64,000 nucleotides of DNA, taken from contig NZ_KB898710.1 in the NCBI RefSeq assembly GCF_000377745.1, positions 103,059 to 167,058 of the forward strand, read 5' to 3'. Below the pieces are notes generated by a model. It did no database searches. It was given only the letters and a program-made list of their open reading frames with translations, and was not told the DNA's origin. Numbering within the stretch: position 1 is the stretch's first letter; each line of letters begins with the position of its first letter. Source of the DNA: Gilvimarinus chinensis DSM 19667 (GTDB lineage Bacteria > Pseudomonadota > Gammaproteobacteria > Pseudomonadales > Cellvibrionaceae). Shown one piece after another: positions 1 to 64,000 of this stretch. A program made the translations under genes and the position numbers.

Positions 1-95
1 GAGCTGGAGCTGGAGCTGGAGCTGGAGCTGGAGCTGGAGCTGGAGCTGGAGCTGGAGCTGGAGCTGGAGCTGGAGCTGGAGCTGGAGCTGGAGCT
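1..95. repeat. Perfect hexanucleotide tandem repeat (GAGCTG)n
   Basis: Fifteen uninterrupted copies of GAGCTG fill bases 1-90 and a partial copy ends at 95; the array continues off the left edge. On the minus strand it reads AGC TCC and encodes alternating Ser codons inside the lipoprotein gene. A unit of six bases changes the length of the Ser tract without shifting frame. The other poly-Ser tracts in this window use mixed AGC, TCG, AGT and TCT codons, so this perfect copy looks recently expanded. Confidence 0.95.
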
Positions 96-371
96 TTGGG
101 GGGGCTCAATTATCGGTGGGGGAAGGCTGCTCGAGCTACTGCTGCTTTGCTCTGAACTCGAGGGGCTTGAAATACTGCTGGATTCTGCACTGCTGGTTGA
201 GCTTGAAAGAGACGACGAGCTAATGCTGGATGAGGCAGGTTCTGAGCTGCTGCTAGACGCTAGACTTGAACTTTGTGAGCTGCTGGAAGTGGGAGTCGAA
301 TCCGAGTCTCCCGAGCCGCCACAAGCGCTGAGTGTAGCTAGAGTGAGAAAAATACCGCTGTATTTGTGCAT
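1..371 (-). CDS. Ser-rich lipoprotein, N-terminal part only (runs off the left edge)
   Basis: The minus-strand frame opens with ATG at 371-369 and stays open to base 1. The first residues form a short lipoprotein signal peptide ending in a lipobox (LSAC, Cys17), so the product is expected to be lipidated and carried to the outer membrane. The following 70-odd residues are almost all Ser with some Thr, Gln, Glu and Pro. A short Pro-rich break comes next, then a pure AGC-TCC hexamer repeat encoding at least 30 consecutive Ser up to the window edge. No folded domain is visible in the part present. It has the same architecture (lipobox, Gly-Ser-Asp, poly-Ser) as the FG-GAP lipoprotein at 1046-3112, so it may be a third member of that family; this is inference, because the informative C-terminus is outside the window. 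Confidence 0.8.
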   Translation of the reverse strand, partial: MHKYSGIFLTLATLSACGGSGDSDSTPTSSSSQSSSLASSSSSEPASSSISSSSLSSSTSSAESSSISSPSSSEQSSSSSSSLPPPIIEPPQSSSSSSSSSSSSSSSSSSSSSSSSSSSSSSS

Positions 372-561
372 AGGAAACTTTCGATAAGAATAAACCGGTC
401 ACCTTAAACCTAAGCGTTCACAACGCAAACGCCAATTCTCCATAGTGTGAGTTGTGCCTCACGCCGCTTCGGCTGCGTTAAAAAAAATCGATATAAACGG
501 TGCTTGCTCACAGTTTAGGTGCGGGTTAGGCTAAGCGGCCAGAAAAACTGCGGAAAATTCG

Positions 562-963
562 ATGGAAGATGTGATTGAAGAGCTTCGTGAGCACAATATA
601 GACGTACCTGTGCCGCTGGAGCTGCCCGAAGACGATACACTGGTGGTCGTAGAGGAAGAGCTCCTACTGCCGTTACCTCGTGAAATGCGTCACTTTCTTT
701 TGACGGTAAGCGATGTCGTGTACGGATCGATAGAGCCGGTAACCGCTGCCGACCCTTACTCTCATACTTATTTACCCGAGGTGGCTTCTGTGGCTTGGGC
801 TAATGGGCTACCTCGACACCTTGTACCGCTATGCGAAGTTAATGGTAACTATTACAGCGTAGAGCCCGAGGGCGAGGTGGTGTTTTGGCGTGACGGTGAC
901 TTAACCGATGAACGCTGGCAAAGCGTATGGCATTGGGCGCAAGAGGTTTGGCTGGAAAGTTAA
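562..963 (+). CDS. SMI1/KNR4 (SUKH) family protein
   Basis: 133-residue acidic cytoplasmic protein without signal peptide or membrane segment. The pattern of an N-terminal helix with LPLPREMRHFLLTVSDVVYGS, a loop, then a WANGLPRHLVPLCEVNGNYY core and a VVFWRDG strand followed by a Trp-rich helix is typical of the SMI1/KNR4 (SUKH) fold. SUKH proteins are often immunity proteins of contact-dependent toxins, but many are single housekeeping or orphan genes. No toxin gene is visible beside it. It lies between two oppositely oriented lipoprotein genes and ends in a strong terminator. The family assignment is from pattern recognition; the function is unknown. Confidence 0.75.
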   Translation: MEDVIEELREHNIDVPVPLELPEDDTLVVVEEELLLPLPREMRHFLLTVSDVVYGSIEPVTAADPYSHTYLPEVASVAWANGLPRHLVPLCEVNGNYYSVEPEGEVVFWRDGDLTDERWQSVWHWAQEVWLES

Positions 964-990
964 ACCGGTTTACCGCTTCTTTCTTTAGAA

Positions 991-1020
991 AAAAGGCCGA
1001 CGTTGCAGTCGGCCTTTTTA
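991..1020. terminator. Bidirectional Rho-independent terminator
   Basis: An 11-bp stem AAAAGGCCGAC / GTCGGCCTTTT with loop GTTGCA is flanked by an A-run and a T-run. It can end both the SUKH gene (plus) and the FG-GAP lipoprotein gene (minus). Confidence 0.9.
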
Positions 1021-1045
1021 TTTTGTGGGGCTTTACCGACTGATT

Positions 1046-3112
1046 TTAGTACAGAAAAACAGCTCCCGCTGCGGTAGCCGAGTTATCACTGGCATCGGCG
1101 TCGCTGCCTGTACCGGCTCCCGCTTCGCGGTAAGCCGCACCGGCTAAGGTGCCACCATCAGCGCTAACAGCCACTGCCTGCCCAAAACGATCTTGATTGT
1201 CGCTGTGGCGAGCTTTAATGAAGCTCGTCTGAGACCAGCTATCCATCTCTTGGGTAAACAAGTAGACCGCACCAGAATTCGTGGCGGAGTTGTCTTCTTC
1301 ATTACCGTTCACACCAATCGTGTTGCTGTCTTCAAAATAAGCGCCCACCGCCAAGATGTGTCCATCGTCTGAAAGGCTGATGGAGTGTCCAAAGCGGTCG
1401 TTGGCTTGTGGGTTCGACGCCTTAATGTAAGTCGTTTGCGTCCACTGGTCATTTGCATACTCAAAGAGGTAGGCCGCTCCTGAGCGATAAGCGGTGTCGG
1501 GTCTGTCCTCTTCTTCGCGGTTTTCGGTATAGTCAGAGGGGTCGCCGTTAATTCCTGTGGCTAAACTTCCCTCGCCATAGGCGCCAACGGCCAGCATGGT
1601 GCCTGCAGCATTGAAGTCAAGAGAGGTGCCAAAAATTTGGTATGCAAAGGTGTAACTGGATTTTATGTAGGCCTCTTGAGACCAGGTGTCTGCCTCACGA
1701 GAAAAGACAAATACAGCGCCAGAATCTACGGCCAGAGAATCGGTGGGGCGGTCTTGATTAACCCCTGTACCGGCGTAATCCTCGCCTGGAACACCGGCTG
1801 CTAAGCGGTTTCCATCAGCGGAAAGCGCTACCGTGGTGCCGAATCCGACTCCTCTATCAACTACGTCAGGCTTGATGTAGGCCTGCTGCGACCAGCCGGC
1901 GTCACTCTTAACAAAAATGTACGCCGCACCAGCGTTGGTCGCGTCATTATCTTGTTCGTCGCCATTGATTTCAGCGGAGGCACTGTCTTCACCGGGAGCA
2001 CCTACGGCCAGGGTGTTGCCATCACCTGACAAATCCAGCGAGTAACCAAAACGGTCACCATTCGTGTTGGTACCATCATCTTCGCTGCTGCTACTGCTGC
2101 TGGATGATGAAGAGGAGCTTTCGCTGGACGAACTGCTTGCCGAAGAGGGGGTGTTAGAGGCTTTTACGTAGGCGGCTTGAGACCATGCATCGCCGTTGCG
2201 TTCAAAAATGTACACAGCGCCCGCATCGCTGGCTGAGTTGTCGTCTTCATTGCCGTTAATACCACGGGCATTACTGTCCTCGCGCAGAGCACTTACGGCC
2301 AAGGTGTTACCGTCGTTCGAGAGGCTTACATCGTAACCAAAGCGATCGTTGGAAATGTAATATTCCAGTGTTTCGCCATCATCGTTCTCAAGGGTGCGCA
2401 AGTTCTCGGTATTTGACGCCTTGATATAGGCCTGCTGGGACCAGCCGTTATCGTCCCGGACAAAAACATAAACAGCGCCGGTGGCGAAGTTGGAATTGTC
2501 GGCCTGATCGCCATTAATACCCGTAGCGACTGAGTCTTCTTGAGTGGCACCAACGGCGAGGGTTTTACCGTCGCTGGAAAGATCCAGACTCCAGCCAAAC
2601 CAGTCATTAGCTTCGGTGTTAGAGGCTTTGAGGTAGCCAATGGCATCGGCCATAGCGTTTAACGCCACTGCCTCGTTGGAATTGCTGCAGTCACCTTCGC
2701 TTGCGCAGGCTTCTACCATATAACGGGCTTCGGCCCAGTTGGTTTGATGAACGCTGACGGTATCGTAAAGTTCAGGAGCCGTTAAGTTGCCACCTACTTG
2801 AGTAAAGCCACTGCTGCCGTCTGGATCTTTATAAACGCGGTAAAAAGCTGCATTTTCCACCGCATCCCAATAGATGCGCAGGGTTTTGGGTGCTGCACCT
2901 TCTATATTAATATCTGGCCAGCTAACGGCAACGCTAGAGCTTGAGCTGCTGCTTGATGTGCTGGAGCTGCTGGAGACACTCGACTGGCTACTGGAACTGC
3001 TGTTGGATGAGTCATTGTCATCGTCGCTGCCGCAGGCGGTTAACGCAAGTGCGGCGACCAGGCAAGGAACAGTGCCCAGTGTCTTAATAAAGGGGTACAG
3101 CGATTGTCTCAT
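1046..3112 (-). CDS. Poly-Ser FG-GAP repeat (seven-bladed propeller) lipoprotein
   Basis: 688 residues. Residues 1-27 are a lipoprotein signal with lipobox LTAC27. A Ser linker (about 33-62) follows, then a fibronectin-III-like module (about 63-150; compare IYWDAVENAAFYRVYKDPDG). The rest consists of seven repeats of roughly 60-85 residues with the pattern YIKASN..DRFG..L.LS.DG.TLAVGA..EDS...GINGD..DNSA..AGAVYVF....WSQ. This is an FG-GAP/integrin-type beta-propeller, with Asp/Asn-rich loops that could bind calcium. An extra Ser-rich insertion lies inside the third repeat. An outer-membrane-anchored surface role in adhesion or ligand binding is likely but the ligand is unknown. A purine-rich site (AGGAAG) precedes the ATG. 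It is a paralog of the next gene at 3280-5157. Confidence 0.85.
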   Translation of the reverse strand: MRQSLYPFIKTLGTVPCLVAALALTACGSDDDNDSSNSSSSSQSSVSSSSSTSSSSSSSSVAVSWPDINIEGAAPKTLRIYWDAVENAAFYRVYKDPDGSSGFTQVGGNLTAPELYDTVSVHQTNWAEARYMVEACASEGDCSNSNEAVALNAMADAIGYLKASNTEANDWFGWSLDLSSDGKTLAVGATQEDSVATGINGDQADNSNFATGAVYVFVRDDNGWSQQAYIKASNTENLRTLENDDGETLEYYISNDRFGYDVSLSNDGNTLAVSALREDSNARGINGNEDDNSASDAGAVYIFERNGDAWSQAAYVKASNTPSSASSSSSESSSSSSSSSSSSEDDGTNTNGDRFGYSLDLSGDGNTLAVGAPGEDSASAEINGDEQDNDATNAGAAYIFVKSDAGWSQQAYIKPDVVDRGVGFGTTVALSADGNRLAAGVPGEDYAGTGVNQDRPTDSLAVDSGAVFVFSREADTWSQEAYIKSSYTFAYQIFGTSLDFNAAGTMLAVGAYGEGSLATGINGDPSDYTENREEEDRPDTAYRSGAAYLFEYANDQWTQTTYIKASNPQANDRFGHSISLSDDGHILAVGAYFEDSNTIGVNGNEEDNSATNSGAVYLFTQEMDSWSQTSFIKARHSDNQDRFGQAVAVSADGGTLAGAAYREAGAGTGSDADASDNSATAAGAVFLY

Positions 3113-3228
3113 GCAGCAGCTTCCTGATTATTCATGTAAGCGGGGGATTCTGTCCGGTGAGGCTGAGTGTGTCAATGTTTGACTCTGACCCCAGGGCGAA
3201 CCGGCAGGTATCTGACACAGAGGACGGG

Positions 3229-3259
3229 TGAAAATTCCCGCAGGGGATACCTGCGGGAA
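3229..3259 (-). terminator. Terminator after the second FG-GAP lipoprotein gene
   Basis: A 10-bp perfect stem TTCCCGCAGG / CCTGCGGGAA (3235-3259, 5-base loop) is followed on the minus strand by TTTT. It lies just past the stop of the 3280-5157 gene and should separate its transcript from the downstream paralog. Confidence 0.75.
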
Positions 3260-3279
3260 ATCTTTGTGAGAGTTACTCA

Positions 3280-5157
3280 TTAATAAAGGTAAATAGCGCC
3301 GCTGTCTTCGCCATCTTCATTCTCAGGAGCGCTGGCTGCCGAACTGTCTTCCCCGGTGGCAGAAACCGCTAGGGTGTTGGCGTCAGCTGATAAGGCCAGA
3401 GTTCGCCCAAAAGTGTCGTTGGCGTCGGTGTTGGTAGCTTTCAGGTAGTTGCTCAAGGTCCAGTGATCGGCCTCTGAGTACTGATACACATAGGCGGCAC
3501 CGGCCGACGGTGCGCTGCTGTTACCCCAGTCAGTGTTGACGCCCATCTCTTCCGAGTCTTCGCGCGGCACGCCAATGGCCAGTGTGGTGCCATCTTCGTT
3601 GAGTTGCAGGGCCCAGCCAAATAAATCGTCCTCGTCCGCTGCTTCTGCTTTGATGTATCCGGTTTGTGCCCAGGCATTGCCAGCAAAATTAAATACGTAG
3701 ACGGCCCCAGAGTCAGGCTCACCGTCTTCATTGAAGGGGGTGTTTAGGTTCGCCGTGTCATCGGGAATGGGTGACGAATGAACGCCAGATAGATTGCTGT
3801 CATCATAAGGGGCGCTGACAGCTAGGGTATTGCCGTCGCCCGACAGCGCTAGAGCATAGCCAAATTCGTCATCAATACCTGGAGAGCTCGCCTTAATGTA
3901 GGCGGTGTGCTGCCAAGCATTATCTTGATATTTCAAGATGTACGCCGCCCCCGAACTCTTAGCTTTAAAATCCCCTTGATCGCCATTTATTTGTCCATCC
4001 GACGAATTTTCACCAGGGGCCCCGATCGCTAGAGTATCCCCCGGGCCGTCAAAGGCTAGACCGTAACCGAATTTAGAGGGAGAGGTTTCATCGCACTCGA
4101 TGCCAGGTGGTCTTGGATCAAAGCAAGGGCTGTCGTCCCAGGATGGAAAACTGGGCTTTATGTAAGCCTTTTGCGTCCAGCTGTCTTGCAAATGATAAAC
4201 ATACACCGCCCCCGCAAGCTCAATATCGTTGTTGGTTTGGTCTCCATTGATACCGGAGGCGTTGCTTGCTTCAAATGGAGCGCTGATGGCAATGCGGGAG
4301 GCCTCGTTATTGATCGTTGCTCGAACGCCGTAATAGTCTTGACGATCGGGGTTGCTTGCTTTCAAAAAGGCCTGCTGAGTCCAGCCAGAAGCTGTTTTGG
4401 AAAACACGTAGGCCGCACCTGAATCGGCTGAAGTGTTGCTTTGTTCAGAGTTGTTTATATCGGCAGAGCCGGAGTCTTCATAGGGTGCTGTGATGACAAG
4501 GTGGGAGCCATCAGCCGAGATATCAAGCGCATAGCCAAAGAAATCGTCTTTTCCGCCATCGCTGGCAGGGTTGTCGATACGCTCTGATTGTACCCAGCCG
4601 TCAGTGGATTTGGTGTAAATGTATACTGCGCCCGTGTCGTCGTGTTCGGCTGAATCAAAGCGAGGGCTGCCTACCGCCAGGGTGCTGCCATCCTCTGATA
4701 TTGCCATGGAAAAACCGTAGGCAGATTTATCTTGAGGTGTGTCGGCTTTTAAGTAACCAATGGCATCCATCGCAGCGCCATCAATATAAACGTCTTCACT
4801 TGGGGTGCAGCCGACGCTGTTGCAAGACTCCACTTGAAAACGAATCTCGTCCCAGTTTGTCAGGTGGGCCGCTAAAGGGTACTTAAATTCAGTTGCGGTA
4901 AGATCTTCACCGATTTGCTCAAAACCTGAGGCGCCATCAATATCGCGATAGACCCGATACTCTGTAGCATTATCTACCTCGGCCCAAGACAAGTTTATTT
5001 GCTTGGTGCTGACTTCGGCGGTTACCTCGGCAGCGGCAGGCGCTGATTCAGGCGCGGTAGAGTTGTCGTCACTATCGCTGCCACATGCGCTCAGCAGTAG
5101 CGTACTGGCACTGGCTGCCAGCCAAATACCGGCGTGGCGTGATATCTGTATAGCCAT
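3280..5157 (-). CDS. FG-GAP repeat lipoprotein, paralog of the 1046-3112 gene
   Basis: 625 residues with lipobox LSAC25, a short acidic/Ala-rich linker (no poly-Ser tract), an FN3-like module (about 45-125, INLSWAEVDNATEYRVYRDIDG) and seven FG-GAP-type repeats ending in AIYLY. Each repeat carries the GYLKA..FG.AL.LS.DG.TLAVSAP..DS...GAVYVY signature. Repeat 4 holds a small Cys-containing insertion (CFDPRPPGIEC), which may form a disulfide. The domain order matches the neighbour exactly, so the two genes arose by tandem duplication. The start is supported by GAGGAAAC a few bases before the ATG. Probable outer-membrane lipoprotein displayed at the surface or in the periplasm; ligand unknown. 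Confidence 0.85.
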   Translation of the reverse strand: MAIQISRHAGIWLAASASTLLLSACGSDSDDNSTAPESAPAAAEVTAEVSTKQINLSWAEVDNATEYRVYRDIDGASGFEQIGEDLTATEFKYPLAAHLTNWDEIRFQVESCNSVGCTPSEDVYIDGAAMDAIGYLKADTPQDKSAYGFSMAISEDGSTLAVGSPRFDSAEHDDTGAVYIYTKSTDGWVQSERIDNPASDGGKDDFFGYALDISADGSHLVITAPYEDSGSADINNSEQSNTSADSGAAYVFSKTASGWTQQAFLKASNPDRQDYYGVRATINNEASRIAISAPFEASNASGINGDQTNNDIELAGAVYVYHLQDSWTQKAYIKPSFPSWDDSPCFDPRPPGIECDETSPSKFGYGLAFDGPGDTLAIGAPGENSSDGQINGDQGDFKAKSSGAAYILKYQDNAWQHTAYIKASSPGIDDEFGYALALSGDGNTLAVSAPYDDSNLSGVHSSPIPDDTANLNTPFNEDGEPDSGAVYVFNFAGNAWAQTGYIKAEAADEDDLFGWALQLNEDGTTLAIGVPREDSEEMGVNTDWGNSSAPSAGAAYVYQYSEADHWTLSNYLKATNTDANDTFGRTLALSADANTLAVSATGEDSSAASAPENEDGEDSGAIYLY

Positions 5158-5252
5158 GTTGTTTCCTCAAAGCTTTCATTTGATGACTATTAACTTAACA
5201 GCTAAGCCTCGGGAAAGAAGCCGATAATTTGTTAAAAATTTTACGAATCCGC

Positions 5253-5807
5253 TTACTCTGTTAGATATTCAATACCTGCAATCTTTTCTCCCCAAAACTT
5301 TGGTTTGTCGCCGTTGGCGCGGCCAGCTTCAAGCGTTAATCCCGAATTTCCGAAGCCCTGAAAATAACTGAGGGTGAGCGTGTGAGGCCCGGCACTTAAT
5401 TCCCGGTAGCAGGACTGTTTGCTAAAAGGGCGATCTTTGGGGTAATGGCATAAGCGCTTGCCGTCGATACTCAAACTAAAGCCATCGTCACTGCCCACCA
5501 TAAACCGATAGCGGTCTGGTTTTTTTACCTCAAATCGAGTTTCTATATCGGCATAGAAATCTTCCGTCCAGCCTAGCATGCCTAGTTTCGGATGCTTAAA
5601 GCGGTTGTTGTGGTGCAAATCTAATTTATCGATCATGACCGTGCGAGTAGCGGAAATATCCCGCTTGGCGTTAATGGCTGTTATGTTAATTTGGCTTTTA
5701 CTGAGTACAAGAGTTAAATTTTCATCGACTGAAGGTGGAAGTACCCGAACAATTATTAATAGCGCGCAGCTGGCCAATAACACCGAAAAAACTGTATTTT
5801 TATTCAT
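5253..5807 (-). CDS. Membrane-anchored PA14-domain protein
   Basis: 184 residues. One N-terminal hydrophobic segment (about 7-24) acts as an uncleaved anchor or signal. The rest is a PA14 domain, recognisable from GMLGWTEDFYADIETRFEV, YRFMVGSDDGFSLSIDGKRLC and LSAGPHTLTLSYFQGFGNSGLTLE, a beta-sandwich often involved in carbohydrate recognition. Its ATG overlaps the TGA of the upstream mannosyltransferase gene by one base (TGATG), so the two are translationally coupled and probably work together at the periplasmic side of the inner membrane. The ligand is not known. Confidence 0.8.
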   Translation of the reverse strand: MNKNTVFSVLLASCALLIIVRVLPPSVDENLTLVLSKSQINITAINAKRDISATRTVMIDKLDLHHNNRFKHPKLGMLGWTEDFYADIETRFEVKKPDRYRFMVGSDDGFSLSIDGKRLCHYPKDRPFSKQSCYRELSAGPHTLTLSYFQGFGNSGLTLEAGRANGDKPKFWGEKIAGIEYLTE

Positions 5808-7312
5808 CAGCGCACGAGCTCCAATTTCCAGTAATTAAACCAGTTGCGCATTTCAAACTGCGACTCCGTAAGTTCCCAGCTGAAGGTGAATGGGGCAAAA
5901 AGAAAAAAGACTGCAGCGATTAATGCAATATAACAACCTAAGTTAATGTAGGTGTGGCGGCTGCCTTGCTGGAGCTTGTCGTAGAAAACGTATTGAAAAA
6001 TCAGCGCTAAATTAATGATGCCAAACACCAGCGGCACAAGATAATGATACAAATACATGACCCGCTCAATTTGCAAAATGGCAATCATGTAGCTGATATA
6101 CAATCCGCTGAACGCGCAAATCCAATAAAACAAAGCGGTATCTTTTACCGGGTTTTGATACACAAAACGGCTCAAGATAAGACCCGTGGATAACACTATG
6201 CCCGCCACGACGCTAAACCAGATGATGGGGTTGGCGACAATGTTGTGGTAGCGCACGTAGGTGACGCCGTCGGTAGTGTGTTTAGACCAACGATAATTAA
6301 TGGTTTTGCTGCCCAGCGGCCAGTTCATTGCGAAGCTGCCGTTTTCACCTTCCTTGCAGACGTCCAGTCTCGGCACGCCATCGGCGTATTTGGCCATGTA
6401 TTGCCAATTGTCTTTAAGGCCTTGACTGAATGCTGCAGCGCTCCAGGTTTGCTCGTTTTTTATCAACTCTTTGTACTCACGGCTGGCATCGTAATTCTTG
6501 TGGCTGGGCATGGTGCCCCCCAGGCCAATGTGGAGATAAAAAATGGCAAAAAAGACCGCAATAACGGGAAGCACGCCGCTTGGCACCGTTACGGCCAGGC
6601 GTTGAATAAGTTCGCCGAAGCGCCAGTTTCTAATCGCGTCCCAACGGTCTGCGCCGTAGAGCATGACAAACAGTAAGAGCAGCACCGCGCCATTGACCTT
6701 GACTGACACGGTTAAGCCAATCCAAACCCCAAGCCAAGCGTAATCGGTTAATCGTATCGCTCGGTTGTGGTGTACTTTTAGGGTGATGCTGCGCACGGTT
6801 TGGTATATGGCGCCGAGAATAAAAAATAACTGTATGCCCTCTAGCATCGCCGAGCGTGAATGAATCACCAGGGCATTATCAAAAATGAGTAAGAAGCTAA
6901 AGGCAAAGGCGAGGTGAGGGTTATCGCTGATTCGCCGAACGATACCGTAAAAAAACAATACCGCAAATGCCATTAGCAAAGCGGAGGGCAGGCGATAGGC
7001 AAAATAATGGATGCCGCCTTCAGGCATGTGGTGATCGCGCAGATAATCGGTATTGGAAAACTTGGATTTGTCTTTGTCGCTATTAAGGCCTAATGCCGCT
7101 TCACTCCCCGCCATCAATAACTTGCCCAGCGGTGGGTGTGGCTCCATATACATCACGCCATCAATGTATTTTTGCGCCGAGGCGATGTGGTAGTTTTCGT
7201 CCCAAAAAAGGGCGTTGGGATGGCCAAGACCAATGGTGTATACACACAATGAGCAAGCCAGCAAAATTGCCAAATACAGTTTGTGAAGGTGCCGGGAAAT
7301 AAAATCGCGCAT
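5807..7312 (-). CDS. PMT-type (GT39) protein O-mannosyltransferase-like integral membrane protein
   Basis: 501 residues with about ten membrane segments. The first periplasmic loop has the Asp-Glu pair of the GT-C/PMT fold (LFWDENYH, D38/E39) and HPPLGKLL, both characteristic of the dolichyl/polyprenyl-phosphate-mannose protein mannosyltransferase family; internal FAYRLPSALLMAF and IHSRSAMLEGIQ segments also fit. Family members transfer a sugar from a polyprenyl-phosphate donor to Ser/Thr residues of exported proteins. The gene starts a minus-strand run with the PA14 gene (1-base overlap) and the Ser-rich FG-GAP lipoproteins, which makes those poly-Ser proteins possible substrates (inference). 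Alternative: a lipid- or polysaccharide-modifying GT-C enzyme. Confidence 0.8.
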   Translation of the reverse strand: MRDFISRHLHKLYLAILLACSLCVYTIGLGHPNALFWDENYHIASAQKYIDGVMYMEPHPPLGKLLMAGSEAALGLNSDKDKSKFSNTDYLRDHHMPEGGIHYFAYRLPSALLMAFAVLFFYGIVRRISDNPHLAFAFSFLLIFDNALVIHSRSAMLEGIQLFFILGAIYQTVRSITLKVHHNRAIRLTDYAWLGVWIGLTVSVKVNGAVLLLLFVMLYGADRWDAIRNWRFGELIQRLAVTVPSGVLPVIAVFFAIFYLHIGLGGTMPSHKNYDASREYKELIKNEQTWSAAAFSQGLKDNWQYMAKYADGVPRLDVCKEGENGSFAMNWPLGSKTINYRWSKHTTDGVTYVRYHNIVANPIIWFSVVAGIVLSTGLILSRFVYQNPVKDTALFYWICAFSGLYISYMIAILQIERVMYLYHYLVPLVFGIINLALIFQYVFYDKLQQGSRHTYINLGCYIALIAAVFFLFAPFTFSWELTESQFEMRNWFNYWKLELVR

Positions 7313-7476
7313 AGCTTTTTCGGTCGTTTTTATCTTGTGGTCGTTGTTATCTTGTGGCCATTGTTATATCGGTAAACGTTATGCCGTTAAACGCTGTTGT
7401 TTTAATGCGGCAAAATAGTAACCGATTGTCTAGGGTTTGCCCAATGCCTCGGGGTAAAGCTGTGCGCTGCCGCCGA

Positions 7477-8646
7477 TTAATCGACAGGGTGCAAGTGAAT
7501 TTGCCGCGTATCTATGCCGCGACGGGCAGGTGGCAGCGATGGATAAAGCTTTTGCATGACCTCCCAGGCCGTTGCTCGATAGGTGGTGAGTTTGCCGCCC
7601 ATGACAGTGAGCACGCGCGGGTTGTTGCGTTGATCCGCCAGCATCATCACGTCGCGGCTGCGCCCAAATGCTGTTCCTTGAGTTTTCGGTAATACCCTAA
7701 GCCCCGCTAACGTTTCGGCTGAAGACGGCAGCACATGCAAATGCGGGAAATAGTGTTTGAGAATAGTGAGTAAGTAGTGGGTTTCGTGAGGGTGGCATTG
7801 CGCCGTTTCAGGCGCGTCGAAGTGTGGCGTTTCGGTGGTGCCCAGCAGTAATTTACCCTGCCAGGGCAGTGCAAATACCGCGCGGCCATCGCTGGGCGAC
7901 TCCAGATAATAATGATGATGGAGAACCGGCGGCAGCAGCAAATGGCTGCCTTGCACTAATTCGACAGGTGGCAGCTCTGGTGTTGGGGTAATCCGTTTGT
8001 TTAACTCGCTTGCCCAGGGTCCCGCGCAGTTGACCAATACCCGGGTGGAGAGGCTTTGATCGCGCCCGCCATGCTGGTAGGTGACCTCCACATGCTTGTT
8101 GGCAATAGTGGCACCGTTAAATCTGGCGGGGTGCATTAGCTCGGCGCCCAACTCGCAGGCCGAGGCCATCACCGCGCGGGTGAGGGCGCGGTCGTCGGTT
8201 TGCGCTTCCTGGTAGCGGTATACCGCTTTTAACTGTTCTGTGCGGATGCCATCGAGATCAGGCCATTGAGCTTTATCGAGACGGCTGAACTTGGTGGTTG
8301 CATCCCAGCCGGACAATAACCGATAGAGGGACAGCCCTGTGTGAATGGTCAGGGGCGAGCGCTGGCTGTTTTTATAAATCGGTATGTGCAATGGGGCGAG
8401 TTTGACAAGCTCTGGGGCGATGCTCAGCAGAATTTCCCGCTCGAGCAACGACTCGCGTACCAGCGAGAACTGGAACGATTCAAGATAGCGTAAACCACCG
8501 TGAATCAGCTTGCTGGAGTTACTGGAGGTGGCGCCGCCGACTTCCGATGCTTCAAATACGGCTACCTTGTAGCCTGCCGCCGCGGCCGCCTGGGCAACGC
8601 CTGCACCGGTAATACCGGCACCAATGATGGTTATGTCGTAACTCAC
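7477..8646 (-). CDS. FAD-dependent oxidoreductase, short GlpD-like
   Basis: 389 residues. It has an N-terminal dinucleotide-binding motif (IIGAGITGAGVAQAAAAAGY), the GlpD signature SSNSSKLIHGGLRYLE and a C-terminal FAD contact MGGKLTTYRATAWEVM, as in glycerol-3-phosphate dehydrogenase. Canonical GlpD is about 500 residues; the extra C-terminal helical domain is missing here and the protein stops just after the FAD-binding region. It may oxidise glycerol-3-phosphate or a related hydroxy acid with a quinone acceptor, but the substrate is uncertain. No glpF, glpK or glpR lies nearby. The start is GTG, with GGGAG at a good distance upstream. Confidence 0.75.
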   Translation of the reverse strand: MSYDITIIGAGITGAGVAQAAAAAGYKVAVFEASEVGGATSSNSSKLIHGGLRYLESFQFSLVRESLLEREILLSIAPELVKLAPLHIPIYKNSQRSPLTIHTGLSLYRLLSGWDATTKFSRLDKAQWPDLDGIRTEQLKAVYRYQEAQTDDRALTRAVMASACELGAELMHPARFNGATIANKHVEVTYQHGGRDQSLSTRVLVNCAGPWASELNKRITPTPELPPVELVQGSHLLLPPVLHHHYYLESPSDGRAVFALPWQGKLLLGTTETPHFDAPETAQCHPHETHYLLTILKHYFPHLHVLPSSAETLAGLRVLPKTQGTAFGRSRDVMMLADQRNNPRVLTVMGGKLTTYRATAWEVMQKLYPSLPPARRGIDTRQIHLHPVD

Positions 8647-8760
8647 GGCACACTCCCTGCACGAATGAAGGGCTCACCGAGGCGGTAAGCCTTGCAAGGA
8701 TGCTAAAAGATTGTGCGCCGGGAGTAAATTGGTCGCGCAGTTTTGCTGCACTTCGAGGTG

Positions 8761-9087
8761 CTAGCTATCGCTGGGCGCTATACCGCCGAAGGGGAAGGGG
8801 GTGACTTTTTCGCCTTTAAACTCGCTGACTTTGGCAGCGCCTTCTTTTTCTACCTCATCGATACGCACAATGGCGTGCATGGGCAGGTAAGAGCGCTTGA
8901 CCCCGGCAAACTCGGCTTTCAGCTTTTCTTCGCCTGGATCGACCACCACCTGACTGCGCTCGCCAAACACAAACTCTTCTACCTCAATAAAGCCGTACAT
9001 TTCGCTTTGGTAGATGGCGCGGGCGAAGACTTCAAAGACCTGTCCCTGATTGTGGAAAATCACCTTATAGATAGGGCGTGAATTCAT
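8761..9087 (-). CDS. DUF1820 family protein
   Basis: 108 residues, soluble, no signal. The sequence IYKVIFHNQGQVFEVFARAIYQ followed by GFIEVEEFVFGERSQVVVDPGEEKL is the hallmark of DUF1820, a small conserved protein of Pseudomonas-like gammaproteobacteria that is often found beside miaB. It is divergent from miaB here, with a shared intergenic promoter region. Its function is not known. The C-terminal KGEKVTPFPFGG tail is also typical of the family. Confidence 0.85.
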   Translation of the reverse strand: MNSRPIYKVIFHNQGQVFEVFARAIYQSEMYGFIEVEEFVFGERSQVVVDPGEEKLKAEFAGVKRSYLPMHAIVRIDEVEKEGAAKVSEFKGEKVTPFPFGGIAPSDS

Positions 9088-9264
9088 GGTGTAAGACGAC
9101 TATCTCTGCTGCTGAAAATGGGCGCGAAGAATAGCATATTCGCGCTTTAATGGAAGTTTTTTGCACAAAAAACAATCATTTTCTGCTTGCGGGCTATGGG
9201 ATTTGCTCGGTGAGCTAGCTATAATGCGCGGCCTTAAATTTCGTCCCAACGCAGGCTTGCATTT

Positions 9265-10626
9265 ATGTCCGCCACCGAGACACCGGTAAAGAAGCTCTAC
9301 ATCAAGACCCACGGCTGCCAGATGAACGAATACGACTCATCGCGCATGCGTGATCTTTTGGGTGAGTCCCACCAAATGGTGGCGACCGAAAACCCCGAAG
9401 AAGCCGATGTGGTGCTGATTAACACCTGCTCTATCCGCGAAAAAGCGCAGGAGAAACTCTTTCACCAGCTGGGGCGCTGGAAACAGCTGAAAGAGAAAAA
9501 CCCGAATATGATTATCGGTGTGGGCGGCTGTGTGGCAAGCCAAGAGGGCGCGGCCATTGCCGAGCGCGCACCTTACGTAGATTTGATTTTTGGCCCGCAA
9601 ACCCTGCATCGCTTACCCGAAATGATGGAGCAGCCTCGCGATAATGGCGCGGTGGTGGTGGACATCAGCTTCCCCGAAATTGAAAAGTTCGACAAGCTGC
9701 CTCAGCCCGATGCCGATGGCGTCAGTGCGTTCGTCTCAATTATGGAAGGCTGCTCTAAGTACTGTACCTTCTGTGTGGTGCCTTATACCCGTGGCGAAGA
9801 AGTCAGCCGTCCGGTGGCCGATGTGATGGCCGAGGTTGTGCACTTAGCCGCTCAGGGGGTACGTGAAATCAACCTGCTGGGTCAGAATGTAAATGCCTAC
9901 CGGGGCGAATCCGACGACGGTATTGTCGATCTGGCGGAGTTGATTACCTTTGTCGCGGCGGTGGACGGTATAGACCGCATCCGCTTTACCACCTCCCACC
10001 CGGTGGAGTTTTCCGACTCGTTGATTGACGTTTACGCCGAAGTCCCCGAGCTGGTCAGCCATCTGCATTTACCGGTGCAAAGCGGCTCGGACCGTATTTT
10101 GATGGCCATGAAGCGCGGCCATACGGCCATTGAGTACAAATCCAAGCTGCGCCGTATTCGCGCCCACCGCCCGAACATCAGTTTTTCCTCCGACTTCATT
10201 ATCGGTTTTCCCGGCGAGAGTGAAGACGATTTTGCTCGCACCATGAAATTGATTGGCGATATTGGCTTTGACACCTCTTTCAGCTTTATCTACAGCCAGC
10301 GTCCGGGCACGCCGGCGTCGGATTTGCCCGACGACACGCCGATGGAGGTTAAAAAGCAGCGCCTGAAAATTCTGCAGGACCGCATTACCCAGCAGGCTCA
10401 GGCGATCAGCCGCCGTATGGTCGGTAACGTAGAGCGAGTGTTGATCTCGGGTTACAGTAAAAAAGATCCGGGCCAGCTGTCGGGGCGTACAGAGAACAAC
10501 CGTGTGGTGAACTTTCGCGCTGATGATCCGGCTCTCATTGGTAAGTTTGCCGATGTGCATATTGATCAGGCGCTGCCCAACTCGCTATTGGGTACCCTTA
10601 TCAGTTCTGAGCTTGATGAGGCGTGA
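9265..10626 (+). CDS. miaB: tRNA-2-methylthio-N6-dimethylallyladenosine synthase MiaB
   Basis: 453 residues, full length. The N-terminal methylthiotransferase (UPF0004) domain has its three cluster cysteines in [25 protein letters not shown] and VGGCVASQ. The radical-SAM motif is CSKYCTFC, followed by the core ([22 protein letters not shown]) and a C-terminal TRAM domain. The enzyme methylthiolates i6A37 of tRNAs reading UNN codons, using two [4Fe-4S] clusters and SAM. A consensus -10 box TATAAT lies at 9220-9225. It begins the conserved miaB-ybeZ-ybeY-ybeX-lnt order, though 191 bases separate it from ybeZ, so a second promoter there is likely. Confidence 0.97.
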
Positions 10627-10817
10627 GGGTAAAGCGTAAAGGTTTCATGCTATAACCAGAGGTTTGTTGCCCTGATGTGGTAATAAATAATTTGCCGGTT
10701 GGTGGGCTTCCCCCGTGCTGGTGAATGGTTTAGGCTCTGAGTTGTCAGGGTTTAGCGATAGAGAAAACCCATGGCAACATCACATTTGTGTAACGCAACA
10801 AGAGACATTATCCATCC

Positions 10818-11882
10818 TTGAATAAACATGTCGTGCCCGATACCTCTCAGATTACGTGTGAGGTGACCTTAGAGCCAAATGACAACCGCCGCCTTGCCAG
10901 TCTTTGCGGTCAATTTGACCAGCACCTGCGCCAGATCGAACAGCGCCTGAATATTGAAATCCGCAACCGCGGAAATCATTTTGCGCTTATAGGCAGCCGC
11001 GCTGTGGCAGAAACCGCCGCTGAGGTGCTGCGCGAGCTGTACCGCGAAACCAGCGCCATCGAGTTGACCCCCGACGAAATCCATTTGGCGCTGCAAAGCG
11101 CAGGAATCGAACAGCTTATGCAACAAAACTCTGCCGACACTACGGCTGATACCGAACATACCGATAAAGACACCGAGCAGGGCGAGGAAAAAATTCCCGC
11201 CGGCACGGTGCTGATTCGCACTAAAAAGTGCACCATCAAACCTCGCGGTGTGAACCAGCAGCGCTATGTGCGCTCGGTGCAAACCAACGATATCAACTTT
11301 GGGGTGGGCCCGGCCGGTACCGGTAAAACCTACCTGGCGGTCGCCTGCGCCGTTGAGGCGCTATTGCGTGACGATGTAGAGCGCATTTTGCTGGTGCGTC
11401 CGGCGGTCGAGGCCGGTGAAAAGCTGGGCTTTTTGCCTGGCGATCTGGCTCAAAAAGTGGACCCTTACCTGCGTCCGCTGTACGACGCCTTATTTGAAAT
11501 GCTGGGTTTTGAAACCGTTGGTAAATTGCTAGAACGTAACGTTATCGAAGTTGCTCCCCTTGCTTATATGCGCGGCCGCACTTTGAATAATTCCTTTGTG
11601 ATTTTGGACGAGAGCCAAAACACCACCTGTGAACAGATGAAAATGTTCCTGACTCGAATCGGTTTCGGTTCCACCGCCGTTATTACCGGCGATCCCAGCC
11701 AGATTGACTTGCCGCGGGGTCAGAAATCCGGCCTTAAACACGTGATCGAGGTGCTCGATAACGTAGAAGGTATCAGTTTCACGCACTTTGGCTCTAAGGA
11801 CGTGGTGCGTCACCCTCTGGTGCAGCGCATTGTTGAGGCCTACGACGCCTTTGAAGCGGCCAACCCGGATCGTGAGCGCTGA
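10818..11882 (+). CDS. ybeZ: PhoH-like ATPase YbeZ
   Basis: 354 residues. N-terminal KH-like region ([19 protein letters not shown]) followed by a PhoH P-loop ATPase domain with Walker [15 protein letters not shown], Walker [11 protein letters not shown] and RGRTLNNSF. It is linked to ribosome and RNA quality control together with YbeY. The only start that keeps the full N-terminus is TTG at 10818; the nearby ATG (10828) is out of frame. The stop is followed after two bases by the ybeY ATG, so ybeZ-ybeY-ybeX-lnt form one operon. Confidence 0.93.
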
Positions 11883-11884
11883 GC

Positions 11885-12400
11885 ATGACGGTACAGGTGG
11901 ATATTGATATCCAGGTCGATGACGACCAGTTGCCCAGCGACGACGAAGTCCACCGATGGGTGGCGGCGGCAGTCGCAGGCCATCGGGATCAAGCCGAAGT
12001 CAGCCTGTGTATTGTCGACGCCGACACCAGCGCCGAATTAAACGGTCAATACCGGGGTAAGCCATACCCCACCAACGTTCTTTCTTTTCCCGCCGATTTG
12101 CCTGCCGAGCTTGAACTGCCGCTTTTGGGCGACTTAGCCGTGTGCGCCGAGGTTGTTGAGCGCGAGGCCCGTGAGCAGGGCAAAACCCTCAAAGCCCACT
12201 GGGCACACATGCTTGTACACGGCACCTTGCATTTGCTAGGTTACGACCATATTGACGACGCTGAAGCCGAGCACATGGAAGCGCTGGAGACCGACATTAT
12301 CACCGGGCTGGGCTTTGCCCCCCCTTACGCTGAAACCGCCACCGACAATGGTGCGCAAAAGTTTAATACGACAACGACACAGGAATCATCAGTGCCATGA
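11885..12400 (+). CDS. ybeY: Endoribonuclease YbeY (16S rRNA maturation)
   Basis: 171 residues. It contains the UPF0054 zinc motif [11 protein letters not shown], with three histidines that bind the metal, preceded by [11 protein letters not shown] and [12 protein letters not shown]. YbeY processes the 3' end of 16S rRNA and takes part in ribosome quality control with YbeZ. The C-terminal tail of about 25 residues (Thr/Gln-rich) extends beyond the usual domain. Its TGA overlaps the ATG of the next gene (ATGA), indicating coupled translation. Confidence 0.95.
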
Positions 12401-13260
12401 CGGACGACCCATCGAGTAGCAGCGCGTCGCGCCTCCAGGAGAAACCGGAAAAATCCTGGCTGGATCGAGTGCTCAACGCCTTTTCTGGCGAGCCTAAATC
12501 CCGCGACGACCTACTGGAAATTATAAAAGACGCCGCCGATAACAAACTGCTGGATCAGGAGGCGCTGAGCATTATTGAAGGGGCGCTGGATGTATCCAGC
12601 CTGCAGGCGCGGGAGATCATGATTCCGCGTACACAAATTGTCGCTGTTAAAATTGACGATAAACCCAAAGATTTCCTGCCCAAAATCATCGAATCTGGCC
12701 ACTCGCGATTCCCGGTGATTGGCGACTCAATTGATGATATTAAAGGCATTTTACTGGCCAAAGATTTACTGCGCATGATGCTGGAAGGCAACAACGACTT
12801 CAGCCTTGAGCAAATTATCCGTACCGCCAATATTGTGCCCGAAAGCAAACGTGTCAATGTTTTGTTGCGTGAATTTCGCGAGCAACGCTACCACATGGCC
12901 CTGGTGATCGATGAATACGGCGGTATTTCGGGGCTGATTACCATTGAAGATATTCTGGAAGAGATTGTCGGTGAAATTGAAGATGAAACCGATGAAGAAG
13001 TGTCCGATGAGCACATTAAAAAGGTCAGTGAGACCGATTATGTGATCAAAGCTCTGACGCCCATCGATGATTTTAACGATTACTTTGAGGCGGGTCTGTC
13101 GGATGAGGATTTTGACACCATTGGCGGTATTTTGATGCAGTCTTTTGGTCACTTACCTAAACGCAACGAAACCACCGAGGTGGATGGTTTTACCTTTCGC
13201 GTCCTCTACGCTGATAACCGACAAATTCACTTGGTGCGTTTGACACTTGATCAGCACTGA
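12397..13260 (+). CDS. ybeX: CorC/YbeX family protein (CBS pair plus CorC_HlyC domain)
   Basis: 287 residues. Two CBS domains (about 67-185; [60 protein letters not shown]) precede a C-terminal CorC_HlyC domain ([20 protein letters not shown]). It lacks the DUF21 membrane domain and is cytosolic. The family is tied to magnesium/cobalt efflux and, in E. coli, to ribosome metabolism together with YbeY/YbeZ. It overlaps ybeY by four bases, and the lnt start lies inside its last codons. Confidence 0.93.
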
Positions 13261-14785
13261 AACCATCGTTACCGGTACCGTCAGTCGCGGGCTTAATCGC
13301 TTGCGCTGGTACAACGCCGCCGCTCTGGCACTGTTTGCCGGAGCTCTGCAGCCCTTGGCGCTAGAGCCTTTTAACCTTTGGCCGCTGGCGCTAGCGGGCC
13401 TCGCTTTTTTTCCGTTACTGTTGTTTAAAGTCTCCACCCGACGAGCGTGGACAGTCGCCCTGGCGTTCGGTGTAGGCTTCTACGGGGTTGGCGTTTCCTG
13501 GATATATGTGGCGATTCATCAGTTCGGCAATGCCTCTGTGTGGTTGGCCGGCCTGCTGACTTTACTGTTTGTGGTCTTTATGGCCGCTATTTTTGCAGTG
13601 CCGTTTGTTATTTGCAGAACGCTTATGGGCCATGGGCGTCTTGGCATCTTATTGGGGTTTCCCGCGTGTTATCTACTGGGTGAATGGCTGCGGTCATGGC
13701 TGCTAACAGGGTTTCCGTGGCTGTATCTGGGGTACGGCCATCTGCACACTCCCCTGGCAGGCTGGGCGCCTTTGTTTGGTGTCATGGGGTTGAGTTTTAT
13801 CGTTGCTTTTACCGCTGCGACGGTGGCGGCCTGGGGCTTTTTTATGCGCCCGTCTGGCAACCTGTGGATGGCGAGCATTATGGCTTGCGCCCTGTGGCTT
13901 GTAGGTTGGCAGCTGCATGATGTGCAGTGGAGCACCGTTAACCGCGACCAACCGATCAGCGTTACCATGATTCAGCCCAATGTGGCGCAAGAACTCAAAT
14001 GGGACCCGGCGTTTGCGCAGCCGACGCTGGATCGCTTGATGGATTTAAGTGAACCCCATTGGGACAGTGACTGGCTGATCTGGCCCGAAGCGGCCGTGCC
14101 GCTCACCTATAACCATGCTCTGGAATTTTTAAATCAGGTCAACCGAAAAGCGGCGGATACCAACACCGGCTTAATCACGGGCATTATTTACGATGATCTC
14201 AGCCGCCGTCGCTACTACAATTCGGTCAGTGGTTTTGGTGAGGCCATGGGCATTTACCATAAGCGCCGCTTAGTGCCCTTTGGTGAATATGTGCCGCTGG
14301 AAGAATGGTTGCGCGGCACCATCGAGTTCTTTGATTTGCCAACCTCTTATATCAATCGCGGTCCAGATGATCAAAGAGGGCTGCTGATTAACGATATCAG
14401 CATTGCCCCCAGCGTTTGTTATGAAGTGGTTTATCCTTCATTGGTGGCTGAGAGCGCCAGGCATCGTAACGTTTTGCTAACGGTCAGCAATGATGCTTGG
14501 TTTGCTGATTCAATAGGGCCTCTGCAGCATTTGCAAATGGCGCAAATGCGAGCGCTTGAAACCGGCCGGTACTTGCTGCGAAGCACCAACAACGGGGTGA
14601 GTGCGATTGTTAACCCTAAGGGTGAAATTGTTGCAAGAAGCCGTCAGTTTGTCAGCGCTACGTTAAGCGGTACTGTTTTTCCTGCTTACGGTGATACCCC
14701 TTTCATGCGTTGGCAAAGTTGGCCGGTGGTGATTTTGTCCTTAGGGTTACTGCTGGGGCTTTTGGCCTCGCAAAGGCGCTTTTAA
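13247..14785 (+). CDS. lnt: Apolipoprotein N-acyltransferase Lnt
   Basis: 512 residues. Several N-terminal membrane segments (about 20-215), including GWIYVAIHQFG- and ANPLxW-like loops, are followed by a periplasmic nitrilase-type domain with the catalytic Glu in WPEAAVPL, Lys in YHKRRLVPFGEYVPLE and Cys in PSVCYEVVYP. Lnt adds the third acyl chain to outer-membrane lipoproteins, of which this window encodes several. The most probable start is TTG at 13247, overlapping ybeX by 14 bases; a later start is possible because no clear ribosome binding site decides it. Confidence 0.94.
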   Translation: MISTETIVTGTVSRGLNRLRWYNAAALALFAGALQPLALEPFNLWPLALAGLAFFPLLLFKVSTRRAWTVALAFGVGFYGVGVSWIYVAIHQFGNASVWLAGLLTLLFVVFMAAIFAVPFVICRTLMGHGRLGILLGFPACYLLGEWLRSWLLTGFPWLYLGYGHLHTPLAGWAPLFGVMGLSFIVAFTAATVAAWGFFMRPSGNLWMASIMACALWLVGWQLHDVQWSTVNRDQPISVTMIQPNVAQELKWDPAFAQPTLDRLMDLSEPHWDSDWLIWPEAAVPLTYNHALEFLNQVNRKAADTNTGLITGIIYDDLSRRRYYNSVSGFGEAMGIYHKRRLVPFGEYVPLEEWLRGTIEFFDLPTSYINRGPDDQRGLLINDISIAPSVCYEVVYPSLVAESARHRNVLLTVSNDAWFADSIGPLQHLQMAQMRALETGRYLLRSTNNGVSAIVNPKGEIVARSRQFVSATLSGTVFPAYGDTPFMRWQSWPVVILSLGLLLGLLASQRRF

Positions 14786-14803
14786 GATGAGCCCTGGCTC
14801 GGG

Positions 14804-15706
14804 TTAATGTTGTATTCGGCCAAAACTGATCTCGTATTTGCCGGCAACGGTTTCGGCCTGAAAAACTTTAGTGTCCGGGTATTTCTGTTTTAACACCGTT
14901 AATAACCGCTGTTTGTCCTCTGTCGGCATATAAGCGCCAAAATAAACTGCGCGTAGTTCTTCTGCTGGAAAGGATTTATCGCTGTACCAGTCGCTTTCGT
15001 CGGTGGATTTTGCCGCTTCGGCGGCATCGACGTTGAAAAAGCAGCGCCACTCTTGTTCGCCTTTGGCCGCCGGTTGTTTACAGAGAAATTTGTCGGCAAA
15101 AAAATCCTGGGTGCGCAATGTTTCGTTGTGCAGTACCACGTTTAATTGCTCTTTGAGGTTGGTAATTTCTGGCCGTGCTGGGACGTACTGCATGGGTTGG
15201 GGTGAGGTAAGACTGGTGTTTTCTCCACATTGAAACTTCAAAACGGCTCCTTTGTGGCTGTTGGCGAAATATTGCCAAGCGGTCAGGTTGTCGGCCTTAG
15301 CTGAAAAGCTGCAAATACGTAAGCTGCGAGTGTAGCGACGCCAATCGCTCATCATTTCATCCAGTTCGCTCTGGCGCTGGTCGACCATCCGGGCCATGAG
15401 CTCTTGCAACACTTCTTCAGCCTCTTCAGGTGAGGCGAAACGCTCTTCATCGCGCCAGCGGCGAATCACCTGTGCCAGAGGGGAGGCGCCACGAGGGTCT
15501 TCACGAGCGAAAATCATGCCGCACGCCGTGCGTATTACACTGGTTAACAGGGTTTGCGGGTCAAAGGATAAAGTGGATCGGTGGTTGAGCTCAAAGGGGT
15601 CGCGATACAGTGCCGGCGCACTCCAGCGCAGGCGGCGCGATTGCAGTATATGTACCGCAGTGGTTGCATCCGTGTATTTGGAAAGAGTATCGGGGTGTTC
15701 GGGCAC
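14804..15706 (-). CDS. DUF2971 domain protein
   Basis: 300 residues, soluble. The N-terminal part (LSKYTDATTAVHILQSRRLRWSAPALYRDPFELN) and the central RSLRICSFSAKADNLTAWQYFANSHKGAVLKF are the conserved blocks of DUF2971, a family of unknown function found sporadically in bacteria, sometimes near defence or stress genes. It is convergent with lnt and divergent from pyrB and has no obvious partner. The GTG start is preceded by AAGGA at six bases. Confidence 0.75.
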   Translation of the reverse strand: MPEHPDTLSKYTDATTAVHILQSRRLRWSAPALYRDPFELNHRSTLSFDPQTLLTSVIRTACGMIFAREDPRGASPLAQVIRRWRDEERFASPEEAEEVLQELMARMVDQRQSELDEMMSDWRRYTRSLRICSFSAKADNLTAWQYFANSHKGAVLKFQCGENTSLTSPQPMQYVPARPEITNLKEQLNVVLHNETLRTQDFFADKFLCKQPAAKGEQEWRCFFNVDAAEAAKSTDESDWYSDKSFPAEELRAVYFGAYMPTEDKQRLLTVLKQKYPDTKVFQAETVAGKYEISFGRIQH

Positions 15707-15927
15707 TTGTTGTCCTTATTGTTGGGGTTAGGGCATTTACAGTGGTATATCGGCCGCAACCCGGTTTTATAAAGTGTTTTAATGCGCCAATCAAGCTGTT
15801 TACTAAGATATTAATAGTGCGCAGAAAAGATTTATGCAAATTGATGGAGCAATGGAACACAATGATTCCACCGCGAAGGTAGGGACGCTAGAATAGGCAC
15901 CCCACCCCAACAGGCAAAGGACATCAC

Positions 15928-16944
15928 GTGATTTTTACTGGCTCTCATATCCTCTCCGTTGAACAATTTGAACGCGCCGACATTGAACGCATCTTTACCG
16001 TGGCCGATGCTATGGCGCCGTATGCCCTGCGCCGCCGGGTTACCCGGGTTTTAGAAGGCGCTATCTTGGGTAATATGTTTTTCGAGCCCAGTACGCGCAC
16101 ACGTATTAGTTTCGGGTGTGCTTTCAATCTGCTGGGGGGCGAGGTTCGAGAAACCACGGGCTTTGAAAGTTCGGCAATTGCCAAAGGCGAGTCTCTTTAC
16201 GACACAGCCCGCGTGTTGTCCGGGTTTTCCGATGTGATTTGTATGCGCCACCCGCAGGAGGGATCGGTGGCTGAGTTTGCCGAGGCCAGTCGTGTTCCGG
16301 TACTTAATGGTGGCGATGGAGCCAACGAGCATCCCAGTCAGGCGCTATTGGATTTGTACACCATTCGCAAAGAGCTTGGCTCTAAAAATCGCGGTATAGA
16401 TGGTCTGCGCATTGCCCTGATTGGCGACTTAAAATACGGCCGTACGGTGCACTCATTGTGCAAGCTGCTTTGCCATTTTAGCCAGGTTCACGTGACCCTG
16501 GTTTCACCCACTGAGCTGGCGATGCCGGAGTCAATTGTTGAAGAGATGCGTGCAGCCGGACACACTGTTATTGTCACCGAAGACTTGACCCAAAGTATCT
16601 CAAGCGTCGACATCGCTTACTCAACCCGGATTCAGGAAGAACGCTTTGCCTCCAAAGAGGAAGCGGATATGTATCGGGGTCGCTTTCGTCTAAATCAGTC
16701 TATTTATACCCAGTACTGTGAGCCCAATACGGTCATTATGCACCCGCTCCCTCGGGATTCCCGCGCTGATGCCAATGAGTTGGATAACGACCTGAATCAA
16801 AACCCCAACCTGGCCATTTTTCGGCAGGCCGATAACGGTGTCTTAGTGCGTATGGCCCTGTTCGCTTTGGTGCTGGATGTTGTGGATCAGGTCGACAAGT
16901 ACGCCCGAGACGTTAACTGGTATAACTCGTTGCGTACTCTGTGA
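15928..16944 (+). CDS. pyrB: Aspartate carbamoyltransferase catalytic subunit PyrB
   Basis: 338 residues. Carbamoyl-phosphate loop FFEPSTRTRISFGCAF, then AKGESLYDTARVLSGFSDVICMRHP, NGGDGANEHPSQALLDLYT, GDLKYGRTVHSL and the C-terminal MHPLPR. It condenses carbamoyl phosphate with aspartate in pyrimidine synthesis. It is longer than E. coli PyrB (311), mostly through a C-terminal extension and an insertion around SKEEADMYRGRFRLNQSIY. No pyrI or dihydroorotase gene is adjacent. The start is GTG, with AAAGG seven bases upstream. Confidence 0.95.
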   Translation: MIFTGSHILSVEQFERADIERIFTVADAMAPYALRRRVTRVLEGAILGNMFFEPSTRTRISFGCAFNLLGGEVRETTGFESSAIAKGESLYDTARVLSGFSDVICMRHPQEGSVAEFAEASRVPVLNGGDGANEHPSQALLDLYTIRKELGSKNRGIDGLRIALIGDLKYGRTVHSLCKLLCHFSQVHVTLVSPTELAMPESIVEEMRAAGHTVIVTEDLTQSISSVDIAYSTRIQEERFASKEEADMYRGRFRLNQSIYTQYCEPNTVIMHPLPRDSRADANELDNDLNQNPNLAIFRQADNGVLVRMALFALVLDVVDQVDKYARDVNWYNSLRTL

Positions 16945-16967
16945 CTTCAGGCGTGACTCGCTGTGGC

Positions 16968-18230
16968 TCAGTGCCCGAGTAATTGCCCGGCCATTTTCTG
17001 TAATTCTTCACAGTTGAGGGGTAGATCTACGCTGGGCCTGGGGGTTGGTGGCGGCTCCAACACATGGCCAAGGTAAAGCTGAGCAATGGTTGAGGTACGC
17101 TGCTGCTCTGCCAGAGTTTCGGCTAAGTATCCGCCTGCCGCAGTGGTAAGGGTAGGGCAAAGTATGATCAGGTCGGGGCGTATAGTGATGGCCAGCTCCA
17201 GGGCTTCATCGGCACTTTCAGCGGTAATAAGATTGTACAGAGGGCGAAGGCAGGCGCTGGCCTCAAGCAATACATGTTCACTGCTGTGAGCAATAATAAC
17301 CGTTCGGTGCGCCGTCATTTCTTCCAGTGTGTGTTGGTTGCGGCCGGTATGCTTAGCGCGGTACAAAGCTCGGTCGGCGCACTTAATCAATTCTTCTAGG
17401 GTGCAGCTGCGAGGTTGCAGGCAGCAAGCGGCACCGATAGAGACGGTTACCCATGGCTCTACCGGCGAGACCTTGTGTTCAAGCTTCAGCTCGGACACCG
17501 CATTTTGGATGCAGGCGCACACTCGCTCAGCGCCCGCGGCGTCGGTTTCCGGTAGCAGCACCACAAACTCTTCACCCCCGTAGCGGCCCAGCAAATCGTA
17601 GGGTCGGTTTAGGCAGCTTTTGATGGCCCCGGTCACTTCTTTTAAGCAGGCATCGCCCGCGGGGTGACCGTAATGATCGTTGTAGAGTTTAAAGTGATCT
17701 ACATCGATCATTAGAGCGCAGGTAGGCGTCTGTTTGCGTCCGGCCTGCAACCACTGCTGCTCGGCCTGCTCATTAAATGTGCGACGATTAAGTACTTGCG
17801 TCAGACTGTCTAACTGACTCAGCGCCTCCAGTTCGGTATTGAGGCGGTTGAGCTGGTCGCGCATGTCCGCAATACGCTCCATGGCCCGTATTTTGGCCGT
17901 AATAATCATTTTACTGACGGGCTTGATTAAATAATCGTCCCCTCCAGCCTCAATGCCCTGACGGTAGTCGTCATCCTCGCTCATGCCCGTAACGAAGATA
18001 ATAGGAATCCAGTGACTGCCCAGCCATTCCCGGATCAGGGCGGTGGTTTCAAAGCCGTTAAGCCCGGGCATCTCCACATCCATAATGATCATATCCACCG
18101 GATTACCTTCCAGCAGCTGCAGCGCTTGCTCCCCACTTTCGGCAAGCAGGGGGGTGTGACCCGCATCGAGTACGTATTGGCTCATGGCATGGCGCAGTGT
18201 GGCGCTATCTTCTACCAGTAGTATCTTCAT
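16968..18230 (-). CDS. Response regulator / diguanylate cyclase with a degenerate C-terminal receiver
   Basis: 420 residues in three parts. 1-120 is a receiver domain with acidic pocket E7/D8, phosphoacceptor D51 (MIIMDVEMPG) and the conserved Lys in YLIKPVS. About 150-305 is a GGDEF diguanylate cyclase with active GGEEF and an intact inhibitory site RxxD (RPYD) at the standard distance, so c-di-GMP synthesis with product inhibition is expected. About 307-420 resembles a second receiver by pattern (TVIIAHSSEHVLLEA, DLIILCP) but lacks the acidic residues and the phosphoacceptor Asp, and so is probably a pseudo-receiver. No kinase gene is adjacent. The order REC-GGDEF-pseudoREC is uncommon. Confidence 0.88.
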   Translation of the reverse strand: MKILLVEDSATLRHAMSQYVLDAGHTPLLAESGEQALQLLEGNPVDMIIMDVEMPGLNGFETTALIREWLGSHWIPIIFVTGMSEDDDYRQGIEAGGDDYLIKPVSKMIITAKIRAMERIADMRDQLNRLNTELEALSQLDSLTQVLNRRTFNEQAEQQWLQAGRKQTPTCALMIDVDHFKLYNDHYGHPAGDACLKEVTGAIKSCLNRPYDLLGRYGGEEFVVLLPETDAAGAERVCACIQNAVSELKLEHKVSPVEPWVTVSIGAACCLQPRSCTLEELIKCADRALYRAKHTGRNQHTLEEMTAHRTVIIAHSSEHVLLEASACLRPLYNLITAESADEALELAITIRPDLIILCPTLTTAAGGYLAETLAEQQRTSTIAQLYLGHVLEPPPTPRPSVDLPLNCEELQKMAGQLLGH

Positions 18231-18348
18231 GGTGAGGCTCAGGCAGTGGGTTTTCTTTAGTACAAAGTTTACCCTGTGGTGGCGCTGAAAACATCATTTG
18301 TGTTCACAGTTTTAACAACTCGCTCTTTTTAGCGGTGAGCTGGAGGGG

Positions 18349-18753
18349 TTAGTTGCAATGATCAATGTAGCGCCAGTGGCCACCTTCGCGGCGAAATAAA
18401 GACTTTTCAAGATGCTGATGGGTTTGTTGTCCCTGCTGGTAGCGGGCACTAAAGGTAACAGTGCCTGTGTTGTCGTTGATGCCACCGGCTTCACAGCTGA
18501 GAATTTCCAATCCTAGCCAGTGGCAGCTGCTGGCCCACTCTCCAATGGCTTCTTTTGTCGTCCGGTTGCGACTGGCACTACTCCAGGTTGACCATACATA
18601 GTCAATCGCTAGTAATACATGAGCGGTGTAACGAGAGCGCATAAGACTTTCTGCGGTAGGCGCATGGCGACCTTCAAAAATCAATGGCCCACAGCATTGT
18701 GACGTGGGCTTACCCGAGCCGCATGGGCAGATAGTGGGGGCTGTGAGTGGCAT
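18349..18753 (-). CDS. YchJ-like protein with N-terminal SEC-C zinc motif
   Basis: 134 residues from the ATG at 18753, preceded by AGAGGTG; an upstream ATG at 18846 is in frame, but the extra 31 residues look non-coding. The N-terminus has the SEC-C metal motif CPCGSGKPTSQCCGP. The body (AESLMRSRYTAHVLLAIDYVWSTW) and the C-terminal SLFRREGGHWRYIDH match the YchJ/UPF0225 NTF2-like family. The function is unknown; a protein-interaction or zinc-linked role is inferred from the SEC-C motif. Confidence 0.85.
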   Translation of the reverse strand: MPLTAPTICPCGSGKPTSQCCGPLIFEGRHAPTAESLMRSRYTAHVLLAIDYVWSTWSSASRNRTTKEAIGEWASSCHWLGLEILSCEAGGINDNTGTVTFSARYQQGQQTHQHLEKSLFRREGGHWRYIDHCN

Positions 18754-18861
18754 TTTGCACCTCTTTTGGGTATGTTGTGCGCCTGTTTCTGGCCTCGCCC
18801 GCCTCCCGGCGTTAGTGGCTTCCCTTTTTATTGTGTGGTTCACCAATCTACGACCAAGCCG

Positions 18862-20019
18862 ATGACCGATTTTGACGATATCCGACCCTATAATGATGAC
18901 GAAGTGCGCCCTGTGCTGGACCGAATTTTGGCCGACCCAGAGTTGGCCGATGCGGTGGCCAAGCTAAAGTTTCCGCGTTTAGCCGGGCCTTTGGGTTTCC
19001 TTTTGAGACCTTTGGTGCGCCGGGTAATGACTCGTCAATTAGAAGGTGTGGACAGTGTAGATAAGTTTCAGCTGGTTGTGGAGAAGTACATGCGCCACAT
19101 GATTGAAACCACGACCACCAAATTGACCAACTCGGGCCTGGATAAACTTGACCCTAACGAAGCCTACCTGTTTGTCAGCAACCATCGTGATATTGCGATG
19201 GACCCGGCTTTTGTCAACTGGAGTTTATACCACGCGGGTTTTAAGACCTTGCGCATTGCTATCGGCGATAACCTGCTCACCAAAGAGTATGTATCTGACT
19301 TAATGCGCCTGAATAAAAGCTTTATCGTTAAGCGTTCGGCCAAGGCGCCACGAGAAAAATTAAAAGCGGCCAAAAAACTATCGGCCTATATTTTTCACTC
19401 GCTGACCGAGGATAAAGCCAATATCTGGATTGCCCAGCGTGAGGGGCGAGCCAAAGACGGTAACGACCTGACCAACCCGGCGGTGGTGGGAATGCTGACC
19501 TTAAACCGCCCCAAGACGCAGGATTTTTCTGAGTACGTACGCTCATTAAAAATCGTACCCGTGTCTATCTCCTATGAGCAGGACCCTTGCGATCAGGCAA
19601 AAGCCCACGAGTTGCATGCTCAGCGCACCACCGGCAGCTATGAAAAAGGCGACCAGGAAGACGTGCAGAGCATTGCCAAAGGTATCGCCGGGCAGAAAGG
19701 CCATGTGCATGTGGCTTTTGGTGATGTACTCAGCGGCGAATACGCCGACACCGAGGCGGTCGCCGCTGAAATTGACCGGCAAGTCTGGTCGAAGCAGGTG
19801 TTACACCCCAGCAACTGTTTTGCTTTTGACGCCACCGGTGGCGAGGCGCGCTCTCTGCCGTATTCTGATAAAGCCAAGCCCTTTGAGCCTGGGAATCTGC
19901 GTGACGAACGCGCGAGCTTTGAGTTGCATGTGGCTGCCGTGCCCTCTGAATACAGAGACATTGTGATCGATATGTACGCCAACCCGGTGCGTAATAAATT
20001 AAAGGCGCAGCAGTCTTAA
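18862..20019 (+). CDS. PlsC-type 1-acylglycerol-3-phosphate acyltransferase family protein
   Basis: 385 residues from ATG 18862; an in-frame ATG at 18766 would add 32 Cys/Pro-rich residues that look non-coding. The acyltransferase block I is NHRDIAMD (His-x4-Asp) and a later block is IWIAQREGRAKDG (block III-like), with PVSISYEQDPCDQ as block IV. This identifies a glycerolipid acyltransferase of the PlsC superfamily, larger than housekeeping PlsC (about 240 residues). No strong membrane segment is evident beyond amphipathic stretches. Its stop abuts the dinG ATG directly, so both are probably co-transcribed. Confidence 0.8.
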   Translation: MTDFDDIRPYNDDEVRPVLDRILADPELADAVAKLKFPRLAGPLGFLLRPLVRRVMTRQLEGVDSVDKFQLVVEKYMRHMIETTTTKLTNSGLDKLDPNEAYLFVSNHRDIAMDPAFVNWSLYHAGFKTLRIAIGDNLLTKEYVSDLMRLNKSFIVKRSAKAPREKLKAAKKLSAYIFHSLTEDKANIWIAQREGRAKDGNDLTNPAVVGMLTLNRPKTQDFSEYVRSLKIVPVSISYEQDPCDQAKAHELHAQRTTGSYEKGDQEDVQSIAKGIAGQKGHVHVAFGDVLSGEYADTEAVAAEIDRQVWSKQVLHPSNCFAFDATGGEARSLPYSDKAKPFEPGNLRDERASFELHVAAVPSEYRDIVIDMYANPVRNKLKAQQS

Positions 20020-22155
20020 ATGCTCACCGACGCTGTTAAAAAAGAGATTCAGCAAACCTATTCTGAGTTTCTAAAATCCCGCGAACTGGGGCCGCGCCAC
20101 GGGCAAAAAATGATGATCGCGGAAATCGCGCGCACCCTGGGGGGAATCAGCTCCGATGCCGAAGGCGTGCGCAACAGCGACGGCCATGTGTGCGTGGTTG
20201 AGGCGGGCACAGGCACGGGTAAAACCATCGCCTACTTGCTGCCCTCGATTATTATCGCCAAGGCGCTGGGTAAAAAGTTAGTGGTCTCTACCGCTACAGT
20301 GGCTCTGCAAGAGCAAATTATTCATAAAGATCTGCCCGAGCTGAAAAATCACACCGACCTGTCATTCAGTTTTGCCCTGGCTAAGGGGCGCGGTCGTTAT
20401 TTGTGTTTGTCAAAGCTGGATAATTTGATGGGCGAGTTTGCCACGGCCGATGATCCTACACGTGCGCTCTACGAAGACGAACTGCCCAGCGTTGATGAGC
20501 AGGGGATAAAACTCTACGAGTCAATGATGGAGGCGCTGGCAGCCAATAAATGGGATGGCGAGCGCGATTCCTGGCCCACCGAACTTGAAGCCGCAGACTG
20601 GCAAAGAGTCACCACAGATCATCGCCAGTGCACCGGCAGGCGCTGCTCTAATGTTTCTGTGTGCAGCTTTTTTAAAGCGCGCGATGCGCTGCATACCGCC
20701 GACTGTATCGTCACCAATCACGATTTAGTCCTGGCAGATTTGGCGCTGGGGGGCGGAGCGATATTGCCCGACCCGGAAGAAACTATTTACGTGTTTGACG
20801 AGGGCCATCATTTACCCGATAAGGCGCTCAATCACTTTGCCTGCCATGGGCGCATGCTCTCTACCAGCCGCTGGCTGGAACAGTGTAATAAGTCGTTGTC
20901 TGGCGTGCTGGGGCAAATCAGCGGCGCCGGGCGGGTGGATCACTTTGGCGAACAATTGCCGGGTCAGTTTATTCAGTGCAAGCGCGAGCTGGATATGCTG
21001 TACCCAGCACTGGATGAACTGATTCAAACACTTGCAGACGAGGGCCGTGAACGTCGTTCGACCCATTATCGCTTTGAGGGCGGCATTGTTCCCGAAGGCA
21101 TTCGCGCTCAGGCAGAGCAGTTGCACATGAGTTTTGATCGGCTTAGCGACCTGCTGGGCAAAATGGCCAATGAAATCAACGAGGCCATGGAAGACGCTCA
21201 CTGCCGTATTCCGAAAGTGGATTTGGAAAATAACTACCCGGTGATCGGTGCCTGGCAGGCTCGCGCCGAAGCGGGTGCCGAGCTGTGGTTGAGCTACGCT
21301 CGCACCGATGCCGAAACCAGTATCCCCAAGGCGCGTTGGCTGACGCTGGTGGACTTTAATGGCAACTACGATATCGAGGTGTGTTCAAGCCCCATACTGG
21401 CGGCGCGTACTCTGGAGTTCAGTTTGTGGAACCAGTGCTACGGCGCGGTAGTCACCTCGGCCACCTTAACCGCGTTGGGTAAATTTGATCGCTTTCAGAT
21501 GCGCGCTGGCACACCCAACAACAGTCGCTACGCCGTGGTGCCCAGTCCGTTTGATTTTTCTCGCGGTGTTTTACGTGTGCCCGCCGAGGCGGTGGACGCA
21601 GGTGATAGTTATGCCCACACCCGCGCAGTGATCGATTATTTACCCGATTTACTTGAGCCCGATGAGGGGTCGCTGGTGCTCTTTTCATCGCGGCGGCAAA
21701 TGCTGGACGTATTTGATGAAATGCCCGAGCACTGGCGTCGTAAAATTCAGGTGCAGGGGGTGTCGTCTAAACAGGAGATGTTGGTCGAGCACAAAAAACG
21801 CATCGATAAAGGCGAGGGCAGCGTGCTGTTTGGTTTGGCGAGCTTTGCCGAAGGAGTCGATTTGCCCGGCGATTACTGCGCCCATGTGATTATCGCAAAG
21901 CTGCCTTTCGCGGTGCCCGACGATCCCATTGAAGCCTCGGTGTCCGAGTGGGTGGAATCTCGTGGCGGCAATCCGTTTATGCAAATTACCATTCCCGATG
22001 CGTCCCTTAAATTGATTCAGGCCTGCGGTCGCTTGCTGCGCACCGAAGGCGATACCGGTCGCATTACTCTGCTGGATCGGCGCGTGGTGACTAAACGTTA
22101 TGGCAAGGCGATTCTGGACTCACTGCCACCGTTTAAACGCCAGATTGAGCACTGA
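20020..22155 (+). CDS. dinG: ATP-dependent DNA helicase DinG
   Basis: 711 residues, close to E. coli DinG (716). Walker A is EAGTGTGKTIAY. The iron-sulfur cluster cysteines lie in YLCLSKL and in CTGRRCSNVSVC, the helicase box II is DEGH (VFDEGHHLPD), and motif VI is QACGRLLRTEGDTGR. It is an XPD-like 5'-3' superfamily-2 helicase that unwinds R-loops, D-loops and other damaged or stalled structures. The start codon immediately follows the stop of the acyltransferase gene. Confidence 0.95.
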   Translation: MLTDAVKKEIQQTYSEFLKSRELGPRHGQKMMIAEIARTLGGISSDAEGVRNSDGHVCVVEAGTGTGKTIAYLLPSIIIAKALGKKLVVSTATVALQEQIIHKDLPELKNHTDLSFSFALAKGRGRYLCLSKLDNLMGEFATADDPTRALYEDELPSVDEQGIKLYESMMEALAANKWDGERDSWPTELEAADWQRVTTDHRQCTGRRCSNVSVCSFFKARDALHTADCIVTNHDLVLADLALGGGAILPDPEETIYVFDEGHHLPDKALNHFACHGRMLSTSRWLEQCNKSLSGVLGQISGAGRVDHFGEQLPGQFIQCKRELDMLYPALDELIQTLADEGRERRSTHYRFEGGIVPEGIRAQAEQLHMSFDRLSDLLGKMANEINEAMEDAHCRIPKVDLENNYPVIGAWQARAEAGAELWLSYARTDAETSIPKARWLTLVDFNGNYDIEVCSSPILAARTLEFSLWNQCYGAVVTSATLTALGKFDRFQMRAGTPNNSRYAVVPSPFDFSRGVLRVPAEAVDAGDSYAHTRAVIDYLPDLLEPDEGSLVLFSSRRQMLDVFDEMPEHWRRKIQVQGVSSKQEMLVEHKKRIDKGEGSVLFGLASFAEGVDLPGDYCAHVIIAKLPFAVPDDPIEASVSEWVESRGGNPFMQITIPDASLKLIQACGRLLRTEGDTGRITLLDRRVVTKRYGKAILDSLPPFKRQIEH

Positions 22156-22181
22156 GTGCGCGGAGAGACTTGAGGTATCCT

Positions 22182-22505
22182 ATGGGTGATAAACATATTG
22201 CCGTAGCCAACGTGCTGATAGACATTGAAGCGGCAATGCGCGAGCTGCAGCTGTGGCAGGCCGAGCCGCCATCGGCCGAGGCCCTTGCCAGTGACCAGCC
22301 CTTCGCTATTAATACACTGACTTTTGTTCAGTGGCTGCAATTTTTATTTTTGCCCCGTTTACAGCAACTGGTTCAGAGCCGAGGTGACTTGCCCTCAAGT
22401 TGTAATATCGCGCCGATGGCAGAAGAGTACTTTCGCCCTATGTCCCTCCCGGTTGAGCGGTTAATCATTGAGTTAAAAAGAATTGATACACTTTTAAACC
22501 AGTAA
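22182..22505 (+). CDS. yqcC: YqcC family protein (DUF446)
   Basis: 107 residues. ATG 22182 is chosen because TGAGGT lies five bases upstream, although an in-frame TTG occurs at 22170. The sequence VANVLIDIEAAMRELQLWQ, PFAINTLTFVQWLQFLFLPRL and LIIELKRIDTLLNQ is typical of the small helical YqcC/DUF446 family, usually located near pseudouridine synthase TruC in enterics. The function is unknown. It follows dinG by 26 bases and may belong to the same transcript. Confidence 0.85.
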   Translation: MGDKHIAVANVLIDIEAAMRELQLWQAEPPSAEALASDQPFAINTLTFVQWLQFLFLPRLQQLVQSRGDLPSSCNIAPMAEEYFRPMSLPVERLIIELKRIDTLLNQ

Positions 22506-22577
22506 ACGGCTTGCCTTGTTCAGGGCTTTGGCCTAATTTTGAATGATTAAAAATAGACCTCTCATTGGAGCAACCTT

Positions 22578-23243
22578 ATGAATAAGCTCACCCTTGCGTT
22601 ACTTTCTGCAGCTTTACTCTTAACGGCTTGTGCCACGCCCCCACCTCCGGTATCTCACGATGGCTTGCACTTGATGGATAACCGGGATTTGGATCAGGTG
22701 TACCTGAAGCCAGGAACGGAGCTGGACGTTTACACGGTCATTAATCTGCGCCCCTGTACCGTGGCATTTCGGGACGGTTGGCAGCGCGACCAGAACTCCA
22801 GTCGTTATACCGGTCGTTCGCGTGTTACCGAGGAGGATATGGAAGTGATTCAAGAGCGTCTGGGCGAAGCCTGTGACAAATACTTCCGTGAGGCGCTGGC
22901 AAAGGCCCCCGCTTATAAAATTGCCGAACAAAGCCAAGATGGTGAACGCGTACTTGATCTTCGCCCCTCGATTATAGATCTCGATATAACCGCACCGGAC
23001 CTTAATGATGTCGGTATGACCACGACTTATACGACGTCTTCCGGGGAGATGACTCTGTTTTTAGAGGCCTACGATGGCACCACGGGAGAAATACTGGCCC
23101 GTGTCGTCGATCGCAAAGAGGACCGCGATGATATGTACCTGGAGTGGACTAACCGCGCAACCAACATGCGCGATGCCAACCGCTTTCTGCGCAGTTGGAC
23201 CGACGATTTACGCGAGGCGCTGGATAAAGCTCGCGCACTCTAA
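22578..23243 (+). CDS. DUF3313-like lipoprotein
   Basis: 221 residues. Lipoprotein signal with lipobox LTAC18 followed by Ala-Thr-Pro-rich residues. The body contains LRPSIIDLDITAPD, GEMTLFLEAYDGTTGEILARVVDRKEDRDD and a C-terminal helical region (WTDDLREALDKARAL), as in DUF3313 lipoproteins. Probably anchored to the inner leaflet of the outer membrane; role unknown. A strong terminator follows. Confidence 0.75.
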   Translation: MNKLTLALLSAALLLTACATPPPPVSHDGLHLMDNRDLDQVYLKPGTELDVYTVINLRPCTVAFRDGWQRDQNSSRYTGRSRVTEEDMEVIQERLGEACDKYFREALAKAPAYKIAEQSQDGERVLDLRPSIIDLDITAPDLNDVGMTTTYTTSSGEMTLFLEAYDGTTGEILARVVDRKEDRDDMYLEWTNRATNMRDANRFLRSWTDDLREALDKARAL

Positions 23244-23263
23244 AGAGCCGATGACAAGTTGAT

Positions 23264-23291
23264 AAAAAGCCGCGTTAATCGCGGCTTTTTT
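23264..23291. terminator. Bidirectional Rho-independent terminator
   Basis: Stem AAAAAGCCGCG / CGCGGCTTTTT with a 4-base TTAA loop. It serves the DUF3313 gene on the plus strand and the converging exporter gene on the minus strand. Confidence 0.9.
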
Positions 23292-23305
23292 ATGGCGGTA
23301 GCCGA

Positions 23306-24526
23306 TTAAGAATCGGCGTTAGAAGGGGTTTGATGGTAACGGCGAATGCCTGGCAGTAAGCATAAGCTCAGCGCTACCGAGCACAGCATAGCGATTGCTA
23401 TGGGGGTTAGCTGGCCATTGTGAAATACACTGCCCGCTAGGCCCATGCCTGAGCCCATAACAAACATGGATACGGTTTGTATGGCGGCGGCGCTACCTCC
23501 CTGATGGGGCGGAAACATGCCCATAAAATGGGTGGCCCCGGCGGGGTTAATCACTCCCACACAGCTAACAATGATAATAATTAATCCGGCCGCTAGCGGT
23601 AGGTTCAGCCCCTGGGCAAGCGCCAGCAAAGTGAAGGCGAGCACAAGAACGGCCTGCAACAGAATAGTAAACATGAACACATTGAGGGCGCGGTAACGCT
23701 TGAGCATTATTGTGCTCAAAGAGTTAGCGGCGATCAGCCCAATGGCAGCCAAGCCAAATAGCACTGAAAAATGGCCTTCGCTGACACCGAAGTAGCTCAT
23801 GTAAATAAACGAGGCGTGGGTGACATACACCAGCAATACGCCAGCGGCACTGCCCATACACAACGCAAAGCGCGTGGCGATCAATTTACCCTGCTGGCGG
23901 CGTAAAACAATCTCGCCGTATTGGCGAAACACCCGTGAGAACGACAGGGGTTGTTTGTCACTCTGTAAGGTTTCAGGAATTAACGGCAGCATAATGGCCA
24001 GCAGTCCGCAGGCATAAACAACCTGAAAAATAAAAATCGCCTGCCAGCCAAAAGTCAAAAGGCCGGTACCGATTAAGGGCGCAATCACAGGTGCGACCAT
24101 CATTATCATCATCACTGTGGCAAAGCGAGGGCCTATTTCCTGTGCTGGATAAGCGTCGCGCACCTGCGCCATGGCGGTAATGCTGGCAAAGCCACCGCCA
24201 AAAGCCTGAGCCGCCCGTAACAGGTTGATGAGTCCGGCCGACTCGCTCATAGCAATTGCTGCACTGGTGACAATAAAAAGCACGGTGCCAATCACACACA
24301 CCGCTTTGCGCCCGATTTGATCCGACAGTGGCCCGCCCAATAATTGCCCGGCGGCAAAGCCCACCAAAAATGTGCTTACCGACGCGCTCAGGGTTGCGAT
24401 GGATACGCCTAAGGACTTTGCCATAGTCGGTAGCGCCGGTAGGTAGGCATCCATGGCAACGGGCCCTAGCGCAACCAGAGCACCGAGATACAACAAAAAG
24501 AAGCGGGGTAATGAGAGTTTCGTCAT
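23306..24526 (-). CDS. Bcr/CflA-type MFS drug exporter
   Basis: 406 residues with 12 predicted membrane segments. The N-terminal MDAYLPALPTMAKSL, the loop 2-3 motif GPLSDQIGRKAV and RAAQAFGGGFASITAMAQVRD are diagnostic of the Bcr/CflA subfamily of DHA1 proton-drug antiporters. Likely substrates are drugs or metabolites such as bicyclomycin, sulfonamides or Cys-containing compounds, but the real one cannot be read from sequence. No adjacent regulator gene. It is followed by the shared terminator at 23264-23291. Confidence 0.9.
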   Translation of the reverse strand: MTKLSLPRFFLLYLGALVALGPVAMDAYLPALPTMAKSLGVSIATLSASVSTFLVGFAAGQLLGGPLSDQIGRKAVCVIGTVLFIVTSAAIAMSESAGLINLLRAAQAFGGGFASITAMAQVRDAYPAQEIGPRFATVMMIMMVAPVIAPLIGTGLLTFGWQAIFIFQVVYACGLLAIMLPLIPETLQSDKQPLSFSRVFRQYGEIVLRRQQGKLIATRFALCMGSAAGVLLVYVTHASFIYMSYFGVSEGHFSVLFGLAAIGLIAANSLSTIMLKRYRALNVFMFTILLQAVLVLAFTLLALAQGLNLPLAAGLIIIIVSCVGVINPAGATHFMGMFPPHQGGSAAAIQTVSMFVMGSGMGLAGSVFHNGQLTPIAIAMLCSVALSLCLLPGIRRYHQTPSNADS

Positions 24527-24997
24527 GGTGATGAGCAGTTTTTATCTTTGTGAGAGCAGAAAATCTAAATGGCAATGCGGATCACTATACAGAATTTGCA
24601 GGGTAATGGAGTCCTGCTAGCAAAACTTAATATCACTGCCTGTATGGGCTGTTTGCAAACAAGGTTTGCTGGTTACGCGCGGTGCGATTCGCCCTTGGCA
24701 AGCGATGGTGTAATTTCAATTGCGCCTTAACGAATACCGTTTTAATTTCCGGTAATTATCAAAGGTAAAAGCAAGTCACGTTTTTTGTGATTCGTTTTGT
24801 GTGCAGAGCGGTGAGATGGTAATTCTACCTATCCCTCTGACAACGTTGTCTTTTTTTGGGGGAGGGGCTCGCTGGGTAAGCCTCGGGCGTGCAGCTTTTT
24901 TAGCAAGGTGAATCGATAGGGAAGCGATGAGTGAGAGTACAACAATAAAACGCCACTGAAACCTGTTGCAGTGGTGGTAACCGATGAGGACATTTGA
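24527..24997. other. Intergenic region with the chitinase control region
   Basis: 471 bases without a convincing gene, between two divergent genes. It holds the operator-like palindrome at 24838-24851 and a small inverted repeat CCACTG (24953-24958) / CAGTGG (24969-24974) in the leader of the chitinase transcript. I see no clear TATAAT box for the chitinase; CTGACA at 24837-24842 could be the -35 element overlapping the palindrome. Confidence 0.6.
24838..24851. promoter_or_regulatory. NagR-like (LacI family) operator upstream of the chitinase
   Basis: TGACAACGTTGTCT contains a perfect 12-bp palindrome GACAACGTTGTC with the central CG typical of LacI-family operators. It matches the core of the NagR motif I recall from Shewanella/Xanthomonas (AATGACARCGYTGTCATT), used for GlcNAc and chitin genes. 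It lies 147 bases upstream of the chitinase ATG. The same 14 bases recur at 42819-42832. Confidence 0.65.
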
Positions 24998-26572
24998 ATG
25001 AAAAAGACATTATTTCTGAGTGCTGGTTTGCTCAGTTCTGCGTTTTATACAGGCGCGGTTCAAGCTTACGATTGCAGTAATTTAACCGGTTGGAATTCGG
25101 CTAATGCCTACCAGGGTGGAGATCAGGTGCAGGATGAAGGCATTGCTTACGAGGCCAAGTGGTGGACCCGCGATGACAAGCCTGCCCAGCATTCTGGCCC
25201 CTGGGACGAATGGTTACAGCTAGGTGTGTGCGGGGGCAGCTCGTCCAGCAGCTCGAGTTCGTCCGTTAGCTCGTCCAGCTCGGTTTCTTCAAGTTCAACC
25301 TCTTCAAGCTCTAGCACCTCGTCTCTGCCTGCGGATGATTGTACATCGCCGGTTTACAGTGCGGGTACCAGTTATGCCGCGGGACAGTTAGTACAGAATG
25401 CTGGCGACGAGTATCGCTGCGACATCAGCGGTTGGTGTTCGTCTAATGCCGAGTGGGCTTATGCGCCCGGCACAGGAGCCCATTGGGCCGATGCCTGGTC
25501 AGAGGTGCGCTCTTGCACCGCTTCGTCAAGCTCAAGCAGTTCTTCATCCAGCTCTTCGTCCAGCTCAAGCTCTTTGCCCGGCGGTGGCTACAGTGGCAAT
25601 TTCCCCGACCACGCGTTGGTGGGTTACTGGCATAACTTTGTCAACGGCGCCGGGTGTCCTATCGACTTGTCGGATATTCCTCCGGTATGGGATGTGATTG
25701 ATATTGCTTTTGCCGATAACGATCCGGCCAGTGATGGCACCGTACAATTTAATTTGTTCGACGGTTCTGGCACCAGTTGCCCCGGGTTAGATGCTGCGAA
25801 GTTTAAACAGGATATGGCCGACCTGCAGGCGCAGGGCAAAATTTTCGTGCTGTCTTTAGGCGGCGCCGAAGGCACCATTACCCTGAACAATGATTCGGAT
25901 GAAGCGAATTTCGTCAGCAGCCTTACTGCGCTGATTAACGAATGGGGGTTCGATGGTGTTGATATCGACTTGGAAAGCGGCTCGCAGTTAGTGCACGGTT
26001 CGCAAATTCAAGCGCGGCTGCCAGGCGCTTTGCGTCAAATTGACAGCAACGTGGGCGGTATGGCGTTAACCATGGCACCGGAGCATCCGTATGTGCAAGG
26101 CGGGCACACGGCCTACAGCGGTATCTGGGGGGCATACCTGCCCATTATTGATCAAACACGAGATTTGTTGGATCTATTACATGTACAGCTGTACAACAAC
26201 GGCGGCTTGCAAACGCCTTATGCCAGCCAGTCTTACCCGGCAGGTTCGGTGGATATGATGGTGGCTTCGGCGCGCATGTTGATCGAAGGCTTCCAAACCG
26301 CTGGCAGCTTGTACTTTGCTGGCCTCGACCCGCAGCAGGTTTCTCTGGGCTTGCCGTCAGGGCCATCATCGGCTGGCTCAGGTCAGGCGACCAATCAGGC
26401 TATTATTGATGCACTCGATTGCATCACGGCGGGGACGGCATGTGGCTCAGTGGATGCTGGGGGTGTGTACCCTGATTTTAGCGGGGTGATGACCTGGTCC
26501 ATTAACTGGGATATTCACGATGGCTATATTTTTTCTGGCCCAATTGGGGATAAGGTCCACAGCCTGCCTTAA
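24998..26572 (+). CDS. Secreted modular GH18 chitinase with two chitin-binding modules and poly-Ser linkers
   Basis: 524 residues. Signal peptide 1-23 (cleavage after VQA). CBM5/12-like module about 24-77 with AKWWT; Ser linker about 79-110. The second module, about 113-175, has YAAGQLV, GWCSSNAEWAYAPG and HWADAW, and resembles CBM73. A further Ser linker (about 177-195) precedes a GH18 catalytic domain (about 200-524). The catalytic motif DxxDxDxE is DGVDIDLE with acid/base E326; the FVLSLGGAEG strand and the C-terminal MTWSINWD are also typical. It should hydrolyse chitin outside the cell with retention through the substrate N-acetyl group. CBM5 and CBM73 modules on Ser linkers are known from Cellvibrio japonicus chitin-active enzymes. 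The gene stands alone, with its own terminator and a NagR-like operator upstream. Confidence 0.93.
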   Translation: MKKTLFLSAGLLSSAFYTGAVQAYDCSNLTGWNSANAYQGGDQVQDEGIAYEAKWWTRDDKPAQHSGPWDEWLQLGVCGGSSSSSSSSSVSSSSSVSSSSTSSSSSTSSLPADDCTSPVYSAGTSYAAGQLVQNAGDEYRCDISGWCSSNAEWAYAPGTGAHWADAWSEVRSCTASSSSSSSSSSSSSSSSSLPGGGYSGNFPDHALVGYWHNFVNGAGCPIDLSDIPPVWDVIDIAFADNDPASDGTVQFNLFDGSGTSCPGLDAAKFKQDMADLQAQGKIFVLSLGGAEGTITLNNDSDEANFVSSLTALINEWGFDGVDIDLESGSQLVHGSQIQARLPGALRQIDSNVGGMALTMAPEHPYVQGGHTAYSGIWGAYLPIIDQTRDLLDLLHVQLYNNGGLQTPYASQSYPAGSVDMMVASARMLIEGFQTAGSLYFAGLDPQQVSLGLPSGPSSAGSGQATNQAIIDALDCITAGTACGSVDAGGVYPDFSGVMTWSINWDIHDGYIFSGPIGDKVHSLP

Positions 26573-26597
26573 CAGCTGTATTCATTGTGTAAAAATA

Positions 26598-26629
26598 AAA
26601 AAAGCGCCCCATCGCTGGGGCGCTTTTTT
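26598..26629. terminator. Bidirectional Rho-independent terminator
   Basis: Stem AAAGCGCCCC / GGGGCGCTTT with loop ATCGCT, flanked by A- and T-runs, between the convergent chitinase and argS genes. Confidence 0.92.
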
Positions 26630-26656
26630 ATTTTTGCGATGATGCGAGCGTGGTTG

Positions 26657-28390
26657 CTACATCTGCTCTGATACTTCAATGCCCAGCATATCCAGGCCGG
26701 TAGCGATGGTGCGTGCTACTAAGTGGCACAGGCGCAGGCGGCTGTCGCGGGTGGCGGGCTCTACGTCTGATTTTAAAATCGGGCAGGCTTCGTAAAAACG
26801 CATGTACAGGCTGGCAACGTCGTATAGGTAATTACACAGCACATGGGGCAGGGCATCTTCGGCCACTTGCGCCAATACTTCGCCAAACTGCAGCAGTTTA
26901 ATGGCCAGCGCTTTTTCCTGCTCGGTGCCAATTACCACCGGGGCGCTGACGCTCTCGGGGCTGACACCGGCTTTGCGGAAAATGCTTTGTACCCGTGTGT
27001 AGGCGTACTGCAAATAAGGCGCGGTATTGCCTTCAAAGCTGAGCATGGTATCCCAGTTGAAAACGTAATCGTTGGTGCGGGTTTTACTTAAATCCGCGTA
27101 TTTAACCGCGCCTATTCCCACTTTGCGGGCTACCTCATCGGCGCCTTCAAGCTCCGGGTTTTTCTCGGTAATCACCGCGCGGGCGCGTTCAACGGCTTCG
27201 TCCAACAGGGCCGAGAGCTTAACCGTGCCGCCGCTGCGGGTTTTAAAGGGTTTACCGTCGGCGCCCATCATGGTGCCAAAGGCGTGATGCTCCAGACTCA
27301 CCTGATTGCTGACAAAGCCGGCTTTGCGCGCCAGGGTGAACACCTGTTGCATGTGCAATGACTGACGGGCATCAATAAAGTACAGAATGCGGTCCGCGTT
27401 TAAATCCACCGCGCGATAGCGCAGCGCCGCAAGGTCGGTGGTGGCATACAGAAAGCCGCCGCCTTTTTTCTGCACAATCACTGGCGAGGGGTTGCCCTCT
27501 TTGTCGGCCAGCTCTGACAAAAACACCACCTGCGCGCCCTGATCTTCGGTGCATAGGTTTTGCTCTTGAAGCTCTTTGACAATGGGCGCGAGGTCGTTGT
27601 TGTAAAAGCTTTCACCGCGCACGTCAGCATCACCCAGGGTGACGTTCAACTTTTGATAAATCTCGGCGCTGTGCTCAAGAGATACCTGCTTAAATTGGCG
27701 CCACAGTTTCAGGATCTGCTCGTCGCCAGACTGCAGCTTGACCACATACTCGCGGGCCTTATCGGCAAAGGTTTCATCGGCGTCAAAATGAGCTTTAGCC
27801 TGCTGATAGAAGACTTCTAAATCGGACAGCGCCATGCTTGCGCTTTCGTTTTCTGCCAGCTGCTCTTCCAGCTCGGCGATCAGCATACCGAACTGTGTGC
27901 CCCAGTCGCCAACGTGGTTTTGGCGGATGACGGTGTGACCCAAACGCTCCAGCACCCGCACAAGCGCATCGCCAATAATGGTGGAGCGCAAGTGGCCCAC
28001 GTGCATTTCTTTGGCGAGGTTGGGTGATGAATAATCCACGACAATGGTTTGTGGTGCTTCGGCAGGGCGAATCGCCAGTGCAGAGTCACGCTCAGCGGCG
28101 CCGGTTTGCTCGGCCAGCCACTCGGGTTTTAGGTGAATATTGATAAAACCCGGGCCGGCAATTTCAATCTTCTCGGCCAGCTCGTCAATGCTCAAGTGCT
28201 CGACAATCTTGCCGGCCAGCTCACGGGGGTTGGTGCCCATTTTCTTTGCCGCACCCATGGCGCCATTGGCTTGATAGTCGCCAAAGCCGGCCTTTTTGGC
28301 GGCGGCAACCATAGGTTGGCAGTCGTCCGGGATGCCGGCGGCGGTCATGGCGGCGCGGACTTTTTCACTGAGTAATTCGCGGATATTCAT
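26657..28390 (-). CDS. argS: Arginyl-tRNA synthetase ArgS
   Basis: 577 residues. N-terminal Arg-tRNA synthetase additional domain (about 5-85), class I HIGH motif as HVGH in [31 protein letters not shown], a KMSKS-equivalent degenerate region ([11 protein letters not shown]), [21 protein letters not shown] and a C-terminal DALR anticodon-binding domain ([24 protein letters not shown]). It attaches arginine to tRNA-Arg. Full length and apparently intact. Confidence 0.97.
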
Positions 28391-28427
28391 AGTGTCAGAT
28401 TCAGTAGTGCAAAAGCATCGATTGTAT

Positions 28428-28448
28428 CACGGCGGCTAAGCCGCCGTG
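28428..28448 (-). terminator. GC-rich hairpin after the DUF481 gene
   Basis: Perfect 9-bp stem CACGGCGGC / GCCGCCGTG with TAA loop, between the DUF481 stop and the argS start. A TTTT run follows about 13 bases later on the minus strand, so it is an imperfect terminator or an argS leader hairpin. Confidence 0.5.
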
Positions 28449-28463
28449 GCAGGCAAAAGAGAG

Positions 28464-29567
28464 TTAAAACTCGTAACTGACGCCTACGGTGTAGCGAAAG
28501 TCGTCCTGCTCGGGGAGGACACCATCGGCATCCGCCTGTGGGTACTTTATACGATCCCAGTAGGCGCTCATGCTCAAATCCAGTTTGTCGGTTAAGTCAA
28601 TGTATAAACTGACCACGCCGTGATGCTTATATTTGCCCGACTCGTCATTGGTGGCCGTAAGTTGGTAAGTGGCGCTGACGTCCATGTAGTCTGTCAATTC
28701 TTGGTCGTAGATCGTATTTAAATAGAATGCGCCGGAGTCGACCGTGTTGTCCTGACCCTCGGGTACTTCTTTGTATTTGGTGTACATGTAGCCAGGGCCC
28801 GCCGAGGTGGTCCAGCTGGTATCGTCGTTATCGATTAAATAGACACCGGCGCCCATACCCGCCGTCCACTGGCTGGATATGTTTTGCAGTGGGGCGCTGT
28901 AAAATTCAAACTGCACCGGTTGCCAGAACCAGCGCTCAGAGCGGCGAATATACCAACTGCCAGTGGCGCGGTGTTCATTACTGGTTTCTTCGCCTTCGTC
29001 GTAAAACACATCGGCAATGTAACTTAAGCGTACGCTGGAGCGGGCCGTACGGCGCAGTAAGCTGGCGTTTGCGTTAAAGTCTTTTTGGTCGACGTTGCCA
29101 GTGCGGTAATTGACCCCGGCGCCAATTTTACCGCTCCAGCGGTCCAGTTCGCGCTTGCTGGTGCTGGCAACACGCATGACATCCTGAATCTCAAAAGGCC
29201 CCTGGTCGCCGATGTACAGCTTGCCGTCAACGGTTTCCAGTTTCCCCGTGTATAGCTTCTGGTTGGTCAACAAGACGTTTACCGACTTGGTGGTGTGTAT
29301 CGCTGCAACCGACTCCCAGTCGATGGTTTCATCGCCCAGCTCGTCGCTGTCAAATTCCAGAGAGTCTTTTTCCATGGCGGTCAGCTCACCTTTAAGCCAC
29401 TCACCGGAGGTGAGTTTTACCCAGTCCCAGGGGGCGTCAATTTCAATGGTCGCCAGGGTGGGTGAGTCTGAGTTTGGTGCAGCTAAGGCGGTGCTCGAGA
29501 ATGCAGAGCAGGCGAGAACGAAAGCAAGGGCGTGGCGAGACGATGATCGGTAAATAAGGTTGTTCAC
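28464..29567 (-). CDS. DUF481 (YdiY-like) outer-membrane protein
   Basis: 367 residues. The N-terminal signal sequence ends around ALAAPNS. A small beta domain follows (DWVKLTSGEWLKGELTAMEKDSLEFDSDELG), then the DUF481 barrel (WSGKIGAGVNYRTGNVDQKDFNANASLLRRT to the C-terminal VGVSYEF, whose terminal Phe is typical of outer-membrane beta-barrels). E. coli YdiY of this family is acid/salt induced; the function is otherwise unclear. GTG start with AGGA seven bases upstream. Divergent from the enoyl-CoA hydratase gene. Confidence 0.85.
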   Translation of the reverse strand: MNNLIYRSSSRHALAFVLACSAFSSTALAAPNSDSPTLATIEIDAPWDWVKLTSGEWLKGELTAMEKDSLEFDSDELGDETIDWESVAAIHTTKSVNVLLTNQKLYTGKLETVDGKLYIGDQGPFEIQDVMRVASTSKRELDRWSGKIGAGVNYRTGNVDQKDFNANASLLRRTARSSVRLSYIADVFYDEGEETSNEHRATGSWYIRRSERWFWQPVQFEFYSAPLQNISSQWTAGMGAGVYLIDNDDTSWTTSAGPGYMYTKYKEVPEGQDNTVDSGAFYLNTIYDQELTDYMDVSATYQLTATNDESGKYKHHGVVSLYIDLTDKLDLSMSAYWDRIKYPQADADGVLPEQDDFRYTVGVSYEF

Positions 29568-29693
29568 AGTGAGGTCCTTGGTAAAACGTGTCCAAAGTGT
29601 TGATGCCTATCACAGAGGGCGCAGCTGGGCGGGATAAGCGTGCTAACAGTATAAGGTATCTGTTGTCTCAAACACACATGGGGCAGACAGTGT

Positions 29694-29719
29694 CACAAAA
29701 AAGTGGCTACACTTTTGTG
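29694..29719. promoter_or_regulatory. Inverted repeat in the divergent DUF481 / beta-oxidation promoter region
   Basis: CACAAAAAAGTG and CACTTTTGTG flank a GCTA loop; the arms pair apart from a two-base A bulge. It lies about 75 bases before the hydratase start and could be an operator for either divergent gene or a hairpin. No known regulator motif matches clearly. Confidence 0.35.
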
Positions 29720-29793
29720 GGTATCCATCGCTTTTCAATCTATAAATGACATAACTTTGATACTGCAGAACCGTTTTGCTTAGGAGAGATAAC

Positions 29794-30561
29794 TTGAGCT
29801 TGCCAAATCTTTGTTCTCACATCAGCGCCGAATGTTCTCGTGGTCAGCTGCGCCTGACATTAAACCGTGAAGCGCAGAAAAATGCGTTATCGCTGGCAAT
29901 GTACCAAAGTCTAACAGACGCGTTGCGCTGGGCTGCCTCCGAGGCGGAGGTTCGAGTCGTACGGCTGAGTGGCAGTGGTGACAGTTTTACCGCCGGTAAT
30001 GATCTGGCGGATTTTATGAGCGCGGGTGAGTTAGACAGCCATCACCCTGCGGTGCAGTTTATGCGCGCTGTGCGCGAGCTTCCCCAGCCGTTGCTTGCTG
30101 AAGTGAACGGTCTTGCGGTAGGTATTGGCACGACTTTATTGCTGCACTGTGATCTGGTTTACGCCAGTGAAGATTCCTACTTTCAGCTCCCGTTTACCCG
30201 CTTGGGGTTGTGCCCCGAGTTTGGTGCCAGCACTTTGTTGGCCAAACGTATCGGCCACGCGCGCGCGCGCGAGCTGTTACTGTTGGGCGAGAGGCTGGAG
30301 GCGCTTGAGGCCGAACGCCTGGGGCTGGTTAACGGCGTGTATCCGCTGGAACGGCTGAGCGAAGAAGTGGACTGGGTGTGTGGTGAGCTGTGCAAGGTGC
30401 CACCTCAGGCGGTCGCCAGAACCAAAGCGCTGCTCAATGAGGTGGAAACCTGGCCGACGGATAAAGTGATTGAACGCGAACTCGCCGTATTTGCTGAGTG
30501 TTTGCAAGGTGATGAAGCTAAACAGGTGATCAGCCAAATGATGAAGAAGGGTAAATCATGA
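29794..30561 (+). CDS. Enoyl-CoA hydratase/isomerase family protein
   Basis: 255 residues. TTG at 29794 is preferred because AGGAG sits seven bases upstream; an earlier in-frame TTG (29776) would place that site inside the gene. Crotonase fold: oxyanion-hole strand GSGDSFTAGNDLADF, LLAEVNGLAVGIGTTLLLHCDLVYASED, and FTRLGLCPEFGAS. The usual second hydratase Glu is not obvious, while a single acidic residue in CPEFGAS fits an enoyl-CoA delta-isomerase type. The next gene overlaps by four bases and encodes a dienoyl-CoA reductase-like enzyme, so the pair probably handles unsaturated fatty acids in beta-oxidation (inference). Confidence 0.85.
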   Translation: MSLPNLCSHISAECSRGQLRLTLNREAQKNALSLAMYQSLTDALRWAASEAEVRVVRLSGSGDSFTAGNDLADFMSAGELDSHHPAVQFMRAVRELPQPLLAEVNGLAVGIGTTLLLHCDLVYASEDSYFQLPFTRLGLCPEFGASTLLAKRIGHARARELLLLGERLEALEAERLGLVNGVYPLERLSEEVDWVCGELCKVPPQAVARTKALLNEVETWPTDKVIERELAVFAECLQGDEAKQVISQMMKKGKS

Positions 30562-31373
30562 AATTGAACGGAGATTTTGCCGGAAAAACCGTGCTGGTAG
30601 TCGGCGGCACCAGTGGTATTTGTCGCGGTATTGCCGAGCGCTTTGCCGGCTTGGGTTGCAGTGTGTGTGTGATCAGTCGCTCACAGGATAAAGTGGACAC
30701 CACTGTCTTAGCATTAACCGAAATGGGGGCGCAGGATGCCTGTGGTTACAGCGTCGATGTGCGCAAGGGCGACGAAATGCGCGAAGCGGTGAGTCAGCTG
30801 CACGCGCGCTGGGGCGCTCTGGATATCGTTGTCTCCGGCGCGGCGGGAAACTTCCCCGCACTGGCCAGCGGCTTGTCCGACAACGGTTTTGGCGCGGTGG
30901 TGGACATTGACCTTAAAGGCACCTTTCATGTCATGAGCGCCATCTATCCCTACTTGCGTAAGCCGGGCGCTTCGGTCATTAACATCTCTGCGCCGCAGGC
31001 TCAGTTAGCCATGGCCGGTCAGGTGCATGTGTGCGCCGCTAAGGCTGGGGTCGATATGATTACGCGAACGCTCAGCATTGAGTGGGGTGGTGAAGGCGTG
31101 CGAGTTAACTCTGTTATCCCGGGGCCTATCGACGGCACCGAGGGGATGGACCGCTTGGCACCGGGAGAGGACATGCGTAAAAAAATCGTGCAAACGGTGC
31201 CGTTAAAGCGGATGGGACGGGCCCGGGATATTGCCGACTGCTGTGTGTTTTTAAGCTCCGATCTTGCCAGCTATATCACCGGTGCGGTAATCCCTGTGGA
31301 CGGTGGTTGGAGCTTGGGCGGTGCGGCCAGCATCGGTACTGGCATCGCGCAAATGCTGCAACAGCAGCAATAA
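30558..31373 (+). CDS. SDR oxidoreductase resembling peroxisomal-type 2,4-dienoyl-CoA reductase
   Basis: 271 residues. Rossmann motif VGGTSGICRGIAERF, a SGAAGNFPALASGLSDNGF segment, and the sequence GQVHVCAAKAGVDMITRTLSIEWG with GPIDGTEGMDRL. The catalytic Tyr of classical SDRs (YxxxK) is replaced; only the Lys remains. This is the pattern of peroxisomal-type (DECR2-like) dienoyl-CoA reductases. It should reduce 2,4-dienoyl-CoA with NADPH during breakdown of polyunsaturated acyl chains. It overlaps the isomerase/hydratase gene by ATGA and is followed by a strong terminator. Confidence 0.85.
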   Translation: MKLNGDFAGKTVLVVGGTSGICRGIAERFAGLGCSVCVISRSQDKVDTTVLALTEMGAQDACGYSVDVRKGDEMREAVSQLHARWGALDIVVSGAAGNFPALASGLSDNGFGAVVDIDLKGTFHVMSAIYPYLRKPGASVINISAPQAQLAMAGQVHVCAAKAGVDMITRTLSIEWGGEGVRVNSVIPGPIDGTEGMDRLAPGEDMRKKIVQTVPLKRMGRARDIADCCVFLSSDLASYITGAVIPVDGGWSLGGAASIGTGIAQMLQQQQ

Positions 31374-31399
31374 GGCGTGGTTTGCAGCCAGATTCTAAT

Positions 31400-31429
31400 G
31401 CGGGCGCTAAAGCGCCCGCTGTTTTTTAA
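31400..31429 (+). terminator. Rho-independent terminator of the beta-oxidation pair
   Basis: Stem GCGGGCGCT / AGCGCCCGC with a short AA loop, followed by GTTTTTT, 27 bases after the SDR stop. Confidence 0.9.
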
Positions 31430-31452
31430 TAGTTACCTAAAGCATCCACAGG

Positions 31453-31458
31453 TATAAT
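31453..31458 (+). promoter_or_regulatory. Probable -10 box of dbpA
   Basis: Consensus TATAAT in GGTATAATTC, 36 bases before the dbpA GTG. No good -35 element at 17 bases upstream; the prediction rests on the -10 alone. Confidence 0.4.
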
Positions 31459-31494
31459 TCACCAAACCCTCAATGACAGGAAAACACTTTCCCC

Positions 31495-32886
31495 GTGTCT
31501 GATAAGCAATCCCAGTTCTCCCGCCTCGGCCTGCAACCACAACTGCAACACAATCTTAAATCCCTCGGTTACACCTCCATGACGCCTATTCAGGCCGAGA
31601 GTTTGCCTGCCATCATTGCCGGTAATGATGTTATCGGCCAGGGCAAAACAGGGTCGGGTAAAACCGCGGCCTTTGGCTTGGGGGTGCTGAACGCTCTTGA
31701 AGTTAAGCGCTTTTGTGTGCAGTCGCTGGTGCTGTGTCCAACGCGCGAGCTGGCCGATCAGGTGGCCAAAGAAATTCGTCGCCTGGCGCGGGCGATTCAC
31801 AATATTAAAGTGCTAACGGTTTGCGGCGGCATGCCTTTCGGCCCGCAAATCAATTCGCTGGAGCATGGCGCGCACATTGTGGTGGGCACGCCGGGGCGGG
31901 TGGAAGAGCACATTCGCAAAAACAATTTGGATTTAAGTCAGTTATCGATGCTGGTGCTGGACGAAGCCGACCGTATGTTGGAAATGGGCTTTGCCGAGGC
32001 GCTGGACTCGGTGATTGCAGCGGCCCCGGTCAAACGTCAAACGCTGCTGTTCAGTGCGACTTACCCGCCCAAAATTGAACAGATTGCTAAGCGGGTGATG
32101 CGCGATCCGCTGCTGATAAAAGTAGAGTCCAATCACGATACCTCTAGCATTCAACAGAGCTTTTATGCCGTGACTGATGAGCCCTCGCGCTTGCGCGCTG
32201 TACAGTTGTTACTGCTGCAGCACCAACCAGAATCCGCAGTGGTGTTTTGCAATACCAAACGTGAAACCCAGCAAGTGGCGGATGCGTTATCGGCTGAGGG
32301 GTTCAGTGCTTTGGCTCTGCATGGTGATTTGGAGCAGCGTGAGAGGGATATAACCCTGGTGCGGTTTGCCAACAAAAGTGCCACGGTACTGGTGGCCACC
32401 GATGTGGCGGCTCGCGGCCTGGACATCGAAAATCTGGACATGGTGATTAACTATCAACTGGCCCGCGACAGCGAAGTGCATGTGCACCGGGTGGGGCGCA
32501 CGGGTCGTGCGGGCGCGAAAGGTATTGCCTGCAATCTGCACAGCGATAAAGAGCACTATAAGCTGCTGTTACTGGAAGAAGAGCAGGGACTTGATGTGTC
32601 CAATACACCTTTACCTAAGATAGACGTGACCAATGCCCAGGCGCCGCAACCGGCCATGGTGACACTGCAAATAGATGGCGGTAAAAAGCAGAAAGTTCGC
32701 CCCGGCGACATTCTGGGTTGCCTGACCGGAGACAAAGGTATCGACGGCAGTGCCGTGGGCAAAATTAATGTTGCCGATAACTCATCGTTCGTGGCGATTA
32801 AGCAGGCGCAGATGAAAAAAGCGCTGGACAAGATTCGTAACGGTAAATTAAAAGGTCGGCAGTTTCGGGTGCGAGTGGTAAATTAA
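31495..32886 (+). CDS. dbpA: ATP-dependent RNA helicase DbpA
   Basis: 463 residues. DEAD-box helicase core with Q motif (YTSMTPIQAESLPAI), Walker A GKTGSGKT, LCPTRELADQ, VGTPGRVEEH, DEAD in LVLDEADRML, SAT in LFSATYPP, VATDVAARGLDI and HRVGRTGRAG. The C-terminal RNA-recognition domain typical of DbpA (about 385-463; RPGDILGCLTGDKGIDGSAVGKI) recognises hairpin 92 of 23S rRNA. Role in large ribosomal subunit assembly. Start is GTG at 31495. Confidence 0.95.
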   Translation: MSDKQSQFSRLGLQPQLQHNLKSLGYTSMTPIQAESLPAIIAGNDVIGQGKTGSGKTAAFGLGVLNALEVKRFCVQSLVLCPTRELADQVAKEIRRLARAIHNIKVLTVCGGMPFGPQINSLEHGAHIVVGTPGRVEEHIRKNNLDLSQLSMLVLDEADRMLEMGFAEALDSVIAAAPVKRQTLLFSATYPPKIEQIAKRVMRDPLLIKVESNHDTSSIQQSFYAVTDEPSRLRAVQLLLLQHQPESAVVFCNTKRETQQVADALSAEGFSALALHGDLEQRERDITLVRFANKSATVLVATDVAARGLDIENLDMVINYQLARDSEVHVHRVGRTGRAGAKGIACNLHSDKEHYKLLLLEEEQGLDVSNTPLPKIDVTNAQAPQPAMVTLQIDGGKKQKVRPGDILGCLTGDKGIDGSAVGKINVADNSSFVAIKQAQMKKALDKIRNGKLKGRQFRVRVVN

Positions 32887-32933
32887 GTAGAGCTTAATAA
32901 GTAGGCTGTTTTTTATCGCCGCATTTTGTTTTG

Positions 32934-32959
32934 GCTGCGCAGTGAATAGACTGCGCAGC
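32934..32959. terminator. Strong hairpin between convergent dbpA and TetR genes
   Basis: Perfect 10-bp stem GCTGCGCAGT / ACTGCGCAGC with a GAATAG loop, in the gap between the two stops. It lacks a proper T-run on either side, so termination is likely but not canonical. Confidence 0.5.
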
Positions 32960-32966
32960 TTAGGGT

Positions 32967-33569
32967 TTATTCGCTGCGGTAGGGCGTAAAAATCATTTCA
33001 ATATCATCCAGCAAACGGTCTAACTGTTTCACGTCGGGCGAGCTTTGAGCAAAAGAGCGGACGCCCATTACCTGAGTTTGTAACAGCCGCGCGAGACGCG
33101 CGCAGTCCACGTCTGCTTTTAGTTCACCGGCATTTTGGGCTTGCTCTAAGGCGGCCGTAAAACACTGCTCTACTTGCTGCAGCAAATGGCGCGCTTTGCT
33201 GCGCAGCGGGTCGGCGTCATCGGTGGATTCCAGCAGCGTTTTCACCACCAGGCAGGCGGGCGTTTCTGCCAGGGTGGATTGGTCATCGCCGAGCAAAAGC
33301 CAACGCAAATAGGCCATTACACCACTGATAACGCCGCTTTCGCGTTGAATGAACTCTTGCACATCAACTCGCATTTGATCGGCGTAGGTGTCGATAGCCG
33401 CATCAAACAGTTGCTGTTTATTACCGAACGCGGCGTACAGGCTTCCAGGGCGCATATCCAGCGCTTTCTCAATATCTTTCAGGCTGGTGGCATAAAAGCC
33501 GCGACGCCAAAACAAATCAACGGCGGCTTGCAGGGCGTTGTTGCGATCGTATAAAGCGCTTCTTGGCAT
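32967..33569 (-). CDS. TetR/AcrR family transcriptional regulator
   Basis: 200 residues from ATG 33569, with GGA seven bases upstream; an in-frame TTG lies at 33581. N-terminal HTH: ALQAAVDLFWRRGFYATSLKDIEKALDMRPGSLYAAFGNKQQLFDAAIDTY. The C-terminal ligand domain (ETPACLVVKTLLEST) resembles the NemR/AcuR-like TetR_C group sensing small electrophiles or organic compounds. It is divergent from an AhpD-like gene, and three copies of one palindrome occupy the intergenic region, so it most likely represses itself and that gene. Confidence 0.9.
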   Translation of the reverse strand: MPRSALYDRNNALQAAVDLFWRRGFYATSLKDIEKALDMRPGSLYAAFGNKQQLFDAAIDTYADQMRVDVQEFIQRESGVISGVMAYLRWLLLGDDQSTLAETPACLVVKTLLESTDDADPLRSKARHLLQQVEQCFTAALEQAQNAGELKADVDCARLARLLQTQVMGVRSFAQSSPDVKQLDRLLDDIEMIFTPYRSE

Positions 33570-33585
33570 GAATGATTCCAAATTC

Positions 33586-33601
33586 TTGAGTAATCACTCA
33601 A
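33586..33601. promoter_or_regulatory. TetR operator-like palindrome 1
   Basis: TTGAGTAATCACTCAA, six-base arms TTGAGT / ACTCAA around AATC, 17-32 bases upstream of the TetR start. Shares the pattern TTGAG-N6-CTCAA with the third copy. Confidence 0.65.
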
Positions 33602-33608
33602 TTATATC

Positions 33609-33624
33609 TTGAATGATTGCTCAA
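33609..33624. promoter_or_regulatory. TetR operator-like palindrome 2
   Basis: TTGAATGATTGCTCAA, an imperfect copy of the same 16-bp motif. Its centre is 23 bases from copy 1, about two helical turns. Confidence 0.55.
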
Positions 33625-33646
33625 ATACAGTTATGGTGGAGATCAA

Positions 33647-33664
33647 TTTGAGCAATTGCTCAAA
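33647..33664. promoter_or_regulatory. TetR operator-like palindrome 3
   Basis: TTTGAGCAATTGCTCAAA is a perfect 18-bp palindrome 27 bases before the AhpD-like ATG, placed to block that gene's promoter or start region. Its centre is 39 bases from copy 2. Confidence 0.65.
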
Positions 33665-33690
33665 TATAAACCCAATTGATAGGAGGTTGT

Positions 33691-34239
33691 ATGACTGACT
33701 TTACTTTGCATACGTTAGAGTCCGCACCCGAAGAAGCGAAAAGCCTGCTCGAGGCGTCGCAGAAAAGCTTCGGCATGATTCCCAACTTGCACGCCGTAAT
33801 GGCAGAGGCGCCAGGGCTACTGGAAGGCTACCAAGTGCTGCACCGCCTGGTGCTGGAGTCGAGCTTTGATAACGATGAAAAAACCGTGGTTTGGCAAACC
33901 GTTAATGTTGAACACGAGTGCCACTACTGCGTGCCCGCGCACACAGGCATCGCCTACTCCATGAAAGTAGACGAAGCCATTGTTGAGGCGCTGCGTAACA
34001 AAACCGAATTGCCTGCCAAGCTGGAAGCGCTGCGCGAATTTACCTTAGATGTGGTACGTAACCGCGGTAATGTTGACGATGCGAAAGTCAGTGCGTTTTT
34101 AGAGGCGGGTTTCACCAAGCGTCAGGTACTTGAAGTGGTGTTGGTGGTTTCACAAAAAGTCATGAGTAACTATGTAAACCACCTGGCAGAAACGCCTGTT
34201 GATGAGCCGTTCAAAAAGTTTGCCTGGGAAGCCAAATAA
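33691..34239 (+). CDS. Carboxymuconolactone decarboxylase / AhpD-like protein
   Basis: 182 residues from ATG 33691, which has AGGAGG six bases upstream. The motif ECHYCVPAHT matches the AhpD-type E-x-C-x2-C-x3-H site, giving a peroxidase-like or thiol-disulfide active site. AhpD relatives act in peroxide reduction or as uncharacterised CMD-family enzymes. Family members next to TetR regulators often respond to electrophiles or peroxides. Here it is divergent from such a regulator with three operator-like palindromes between them. Confidence 0.85.
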   Translation: MTDFTLHTLESAPEEAKSLLEASQKSFGMIPNLHAVMAEAPGLLEGYQVLHRLVLESSFDNDEKTVVWQTVNVEHECHYCVPAHTGIAYSMKVDEAIVEALRNKTELPAKLEALREFTLDVVRNRGNVDDAKVSAFLEAGFTKRQVLEVVLVVSQKVMSNYVNHLAETPVDEPFKKFAWEAK

Positions 34240-34293
34240 ACCCGTTTGGCATAAACTTTCTTGAGGGAATAACGGGGACGAGGGATAACTTCG

Positions 34294-34659
34294 TCACCCG
34301 TCTCTCGTGACCTTCACCCCCGCTTTTACCAATACCCACTCCGCCAGCTGCCAAAGCAGTAACCCCAACAGAATGCCGACTGTATTCGCCGCTATATCTT
34401 TAAGCTCAAAACTGCGCCAGGGTAGGGTGTACTGCACAATTTCTACCAGCGTAGAAAAACAAAATAACTGGAAGAATCTCAGCCAAATAGTTTGCCGGGC
34501 AAAGGCAATGCTGACCGATACGCCCGCCACCAGATAACCGGCAAAATGCATCAGAACATCATTGTAATCGCCTACAACCTGCTGAGGCTGTTTGGCGGTA
34601 CCCATTACCAGGTACAGCGCTAACAGCAGCAGGTATTGACCGATAAACAGAACTCGCAT
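34294..34659 (-). CDS. VanZ-like family membrane protein
   Basis: 121 residues with four predicted membrane segments. The DVLMHFAGYLVAGVSVSIAF, FFQLFCFSTLVEIVQYTLPWRSFELKDIAANTVGILLGLLL pattern matches the VanZ-like family (helix-Glu-x2-Q, and D-x3-N in the last helix). The function is unknown outside the teicoplanin-linked VanZ. It lies 25 bases downstream of the Usp gene on the same strand and may be the last gene of that transcript. Confidence 0.75.
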   Translation of the reverse strand: MRVLFIGQYLLLLALYLVMGTAKQPQQVVGDYNDVLMHFAGYLVAGVSVSIAFARQTIWLRFFQLFCFSTLVEIVQYTLPWRSFELKDIAANTVGILLGLLLWQLAEWVLVKAGVKVTRDG

Positions 34660-34684
34660 TAACCCAGCACCTTAACGCAACATT

Positions 34685-35539
34685 TTAACGCAACACGAGC
34701 ATAGAGGTTTTACAGCGGCAGATCATGGCGGTAGTGGTGCTGCCAATAATAAAGTGACGAATACGCGAGTGACCGTAAGCGCCCATCACCAGTAAATCGA
34801 TAGCGTTATCGCGCTGGAATGCTTCCAGCGCAGTGTCCGGGTCGCCGCCTATAATATGCTCGGCCGCCTCAATACCCGATTGCTGCAGTTGAGTTTTGGC
34901 CCAGGCTAATGAGTCGCGATTGTCGGCTGTGTCTTTGCCCACCATTACTAAGTGACACACGCTGTCTTTTAATAACGGACTGGCAGCAATCATTTCGATG
35001 CCTTTACGAATGGTGGGGCTGCCGTCGTAGGCAATCATCAATTGCTTCGGTGCGCTAAAGCCCTGCTGCACAATTAAAATGGGCTTGTGCATGGTGCGAA
35101 TAATTTGCTCAATGTGGCTGCCAATATGGCCGTGGGCACTGGCGCTTTCGGCGCCACGCTTGCCCACTACCAGCAGGCGGGTTTCGTCGGCCAGGTCCAC
35201 CAGAGTGTCCGTCAGCTCGCCGTGGCGCTGGCGGGTTTCAGCATCGTTAATACCGGCTTGTGTCACACGCTCAAGGGCGGCGGCCAGCATTTGCTTGCCT
35301 TGTTCCATGGCGATTTTGCCGCGTTTTTCATCCAGCTCGGCCAGCTCTTCCAGCAGGGTTTCCTGGGCGCCAAAGCCCAGGGTGCCGGATAAATTGCGCT
35401 CACCCAGGCCGTGTACATAATCCAGCACGTGCAGCAGGTGCAGTGGCGCTTGCAGTTTTTGCGCCGCCCAAGCGGCACCATCGCAGACGGCCAGGGCGTA
35501 GTTGGAGTCGTCGATACAGGCGATTACATTGTTAGCCAT
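34685..35539 (-). CDS. Tandem-domain universal stress protein (UspA family)
   Basis: 284 residues with two UspA domains (about 1-155 and 160-284). The second carries an ATP-binding G-2x-G-9x-G-S/T-like motif (MGAYGHSRIRHFIIGSTTT); the first has VVGKRGAESASAHGHIGSH. AGGACC precedes the ATG. It lies only 12 bases downstream of a SulP transporter gene, and SulP-Usp pairs are common in gammaproteobacteria. The stress protein may therefore sense or modulate anion/bicarbonate transport (inference). Confidence 0.9.
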   Translation of the reverse strand: MANNVIACIDDSNYALAVCDGAAWAAQKLQAPLHLLHVLDYVHGLGERNLSGTLGFGAQETLLEELAELDEKRGKIAMEQGKQMLAAALERVTQAGINDAETRQRHGELTDTLVDLADETRLLVVGKRGAESASAHGHIGSHIEQIIRTMHKPILIVQQGFSAPKQLMIAYDGSPTIRKGIEMIAASPLLKDSVCHLVMVGKDTADNRDSLAWAKTQLQQSGIEAAEHIIGGDPDTALEAFQRDNAIDLLVMGAYGHSRIRHFIIGSTTTAMICRCKTSMLVLR

Positions 35540-35551
35540 AATATGGTCCTA

Positions 35552-37036
35552 TTAATGCCCCATTAACTTTTCAACTTCTTCGGGCTTATTGTGTACGGCA
35601 AATTTGTCCACCAATGTGGCGCTGGCCTGGTTGAGACCAATTAAGGCTACCTCGGCCCCTTCGCGGCGCAATTTAATCACCACCTTGTCCAGTGAGCTGA
35701 TGGCGGTAATGTCCCAAAAGTGCGCGCGGGATAGATCGATGGTGACACGATCCACCGCCTCTTTGAAGTCAAAGCCGCCAATAAACTGTTCAGCCGAGGT
35801 AAAAAATACTTGTCCCACCACGGTGTAGGTGCGGTGGCTACGATCGCCGCTTAGCTCAGAGCCGACGTACAAAATTTGCCCCACTTTGTGAGCAAAGAAC
35901 AGGGCGCTTAGCAGTACCCCCAAGAGCACGCCCAAGGCGAGGTTATGAGTGGCAACCACTACGGCCACCGTGGCAATCATGACCACCGATGAGCTTTTGG
36001 GGTTGGTTTTAAGCGCGGCAATGGAGGCCCAGCTGAAGGTACCGATAGAGACCATGATCATCACCGCTACCAGCGCGGCCATGGGGATTCGGCCCACCCA
36101 GTCGCCTAAAAACACCACCAATATCAACAGGAATACGCCCGCGACTAAAGTGGATAAGCGGGTGCGACCCCCGGATTTTACGTTGATAACCGACTGCCCA
36201 ATCATGGCGCAACCGGCCATGCCGCCGAGAAAACCCGCGCCAATATTCGACAGGCCCTGGCCGACGCACTCGCGGCTTTTATTGCTGCTGGTATCGGTTA
36301 AATCGTCCACGATGGTGGCCGTCATCATCGACTCCAATAAACCTACCACGGCCAGGGTGAGGGAGAAGGGGAAGATGATTTTTAAGGTTTCGAGGTTGAG
36401 CGGCACATCGGGCAGCAAAAATACGGGCAGGCTATCGGGCAGCTCGCCCATGTCGCCCACGGTGCGCACATCAATACCAAAGTACAATGCCACGGCGGTG
36501 ATCACCACAATGCACACTAAGGGTGATGGCACCGCGCGGGTAACGTAGGGCAGCAAGTAAATGATGCCCAGCCCGCCGATTAACAGCGCGTACACCGGCA
36601 GGGTGAAGTTAGCGCCGGTAATTTCCGGCAACTGAGCGAGAAAAATTAAAATCGCCAAGGCGTTTACAAAGCCCGTGACCACCGAGCGCGAAACAAAGCG
36701 CATTAAATTTCCCAGCTTTAAAATACCCGCAATAATTTGCAGTACGCCTGTCAGTAATGTGGCTGCCAGCAAATATTCCAGACCGTGATCTTTAACTAAA
36801 TCCACCATCACCAGCGCCATGGCGCCGGTAGCGGCGGAGATCATGGCCGGGCGGCCGCCTGCGAAGGCGCTGATAAAAGCGATACAAAAGGACGCGTAGA
36901 GACCGACCTTGGGGTCTACCCCGGCAATAATGGAAAAGGCGATTGCTTCGGGAATAAGGGCAAGAGCAACGACAGTGCCGGAAAGTAAATCGCCGCGTAC
37001 ATTGCTCAGCCAATTTTGGCGCAGAGTATCAAGCAT
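35552..37036 (-). CDS. SulP family anion transporter with STAS domain
   Basis: 494 residues. About 11-14 membrane segments (residues 12-390), with the SulP signature [19 protein letters not shown] and [25 protein letters not shown], then a short C-terminal STAS domain (about 400-490; [27 protein letters not shown]). Possible substrates are bicarbonate, sulfate or dicarboxylates; the sequence does not decide. It begins a minus-strand run of SulP, Usp, VanZ. Confidence 0.9.
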
Positions 37037-37252
37037 AAAACGAATGTCCGTGTTAGAAAAAGTAACAGGTATAAGCAGGCTACCCGAAACAGGTTTCAGG
37101 CAAATAATGGTTAGGCAGAAGCCTTGAAGGAGAGGCGTCCTATGGTGGACTGATTTTGGCTGGCTGGGTCATGAGCCGAGTCTGGGCCTGTTTATTTGAG
37201 TCTGTAGAAAGGGCGCAGAGTCTAGCAGACTGGGTGAAAATTGCCAGTTACC

Positions 37253-37879
37253 TTAAAGCGTCTGATGCACTGCCAGAAGATCTTCTGCGGCGTACAGATC
37301 CTGCGGTGTGTTGATGTTAGTAAATGGGTCAAAAGGATCGCAGGAAAAGTCCACCTGTGTGTGCGGGTGTTTGGCAATCCAGTGTTGTAACCAGGGAATG
37401 GAACCGCTTTGCAACGTGGTTGCCAGGTCCTGCAACAGGCTTTTATGCCACAGGGCAAATACGGGCTGCAAGCGTCCATTTGACGCTGCAACAATGATTT
37501 TACTGTGGGGGTGCGCGGCGGTTTGCAGCTGTTCGCACATATCTTTGGGGAAGAAGGGCGTATCGCAGGCAAAACTTGCCAGCCATTCACTGTCGGGTTG
37601 CTCGCGACACATCCAATCCATCGCGGCGTGAATGCCCGCCATAGGGCCGGGAAAATCGGCAAAGACATCGGGTACCACGGTGAGCTTGGTTCGGGCAAAA
37701 CGTAACGCATTGCCATTGGCGCTCAATAACAGCGGCGCTACTTGGTGTTGCGCGCGTTCAACACTGCGGTTAAGCAGGGTTTTGCCTCGTAATGGCAGCA
37801 GGCATTTATCACCACCGCCCATTCGGCGGGCCTGGCCTCCGGCGAGCAGTACGCCTGTGGGGCTTACAGTAGATGTCAT
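37253..37879 (-). CDS. mobA: Molybdenum cofactor guanylyltransferase MobA
   Basis: 208 residues. Nucleotidyltransferase motif GVLLAGGQARRMGGGDKCLL at the N-terminus, then VVPDVFADFPGPMAGIHAAM and the metal-binding ASFACDTPFFPKD. It attaches GMP from GTP to molybdopterin to give the bis-MGD cofactor of DMSO-reductase family enzymes. No other molybdenum gene is adjacent. Confidence 0.93.
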   Translation of the reverse strand: MTSTVSPTGVLLAGGQARRMGGGDKCLLPLRGKTLLNRSVERAQHQVAPLLLSANGNALRFARTKLTVVPDVFADFPGPMAGIHAAMDWMCREQPDSEWLASFACDTPFFPKDMCEQLQTAAHPHSKIIVAASNGRLQPVFALWHKSLLQDLATTLQSGSIPWLQHWIAKHPHTQVDFSCDPFDPFTNINTPQDLYAAEDLLAVHQTL

Positions 37880-38148
37880 GGAGCCTCGCAGCTTGAAGAT
37901 AATTGCGCCAATTATAGGTGTTCTTATGTGACGATTGTAGTCTTAATGCGCTGCAGTTGCTTTACATCAAGAGGTGATTTTCGAAAGCACATTACCATAG
38001 CTCTCTGAGAGGGATTCTTCGGCATTTTCTATTAAGGCTATTCTTTTTATTAATTTCAACAAATTGGTAAAAGCTATTAGCATTGGTTTTGTGATTGGGA
38101 GGTTGAGGTTCTCAGCCAGCCGTTAGCCAAAGAAGAAGGAAACACCAG

Positions 38149-39612
38149 ATGAGTAAAACCACTTTAACCAGTTCAGCCGGCGCTCCGGTGATTGATGACA
38201 ATAACAGCATCAGTGCGGGCGAGCGGGGCCCTTTAACTTTCGACAATCATTACTTATTCGAGAAGCTGGCCCACTTTAATCGCGAGCGCATTCCAGAGCG
38301 TGTTGTGCACGCCCGAGGCTCAGGTGCCTATGGCACATTTACCTTGAGCAAAGCCATGGGTGATTACACCATCGCGAACTTTCTGCAGGAAGTGGGTGAA
38401 CAAACCGAAGTGTTTGTGCGCTTTTCTACCGTGGGCGGTGGTCAGGATTCCAGCGATTACGCCCGTGATCCGCGCGGTTTTGCGGTGAAATTTTACACCC
38501 AGCAGGGCAACTTTGATGTGGTGGGTAACAATACGCCGGTGTTCTTTTTGAATGACCCGATTAAGTTTCCGGACTTTATTCACTCGCAGAAAAAGAATCC
38601 GCGCACGAACCTGCCGGACCCGCAGGCGATTTATGAATTTTGGGCCAATCACCCGCAGTCGCTGCACCAGATGACTATTTTGATGAGCGATCGGGGTATT
38701 CCCGCCAGCTACCGTCACATGCACGGTTTTAGCTCGCACACTTTGAGCTTCTGGAACGATAAGGGTGAACGCTACTGGGTGAAATGGCACTTTAAATCCA
38801 ATCAGGGCATTAAAACCCTGAGGGAAAAAGAAACCGAGGGTTTGCCCGCTTTCGGTGCCCAACAGGATTTGGTGGAGTCCATCGACAAGGGCGACTTCCC
38901 GAGTTGGACGGTGAAAGTACAAATTATGACCGAGGAGCAGGCGCAGAGTTATCACATTAACCCGTTCGATTTGACCAAAATCTGGCCCCATGCAGACTTC
39001 CCGTTAATGGAAATTGGCCAGTTGGAGCTGAACCGTAACGTTGATAACTATTTTGCCGAAACCGAACAGGCCGCCTTTGCACCCAGTAACCTGGTGCCAG
39101 GTGTGGGAGCCTCGCCGGATAAAATGCTGCAGGCGCGCTTGCTCGCCTATCAGGATGCGCACCGTTACCGGGTGGGCGTCAACCACAATCAGGTGCCGGT
39201 TAACCGGCCGCGCTGTCCGGTCAATCACTACCAGCGCGATGGCGCCATGGCCGGTTGCCCGATGAGTGGCGGATCGAGCGGGCAGGCCAATTGGGTGCAG
39301 GGCAGTGGGGCAAACTTTTACCCCAATGACCGAGCTGCCCAGGGCGCGCCGGATGTGAGTAATCACACACCCGAGCCACCTTTGGCCTTGGCTGGGTCTG
39401 CCGCTAAGCGTTACGACCAGTCGGACGCGGATTACTACTCTCAGGCCGGTGATTTATACCGCTTGATGAGTGAAGACCAGAAAAACCAGTTGGTGAATAA
39501 CATTGCCGGTGGTTTGAGTCAGGCAGACAGCTCGGTTCAGGCTCGTATGGTGGCACTGATCAGCCAATGTGATGCGGACTACGGTCAAAGGGTGCAAGCC
39601 GCCATCGCTTAA
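38149..39612 (+). CDS. Monofunctional heme catalase (small-subunit type)
   Basis: 487 residues. Distal His in ERVVHARGSGAYGTF, Asn in VVGNNTPVFFLNDP, and proximal Tyr in the heme motif RLLAYQDAHRYRVG. The length fits clade-3 (NADPH-binding) catalases that convert hydrogen peroxide to water and oxygen. Cytoplasmic, since no signal is present. GAAGGAAAC precedes the ATG. It is the first of two heme peroxidases in the window, the other being katG at 58066. A good terminator follows. Confidence 0.94.
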   Translation: MSKTTLTSSAGAPVIDDNNSISAGERGPLTFDNHYLFEKLAHFNRERIPERVVHARGSGAYGTFTLSKAMGDYTIANFLQEVGEQTEVFVRFSTVGGGQDSSDYARDPRGFAVKFYTQQGNFDVVGNNTPVFFLNDPIKFPDFIHSQKKNPRTNLPDPQAIYEFWANHPQSLHQMTILMSDRGIPASYRHMHGFSSHTLSFWNDKGERYWVKWHFKSNQGIKTLREKETEGLPAFGAQQDLVESIDKGDFPSWTVKVQIMTEEQAQSYHINPFDLTKIWPHADFPLMEIGQLELNRNVDNYFAETEQAAFAPSNLVPGVGASPDKMLQARLLAYQDAHRYRVGVNHNQVPVNRPRCPVNHYQRDGAMAGCPMSGGSSGQANWVQGSGANFYPNDRAAQGAPDVSNHTPEPPLALAGSAAKRYDQSDADYYSQAGDLYRLMSEDQKNQLVNNIAGGLSQADSSVQARMVALISQCDADYGQRVQAAIA

Positions 39613-39636
39613 AACACTTTTCCAACCCCCAACTTC

Positions 39637-39659
39637 GGCGCCTTCGGGCGCCTTTTTTG
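39637..39659 (+). terminator. Rho-independent terminator of the catalase gene
   Basis: GGCGCC TTCG GGCGCC stem-loop with stable UUCG-type tetraloop, followed directly by TTTTTT. Confidence 0.93.
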
Positions 39660-39742
39660 TACGGTAGTGTTTTTACTTGGGTGTTGGCATCGAAGAGCCG
39701 AGCCTTTGCGTATAATACAGCTCAGAAAAACGAGGTGTGTTT

Positions 39743-40384
39743 ATGAGCAATATGTACGAAACCAAGCGGCGCGAGTATACCCAGGGCGGCCTGCGCCGTG
39801 CCGATCTAGCCGATTCCCCATACACTCAGTTTGAGCGCTGGTTTGATCAAGCCGAAGCCGGTGGCGTGAGTGACCCAACGGCCATGGTGCTGGCCACCGT
39901 TTCCCCCTCAGGCCAACCCTCCCAACGCATAGTGTTGTTAAAACAATTGGACGAGCGCGGTTTTGTGTTTTTTACCAACTACAACAGTCGTAAAGGCCGC
40001 GAACTGGCCGCTACCCCAAAAGCCAGCTTGTTGTTTCCCTGGCAGATGTTTGAACGCCAAGTGAAGGTGTGCGGTGTGGTAGAAAAGCTGGATCGTGAAG
40101 TGTCACAAGCCTACTTTTCGTCGCGCCCACGCACCAGTCAGTTGGCGGCCTGGGCCTCCCCTCAAAGCGATGTGATTGCGTCGCGTGAACAGCTGGAAGC
40201 GAATTATCGTGAGTTGGAAGCACGTTACAGCGACGGCGATATCCCAACGCCCGAGCATTGGGGGGGCTATCGCCTGGTACCCAATGAAGTAGAGTTTTGG
40301 CAGGGCGGTGCGCACCGTTTGCACGATTGTTTCCGTTATCGCTACGAGAACAACCAGTGGGCTATTGATCGGGTGGGGCCTTGA
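39743..40384 (+). CDS. pdxH: Pyridoxine/pyridoxamine 5'-phosphate oxidase PdxH
   Basis: 213 residues from ATG 39743 (GAGG seven bases upstream; a GTG at 39737 is also in frame). FMN-binding split-barrel with MVLATVSPSGQPSQRIVLLKQLDERGFVFFTNYNSRKG, LFPWQMFERQVKVCG, SRPRTSQLAAWAS and the C-terminal RLVPNEVEFWQGGAHRLHDCFRYR. It oxidises PNP or PMP to PLP. A TATAAT box lies at 39711-39716. Its TGA overlaps the ATG of the next gene (TGATG). Confidence 0.96.
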   Translation: MSNMYETKRREYTQGGLRRADLADSPYTQFERWFDQAEAGGVSDPTAMVLATVSPSGQPSQRIVLLKQLDERGFVFFTNYNSRKGRELAATPKASLLFPWQMFERQVKVCGVVEKLDREVSQAYFSSRPRTSQLAAWASPQSDVIASREQLEANYRELEARYSDGDIPTPEHWGGYRLVPNEVEFWQGGAHRLHDCFRYRYENNQWAIDRVGP

Positions 40385-41370
40385 TGCCACAGAGCGAAGT
40401 TATGCGTGCGATTGTCCATCAAGGTTGCGAAGCCAGCGACCTAACCGTACAGGCGCTACCCACGCCTCGTCCGGCCAGCGATGAAGTGCTAATTCGCGTC
40501 GCCGCGTGCGGTGTGAATCGGCCCGATGTGTTGCAGCGCCAGGGCTTGTACCCGCCACCGCCCGATGCGAGCGAACGCTTGGGGTTAGAGGTGGCCGGCG
40601 AGGTGGTTGCCCTGGGCGATAGTGTGAGCGGCTTCGAGATTGGGCAGCGGGTGTGCGCGCTGGTTAACGGTGGCGGCTACGCCGAGTATTGTGTGGCCAA
40701 AATGGGGCAAACTCTGCCCGTGCCCGAAGGGTTTACGAATGTACAAGCAGCTGCGTTACCAGAAACGTTTTTTACCGTTTGGCACAATGTCTTTGAGCGC
40801 GGGCAATTAAAGCCAGGCGAGACATTACTGGTGCATGGAGCGGCCAGCGGTATTGGCACCACGGCGATTCAGCTGGGCAAAGCCTTTGGCGCGCAGGTGA
40901 TTGCCAGCGCCGGTAGTACAGAAAAGTGCCAGGCGGCAGTTACATTAGGGGCTGAGCGCGCGATTCATTATCGCGAAGAAGATTTTGTCAGTATCGTGCG
41001 AGAGGTCGGCGGCGCCGACGTTATTTTGGATATGGTGGGTGGCGAGTACATAGCCCGTAATATCAAAGCCGCAAAAGTCGATGGTCGTATTATCAATATT
41101 GCCTATTTGCAGGGCAGTAAAGTTGAGCTGGATTTTATGCCGCTTATGCTCAAACGACTGACCCTAACCGGGTCAACATTACGAGCTCAAAGTGGCGAGC
41201 GGAAAAAACAAATTGCGCAACAATTGTATAAAAACGTTTGGCCTTTACTGGTGGCAAAAAAAGTGGCTCCCGTCATCGCTGCCACATTCCCACTTGAGAA
41301 TGCAGCTGATGCCCATCGCTTGATGGAATCAAACCGACACATTGGCAAAATTATTTTAACTACAAAATAA
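40384..41370 (+). CDS. NAD(P)H quinone oxidoreductase (zeta-crystallin / PIG3 type)
   Basis: 328 residues from ATG 40384, overlapping the pdxH stop by one base; ATG 40402 (MRAIVHQG) is an alternative start. GroES-like N-terminal domain (ACGVNRPDVLQRQGLYPPPP) without structural-zinc cysteines and a Rossmann domain with LVHGAASGIGTTAIQLGKAFGAQVIASAGS. The short Pro-rich YPPPP segment is typical of PIG3/QOR2-like quinone reductases that use NADPH. Likely quinone or enal detoxification. Confidence 0.9.
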   Translation: MPQSEVMRAIVHQGCEASDLTVQALPTPRPASDEVLIRVAACGVNRPDVLQRQGLYPPPPDASERLGLEVAGEVVALGDSVSGFEIGQRVCALVNGGGYAEYCVAKMGQTLPVPEGFTNVQAAALPETFFTVWHNVFERGQLKPGETLLVHGAASGIGTTAIQLGKAFGAQVIASAGSTEKCQAAVTLGAERAIHYREEDFVSIVREVGGADVILDMVGGEYIARNIKAAKVDGRIINIAYLQGSKVELDFMPLMLKRLTLTGSTLRAQSGERKKQIAQQLYKNVWPLLVAKKVAPVIAATFPLENAADAHRLMESNRHIGKIILTTK

Positions 41371-41377
41371 AAATACT

Positions 41378-42580
41378 ATGGAAGAAAAGCGCAAACCCTT
41401 ACAAGGCATTCGGGTAATTGAATTTGGTCAGCTGATTGCTGGCCCTTTTGCAGGAAGTCTGTTGGCTTACTTCGGTGCTGAGGTCATCAAGATTGAGCCG
41501 CCCGGTAAAGGCGACCCGATTCGCGGCTGGCGTGCGCTGGAAAACGGCACCTCTTTCTGGTGGCGCTCTATCGGGCGCAATAAAAAAAGTGTCACGCTCG
41601 ATTTAAAACAAGAAGAAGGCGCGGTGTTGGCGAAAAACTTGTGCCGTGATGCCGATGTGTTAATTGAAAACTTTCGCCCGGGTGTGATGGAGTCTTGGGG
41701 CTTGGGGCCGGATGTTATTAAAGCTGATAACCCCAATTTAATTTACGCGCGCATTTCCGGTTATGGTCAGGATGGTCCTTACAGTAACAAGCCCGGCTTT
41801 GCTTCTGTGTGCGAGGGCTTCAGTGGCTTTCGCTATGTGAATGGACATCCGGGCGAGGCTCCCGTGCGGCCCAATTTAAGTATTGGTGATTCCATTGCTG
41901 GGTTACACGCGGCATTTGGTGTGGTGATGGCTCTGTTGGGGCGAGAGCGTGGTCAGTCGGAAGGCCAAACCGTGGATGTTGCACTCTACGAATCCATGTT
42001 TAATTTAATGGAGGCCGTGGTGCCCGAGTATTCCGGCGCTGGCATTGTGCGCGAGCCATCGGGCACAACGGTCACTGGAATCGTACCCACCAACACCTAT
42101 CGCTGCGAAGACGGAAAGTATGTTGTGATCGGCGGCAATGGTGACTCCATTTTTCGTCGTCTGATGTCGGCCGTAGGCCGCGATGATTTAGCCAATGACC
42201 CGCGCATGAGCGATAACGCCGGGCGGGTCGAATGTGAAAATGAAATCGATCAAGTGCTGGCAGACTGGTGTCGCTCGCAACGTTGCGAGCATGTGTTGCA
42301 GGTACTGGAAAAGGCGCGGGTACCCTCGGGCCCAATCTATAGCGTCGCTGACATGTTTAACGACTCTCATTACCGGGCACGCGGTATGTTCGAGCGGGTA
42401 GAGATCGATGGACGAGCCTTGGAGATTCCTGCCATGGTGCCAAAGTTACAAACCACTCCGGGTGGTACCGAGTGGCCTGGCGGCGCCGTAGGTGCACACA
42501 CGGAAGATGTACTGCAAAAGCATTTGGGTTTATCAGCGTCTGAGCTGGACGCATTAAGAGCGAAGGGCACAATTTCATAA
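41378..42580 (+). CDS. CaiB/BaiF family (class III) CoA-transferase
   Basis: 400 residues. N-terminal RVIEFGQLIAGPFAGSLLAYFGAEVIKIEPPGKGDPIRGW and DVLIENFRPGVMESWGLG are family hallmarks; the catalytic Asp is D171 in SIGDSIAGLHA. The sequence is close to the succinate/glutarate-CoA:hydroxymethylglutarate group (SUGCT-like), but the exact acid cannot be fixed from sequence. It follows the quinone oxidoreductase by seven bases and is the last gene of the pdxH operon. Confidence 0.88.
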   Translation: MEEKRKPLQGIRVIEFGQLIAGPFAGSLLAYFGAEVIKIEPPGKGDPIRGWRALENGTSFWWRSIGRNKKSVTLDLKQEEGAVLAKNLCRDADVLIENFRPGVMESWGLGPDVIKADNPNLIYARISGYGQDGPYSNKPGFASVCEGFSGFRYVNGHPGEAPVRPNLSIGDSIAGLHAAFGVVMALLGRERGQSEGQTVDVALYESMFNLMEAVVPEYSGAGIVREPSGTTVTGIVPTNTYRCEDGKYVVIGGNGDSIFRRLMSAVGRDDLANDPRMSDNAGRVECENEIDQVLADWCRSQRCEHVLQVLEKARVPSGPIYSVADMFNDSHYRARGMFERVEIDGRALEIPAMVPKLQTTPGGTEWPGGAVGAHTEDVLQKHLGLSASELDALRAKGTIS

Positions 42581-43033
42581 ATCTTGGCCACGTCTGGTTT
42601 TCTCTGCGTTGTATTACGTTGTTGTGATGCAACGCGATCCTCATAGGTTGTCTTGTTTTATTACATCAGTAACAGATGCTTAGCTTGTGCAAGCCAAGCC
42701 GCCTTGCTTTGGTGCGGCAGTGAAAGACGCTGCGCGTTTTCTTTTGGGGCACCGGTTACATTCTCTGCGGCAAATCAGTGCGACAACTTCTTTTTTTACC
42801 GGGATGTCAAACGTGAGTTGACAACGTTGTCTGTTCGGTAGTAAAAATAATATCTTGAAAATGTCCAATGTATGAAAATAAATATCAGGGTGTTTTCAAT
42901 ATCAGCACGTTTCCTTTTGTTACGGATAATCTGGGGTTGTGTTTATCGGTAACGAAAGCGGTAAGGGTTATCAATAAATTCAATAGTGGATCTTTCGGAG
43001 CACCGAAAACATTCGTAAAGGGGTGATGTGACT
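42581..43033. other. Intergenic region: leader and control region of the TonB receptor gene
   Basis: 453 bases without a credible gene. It contains the NagR-like palindrome and overlapping promoter at 42818-42853 and an A/T-rich leader of about 180 bases up to the receptor start. Other stretches show no clear motif. Confidence 0.55.
42818..42853 (+). promoter_or_regulatory. Promoter with NagR-like operator overlapping its -35 box
   Basis: TTGACA (42818-42823) is a perfect -35 element; TAAAAA (42842-42847) or TAATAT (42848-42853) could be the -10. The -35 lies within TGACAACGTTGTCT (42819-42832), identical to the site upstream of the chitinase. A LacI-type repressor bound here would block RNA polymerase. 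Confidence 0.65.
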
Positions 43034-46000
43034 ATGCAGTTCAGTAAAAAGCTATTAAGTCTCGCGGTTTGTACAGTGGTAACGGGCGTAACCGTGCCGA
43101 TGGTTTATGCACAAGATGCAACTGTCGACGAAGCCTTAGTGGAAGAGGTGGTTGTACGCGGGATGCGTCAGAGTATCGAAAGTGCGCAGGACATGAAGCG
43201 CTTTGCCGATACGGTTAAAGACGTTATTACAGCATCAGATATCGGTGCGCTGCCAGATAAAAGCGTGACCGAGGCGCTGCAGCGTGTACCGGGCGTAACG
43301 ATTGAACGCTTCGCCTCGTCGGATGACCCAAAACACTACGCCGATGAAGGTACCGGTGTACTGGTACGCGGTTTGGATCGGGTGCGCTCCGAAGTAAATG
43401 GTCGCGATGCCTTCAGTGCAAACCCCTATGGCGGCCTGAATTACGAAGATTTTCCGGCCGAGCTTTTGGGCGCGGTGGAAGTTGTTAAAAACCAAACCGC
43501 CGATAAAATCTCGGGCGGTATTGCCGGTACCGTCAACCTGATTTCTCGCAAACCGTTTGATTCTGACGATCAGATAATTTCCTTCACTGCCAAGGGTAAC
43601 TACGGCGATTACCGCGAAGAGTGGACGCCCTCTTTCTCTGCACTGTTTTCGGATTCCTGGGAGACCAGCGCCGGTCGTTTTGGTTTTTTAGTCTCTGGCG
43701 CATACTCTGAATATAAAACCCGTGGCGACGGTGTAGGCTTGGGTAACTTCCATTCGCGCAGCGATGAATACTATCGCGGCTCTTGGGATGAGTGGGGCAC
43801 CTTGCAAGGCGCGCCGGGTAAAGTTGAAGGTTATTACGACGGACCCTGTGTACCTAACGCCCTGGGTTGGATGCCCGAGTGTGATGGTGTGCCGGCCGAC
43901 TTGATTACCGCCGAAACGGCCGAAGCGCCACCGGTTGATGGTGACCCCCTGCCAGGCCAACCCGCTGGTGAAGTGTGGTATGTGCCGGCAAACTACCATC
44001 TCAGTACCGCGGAAAATGACCGTGAGCGTCAGGGTTTGACGGCGTCTTTGCAGTGGGCTAATAACGATGAAACCATTGTTACTACCTTAGAGCACATCAG
44101 CTCTGAAGCTTCCCTGGAGTGGCGCGAGCGGGTTATTGCCTCGGGCGATCGCGGCTTTGTCAGCGGTACGGGTAACGCTGTGGTGTGGACGGAAGAAGAT
44201 GGCCGTCCTATCACCACCACCGAAGATGGGTTTTTGACCTCTGGGGTCGGGGCCAACGCGGATATTAACTTCCCGCTGCAGTTCCGCAGTCGCTGGAATT
44301 ACAACGAAGATACGGTGGAAGATACCTCGTTTAATGTCGAGTTAAACCCCACTACCCGTTTAAAAGTGGTACTGGATTATCAGCACGTGGATTCCACCCA
44401 GACCACTCACAACTACAACTTAACCAGTCGGGTGCGCGGCGATCTGACTGCCGAAGTGGCGCCGTTTTTCCTCGATTTGCGCGGCGATACACCAACCATT
44501 GAGTACTTAAATTCGCGCGTATCCGACCCCACTATCAATACCGTGGGCGACGCGCCCAACCCGGATTTATACCTGGGTAACGGTATGCAGCAAGAGGTGC
44601 GCTCCGACGCCTCTATGGATGCCTTTAAAATTGATCTGGAGTACACCTTTGACGGCCCGCTTACCGCCATTAAAGGCGGTGTTTACTACTCGGATAAAGA
44701 GTTGGAAATTGGCGATACCGAGTACTCTAACTGGACCGCGCTGGGTACTCCGTGGGTACAGGGTGATCGCTACAATGCTTCGCCCCAGCAACAGCCAGAT
44801 CTGTTTGAGCGGGTGAGCTTTGCCGATCACTACAATGGTGAAGTGGTGCAGGGTGAGTACAACAGCTTCCTGTTCCCGCGCATGGATTTGGTAGAGGATT
44901 TTGCCAATACTCTGCGCGATGGCTGTGGGGTGTGGAATGCTGTGGGCAATGCCAGTGATGGCAGTGGTCGCTGTGGTATTCCCTACGAAGATATGAACAA
45001 CCGGATTGACGGGCCTTTCTCGGTTTATCAATTAAGCTCGTCAGGTGAAGAGCGCACCGAGGCGTATATTCGCGGCGACTTTGAGTTCGACAATATGGCC
45101 ATGCCACTTCGAGGTAATATCGGTCTGCGCTATGTAAGTTATCAGCTTGAGTCTACCGGTTTTGAAGTGCTGCCGCCGGTGGATAAGCGCGGCACTGACT
45201 CTCTGGCCGACGTGATTGCAAACGATTATCCGGATTTGTACGCGCTGGCCGACGGCAGCGCCGAGCAGAGCACGGTACAGGGCACGGACTATGACACGGT
45301 GCTGCCAAGCTTGAACTTAAGCTTGGGGTTAACCGACGACTTGGTGCTGCGCTTTGCCGCGTCTAAGGCGCTTTACTATCCCAGCCTGCTGGACAGTCGC
45401 AACAGCATGGTGGTGAGCCTGGACTATGAAAATGTGCTGCAAGATCCATCCTCGGGCCGCGATGAAGAAACCAACCCAGTGGTGGGGCTCGAAGATATCG
45501 AAATTACAGCGGTCTCTCGCAACCCCTATCTGGAGCCGGAAGAATCCGTTAATTTGGACTTAACCTTGGAGTGGTACTTTGCTCCAGTGGGCTCGGTGAG
45601 TCTGGCATTGTTTCAGAAAGACCTGGATAACATTATCCGCAATAAGACCTTTGCCTACGAACTGGAGCACGCCGGTTACACTTATCCGGTCTCGGCCTAC
45701 GGCCCGGATAATACCGGCTCGGGTACCATTCGCGGAGCGGAATTCTCTTACCAGCAGTTCTACGACTTTTTACCCGGCGCCTGGAGTGGTTTAGGTCTGC
45801 AGTTCAACTACACCTATATCGACCAGGACGGGTTGGAAGATCCGCTGAACGAAAGCCCCGCGGATTTGATTTTCAACAACGACGGTTCTCAGGTAACGGA
45901 TAACCGCAACAGCTTCCGCGTATTTTCGGGCTTGCCGCTGCAGGGTTACTCGGATGAAAACCTGAACATTGTCGGTATGTACGAGTATGGTGATGTATCC

Positions 46001-46273
46001 TTGCGGGTTGCCTACAACTGGCGCTCAGAGTATCTGCTGACCCGTCGCGAGTCGGAAGAGTTTGTACCGGCCTACGCCGAGCCTGTGGATCACCTGGATG
46101 CGAGCTTCTACTACACCATTAACGATAACTGGAAAGTGGGTATCGAGGGTAGCAACTTGCTTAACTCGGAAACCAAAACCCAGTACCAGTTGAACCAAGA
46201 GGGTGATAAAACCCAGGCACTTAGCTTTACCACAGATCGTCGCTACGCTCTGAGTGTACGTGCCACCTTCTGA
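43034..46273 (+). CDS. TonB-dependent receptor (TIGR01782 / Xanthomonas-Caulobacter type)
   Basis: 1079 residues from ATG 43034 (GTG 43028 is the alternative; both lie behind AAGGGG). Signal peptide to about VYAQ. The N-terminus of the mature protein carries a TonB-box-like EEVVVRGMRQSIESAQ, then the plug: DTVKDVITASDIGALPDKSVTEALQRVPGVTIERF and VEVVKNQTADKISGGIAGTVNL. A long 22-strand barrel follows, ending in the outer-membrane terminal Phe (YALSVRATF). This subgroup takes up oligosaccharides in Xanthomonas, Caulobacter and Cellvibrio relatives. It is monocistronic or partly read through into the cupin gene, since a strong hairpin terminator follows. The chitinase-type operator upstream suggests a chito-oligosaccharide ligand (inference). 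Confidence 0.92.
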   Translation: MQFSKKLLSLAVCTVVTGVTVPMVYAQDATVDEALVEEVVVRGMRQSIESAQDMKRFADTVKDVITASDIGALPDKSVTEALQRVPGVTIERFASSDDPKHYADEGTGVLVRGLDRVRSEVNGRDAFSANPYGGLNYEDFPAELLGAVEVVKNQTADKISGGIAGTVNLISRKPFDSDDQIISFTAKGNYGDYREEWTPSFSALFSDSWETSAGRFGFLVSGAYSEYKTRGDGVGLGNFHSRSDEYYRGSWDEWGTLQGAPGKVEGYYDGPCVPNALGWMPECDGVPADLITAETAEAPPVDGDPLPGQPAGEVWYVPANYHLSTAENDRERQGLTASLQWANNDETIVTTLEHISSEASLEWRERVIASGDRGFVSGTGNAVVWTEEDGRPITTTEDGFLTSGVGANADINFPLQFRSRWNYNEDTVEDTSFNVELNPTTRLKVVLDYQHVDSTQTTHNYNLTSRVRGDLTAEVAPFFLDLRGDTPTIEYLNSRVSDPTINTVGDAPNPDLYLGNGMQQEVRSDASMDAFKIDLEYTFDGPLTAIKGGVYYSDKELEIGDTEYSNWTALGTPWVQGDRYNASPQQQPDLFERVSFADHYNGEVVQGEYNSFLFPRMDLVEDFANTLRDGCGVWNAVGNASDGSGRCGIPYEDMNNRIDGPFSVYQLSSSGEERTEAYIRGDFEFDNMAMPLRGNIGLRYVSYQLESTGFEVLPPVDKRGTDSLADVIANDYPDLYALADGSAEQSTVQGTDYDTVLPSLNLSLGLTDDLVLRFAASKALYYPSLLDSRNSMVVSLDYENVLQDPSSGRDEETNPVVGLEDIEITAVSRNPYLEPEESVNLDLTLEWYFAPVGSVSLALFQKDLDNIIRNKTFAYELEHAGYTYPVSAYGPDNTGSGTIRGAEFSYQQFYDFLPGAWSGLGLQFNYTYIDQDGLEDPLNESPADLIFNNDGSQVTDNRNSFRVFSGLPLQGYSDENLNIVGMYEYGDVSLRVAYNWRSEYLLTRRESEEFVPAYAEPVDHLDASFYYTINDNWKVGIEGSNLLNSETKTQYQLNQEGDKTQALSFTTDRRYALSVRATF

Positions 46274-46298
46274 TAAGTGTGAGAAAGTGACGAAAGTG

Positions 46299-46333
46299 AA
46301 TGCGCGCGATAGCCTCTATCGCGCGCATTTTTC
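46299..46333 (+). terminator. Terminator between the receptor and the cupin gene
   Basis: A 13-bp perfect stem ATGCGCGCGATAG / CTATCGCGCGCAT with CCT loop is followed by TTTTT, 26 bases after the receptor stop. It would stop most transcripts, making receptor mRNA more abundant than the downstream genes. Confidence 0.9.
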
Positions 46334-46381
46334 GCTTAACGTGTCGCTTTTCCTACGCACATGCCGTAAAGCAATTTCGCT

Positions 46382-47398
46382 ATGCAGAAGTTTTTAAGTT
46401 TTCCCGAGTATCGTGGTGTAAGCCGCGAGCAGTTTTTTAACGACATAGTGCCGCAGCAAAAGCCAGTGGTCATTCGCGGTCTTGTGAGCGAATGGCCGCT
46501 GGTTGAGGCATCATCCCAGTCGGATGAATATTTTTGTCGTTATCTAGCGCAATTTTATCGCGGTGAGCACGTTAATGTAGTGCTCGGCCATCCCGCTATT
46601 GAGGGGCGCTTTTTCTACAACGATAATTTTGACGGCTTTAATTATATTGAGGGTGGCGAGCGGCTGGACTTGTTCTTGGGGCGACTGCTGGAGTTGGCCG
46701 ATCGCGACGTGAAACCTTCGGTGGCGGTACAGGGGGTGGCGGTGGATAAGATTCTGCCAGGGTTGTCCGCCGCCAATCAGGCCGCTTTATTCGCCGAGCC
46801 AGTGGCACCCAAGCTGTGGGTGGGCAATAAAGTGTCCGTCTCCGCGCACTATGACGGCTCCGATAACCTCGCCTGTGTCGTGGCCGGTAAACGGCGCTTT
46901 GTTTTGTTCCCTCCCGAGCAAGTGGCCAATCTGTATCCCGGGCCACTGGATTACACACCCGCCGGTGCTCCGGTGAGTTTAGTGTCGCTGCATAAGCCTG
47001 ATTTTGATCGCTACCCGCGTTATCGCGAGGCCCTAAAAAACGCCTACAGCGCAGTGCTTGAACCCGGTGATGCGATTTTTATTCCCATGCTCTGGTGGCA
47101 TCACGTGGATTCGCTGGCCGAAGTTAACGGCTTGATGAATTACTGGTGGAATGGTTCGATCGGTAAACCGCAACAAAAGCCTACGCCGTTACAAAGTTTA
47201 AATTTTGCCGCTATGGCGATGCGCGATTTAACCCCCGCGCAGCGCAACGCCTGGCGAGCCATGTTTGATCACTATTTGTTTAAACAAGGGGAAGACCCCC
47301 AGTCTTATATTCCCACCCATAAACAGGGTGTGCTGGGGGAAATGTCGCCGGAGTTCGAGCGCCAGGTTAAAAACTGGTTTATCAGCTTGTTGAAGTGA
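46382..47398 (+). CDS. Cupin_8 / JmjC-like protein (putative Fe(II)/2-oxoglutarate oxygenase)
   Basis: 338 residues. N-terminal KPVVIRGLVSEWPLVEAS is the entry strand of cupin_8 (JmjC-like) proteins. The metal site is HYD in SAHYDGSDNLACVVAGKRRFVLFPPEQ (H-x-D) and the distal His in IPMLWWHHVDSL, and the YWWNG strand closes the barrel. Such genes accompany TonB receptors and tryptophan-halogenase-like genes in glycan loci of Xanthomonas, Caulobacter and Cellvibrionales; their substrate is unknown. The next gene begins 10 bases after this stop. Confidence 0.85.
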   Translation: MQKFLSFPEYRGVSREQFFNDIVPQQKPVVIRGLVSEWPLVEASSQSDEYFCRYLAQFYRGEHVNVVLGHPAIEGRFFYNDNFDGFNYIEGGERLDLFLGRLLELADRDVKPSVAVQGVAVDKILPGLSAANQAALFAEPVAPKLWVGNKVSVSAHYDGSDNLACVVAGKRRFVLFPPEQVANLYPGPLDYTPAGAPVSLVSLHKPDFDRYPRYREALKNAYSAVLEPGDAIFIPMLWWHHVDSLAEVNGLMNYWWNGSIGKPQQKPTPLQSLNFAAMAMRDLTPAQRNAWRAMFDHYLFKQGEDPQSYIPTHKQGVLGEMSPEFERQVKNWFISLLK

Positions 47399-47408
47399 GT
47401 TGCACAGT

Positions 47409-48920
47409 ATGAAGATAAAAAAAATCGCTATTGTCGGCGGCGGTACCGCCGGTTGGCTGGCGGCGAATTATCTGGGGCTATCCGCCGGCCGCGACCCAGA
47501 GGTAGAGATCTGCCTGATCGAGTCCAAAGATGTGCCCACCATTGGCGTTGGCGAGGGCACTGTGCCCAATATACGCGCTACTTTGCAACGCTTTGGTATC
47601 GACGAGCGCGAGTTTATGGCCAAGTGTCAGGCCACCTTTAAGTTGGGTATCAAGTTTGCCAACTGGATGGATGCTGACAAGTACGGGGCGGATCATTATT
47701 ACTATCATCCGTTTGTAGCGCCTTTTCCTGTGGGGGTAGATATCAGCCACTACTGGATGCACCACCAAAAGCAAATGGTATTTTCTGAACTCTCGGCTAT
47801 GCATGCGCTGGCCGAGCACAATATAGGCCCTAAGCATTCTTCGTCGTCTCCCTACGATGGGGTGGTGCACTACGCGTATCACTTTGATGCGGGAAAGTTT
47901 GCGCAATTGCTCGCCGATAATGCCCTCACTCGCTTTGGCGTTCGTCAAAAGTTTGCAACCATCGAACAAGTGCTGTTGGACGATGATGGCAGTATTGAGC
48001 GGTTGCAGTTTGCCTCGGGCGGTGAAGAGGCGTTTGATTTTTATATCGACTGTTCAGGCTTCGCCTCGCGTTTACTGGGGCAGGCTTTGCAAGTGCCGTT
48101 TTTAGCGAAAACTGAGCAAATCCCAACGGACACGGCGTTGGCCGTACAGGTGCCGACTGAACCCAGCGATGAGGTGCAACCTTACACCACCGCTAAAGCC
48201 CACTGTGCAGGATGGGTTTGGGACATTCCCCTGCCTCATCGGCGCGGCACGGGCTTTGTGTATTCATCGTCGCACATGACTGAGTCGCAAGCCGTGGCAG
48301 AGTTTTCCCGCTACCTGGGGTTTGATGCCGAAACGGCGAATTTGCGCAAGGTACCTATGCAGGCGGGGTATCGGCAATATTTTTGGCATAAAAACTGCGC
48401 CGCGCTGGGGTTGTCCCAAGGGTTTGTTGAGCCTTTGGAGGCCACCTCGATTATGGTGACGGATTTCTGTGCGGCGCTGTTGGCGGACCATTTTCCTCGC
48501 GACACCGACGATATGTCGCTTTTATCGCGTCATTGCAACAAATGGGTGGAGTATATCTGGGAGCGCACCATCGATTTTATTCAGTTGCACTATTGTATTT
48601 CCGACCGCCGAGACTCGGATTTCTGGGTTGATTGTACCGACCACGCCAAGTTATCGGATGTGCTGGCCGAGCGATTGGCGCTGTGGAAAATTGCTTCGCC
48701 CAAACGCACCGACTTTTTTAGCACAGTGGATTTATTTAGTCAGCAAAGTTATATATACGTGCTCTACGGCATGTATTTTCCCACCCGTTTACCTGCCCTG
48801 AATCCGTCAGAAATTCCGCTGGCTGAGACGAAAATACGCGAGCACAACGCCTGGTGTGAGAAGGCGCTACAAGCGCTCAGCTCACACCGCGCCTGGTTAA
48901 ATCAACTGCACAGCCGCTAA
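47409..48920 (+). CDS. Flavin-dependent tryptophan-halogenase-like protein 1
   Basis: 503 residues from ATG 47409 (TTG 47400 also in frame). FAD-binding IAIVGGGTAGWLAANYL at the N-terminus, GVGEGTVPNIRATLQ, catalytic Lys K78 in ATFKLGIKFANW, the halogenase motif WxWxIP as GWVWDIP, and the Glu of the PrnA/RebH active site at E344 in GFVEPLEATS. The Ser following that Glu in PrnA (PLES) is Ala here, as in other TonB-receptor-linked members. It therefore has the residues for making and guiding hypohalous acid (probably with a separate flavin reductase), but the substrate is unlikely to be free Trp. It is in tandem with a second paralog. Confidence 0.88.
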   Translation: MKIKKIAIVGGGTAGWLAANYLGLSAGRDPEVEICLIESKDVPTIGVGEGTVPNIRATLQRFGIDEREFMAKCQATFKLGIKFANWMDADKYGADHYYYHPFVAPFPVGVDISHYWMHHQKQMVFSELSAMHALAEHNIGPKHSSSSPYDGVVHYAYHFDAGKFAQLLADNALTRFGVRQKFATIEQVLLDDDGSIERLQFASGGEEAFDFYIDCSGFASRLLGQALQVPFLAKTEQIPTDTALAVQVPTEPSDEVQPYTTAKAHCAGWVWDIPLPHRRGTGFVYSSSHMTESQAVAEFSRYLGFDAETANLRKVPMQAGYRQYFWHKNCAALGLSQGFVEPLEATSIMVTDFCAALLADHFPRDTDDMSLLSRHCNKWVEYIWERTIDFIQLHYCISDRRDSDFWVDCTDHAKLSDVLAERLALWKIASPKRTDFFSTVDLFSQQSYIYVLYGMYFPTRLPALNPSEIPLAETKIREHNAWCEKALQALSSHRAWLNQLHSR

Positions 48921-48948
48921 TGTCGGACAGCCTTAAAAAGAGGTACAA

Positions 48949-50463
48949 GTGGTGGGCGAATCACAAAAACCGAAAACCCTACTCATTGTTGGCGGTGGTA
49001 CTTCAGGCTGGATGGCCGCGACCTTGATGGCGTCCCGCTGGCCGGATATTAAAGTGCGTTTGCTCGAGTCTGAGAATATTGGCACGGTAGGGGTGGGCGA
49101 GGGCAGTACGCCCCATCTAAAAATTTTTTTTGATACCTTGGGAATTGCTGAGTCCGAGTGGATGCCCCGTTGCAATGCCACGTATAAAAACGGCATTTAT
49201 TTTTCCAACTGGTCATCGGTGCCGGGCTTCGAGCGTTATTTTCATCCGTTTCCAGCGCAAACCGATGATTTGACCATGCCTCTATTTTTTAAACATATTC
49301 AGGTGCGGCGCCGCGGCAGTCCGGTAACCCCTCACCCAGATCACTATTTCCTTGAGTCTTACTTAACCCGCAACAACTTAGGGCCTATAGCCGCCGAGAG
49401 TTTCCCTTTTAACATGGCTTACGGTTACCACTTTGATGCAGCACTTTTGGGCAAATTTCTGGCTGCCAAGGCAGAGGCCTTAGGGGTTGAGCGTATTGAG
49501 GGCGCTGTGAGTCAGGTGCAGCTAAACGAGGTAGGAGACATTAGCCGTTTACAGCTGGACGATGGCCGCACTGTAGCCGCTGATTTTTTTATCGACTGCA
49601 CCGGCTTTAAATCTCTGCTATTGCAGGATGCTCTGCAAGTGCCTTTTACCCGCTACCGTGACAATTTGTTTAACGATGCAGCGGTTGTATTGCCCACTGA
49701 CGCTGCGCTTGAAATCACCCCGGCCACTGAATCTATTGCCCTATCTAACGGTTGGGCTTGGCGAATTCCTCTGCGTAATCGTTGTGGCAATGGTTATGTT
49801 TACAGTTCGGCGCACTTGAGTGCAGACCAGGCTGAAACCGAATTACGCCAGCACCTCGGGCTGCAGGATGGCGTGGTTAGCGCCCGGCACTTGCAAATGA
49901 AGGTGGGGGTGGTGCAGAAGCATTGGCGCCACAACTGTGTGGCGGTAGGGCTGTCGCAGGGGTTTATCGAGCCTTTGGAAGCCACGGCTTTGGCGCTGAC
50001 GTTCAATACTATTATGCAGTTTATTAAACGTTTTGAAGACGGCGATTTTAGCGGCCGATATCAGGATGAATTTAATCGTGAGATCGGCGCAAAGTTCAGT
50101 GGTATTCGCGATTACATCGTCTGCCACTACAAGGTGAATCAGCGCACGGACACGGCTTATTGGCGTGATAATGCGGCGAATAACGCACTGTCTGACTCGT
50201 TACAGGCGGTGCTGCATCTGTGGCGCCACAGCGATAACTTTGCCGCTGATATGCGTAAGTACAACCTTGAGGGCAGCTATCAGGCAAAATCATGGGCCTG
50301 CCTGCTGGCCGGTTACGGCCTTTTCCCCGAACTGGATGCCAAGGCGAGCTTGGCCCCTGAAAACGGCCGCGGTGAAATGACCGAACTGGCAGAGTTTATT
50401 CGCCGCTGTGGCCTTAACTTTACCAACCATAATCAATTGCTTGCCGCCCATGGCGTTACCTAA
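48949..50463 (+). CDS. Flavin-dependent tryptophan-halogenase-like protein 2
   Basis: 504 residues, GTG start with AGAGG five bases upstream. Same layout as the preceding gene: LLIVGGGTSGWMAATLM, GVGEGSTPHLKIFFDTL, Lys K80 in NATYKNGIYFSNW, WxWxIP as GWAWRIP and E344 in GFIEPLEATA. It is clearly homologous but distant from its neighbour (differing in most of the substrate-side residues), so the pair likely acts on different or sequential substrates. No flavin reductase gene is in the window. The three genes 46382-50463 lie closely together and probably form one transcript. Confidence 0.88.
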   Translation: MVGESQKPKTLLIVGGGTSGWMAATLMASRWPDIKVRLLESENIGTVGVGEGSTPHLKIFFDTLGIAESEWMPRCNATYKNGIYFSNWSSVPGFERYFHPFPAQTDDLTMPLFFKHIQVRRRGSPVTPHPDHYFLESYLTRNNLGPIAAESFPFNMAYGYHFDAALLGKFLAAKAEALGVERIEGAVSQVQLNEVGDISRLQLDDGRTVAADFFIDCTGFKSLLLQDALQVPFTRYRDNLFNDAAVVLPTDAALEITPATESIALSNGWAWRIPLRNRCGNGYVYSSAHLSADQAETELRQHLGLQDGVVSARHLQMKVGVVQKHWRHNCVAVGLSQGFIEPLEATALALTFNTIMQFIKRFEDGDFSGRYQDEFNREIGAKFSGIRDYIVCHYKVNQRTDTAYWRDNAANNALSDSLQAVLHLWRHSDNFAADMRKYNLEGSYQAKSWACLLAGYGLFPELDAKASLAPENGRGEMTELAEFIRRCGLNFTNHNQLLAAHGVT

Positions 50464-50506
50464 ACCTAGGCTCTAAAATAGCGGCTTTTTCCAGCCCAGA
50501 GTGTTT

Positions 50507-51247
50507 ATGCAAATTAGCCCCGGTTTATACCGCCATTACAAAGGCAATGAGTACTTTGTCTACCGTATTGCCACCCACAGTGAAACCGAAGAGGCGTTGG
50601 TGGTGTACCGCTGCCTGTACGGGGATTACTCTTGGTGGGTGCGCCCGCTGGCAATGTTTACCGAGTCGGTCGAGCGCGATGGGCTAGCGATGCCGCGCTT
50701 TGCATTTGTCGCCCCTATGAGTGTGGACGAAGCCGAGCGCCGCGCCCGCGGTGAATCAGCGCAAATGCCCGCCAGCGACGACGACCGCCATTGGATGCGT
50801 GAGGCCATGGCCCTTGCCGAGCGGGCCGGAGACAACGACGAAGTGCCTGTGGGAGCCTTGGTGGTACGCGATGGGGTAGTGGTGGGGCGCGGCTATAATC
50901 GACCCATCGGTGCCTGTGACCCCACAGCGCACGCTGAAATGATGGCGCTGCGCGATGCGGCGCGCCAGCTGGGTAATTACCGTCTGGCCGATTGCACTTT
51001 GTACGTTACCCTGGAGCCCTGCACTATGTGCACCGGTGCGATTGTGCACAGTCGAATTTCTCGCTTGGTATACGGTACGGTAGAGCCTAAAGCCGGGGTG
51101 GTGGAAAGCCAGGCGCGTTTGTTAGACGCGCCCTATTTTAATCACTCCATTAGCCTCACCCCTGGGGTTGAGCGCGAGGCCTGCCAGCAACAGTTGCAAG
51201 CCTTTTTTAAACGCAGGCGCGCTGAGAAAAAAGCTTTAAAGCGTTAA
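50507..51247 (+). CDS. tadA: tRNA adenosine(34) deaminase TadA with N-terminal DUF1653 domain
   Basis: 246 residues from ATG 50507 (GTG 50501 in frame). Residues about 1-70 form a DUF1653 domain: GLYRHYKGNEYFVYRIATHSET, VVYRCLYGDYSWWVRPLAMF. Residues about 91-246 form TadA with the zinc motif HAE (H142, catalytic E144) and PCTMC in LEPCTMCTGAIVHSR. TadA converts A34 to inosine in tRNA-Arg(ACG). The two parts are fused in one uninterrupted frame; standard TadA is about 155-170 residues and has no such domain. The function of DUF1653 is not known. Confidence 0.93.
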   Translation: MQISPGLYRHYKGNEYFVYRIATHSETEEALVVYRCLYGDYSWWVRPLAMFTESVERDGLAMPRFAFVAPMSVDEAERRARGESAQMPASDDDRHWMREAMALAERAGDNDEVPVGALVVRDGVVVGRGYNRPIGACDPTAHAEMMALRDAARQLGNYRLADCTLYVTLEPCTMCTGAIVHSRISRLVYGTVEPKAGVVESQARLLDAPYFNHSISLTPGVEREACQQQLQAFFKRRRAEKKALKR

Positions 51248-51286
51248 CAGCGGGCTTTACCATTTATTGGTTGTGCTGTTTGGTGC

Positions 51287-51670
51287 TTAGCGCATTTGGT
51301 TGAGCGTGCGGTCACTTGCTTTAAGGGGGTTGCAGTTTTTCAGTGTCACTTTGCCTTGTAAAATGTTGCCTTTAGAATACTCGTTGAAATAGCAGGTATT
51401 GGTTTTCGGATCGTAATTCTCTATCCAAAGGTTATCGTCTTTCCAGGTGGCGGCTATATGTTGTTGGCCTTCTGGAACCGTTACCGTCATTACGCCACCA
51501 TAGCGTTTTACAAAGACCTGCTCAAAATGAAAGTAATACGCTGCCCAGCCCACAATAAACACGATAAGCGCACTGCCAATCGCACTGCGCCAAAAACTGT
51601 TTTTGCCCAAAAGTATAAGCGCCGCCATGGCCAGGGCGATAACGGCGCCCCAATACAGATACGTAATCAT
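51287..51670 (-). CDS. Small membrane protein of unknown function
   Basis: 127 residues. Two predicted membrane segments (about 5-22 and 29-48) are followed by a mostly beta soluble part of 75 residues (VTVPEGQQHIAATWKDDNLWIENYDPKTNTCYF, ILQGKVTLKNC) with two Cys (in NTCYF and KNCNP) that could pair in the periplasm. I do not recognise a family. Codon pattern and length support a real gene; it lies between tadA and mltF with no overlap. Confidence 0.6.
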   Translation of the reverse strand: MITYLYWGAVIALAMAALILLGKNSFWRSAIGSALIVFIVGWAAYYFHFEQVFVKRYGGVMTVTVPEGQQHIAATWKDDNLWIENYDPKTNTCYFNEYSKGNILQGKVTLKNCNPLKASDRTLNQMR

Positions 51671-51793
51671 AGATAAACACCCCTTTGCAGAACCTGCGAC
51701 ATTAATTGTGGCCTACAGTGTAGCGTAAACGGCTTTTGCCTGATCAAACTCTTTGTGCAGGGTCTAGTTGTGGCTGTTTGGCTGGCGTTGATG

Positions 51794-53317
51794 CTACAGA
51801 ATAGAAAGAGGCGCCAGGTTGGCGTCGTTGGGAGGCGTAGAGCTGTCAGCGTCTTCTTCGTTATTGACGGGCTCTTCAGGGCTTTCTGTATTTTCTGCTA
51901 TCGCTAATCGACGCTGTTCTTGTTGGTCGTGCCAGACAATAATATCGCGGTATTTGAGAATGTTATTGACATAGTGCACCGGTTCCCAGCCTCGGGCATA
52001 GCCGTGTTTAACGGTGCGATAATATTTTCGTTTTGCCAGCAGAGGTAAATGCTTTTCAACATCCGTCCACAAATCCGGGTTGCCGCCGTGACGCTCGGTA
52101 AGAATTCGGGCGTCTTCTAAATGTCCCATGCCCACGTTATAAGCCGCCAGGGCCAGGAGGGTGCGGTCCGGGTCAAGTATGCGCTCGGGTAAGCGGCCGT
52201 AAAGGTTTTTAAAATACATCGCGCCGCCACGCATACTTTGCTCTGGGTCCTGGCGGTCCTTAATTCCAAGCTCGCGCGCAGTGGTTCGTGTCAGCATCAT
52301 TAAACCGCGTACCCCGGTATGGGAAACAGCGTCGGCATCCCAGTGGGACTCCTGATAGCTCATGGCGGCTAGCAACTGCCAGTTCATATCCACTTCGTCG
52401 GCTACGTCTTGAATCAACGTTTGCCATTGCGGGAGGCGGGTATCTACCCGGTGGGTGAACAGCAGAGCGCCCCCTGTGCTTACCGGAGGGGGGGCGTGAA
52501 ACAGCTCTGCTACCAAGGTTTCTAGCGAACCATTGGCTCTAATTTCATCTAGATACGCTTCGGCTTTGTCATAGAGTGATGTGTCGAGCCTGTAGGCAAA
52601 GGCCCACCCCAGTTGTTCTGGTTCGCCCAAGTCAAATGCGACCCGGGCTTTGGGGAATATATGCGCATTGGTTTGATACGCATTGGAATCCACAATGGCG
52701 TAATTCACCTCGCCCCTGTGCACCATTTCCATCAGGTCTATCATTTCCAGGTTTTCTTGTTCGTGCCATGTCAGTTCTGGAAAATCATGTTGTAACGTTT
52801 CCAGCCGCTCGGCGTGAGAAGAGCCCGCAATAACCAGTAAGTCGCCGTTGGTGATATCGGCTAAGGAATCCGGCTTTGGGGCTCCCCGGCGATACAGCAG
52901 TTGTTGAGTTACGTCGAGATAAGGCTGGGTGAATTTGACCGTTTTAGCTCGTTGAGGGGTGATGCTCAGCCCCGCCGCTGCCAAGTGGGCTTGGTCTGCC
53001 GCTACTTGCTGCAACATTTTGCTCAGGCTCTCTTGCTCCAGAATTTCCAGCTCTACCCCCAAATAATCGGCAAAGCCCTGCAAGAGTAAAAATTCAAATC
53101 CCGTTCTTCCCTCTGGCCCTTCGTAGTAAGTCGTGGGGCCGTTGCGGGAGATGGCCACCAGGGTGCCGGTTTGCAGTAATTGCTCAAGAGTGGTGGGAGG
53201 GCGGCTGCTGTTTAAAGCCAAGGTCAGGGTGAGCAGAAACACACTGAACAGCAAGCGCTTAGCGCGTAGTCGCGCCGGTAGCCTGTACAGATATAGCCCT
53301 ATGGTCTGTTTCAGCAT
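51794..53317 (-). CDS. mltF: Membrane-bound lytic murein transglycosylase MltF
   Basis: 507 residues from ATG 53317 (AAGGCGGA upstream). N-terminal anchor (about 20-38), then a solute-binding-protein-like regulatory domain (about 50-270; GTLVAISRNGPTTYYEGPEGRTGFEFLLLQGFAD) and a C-terminal SLT domain with catalytic Glu in AAMSYQESHWDADAVSHTGVRGLMML. It cleaves peptidoglycan to 1,6-anhydro products. The last 35 residues are an acidic, Ser/Pro-rich tail. Located next to purL as in Pseudomonas. Confidence 0.93.
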   Translation of the reverse strand: MLKQTIGLYLYRLPARLRAKRLLFSVFLLTLTLALNSSRPPTTLEQLLQTGTLVAISRNGPTTYYEGPEGRTGFEFLLLQGFADYLGVELEILEQESLSKMLQQVAADQAHLAAAGLSITPQRAKTVKFTQPYLDVTQQLLYRRGAPKPDSLADITNGDLLVIAGSSHAERLETLQHDFPELTWHEQENLEMIDLMEMVHRGEVNYAIVDSNAYQTNAHIFPKARVAFDLGEPEQLGWAFAYRLDTSLYDKAEAYLDEIRANGSLETLVAELFHAPPPVSTGGALLFTHRVDTRLPQWQTLIQDVADEVDMNWQLLAAMSYQESHWDADAVSHTGVRGLMMLTRTTARELGIKDRQDPEQSMRGGAMYFKNLYGRLPERILDPDRTLLALAAYNVGMGHLEDARILTERHGGNPDLWTDVEKHLPLLAKRKYYRTVKHGYARGWEPVHYVNNILKYRDIIVWHDQQEQRRLAIAENTESPEEPVNNEEDADSSTPPNDANLAPLSIL

Positions 53318-53938
53318 CAATTCCGCCTTCCGGTGTGGGCCGGATTCAGCCTGTGCCCCCTACTAGAATGTGCTGGCCACTGGGGGAGTGCATAAAATTT
53401 GCGCGATTTTATACACATCGGCGTCGATCTACCAGTTTGAAATTGTTCTGTTGTTTCGAGCCAGATTCTCCTGTTTAGGTTAGCTCATCATTAGAGAGGG
53501 ACTTACTGTTATTCTAGCGGGCGTAAAAATAGAGGTCTAAAGCCCTTTAGTGATAAGAACGGCCAGCGAATGCCCCAGTTGGCTATAGTCCGTGGACCAA
53601 GCGTGGGCTGGTAGCATGACACCTTGCCAGAATCGCAACGACCGGATCTGGCTTGCTTGAATAACCGCCATAACGCCAGGAGCGTTATTCACCTCTGCCC
53701 GAAACGCTCAGGCGCAAAAAAGTCTTGTACCAGCCAGGCTTGGCGAGCTGGCTGTAACCCCCCTTGCTCTATTAACCAGAGGCCGCCAATGGTTGGCTTT
53801 CATTAGAGTTAACAGGCCCTAGGCAATTGCAGTACAATAGCCGCCCTTTTAGGGTCGGACGATTCACCTCAGCGGACGGGGTTATCGGCGATCTGTGTGT
53901 ACACAACTCAACCCCGCTAGCTTGAGGCTCAACCCGCT
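53318..53938. other. Long intergenic region with several hairpins (possible ncRNA or leader)
   Basis: 621 bases between the divergent mltF and purL. No convincing protein gene; a 60-codon frame at 53624-53806 lacks a ribosome site and recognisable content. Three perfect hairpins occur in a row: GCCAGA (53626-53631) / TCTGGC (53647-53652), ATAACGC (53670-53676) / GCGTTAT (53682-53688), and CAGCCAG (53731-53737) / CTGGCTG (53748-53754). A looser fourth lies around 53575-53611 (CCAG...GTCCGTGGAC...CTGG). The density of stems suggests a structured RNA, but I recognise no known family. Confidence 0.4.
53809..53838 (+). promoter_or_regulatory. Candidate purL promoter
   Basis: TTAACA (53809-53814) and TACAAT (53833-53838) are separated by 18 bases, 100 bases before the purL ATG. 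No clear PurR site was seen. Confidence 0.45.
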
Positions 53939-56900
53939 ATGCTGATTTTGCCCGGTGCCCCCGCACTTTCTCCTTTCCGTACGCAAAAACTACTTGCCAG
54001 TTTGCAAGGCGTTGCCCCCGGTGTCACCGGCGTGGCCGCTGAATACACGCACTTTATCGATCTGGCTGCGCCGCTGTCAGACGACGAGCAGGTGGTACTG
54101 GGTAAACTGCTTACCTACGGCCCACGTATGGATGAAGTGTCCCACGAGGGGCGTCTGTTTTTAGTGGTCCCGCGCTTTGGCACCATCTCGCCCTGGTCCT
54201 CCAAGGCGACCGACATAGCGCATAACAGTGGGCTGTTTGAGGTAAAACGCATTGAGCGTGGCATTAGCTACCATGTGCAGGGCGACATCGCCGATACTGA
54301 ACGCGAAGCGGTTGCCGCGCTGTTGCACGATCGGATGGTTGAGGCTGTATTACCCAGCGTTGAGGCGGCCGGTGGTCTGTTTGACCATGCAGAACCTGCG
54401 CCGCAAACCAGCGTAGACATTATTGGCGGCGGGCGCGAAGCCTTGGCAAAGGCCAACGGTGAGCTGGGCCTGGCTCTGGCGGACGACGAAATTGATTATT
54501 TGGTAGAAAACTTCCAAAAACTGGGCCGCAACCCGGTGGATGTTGAGCTGATGATGTTCGCCCAGGCCAACTCTGAGCACTGCCGCCACAAAATCTTTAA
54601 CGCCAGCTGGACCCTGGATGGCGAAGAGCAGCCACGCAGCCTGTTCAAAATGATTAAAAACACCTTTGAGTGTGGCGGCGAGCAGGTGATGTCGGCCTAC
54701 GCCGATAACGCCGCTGTCGTGGAAGGGCCTGAGGGCGGACGTTTTTACCCCGACCCGGAAACCGCCGAGTACCGCTACAGCAGCGAAAACGTCAACCTGT
54801 TGATGAAAGTGGAAACCCACAACCACCCCACGGCCATTTCGCCATTTGCTGGCGCGGGCACAGGCGCCGGTGGTGAAATCCGCGACGAAGGCGCGGTAGG
54901 GCGCGGCTCAAAGCCCAAAGTGGGGCTGACGGGCTTCACCGTTTCCAACTTGCAGATTCCCTCGTACATCCAACCCTGGGAGCAGGATTACGGCAAGCCC
55001 GGGCGCATCGTCAGTGCGCTGGATATTATGCTGGATGGCCCCATCGGGGGCGCGGCCTTTAACAACGAATTTGGCCGCCCGAATATTTGCGGTTATTTCC
55101 GTACCTTTGAAGAAAACTACGACGGCGAGCGCCGCGGCTACCACAAGCCGATTATGTTGGCAGGTGGTTATGGCAACATTCGCACCGAGCACGTGGACAA
55201 GCCACCCTTTGCTGCGGGCTGTAAACTGGTGGTGCTGGGTGGCCCGGCCATGTTGATTGGGTTGGGTGGTGGCGCCGCGTCCTCTATGGACTCTGGCAGC
55301 TCCTCCGAAGACTTGGACTTTGCCTCGGTGCAGCGCCAGAACCCGGAAATCGAACGCCGCTGCCAAGAGGTCATCGACCGCTGCTGGCAGCTGGGTAATG
55401 ACAACCCCATCGCCTTTATTCACGATGTGGGCGCTGGCGGTCTTTCTAATGCTTTCCCCGAGCTGGTTAAAGACGGCGGCTGTGGCGGCAGCTTTGAGCT
55501 GCGCAACGTGCCCAACGATGAGCCCTCCATGAGCCCGTTGGCCATTTGGTGTAATGAATCCCAAGAGCGCTATGTGCTCGCCATTGCGCCTGAAAACCTG
55601 GCCCGTTTTGAGCAAATGTGCGAGCGCGAGCGCGCCCCTTACGCGGTGGTGGGCGAATCCACCAGCGAGCAACACCTGGTGGTGAACGACAAGCACTTTG
55701 ATGCCAAGCCCGTGGATCTGCCCATGTCGCTGTTGTTTGGCAAGCCACCCAAAATGCACCGCGAAGCCAGCCGTTACACCCCGGCATCGGATGAATTTAA
55801 TACCACTGACATCGATATTCACGAAGCCGCTGAGCGGGTGCTAAAACACCCCACTGTGGCCAGCAAAAACTTTTTGATTACCATTGGCGACCGCTCGGTT
55901 ACCGGCATGGTGGTGCGCGATCAAATGGTAGGTCCCTGGCAGGTTCCGGTGGCTGATTGCGCGATTACCACGGTCAGTTACGACTCCGTTAAAGGCGAGG
56001 CCATGAGCATTGGTGAGCGCACCCCAACCGCGCTGCTGGATGCTCCTGCTTCGGGCCGAATGGCGGTAGGCGAGGCGTTAACCAATATTGCCTGCGCACC
56101 CATCGCCGACATCAAAGACATCAAACTGTCGGCCAACTGGATGTGTGCAGCGGGCCATAAAGGCGAAGATGAAAAGCTCTACCGCACCGTAGAAGCGGTG
56201 GGTATGGAGCTGTGCCCGGAATTGGGTATCACCATCCCCGTGGGTAAAGATTCTATGTCGATGCGCACCGCCTGGAATGAAGATGGTAAAGACAAAGCCG
56301 TTACCGCGCCTCTGTCGCTGGTGATTTCGGCCTTTACTCCGGTAACCGATGTGCGTTTGTCGGTGACACCTGAACTTCGCAGCGATCAAGGGGACACCGA
56401 GTTACTGCTGATCGATCTGGGCGCGGGTAAAAACCGTTTAGGTGGCTCTATTTTGGCGCAAACTTACAACCAGCTGGGTGATACCCCAGCGGATGTGGAC
56501 AGCGCCGCGCAGCTCAAAGGCTTTTTTGAGGCGACGCAAAAAGCGCTGGCCGAACAGCTGATTATCGCTTACCACGATCGCTCTGACGGCGGCCTTTTCT
56601 CCACCTTGGCGGAAATGAGTTTTGCCGGTCATTGCGGTATCGACATCGATATCGACGGTTTGGGTGAATGCCCACTGGCGGTGTTGTTCAACGAAGAGCT
56701 GGGCGCTGTTGTACAGGTGAAGCGCGGTAATGTTGAAAGCGTTAAAGCGCTTTACCAAGCCGCTGGGCTCGGCGATTTGGTACACAGTATCGGTACGCTG
56801 AACGAAGACGATTGGTTGCGTATCACGCAAAATGGCGAGCTGGTGCTCGATCAAAGCCGGGTGATTTTGCAAAGCCTGTGGAGTGAAACCAGCTACCAGA

Positions 56901-57811
56901 TGCAAGCACTGCGGGATAACCCCGACTGCGCACGTCAGGAACTCGAAACCATTATGTCTGCTAACCCAGGCTTGAGTGCCGAGTTGACCTATGACATTAA
57001 CGATGACGTTGCCGCACCCTTTATCAATAAAGGCGAACGGCCTCGTATTGCCGTATTGCGCGAGCAGGGTGTGAACGGTCATGTGGAAATGGCTGCTGCG
57101 TTTGACCGCGCGGGTTTTGCTGCCGTCGATGTGCACATGAGCGACCTGTTGGCCGGGCGTGTGAGCCTGGAAACCTTTAAAGGTTTAGTGGCCTGCGGTG
57201 GTTTCTCCTACGGTGACGTACTGGGCGCCGGTGAAGGATGGGCGAAAACCGTATTGTTTAACCAGCAGGTGCGTGATCAGTTTGCCGGCTTCTTTAACCG
57301 AGCTGACACTTTCAGCCTGGGGGTGTGCAACGGTTGTCAGATGATGTCGAACTTGAAAGATCTGATTCCCGGGGCTGAGCATTGGCCGCGCTTTGTTCGC
57401 AACTTATCCGAGCAATTTGAAGCGCGGGTATCGCTGGTAAAAATCCAGGAGTCGCCCTCGGTATTGTTTAACGGCATGGCGGGCTCACACATGCCGGTGG
57501 CTGTTGCACACGGAGAAGGTCGCGCCGAGTTTGCCGATGCTGATGCGTTAAATACTTGTGATACCAGCGGCTTGGTTTCCATGCGTTATCTCGATAACAG
57601 TTTGCAGGTGACAGAGCAGTACCCGGCCAACCCCAATGGCTCGCCTCAGGGGATTACCAGTGTGACCAGTAAAGACGGCCGCGCCACCATTATGATGCCG
57701 CACCCCGAGCGAGTGTTCCGCGCGGTGACGAACTCATGGCATCCGGATGACTGGCAAGAAGATGGCGCCTGGATGAGAATTTTCCGCAACGCGAGAGTGT
57801 TTGTGGGGTAA
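53939..57811 (+). CDS. purL: Phosphoribosylformylglycinamidine synthase PurL (single-chain)
   Basis: 1290 residues, the large single-chain form. N-terminal FGAM-synthase domain, then linker and two AIR-synthase-type halves ([103 protein letters not shown]). The C-terminal glutaminase has nucleophile Cys in [10 protein letters not shown] and the His-Glu pair in [11 protein letters not shown]. It makes FGAM from FGAR with glutamine and ATP. Intact and followed by a terminator. Confidence 0.98.
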
Positions 57812-57834
57812 GCACCGGAGACAACCGCAATATG

Positions 57835-57866
57835 AAAAAGCGAGCCAGTTGGCTCGCTTTTTTTTT
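57835..57866 (+). terminator. Rho-independent terminator of purL
   Basis: AAAAAGCGAGCC AGTT GGCTCGC with T9 tail, 24 bases past the purL stop. Confidence 0.93.
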
Positions 57867-58050
57867 GCTCAGAAGAAAGAGTGTTATGCGAGAAATCCAG
57901 CTGTTTTCGAGTCGCTTGGTTTGGCGAAAAGTAAATAGTTAAACCATACTCAGAGAGGGCAAAGACCTGAGGTACCTAATAAAAATTTGCAAGACAAAAT
58001 CCTGCCGGCAAACGGCACGAATACGCTGAAATATAAGTTGAATACTGTAG

Positions 58051-60279
<2,229 letters not shown>

Positions 60280-60332
60280 CGGATGCCTCTTGGCCAAGGG
60301 TCGATAGATCCATTGGCCTTATGTTGAAAATT

Positions 60333-60355
60333 AGCCCCAGTGGGGCTCGTTTTTT
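60333..60355 (+). terminator. Rho-independent terminator of katG
   Basis: AGCCCC AGT GGGGCT stem-loop followed by CG and TTTTTT. An additional imperfect hairpin GGCCAA (60292-60297) / TTGGCC (60313-60318) lies just before. Confidence 0.85.
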
Positions 60356-60526
60356 AGACTACCAGCCGTTGATTACCTTACGGAAATAGATTGATTCGCT
60401 AGAGCCAATACAAAATAACTGCTCGCTTAAAGTCCATGCCATACCCTCAAAGGTTTTATATTTCTGTTATTGCCACGGCGTTTTTCCGTATGCTGCTTTA
60501 GCCTTTTCTGGGGTGAATACGAGCGT

Positions 60527-61414
60527 CTAATGGACACTTTTAACCGTGGGTAGTTCTGCCCCGCAATGCTTACAGTGAGCCGCGTCGGCTTCGTGACCGC
60601 TGCGTTTGCATTCAGGGCAGTGGCGGCGGTAGCGATCACGTTGCATTTCCTGGGCAAGCTCTGCTGTGAGAATGCCGGTAGGCACAGCGATGATGGAGTA
60701 ACCGGTAAGCATGGCCGCTGCTGAAATTATTTGGCCCAAGATGGTTTGTGGCACTATGTCCCCATAGCCCACTGTAGTGATGGTAACGATGGTCCAGTAA
60801 ATACTTTTGGGTATGCTGGTAAACCCATGAGCAGGACCTTCAACCATATACATCAATGAGCCAAAAATTACCGACAGCACCAAAACCGACGAGAAAAATA
60901 CAAATATTTTTCGCCGTGCCAAAAGCATGGTGCGCATCAACAGGTTAGCTTCGCTCAGGTATCGGGCCAGCTTTAAAATCCGGAAAATGCGCAGCACCCG
61001 CAACAGACGAATAATCAGCAAGTTGTTCGCGCCCGGTATAAAGAAGGCCAGATACGAAGGCAGTATTGAGAGCAAATCGACAATGCCGTAAAAGCTTTTT
61101 ACATAAGCCCAGCGCCTTTCGGCGCAATAGACACGGGTTAGGTACTCGGCAGTAAACAGCAGCGTAAATGTCCACTCCGCCGCCCTTAGCCAAAGATCAT
61201 ACTCGCGTACAATCCATTCCACAGACTCCAGCATTAGCACGAGAACACTGATGCTGATGGCCCAAATTAAACAGACATCGAATAACTTTCCGGCGGGGCT
61301 TTCCCAGCCAAAGATAATTCGGTTCAGCTTCTGACGTAAGCTTTCATTCGCTGGCGGCGAATATTGCTCGGTAGGCTCTGTTGGGTCCTGGCTTGTCGTT
61401 TCTGGCGCTGCCAT
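60527..61414 (-). CDS. Voltage-gated K+ channel-like ion transporter with C-terminal zinc ribbon
   Basis: 295 residues from ATG 61414, which has AGG six bases upstream (ATG 61420 is in frame but has AGG directly against it). Six-helix ion-transport domain: S4 with regularly spaced Arg in NNLLIIRLLRVLRIFRILKLARYL, and a pore with TTVGYGD selectivity filter. S1-S3 include ILPSYLAFFIPG. The last 35 residues are RRHCPECKRSGH and HCKHCGAEL, a CxxC-CxxC zinc ribbon. Bacterial Kv-type potassium channels usually lack this tail. Role: regulated K+ flux at the inner membrane. Confidence 0.88.
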   Translation of the reverse strand: MAAPETTSQDPTEPTEQYSPPANESLRQKLNRIIFGWESPAGKLFDVCLIWAISISVLVLMLESVEWIVREYDLWLRAAEWTFTLLFTAEYLTRVYCAERRWAYVKSFYGIVDLLSILPSYLAFFIPGANNLLIIRLLRVLRIFRILKLARYLSEANLLMRTMLLARRKIFVFFSSVLVLSVIFGSLMYMVEGPAHGFTSIPKSIYWTIVTITTVGYGDIVPQTILGQIISAAAMLTGYSIIAVPTGILTAELAQEMQRDRYRRHCPECKRSGHEADAAHCKHCGAELPTVKSVH

Positions 61415-61858
61415 ACGCATCCTGAATTCAAAGTGAATTTGACCCGATTGTACGGGTAAATAGGGTTGCCGTCATGATTCCTGTGCCCATACCAGGACAA
61501 TGGGGCTTAGAGGTGTCTCTCTATTGAACTAAGCCGGCTCTTGTAACCTCCGGCATTCGAGCTTGTAACTCTTACCAAATACTCACTCCCGCATTCCTTT
61601 CGCACCTATCGCAAGCACTTTTTATAAAACGATAACGTTTTGTTTCGCTGTTGGACATGATTGTTTTTTAAACGTATCTGCACGAATTCGCACATTATTC
61701 TGTGCGTTGATCACATTGATCTGGGAAAAATGTGAAGAAAATCTAACTCCAACTGGGTGCGCAAAGATTCTGGCATGAGGGTTGCGATAACCCGTGCGTA
61801 ATCGCTTAACCCCTGTCTGTTAGCGATCTGTATTTAGGATGATTTAGGAGTAGTACCT
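61415..61858. other. Intergenic region upstream of the OM barrel gene
   Basis: 444 bases without a gene. It contains inverted repeat AAAACG ATAA CGTTTT (61626-61641), GGGTT GCGAT AACCC (61779-61793) and a loose TGTGC-N5-TCACA (61701-61715). They may be regulatory; none matches a consensus well enough to name a regulator. Confidence 0.4.
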
Positions 61859-62443
61859 ATGATTAAGCAGGTTTTTTCAGTATGTGTTCTGTGCGCGTCT
61901 TCGGCTTCCGTATTGGCTCAGTCAGCAGACAATGGCTGGCGCTTTGAACCCGAGCTCTCAGTTGGGGCCGGTTATGGTGTGACTAAGATGAAAGACGGGG
62001 ATTTTGATGAAGATGAAGCCGCTAAAAAGGCTTTTGCTCTGGTCAAGTTTAACGAATACATCGGCGTTGAAGGTGCCTACATTGATTTTGATGAGGCCAG
62101 TAACGACGTTGTCACTTTTGACCCGTCGGGTGCCTCTCTGGCGCTGATTTTAGAAGCGCCTATTACCAAGGTTTTTTCTCTCTACGCGAAAGGCGGTCAG
62201 CTTTGGTGGGATAGCGACACGCGCTTAAATACAGATGTGGCTAACCTGGAAGAGGAATTTGACGGCGATGATACCTTCTGGGGTGTGGGTACAAAATTTC
62301 AGCTGGCCGAACACCTAGACCTGCGGGTTGAGTATGAACGTTTTAATTTTGATATCGAACGAGACGAAGTCAATGTGCTGCAAAGTGAACCGCTGAATAT
62401 GGATGTGGATTACGCCAGCGTCAACTTACAGTACACATTCTAA
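61859..62443 (+). CDS. Small outer-membrane beta-barrel protein (OmpA N-domain / OMP_b-brl type)
   Basis: 194 residues. Signal peptide to about VLAQ; the mature part has alternating beta strands (EPELSVGAGYGVTKM, AFALVKFNEYIGVEGAYIDF, VFSLYAKGGQLWW, FWGVGTKFQLAEHLDLRVEYERF) and ends in the outer-membrane Phe signature VNLQYTF. It resembles the eight-strand OmpA-like/porin family barrel. Function not known; no peptidoglycan-binding domain is attached. GGAG precedes the ATG. It lies 78 bases upstream of the EF-hand protein. Confidence 0.82.
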   Translation: MIKQVFSVCVLCASSASVLAQSADNGWRFEPELSVGAGYGVTKMKDGDFDEDEAAKKAFALVKFNEYIGVEGAYIDFDEASNDVVTFDPSGASLALILEAPITKVFSLYAKGGQLWWDSDTRLNTDVANLEEEFDGDDTFWGVGTKFQLAEHLDLRVEYERFNFDIERDEVNVLQSEPLNMDVDYASVNLQYTF

Positions 62444-62521
62444 TACCACGGACTTGGGGGTAAATTCAGGGCGCTTAGATTTTCCTGAGCGCTTAAATTA
62501 CCAAACCATTGAGGTGATTTT

Positions 62522-63310
62522 ATGAGTACTTTACGTAAATCTCTGTATACAAAATCGGCTGTTATTGCTCTTGCAGGCGGTTTGCTAGCTTCTCCAACTG
62601 TGTTGGCGGACGAAATGAAAGAGGCAGGCGAGCGAAGCGTATACCAGTCGTCGGTTAATTTAAAATCTTTCTCCCAATTGGATCAAGACACAAGCGGGAA
62701 GATTGAGTATCCCGAGTTGTCAAAAACCTATGAGAAGGATTTGCAGCAGCGCGACTGGAATAAAGACAAAGTGATGGATCGCTTTGACGATAACGCCGAC
62801 GACGCATTAAACAGTGAAGAATATGCCGTTTTTGCACGGGAATTACTGCGAAGCGATAGGTTGTCTGAATCCGAGCAGCACACTGGTGGCCAAGCGCACT
62901 CACTGGCCAGTCATCCGCAGGGTTCCGGCATGAATGCTGAAATGGACGGTGAAGGGCAAGGCGTTGCGCAGTACAACACCAACGAAAGCCCGAAATCTGT
63001 ACCAAGCGATGGTCCTTCGTTAGCATCCGCCCCAGCGACTCAGGCCAAAAACCTGGAGGGGCGCGATGTGGTGAACCGCGAGGGTAAAACCCTTGGTGAG
63101 ATTGAAAAGGTGATAGTGAAAGACAATCGCGTGACCGATCTTGTGATCAGCGTCGGCGGTTTTATTGGCATTGGCGACAAGGACGTGTTGGTGGACGCCC
63201 GTCAATTGAAGGCCGAAGGTAATCAGATTGTGTGGGATACGCCGATGAGCGAAGACCAGCTGGATAATTTACCCGAGTATCGTGCAGAGCAATACTCTGT
63301 GAACTATTAA
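62522..63310 (+). CDS. Periplasmic EF-hand / PRC-barrel protein
   Basis: 262 residues. Signal peptide to about VLADEM. Two EF-hand loops: DQDTSGKIEYPE (about 54-65, complete calcium ligands) and DDNADDALNSEE (partly degenerate). A Ser/Gly/Pro-rich linker (about 120-170) follows, then a PRC-barrel (about 178-250: LEGRDVVNREGKTLGEIEKVIVKDNRVTDLVISVGGFIGIGDKDVLVDA). PRC-barrels are adaptor or sequestration domains, so a calcium-responsive envelope binding role is possible (inference). It ends in a terminator. Confidence 0.85.
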   Translation: MSTLRKSLYTKSAVIALAGGLLASPTVLADEMKEAGERSVYQSSVNLKSFSQLDQDTSGKIEYPELSKTYEKDLQQRDWNKDKVMDRFDDNADDALNSEEYAVFARELLRSDRLSESEQHTGGQAHSLASHPQGSGMNAEMDGEGQGVAQYNTNESPKSVPSDGPSLASAPATQAKNLEGRDVVNREGKTLGEIEKVIVKDNRVTDLVISVGGFIGIGDKDVLVDARQLKAEGNQIVWDTPMSEDQLDNLPEYRAEQYSVNY

Positions 63311-63333
63311 TTTTTGTGGTTGTTCGCAATATA

Positions 63334-63370
63334 AACCTGCCTTCAGGTTACCCGAAGGCAGGTTTTTTTA
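63334..63370 (+). terminator. Rho-independent terminator after the EF-hand/PRC gene
   Basis: AACCTGCCTTC / GAAGGCAGGTT stem with an internal 8-base loop, followed by TTTTTT. Confidence 0.9.
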
Positions 63371-63398
63371 TTTAAAGCCATTATTGGTTTAACAAGTG

Positions 63399-64000
63399 TT
63401 AATAAAAATCCTGCTGCGAATTTTGATGGATAACGCTGGCTTTAATATCATCGCAGTCGTTATGCAGTTCGACCAAACCGATGCCGCACTGATTGAGTAA
63501 ACGATCGTGCTTTTGTCCGCATACGTGCCGCTGTCGTATTCGCATGCGTCGTCGCTTGGTGAACATGTTCAATGGCGATCGACTGGCGTAAAGCCATCGG
63601 TTGAGTCTGTCGAACCATTTCAGGAGTGTGTCTGGAAAAGTGTTTTTTAAACCGCTGGCGGTAATTTGGGTAATCTCAGGGCTGCACTTACGCCGACGTA
63701 TGGTGACATCGTAAACAAATGAGTAATGCACATCACCGGATAAAATAATAAAGTGAGGTGGCGTTTTATGGTGAGAGAAAATGTTCAGCATCACGTTGGC
63801 CGCGCCCGGGTGAGCCATCCAGTTTTCCGCATCCACCATCAGGGCCTTTCCAAAAAAAGTAAATATTCTCTGAACCACTTCAATCAGTTTGACCCCGAAG
63901 ACTGGACTTGGCGATACCATGATCACGCTTTTATGGCCAATCAGCTTTTGTTGCATATCCGTCAGCGCTTCCCAATCCATGAGCCCGGAAGGCCGATTGG
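63399..64000 (-). CDS. PhoD-like metallophosphatase, C-terminal part (cut by the right edge)
   Basis: The minus-strand frame is open from 63399 through the right edge; an internal Met at 63980 is not the real start, since in-frame coding (RPSGL) continues upstream. The visible 200 residues carry the conserved metal-binding block IILSGDVHYSFVYDV and SPSPVFGVKLIEVVQ, as in PhoD-like/alkaline phosphatase D-type proteins. Probably a phosphodiesterase or phosphomonoesterase acting in the periplasm; the N-terminus and signal cannot be seen. The C-terminal tail is unusually rich in Arg and His. Confidence 0.75.
   Translation of the reverse strand, partial: NRPSGLMDWEALTDMQQKLIGHKSVIMVSPSPVFGVKLIEVVQRIFTFFGKALMVDAENWMAHPGAANVMLNIFSHHKTPPHFIILSGDVHYSFVYDVTIRRRKCSPEITQITASGLKNTFPDTLLKWFDRLNRWLYASRSPLNMFTKRRRMRIRQRHVCGQKHDRLLNQCGIGLVELHNDCDDIKASVIHQNSQQDFY

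Follow-up and report, generated by a model that had tools for sequence, protein, structure and literature searches.

Four genes of Gilvimarinus chinensis DSM 19667 bring a TonB-dependent receptor (TBDT), a cupin, and two proteins resembling tryptophan halogenases together, and they raise the question of which signal controls such a set and which chemistry it might perform. In the 64,000-nucleotide stretch of DNA that we analyzed, hereafter called the window, the ORF list places the genes for the TBDT, the cupin_8 protein, halogenase A, and halogenase B in this order on one strand, between 43028 and 50463 (Table 1). Since the gaps between them are 108, 1, and 28 bp on a common strand, the arrangement suggests a single operon. 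The receptor starts with GTG at 43028 or, alternatively, with ATG at 43034, and halogenase A with TTG at 47400 or ATG at 47409.

Table 1. Features of the window that bear on the TBDT-cupin-halogenase locus
Feature	Position	Strand	Basis
NagR-type putative operator, palindrome GACAACGTTGTC	42820..42831	.	exact match; 196 bp upstream of receptor start
TonB-dependent receptor (TBDT), TIGR01782 type, 1081 aa	43028..46273	+	profile, plug and barrel domains
Cupin_8/JmjC-like protein, candidate Fe(II)/2-oxoglutarate hydroxylase of the FIH type	46382..47398	+	PF13621, motifs
Halogenase-like flavoprotein A, 506 aa	47400..48920	+	PF04820, motifs, AlphaFold2 model
Halogenase-like flavoprotein B, 504 aa	48949..50463	+	PF04820, motifs, nearest PDB chains
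Second operator copy, upstream of chitinase	24839..24850	.	exact match
GH18 chitinase with CBM5/12	24998..26572	+	PF00704, PF02839

An earlier note on this DNA had recognized a TIGR01782 receptor, a cupin_8 protein, and two distinct halogenase homologs that keep the catalytic Lys, WxWxIP, and Glu, and the profile scores, all above cut-off, bear it out. The receptor, in which plug and barrel domains are present, scores 585 bits with TIGR01782 (cut-off, 310) and has no PDB sequence relative at an E value of ≤0.001. A and B, which are 34% identical to each other, score 445 and 436 bits, respectively, with Trp_halogenase PF04820 (cut-off, 21). Their motifs, namely, the FAD motif GxGxxG, the catalytic Lys, WxWxIP, and the catalytic Glu, are located at GGGTAG 13, K81, WVWDIP 272, and E347 in A and at GGGTSG 15, K80, WAWRIP 269, and E344 in B; Lys81, Trp272, Trp274, and Glu347 are invariant in all 30 aligned A/B-class sequences. 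Directly after the catalytic Glu, both A and B have an Ala residue, and RebH and the 12 class-1 paralogs have Ser. The AlphaFold2 model of A (pLDDT, 93.2) superimposes on PDB 9lu2 with a Z score of 50.6 and an rmsd of 1.5 over 476 residues (Z scores of 48.8 with 2pyx and 44.4 with BrvH, 6frl), and A is thus predicted to adopt the halogenase fold over its whole chain. In free-tryptophan halogenases such as RebH and PrnA, the C-terminal part holds the amino-acid moiety of Trp. The sequence match with RebH ends at A431 of 506 in A and extends to B463 of 504 in B, and the structural alignment of A spans the chain. The fold matches of A include MibH, a lanthipeptide halogenase, and a sequence comparison with the PDB places Trp halogenases and BrvH nearest to B. 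An identity with QhpG (NF049967) is rejected by scores of 22 bits for A and 37 bits for B against a cut-off of 240.

The cupin scores 237.6 bits with PF13621 (Cupin_8; cut-off, 27.4), and its nearest solved relatives are FIH, followed by TYW5-type C2orf60 and JMJD5. It resembles FIH and the JmjC protein hydroxylases in the H-x-D motif, the distal His, and the surrounding sequence, with a metal triad of H156-x-D158 and H240/H241 aligned with that of FIH, the FIH alignment covering residues 148 to 275 only. At the 2-oxoglutarate co-substrate site, Arg171 is aligned with the Lys of FIH, and Lys170 lies next to it. We consider the cupin a candidate Fe(II)/2-oxoglutarate hydroxylase of the FIH type. 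By eye, no signal sequence is apparent in any of the three enzymes, all of which are probably cytoplasmic and oxygen using.

The link to chitin comes from the promoter. The 14-bp sequence TGACAACGTTGTCT, which the earlier note described as common to the locus and the chitinase, is found exactly at 42819-42832 and 24838-24851. The genome-wide scan that the note had proposed was positive: the 12-mer palindrome GACAACGTTGTC has 15 exact copies in the 4.07-Mb genome, versus 0.24 expected from base composition and none for the reversed control. These numbers, together with the conservation of the site in the clade of A (see below), rule out an operator by chance. When three mismatches were allowed, the window contained 24 sites versus a mean of 15.9, a count reached in 8 of 100 shuffles and hence not significant, so only exact sites carry weight in the window.

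The 15 exact copies fall in 13 promoter regions, and all of them adjoin chitin/GlcNAc genes, TBDT operons, or acs. These regions are those of nagA-nagB, nagK-nagX, and a NagP-like MFS gene; of two GH18 genes, GH19, LPMO10, a chemoreceptor/GH20 pair, and a CBM5/12 protein; and of acs, the window operon, and two further TBDT-halogenase operons. The TBDT operons under the operator thus number three, all with PF04820 genes. The GH18 chitinase of the window (PF00704, 33.9 bits, cut-off 29.6; PF02839, 36.6 bits, cut-off 26.2) is presumably coregulated with the operon. A LacI-family gene of the nagR type, which the earlier note had suggested looking for, lies at C1:733388-734407, directly beyond nagK-nagX; we chose it among the eight LacI genes of the genome by its position and relatives and consider its product NagR-like. 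NagK (NF046058, 456 bits, cut-off 370), NagA (TIGR00221, 335 bits, cut-off 226), and NagB (TIGR00502, 307 bits, cut-off 237) are recognized by their profiles, and the NagP and NagX candidates score below cut-off (517 versus 625 bits and 161 versus 480 bits, respectively).

The same type of operator is found in relatives. A genome of the same genus (G050) has a syntenic operon with the same genes on its flanks, whose products are 66% (TBDT), 60% (cupin), 55% (A), and 65% (B) identical to those of the window; TTGACAACGTTGTC is intact within its otherwise diverged promoter, and the genome contains 18 GACARCGYTGTC sites, 14 of them with the exact palindrome, versus 1 for the reversed control. For a wider comparison, we used the best 80 of at least 588 confirmed loci, a sample that leans toward relatives of A. 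The clade of A comprises 14 named loci among these best 80, the TBDT being visible in 13. At the TBDT, GACARCGYTGTC is present in 12 of these 13 A-clade loci versus 3 of the 54 others in the sample (reversed control, 0 and 1), and TGACARCGYTGTCA with at most one mismatch is present in 13 of 13 versus 7 of 54 (reversed control, again 0 and 1). Furthermore, 10 of the 14 A-clade loci in the best 80 carry a LacI gene whose product is 51 to 58% identical to the NagR found here, and 6 also contain GH20, nagK, and nagA. Judging from these sequences, the A clade does look GlcNAc/chitin specific in its regulation and NagR associated; for B, the corresponding evidence, from four sequences, is thinner. 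In genome G009, a halogenase is 45% identical to B but GACARCGYTGTC sites are absent from the genome, and for ten further genomes from the order, motif counts do not clearly exceed the reversed control.

Operator, LacI gene, and related genomes together support the regulatory half of the earlier reading, namely, the link to chitin. Membership of the operon in a chitin/GlcNAc regulon is strongly supported by what can be read directly in the DNA, that is, the operator, its regulon-wide distribution, and its conservation, as can the intact halogenase active sites. The reading that we favor, with a probability of roughly 0.7, is that the four genes form an operon of a NagR (LacI-family) regulon, whose products would link ligand import by the TBDT to cytoplasmic halogenation or hydroxylation. 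NagR would repress from 42820-42831 until released by a GlcNAc-derived signal, and the TBDT would import a chitin-associated ligand across the outer membrane. In the cytoplasm, A and B would act as FADH2-, O2-, and halide-dependent enzymes supplied by a general flavin reductase, halogenating or hydroxylating an electron-rich aromatic group of a ligand or peptide that becomes accessible when the cells grow on chitin. The cupin, being FIH-like, may hydroxylate the same substrate or a related one. The chemical half of the earlier reading, in which chitin fragments or their aromatic ligands would be halogenated or oxidized, is a candidate chemistry, and the candidate substrates are an aromatic compound or peptide associated with chitin and a protein of the envelope.

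An envelope protein as substrate leads to the first alternative, which we regard as doubtful: the flavoproteins and the cupin could halogenate or hydroxylate residues of a protein, either the precursor of the TBDT or some other envelope protein destined for export, while it is still in the cytoplasm. The nearest solved relatives of the cupin, FIH and JMJD5, are annotated as protein hydroxylases; MibH, in the fold list of A, acts on a lanthipeptide; and B weakly matches QhpG, a peptidyl-Trp dihydroxylase. Moreover, the TBDT is the usual neighbor, being found beside 19 of the 20 halogenase-like genes of this genome and at 67 of the best 80 of at least 588 loci (61 of 68 when only loci with complete flanks are counted), directly upstream and on the same strand as the cassette gene in 62 of these 80. 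Against this stands the lack of a universal Trp column in the halogenase-linked receptors: the best columns hold Trp in 86%, 79%, and 76% of 78 linked rows versus 47%, 20%, and 27% of 15 unlinked rows, which include members of other branches, so that a residue marking the linked receptors is at most a possibility. Likewise, when 14 linked and 15 unlinked receptors of this genome were compared, the best residue marking linkage had an uncorrected P value of 0.0002 over many columns. In addition, A sits in the window with a receptor that is not an orthologue of the one accompanying it elsewhere; its usual partner in this genome, C1:715785, belongs to the same regulon. On sequence grounds, the usual TBDT partner of A is swapped in the window and the NagR control kept. 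Simple coevolution, in which every halogenase would track its own TBDT, is contradicted for A; partial agreement is seen in one group, in which the halogenases L025, L029, L026, and L030 go with the TBDTs L069, L076, L078, and L073. With the usual receptor in the same regulon, action in trans is possible.

Because 19 of 20 genes lie beside a TBDT and several paralogs adjoin GH13/GH15, GH43, GH95, sulfatase, or CBM56 genes, the wider halogenase-like family is a general TBDT partner, and chitin is not its general rule. This breadth would also fit a second alternative, in which A and B, as accessories common to TBDT loci for any sugar, have no part in halogenation and are either FAD oxidoreductases or noncatalytic riders; the replacement of the Ser after the catalytic Glu in the A/B class and a paralog (L043) that has lost all four halogenase motifs point the same way. 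However, a member of this family, BrvH, produces 3-bromoindole from indole (PMC5945002). The invariance of the catalytic Lys, both Trp residues, and the Glu in the 30 A/B-class sequences is also unexpected for dead enzymes, and we consider this alternative rather improbable. Classical Trp halogenases work in natural-product biosynthesis, but a role of the pair in such a pathway under a coincidental operator is very hard to reconcile with the locations of the 15 operator copies, with their conservation in G050 and the A clade, and with the absence, as the earlier note had remarked, of assembly genes nearby, NRPS, PKS, and RiPP-type families being missing from the Pfam scan of 28 window proteins (the list has 56 ORFs of ≥150 aa, but many of these overlap real genes).

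The regulon resembles the NagR regulons of Shewanella and Xanthomonas in its LacI-type gene by nagK/nagX and in the single palindrome that nagA, nagB, nagP, and TBDT genes have in common. It differs in that three TBDT operons with the operator contain PF04820 genes and in the FIH-like cupin that the window operon adds. In Xanthomonas, the NagR regulon ("nix" genes) has among its members genes annotated as halogenase or SapC, and we therefore do not claim that the association is absent from print. The NagR targets of two Xanthomonas species include TBDTs (PMC5343134), and those listed for Shewanella include ompNag (PMC2996990); the main text of neither paper contains the word "halogenase." Nor do the accessible parts of these two papers or of PMC1790865, PMC5945002, PMC7336383, and PMC8269204 link a Trp halogenase to TonB-dependent sugar uptake, and in those of PMC11337851 and PMC3377617 both terms occur in other connections, with no such link; PMC3684763 and PMC7333567, where both terms occur, stand outside this survey.

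TBDT-halogenase-SapC-cupin cassettes of Proteobacteria share the TBDT-first order of the window operon, with halogenase-like genes behind and a cupin_8, but their cupin comes with SapC, which the window operon lacks. SapC is present in all 26 cupin-bearing named loci among the best 80 of at least 588, although a SapC match is absent from the window and from the G050 stretch, where a cupin is present. A cassette at C2:615-621 kb of this genome also has a cupin without an adjacent SapC match. For SapC itself, the AlphaFold2 model (pLDDT, 95.9) gave no Foldseek match at an E value of ≤0.001 and no VIA-align row with a Z score of ≥2, and its best PDB sequence relative reached an E value of 0.37; a recognizable fold is thereby rejected, and a new fold is not thereby proven. 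We speculate that proteobacterial sugar regulons might deploy a cytoplasmic oxidative kit (halogenase-like flavoproteins, an FIH-like hydroxylase, and often SapC) to modify some peptide or protein connected with TonB-dependent uptake, the window operon being its chitin-regulated edition. If so, orphan halogenases of the BrvH/Xcc4156/2PYX type would gain the physiological role that they have so far lacked.

Several flavin halogenases have been purified and crystallized without a known natural substrate, and for BrvH and three Xcc enzymes the native substrates are stated as unknown in PMC7336383. The orphan indole-type enzymes BrvH, Xcc4156, and PDB 2PYX, 9LU2, and 9LTB share family and motifs with A and B, and the fold with the model of A; unlike in these enzymes, Ala follows the catalytic Glu in A and B. 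Since the data now connect one halogenase clade with GlcNAc/chitin as a likely inducer, with a defined operator, and with a receptor operon, the question of its substrate can be put to the test, and a family without known natural substrates gains a concrete biological setting. The PDB entries 2PYX and 9LU2, titled only with a family name and an organism, gain a genomic context: over 206 residues, 2PYX shares 96% identity with a halogenase encoded in a TBDT-halogenase-SapC-cupin-halogenase cassette (L159), and the closest matches of 9LU2 among the best 80 of at least 588 loci are the A-clade members L113, L114, L115, and L117 (50 to 54% identity).

Four reading frames make up the presumed window operon (Table), matching the earlier note's TonB-dependent receptor (TBDT), cupin_8 protein and two halogenase homologues (PF04820; here A and B). 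Their intergenic gaps are 108, 1 and 28 bp. A and B are 34% identical, and the catalytic Lys, WxWxIP and Glu that the note had read in both are indeed intact, as is the FAD motif. A tRNA-Asp (anticodon atc) called by ARAGORN at 49933-50022 lies inside the B reading frame and is probably a false positive. The operator said to be common to the TBDT locus and the chitinase, the NagR-type palindrome GACAACGTTGTC, is present at both, and the genome-wide scan that had been proposed found 15 copies in 4,065,334 bases, against 0.24 predicted from base composition and 0 for the reversed motif. Extraction of all 15 surroundings and profile scanning of the adjoining genes placed the sites in 13 promoter regions.

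Operon genes and operator-bearing promoter regions (bare positions refer to the window, C5:103059-167058; C1 is another contig of the genome)
Feature	Position	Strand	Remark
TBDT	43028-46273	+	ORF confirmed; family score far above cut-off
cupin_8 protein	46382-47398	+	ORF confirmed; family score far above cut-off
halogenase-like A	47400-48920	+	ORF confirmed; family score far above cut-off
halogenase-like B	48949-50463	+	ORF confirmed; family score far above cut-off
Operator, acetyl-CoA synthetase
Operator, chemoreceptor + GH20			two sites
Operator, TBDT with two halogenases	C1:715465
Operator, TBDT with one halogenase	C1:721751
Operator, nagK-nagX			two sites
Operator, LPMO10			site within first codons of longest ORF
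Operator, GH18 with PKD domains
Operator, NagP-like MFS
Operator, window GH18	24839
Operator, window TBDT	42820
Operator, nagA-nagB			site within first codons of longest ORF
Operator, GH19
Operator, 1008-aa protein			CBM5/12-type domains the only ones found

Since the operator falls inside the longest ORF at the LPMO and nagA genes, their true starts probably lie further downstream. The candidate for the NagR-type LacI gene sought by the earlier note is one of eight LacI genes in the genome and lies directly past nagK-nagX (L050:14388-15407, a C1 stretch). This layout of operator, LacI and nag genes is like the Shewanella-type NagR system, for which nagR, nagP, ompNag, nagK, mcpNag and nagX are listed (PMC2996990). 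NagR is a LacI regulator of GlcNAc use, and TBDTs are among its targets in two Xanthomonas species, according to PMC5343134. Membership of the window operon in the NagR chitin/GlcNAc regulon is strongly supported at the sequence level. An Fe-S/FAD/NAD reductase gene (L050:15577-16587) closely precedes the NagR gene in the same orientation, and its product may supply the flavoproteins with electrons.

The gene order, from a catalase gene through a deaminase gene, is kept in G050, the only genome of the genus besides G000 in the order sample, with identities of 66% (TBDT), 60% (cupin), 55% (A) and 65% (B), and 65-86% for flanking enzymes. In its promoter TTGACAACGTTGTC is intact though the rest aligns poorly, and the G050 genome holds 18 GACARCGYTGTC sites (14 with the exact palindrome) versus one for the reversed control. 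GACARCGYTGTC numbers in the ten other genomes examined were not clearly over the reversed control, so that in this sample a large regulon of NagR type was observed in this genus only; still, G013 (C1:383194), G037 (C1:230656) and G026 (C1:1164191) each have the motif shortly before a TIGR01782 TBDT. The PF04820 expansion is patchy across the order sample: matches of any score occur in 33 of 56 genomes, and those scoring over 240 bits are listed for just nine (G000, G050, G013, G047, G008, G034, G009, G037 and G010).

A contig search with seven class-2 halogenases confirmed at least 588 loci; the best 80 were named by organism and annotated with profiles built from proteins of this genome. A FastTree tree of 126 halogenases places A in a clade of 15 rows that has full support and includes 14 of these 80 loci (L103-L115 and L117). 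They come from Microbulbifer, Alteromonadaceae, Shewanella, Colwellia, Pseudoalteromonas, Rheinheimera, Thalassotalea, Paraglaciecola, Woeseiaceae and Cellvibrionaceae, and also from a 3.5-kb contig binned as Bacteroidetes. A TBDT is visible in 13 of the 14. Between 600 bp upstream of the TBDT ORF and 60 bp into it, GACARCGYTGTC was found at 12/13 A-clade loci versus 3/54 TBDT-bearing loci among the other 66 (reversed control, 0 and 1), and TGACARCGYTGTCA, at one mismatch, at 13/13 versus 7/54 (control, 0/13 versus 1/54). Ten of the 14 encode a LacI that shares 51-58% identity with the NagR of this genome, and six of the A-clade loci additionally have GH20, nagK and nagA; among the other 66 of the best 80, only L166 has such a set. 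Judged from these neighbourhoods, A has thus belonged to the NagR regulon over the long term, and not by a local accident. B groups in the same tree with the two halogenases found at the main nag locus (C1:718512 and C1:720005) and with a second halogenase encoded at a NagR locus of Colwellia, but a relative 45% identical to B occurs in G009, a genome without any such operator site, which counts against an exclusive link between B and NagR.

The receptor standing before A has been exchanged. For all 13 A-clade TBDTs, the best match in this genome is the TBDT at C1:715785 (400-475 bits, some 900-1000 residues), versus 112-130 bits over partial length for the window TBDT. Here C1:715785 is followed by two B-clade halogenases, and A lies behind a TBDT unrelated to the usual A-clade type, with the operator still the same. 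What is retained for A, as far as gene order tells, is control by the GlcNAc/chitin signal and not a given neighbouring receptor. This exchange under constant regulation favors a substrate arising whenever the cell eats chitin and weakens the idea that A modifies the adjacent receptor. Because both receptor types belong to one regulon, it leaves receptor modification some room. We consider it unlikely that A, B and the cupin modify an exported envelope protein. The best account is a receptor operon induced by chitin or GlcNAc, in which A and B, as predicted active enzymes of the flavin halogenase/monooxygenase type, and an FIH-like hydroxylase would be cytoplasmic and act on an aromatic ligand or a peptide accompanying chitin use.

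The AlphaFold2 model of A, built from a 30-row alignment (mean pLDDT 93.2), matches the Trp-type halogenase fold over the entire chain (9lu2, Z 50.6, rmsd 1.5, 476 residues; 9ltb, Z 49.0; 2pyx, 48.8; Xcc4156, 46.2; BrvH, 44.4; the lanthipeptide halogenase MibH, 40.7). Lys81, Trp272, Trp274 and Glu347 are invariant in 30/30 aligned sequences, which argues for catalysis by proteins of the A/B class. Of the paralogues in this genome, the seven of class 2 (among them A and B) have Ala after the catalytic Glu; the 12 of class 1, like RebH, have Ser. Among the best 80 of at least 588 loci, 9LU2 is closest to A-clade members, and 2PYX shares 96% identity over 206 residues with a halogenase of a Shewanella TBDT-halogenase-SapC-cupin-halogenase cassette (L159). 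The nearest solved structure to the cupin is FIH; H156-x-D158 and a distal His are present, and the 2-oxoglutarate Lys of FIH falls at Arg171 in the alignment, with Lys170 adjacent. By eye, no signal peptide is seen in A, B or the cupin, so all three should act in the cytoplasm. BrvH is reported to turn indole into 3-bromoindole, and the same study doubts indole as its natural substrate (PMC5945002).

The wider PF04820 family is not chitin-specific. The genome has 20 full-length genes, including the degenerate L043; a broken gene and a remote 41-bit match add to these. For 19 of the 20, at least one of the genome's 29 TIGR01782 genes is no more than 5 kb away; counted as loci, this holds for 12 of 13, 9.3% of the genome being that near (binomial p 5e-12), and 14 of the 29 TBDTs have a PF04820 neighbour. 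Adjoining genes include GH13 with GH15, GH43 with a LacI gene and a sugar transporter, GH95, sulfatases (two loci), CBM6/CBM56 modules, an aldose epimerase and GH20; among the selected neighbours scanned, no sugar genes were seen at C1:185-188 kb or C2:619-630 kb. The one full-length gene farther than 5 kb from any TBDT, C8:72362 (L062), is arranged divergently to a GH20 hexosaminidase gene, on a contig with no exact operator copy.

Among the best 80 of at least 588 loci, a TBDT occurs at 67 and lies directly upstream of a cassette gene, on the same strand, at 62. Flanks are complete for 68 loci, and 61 of these have a TBDT, the exceptions being L116, L118, L135, L147, L148, L167 and L176. SapC (PF07277) is found at 59, cupin_8 at 26 and at least two halogenases at 27. 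SapC accompanies every cupin of these 80 loci (26/26), whereas the cupins of the window and of the G050 stretch stand without a SapC match in the profile search. The AlphaFold2 model for the SapC family of such TBDT cassettes (L060:14904-15650 and 33 relatives; pLDDT 95.9) is highly confident and has no fold match, and the sequence no match, in the PDB.

At C2:623316-624046, flanked by two TBDT-cupin-halogenase cassettes, are the remnants of a broken halogenase-like gene. Three tandem halogenase-like genes follow a TBDT at C1:185333-189729 (L058), and L043 (242 bits), in the middle, retains neither the FAD motif nor the catalytic Lys, WxWxIP or Glu. G050 also has a trio behind a TBDT (C1:828893-833281), whose middle member scores only 154 bits; a conserved degenerate paralogue, if true, would suggest a non-catalytic partner role.
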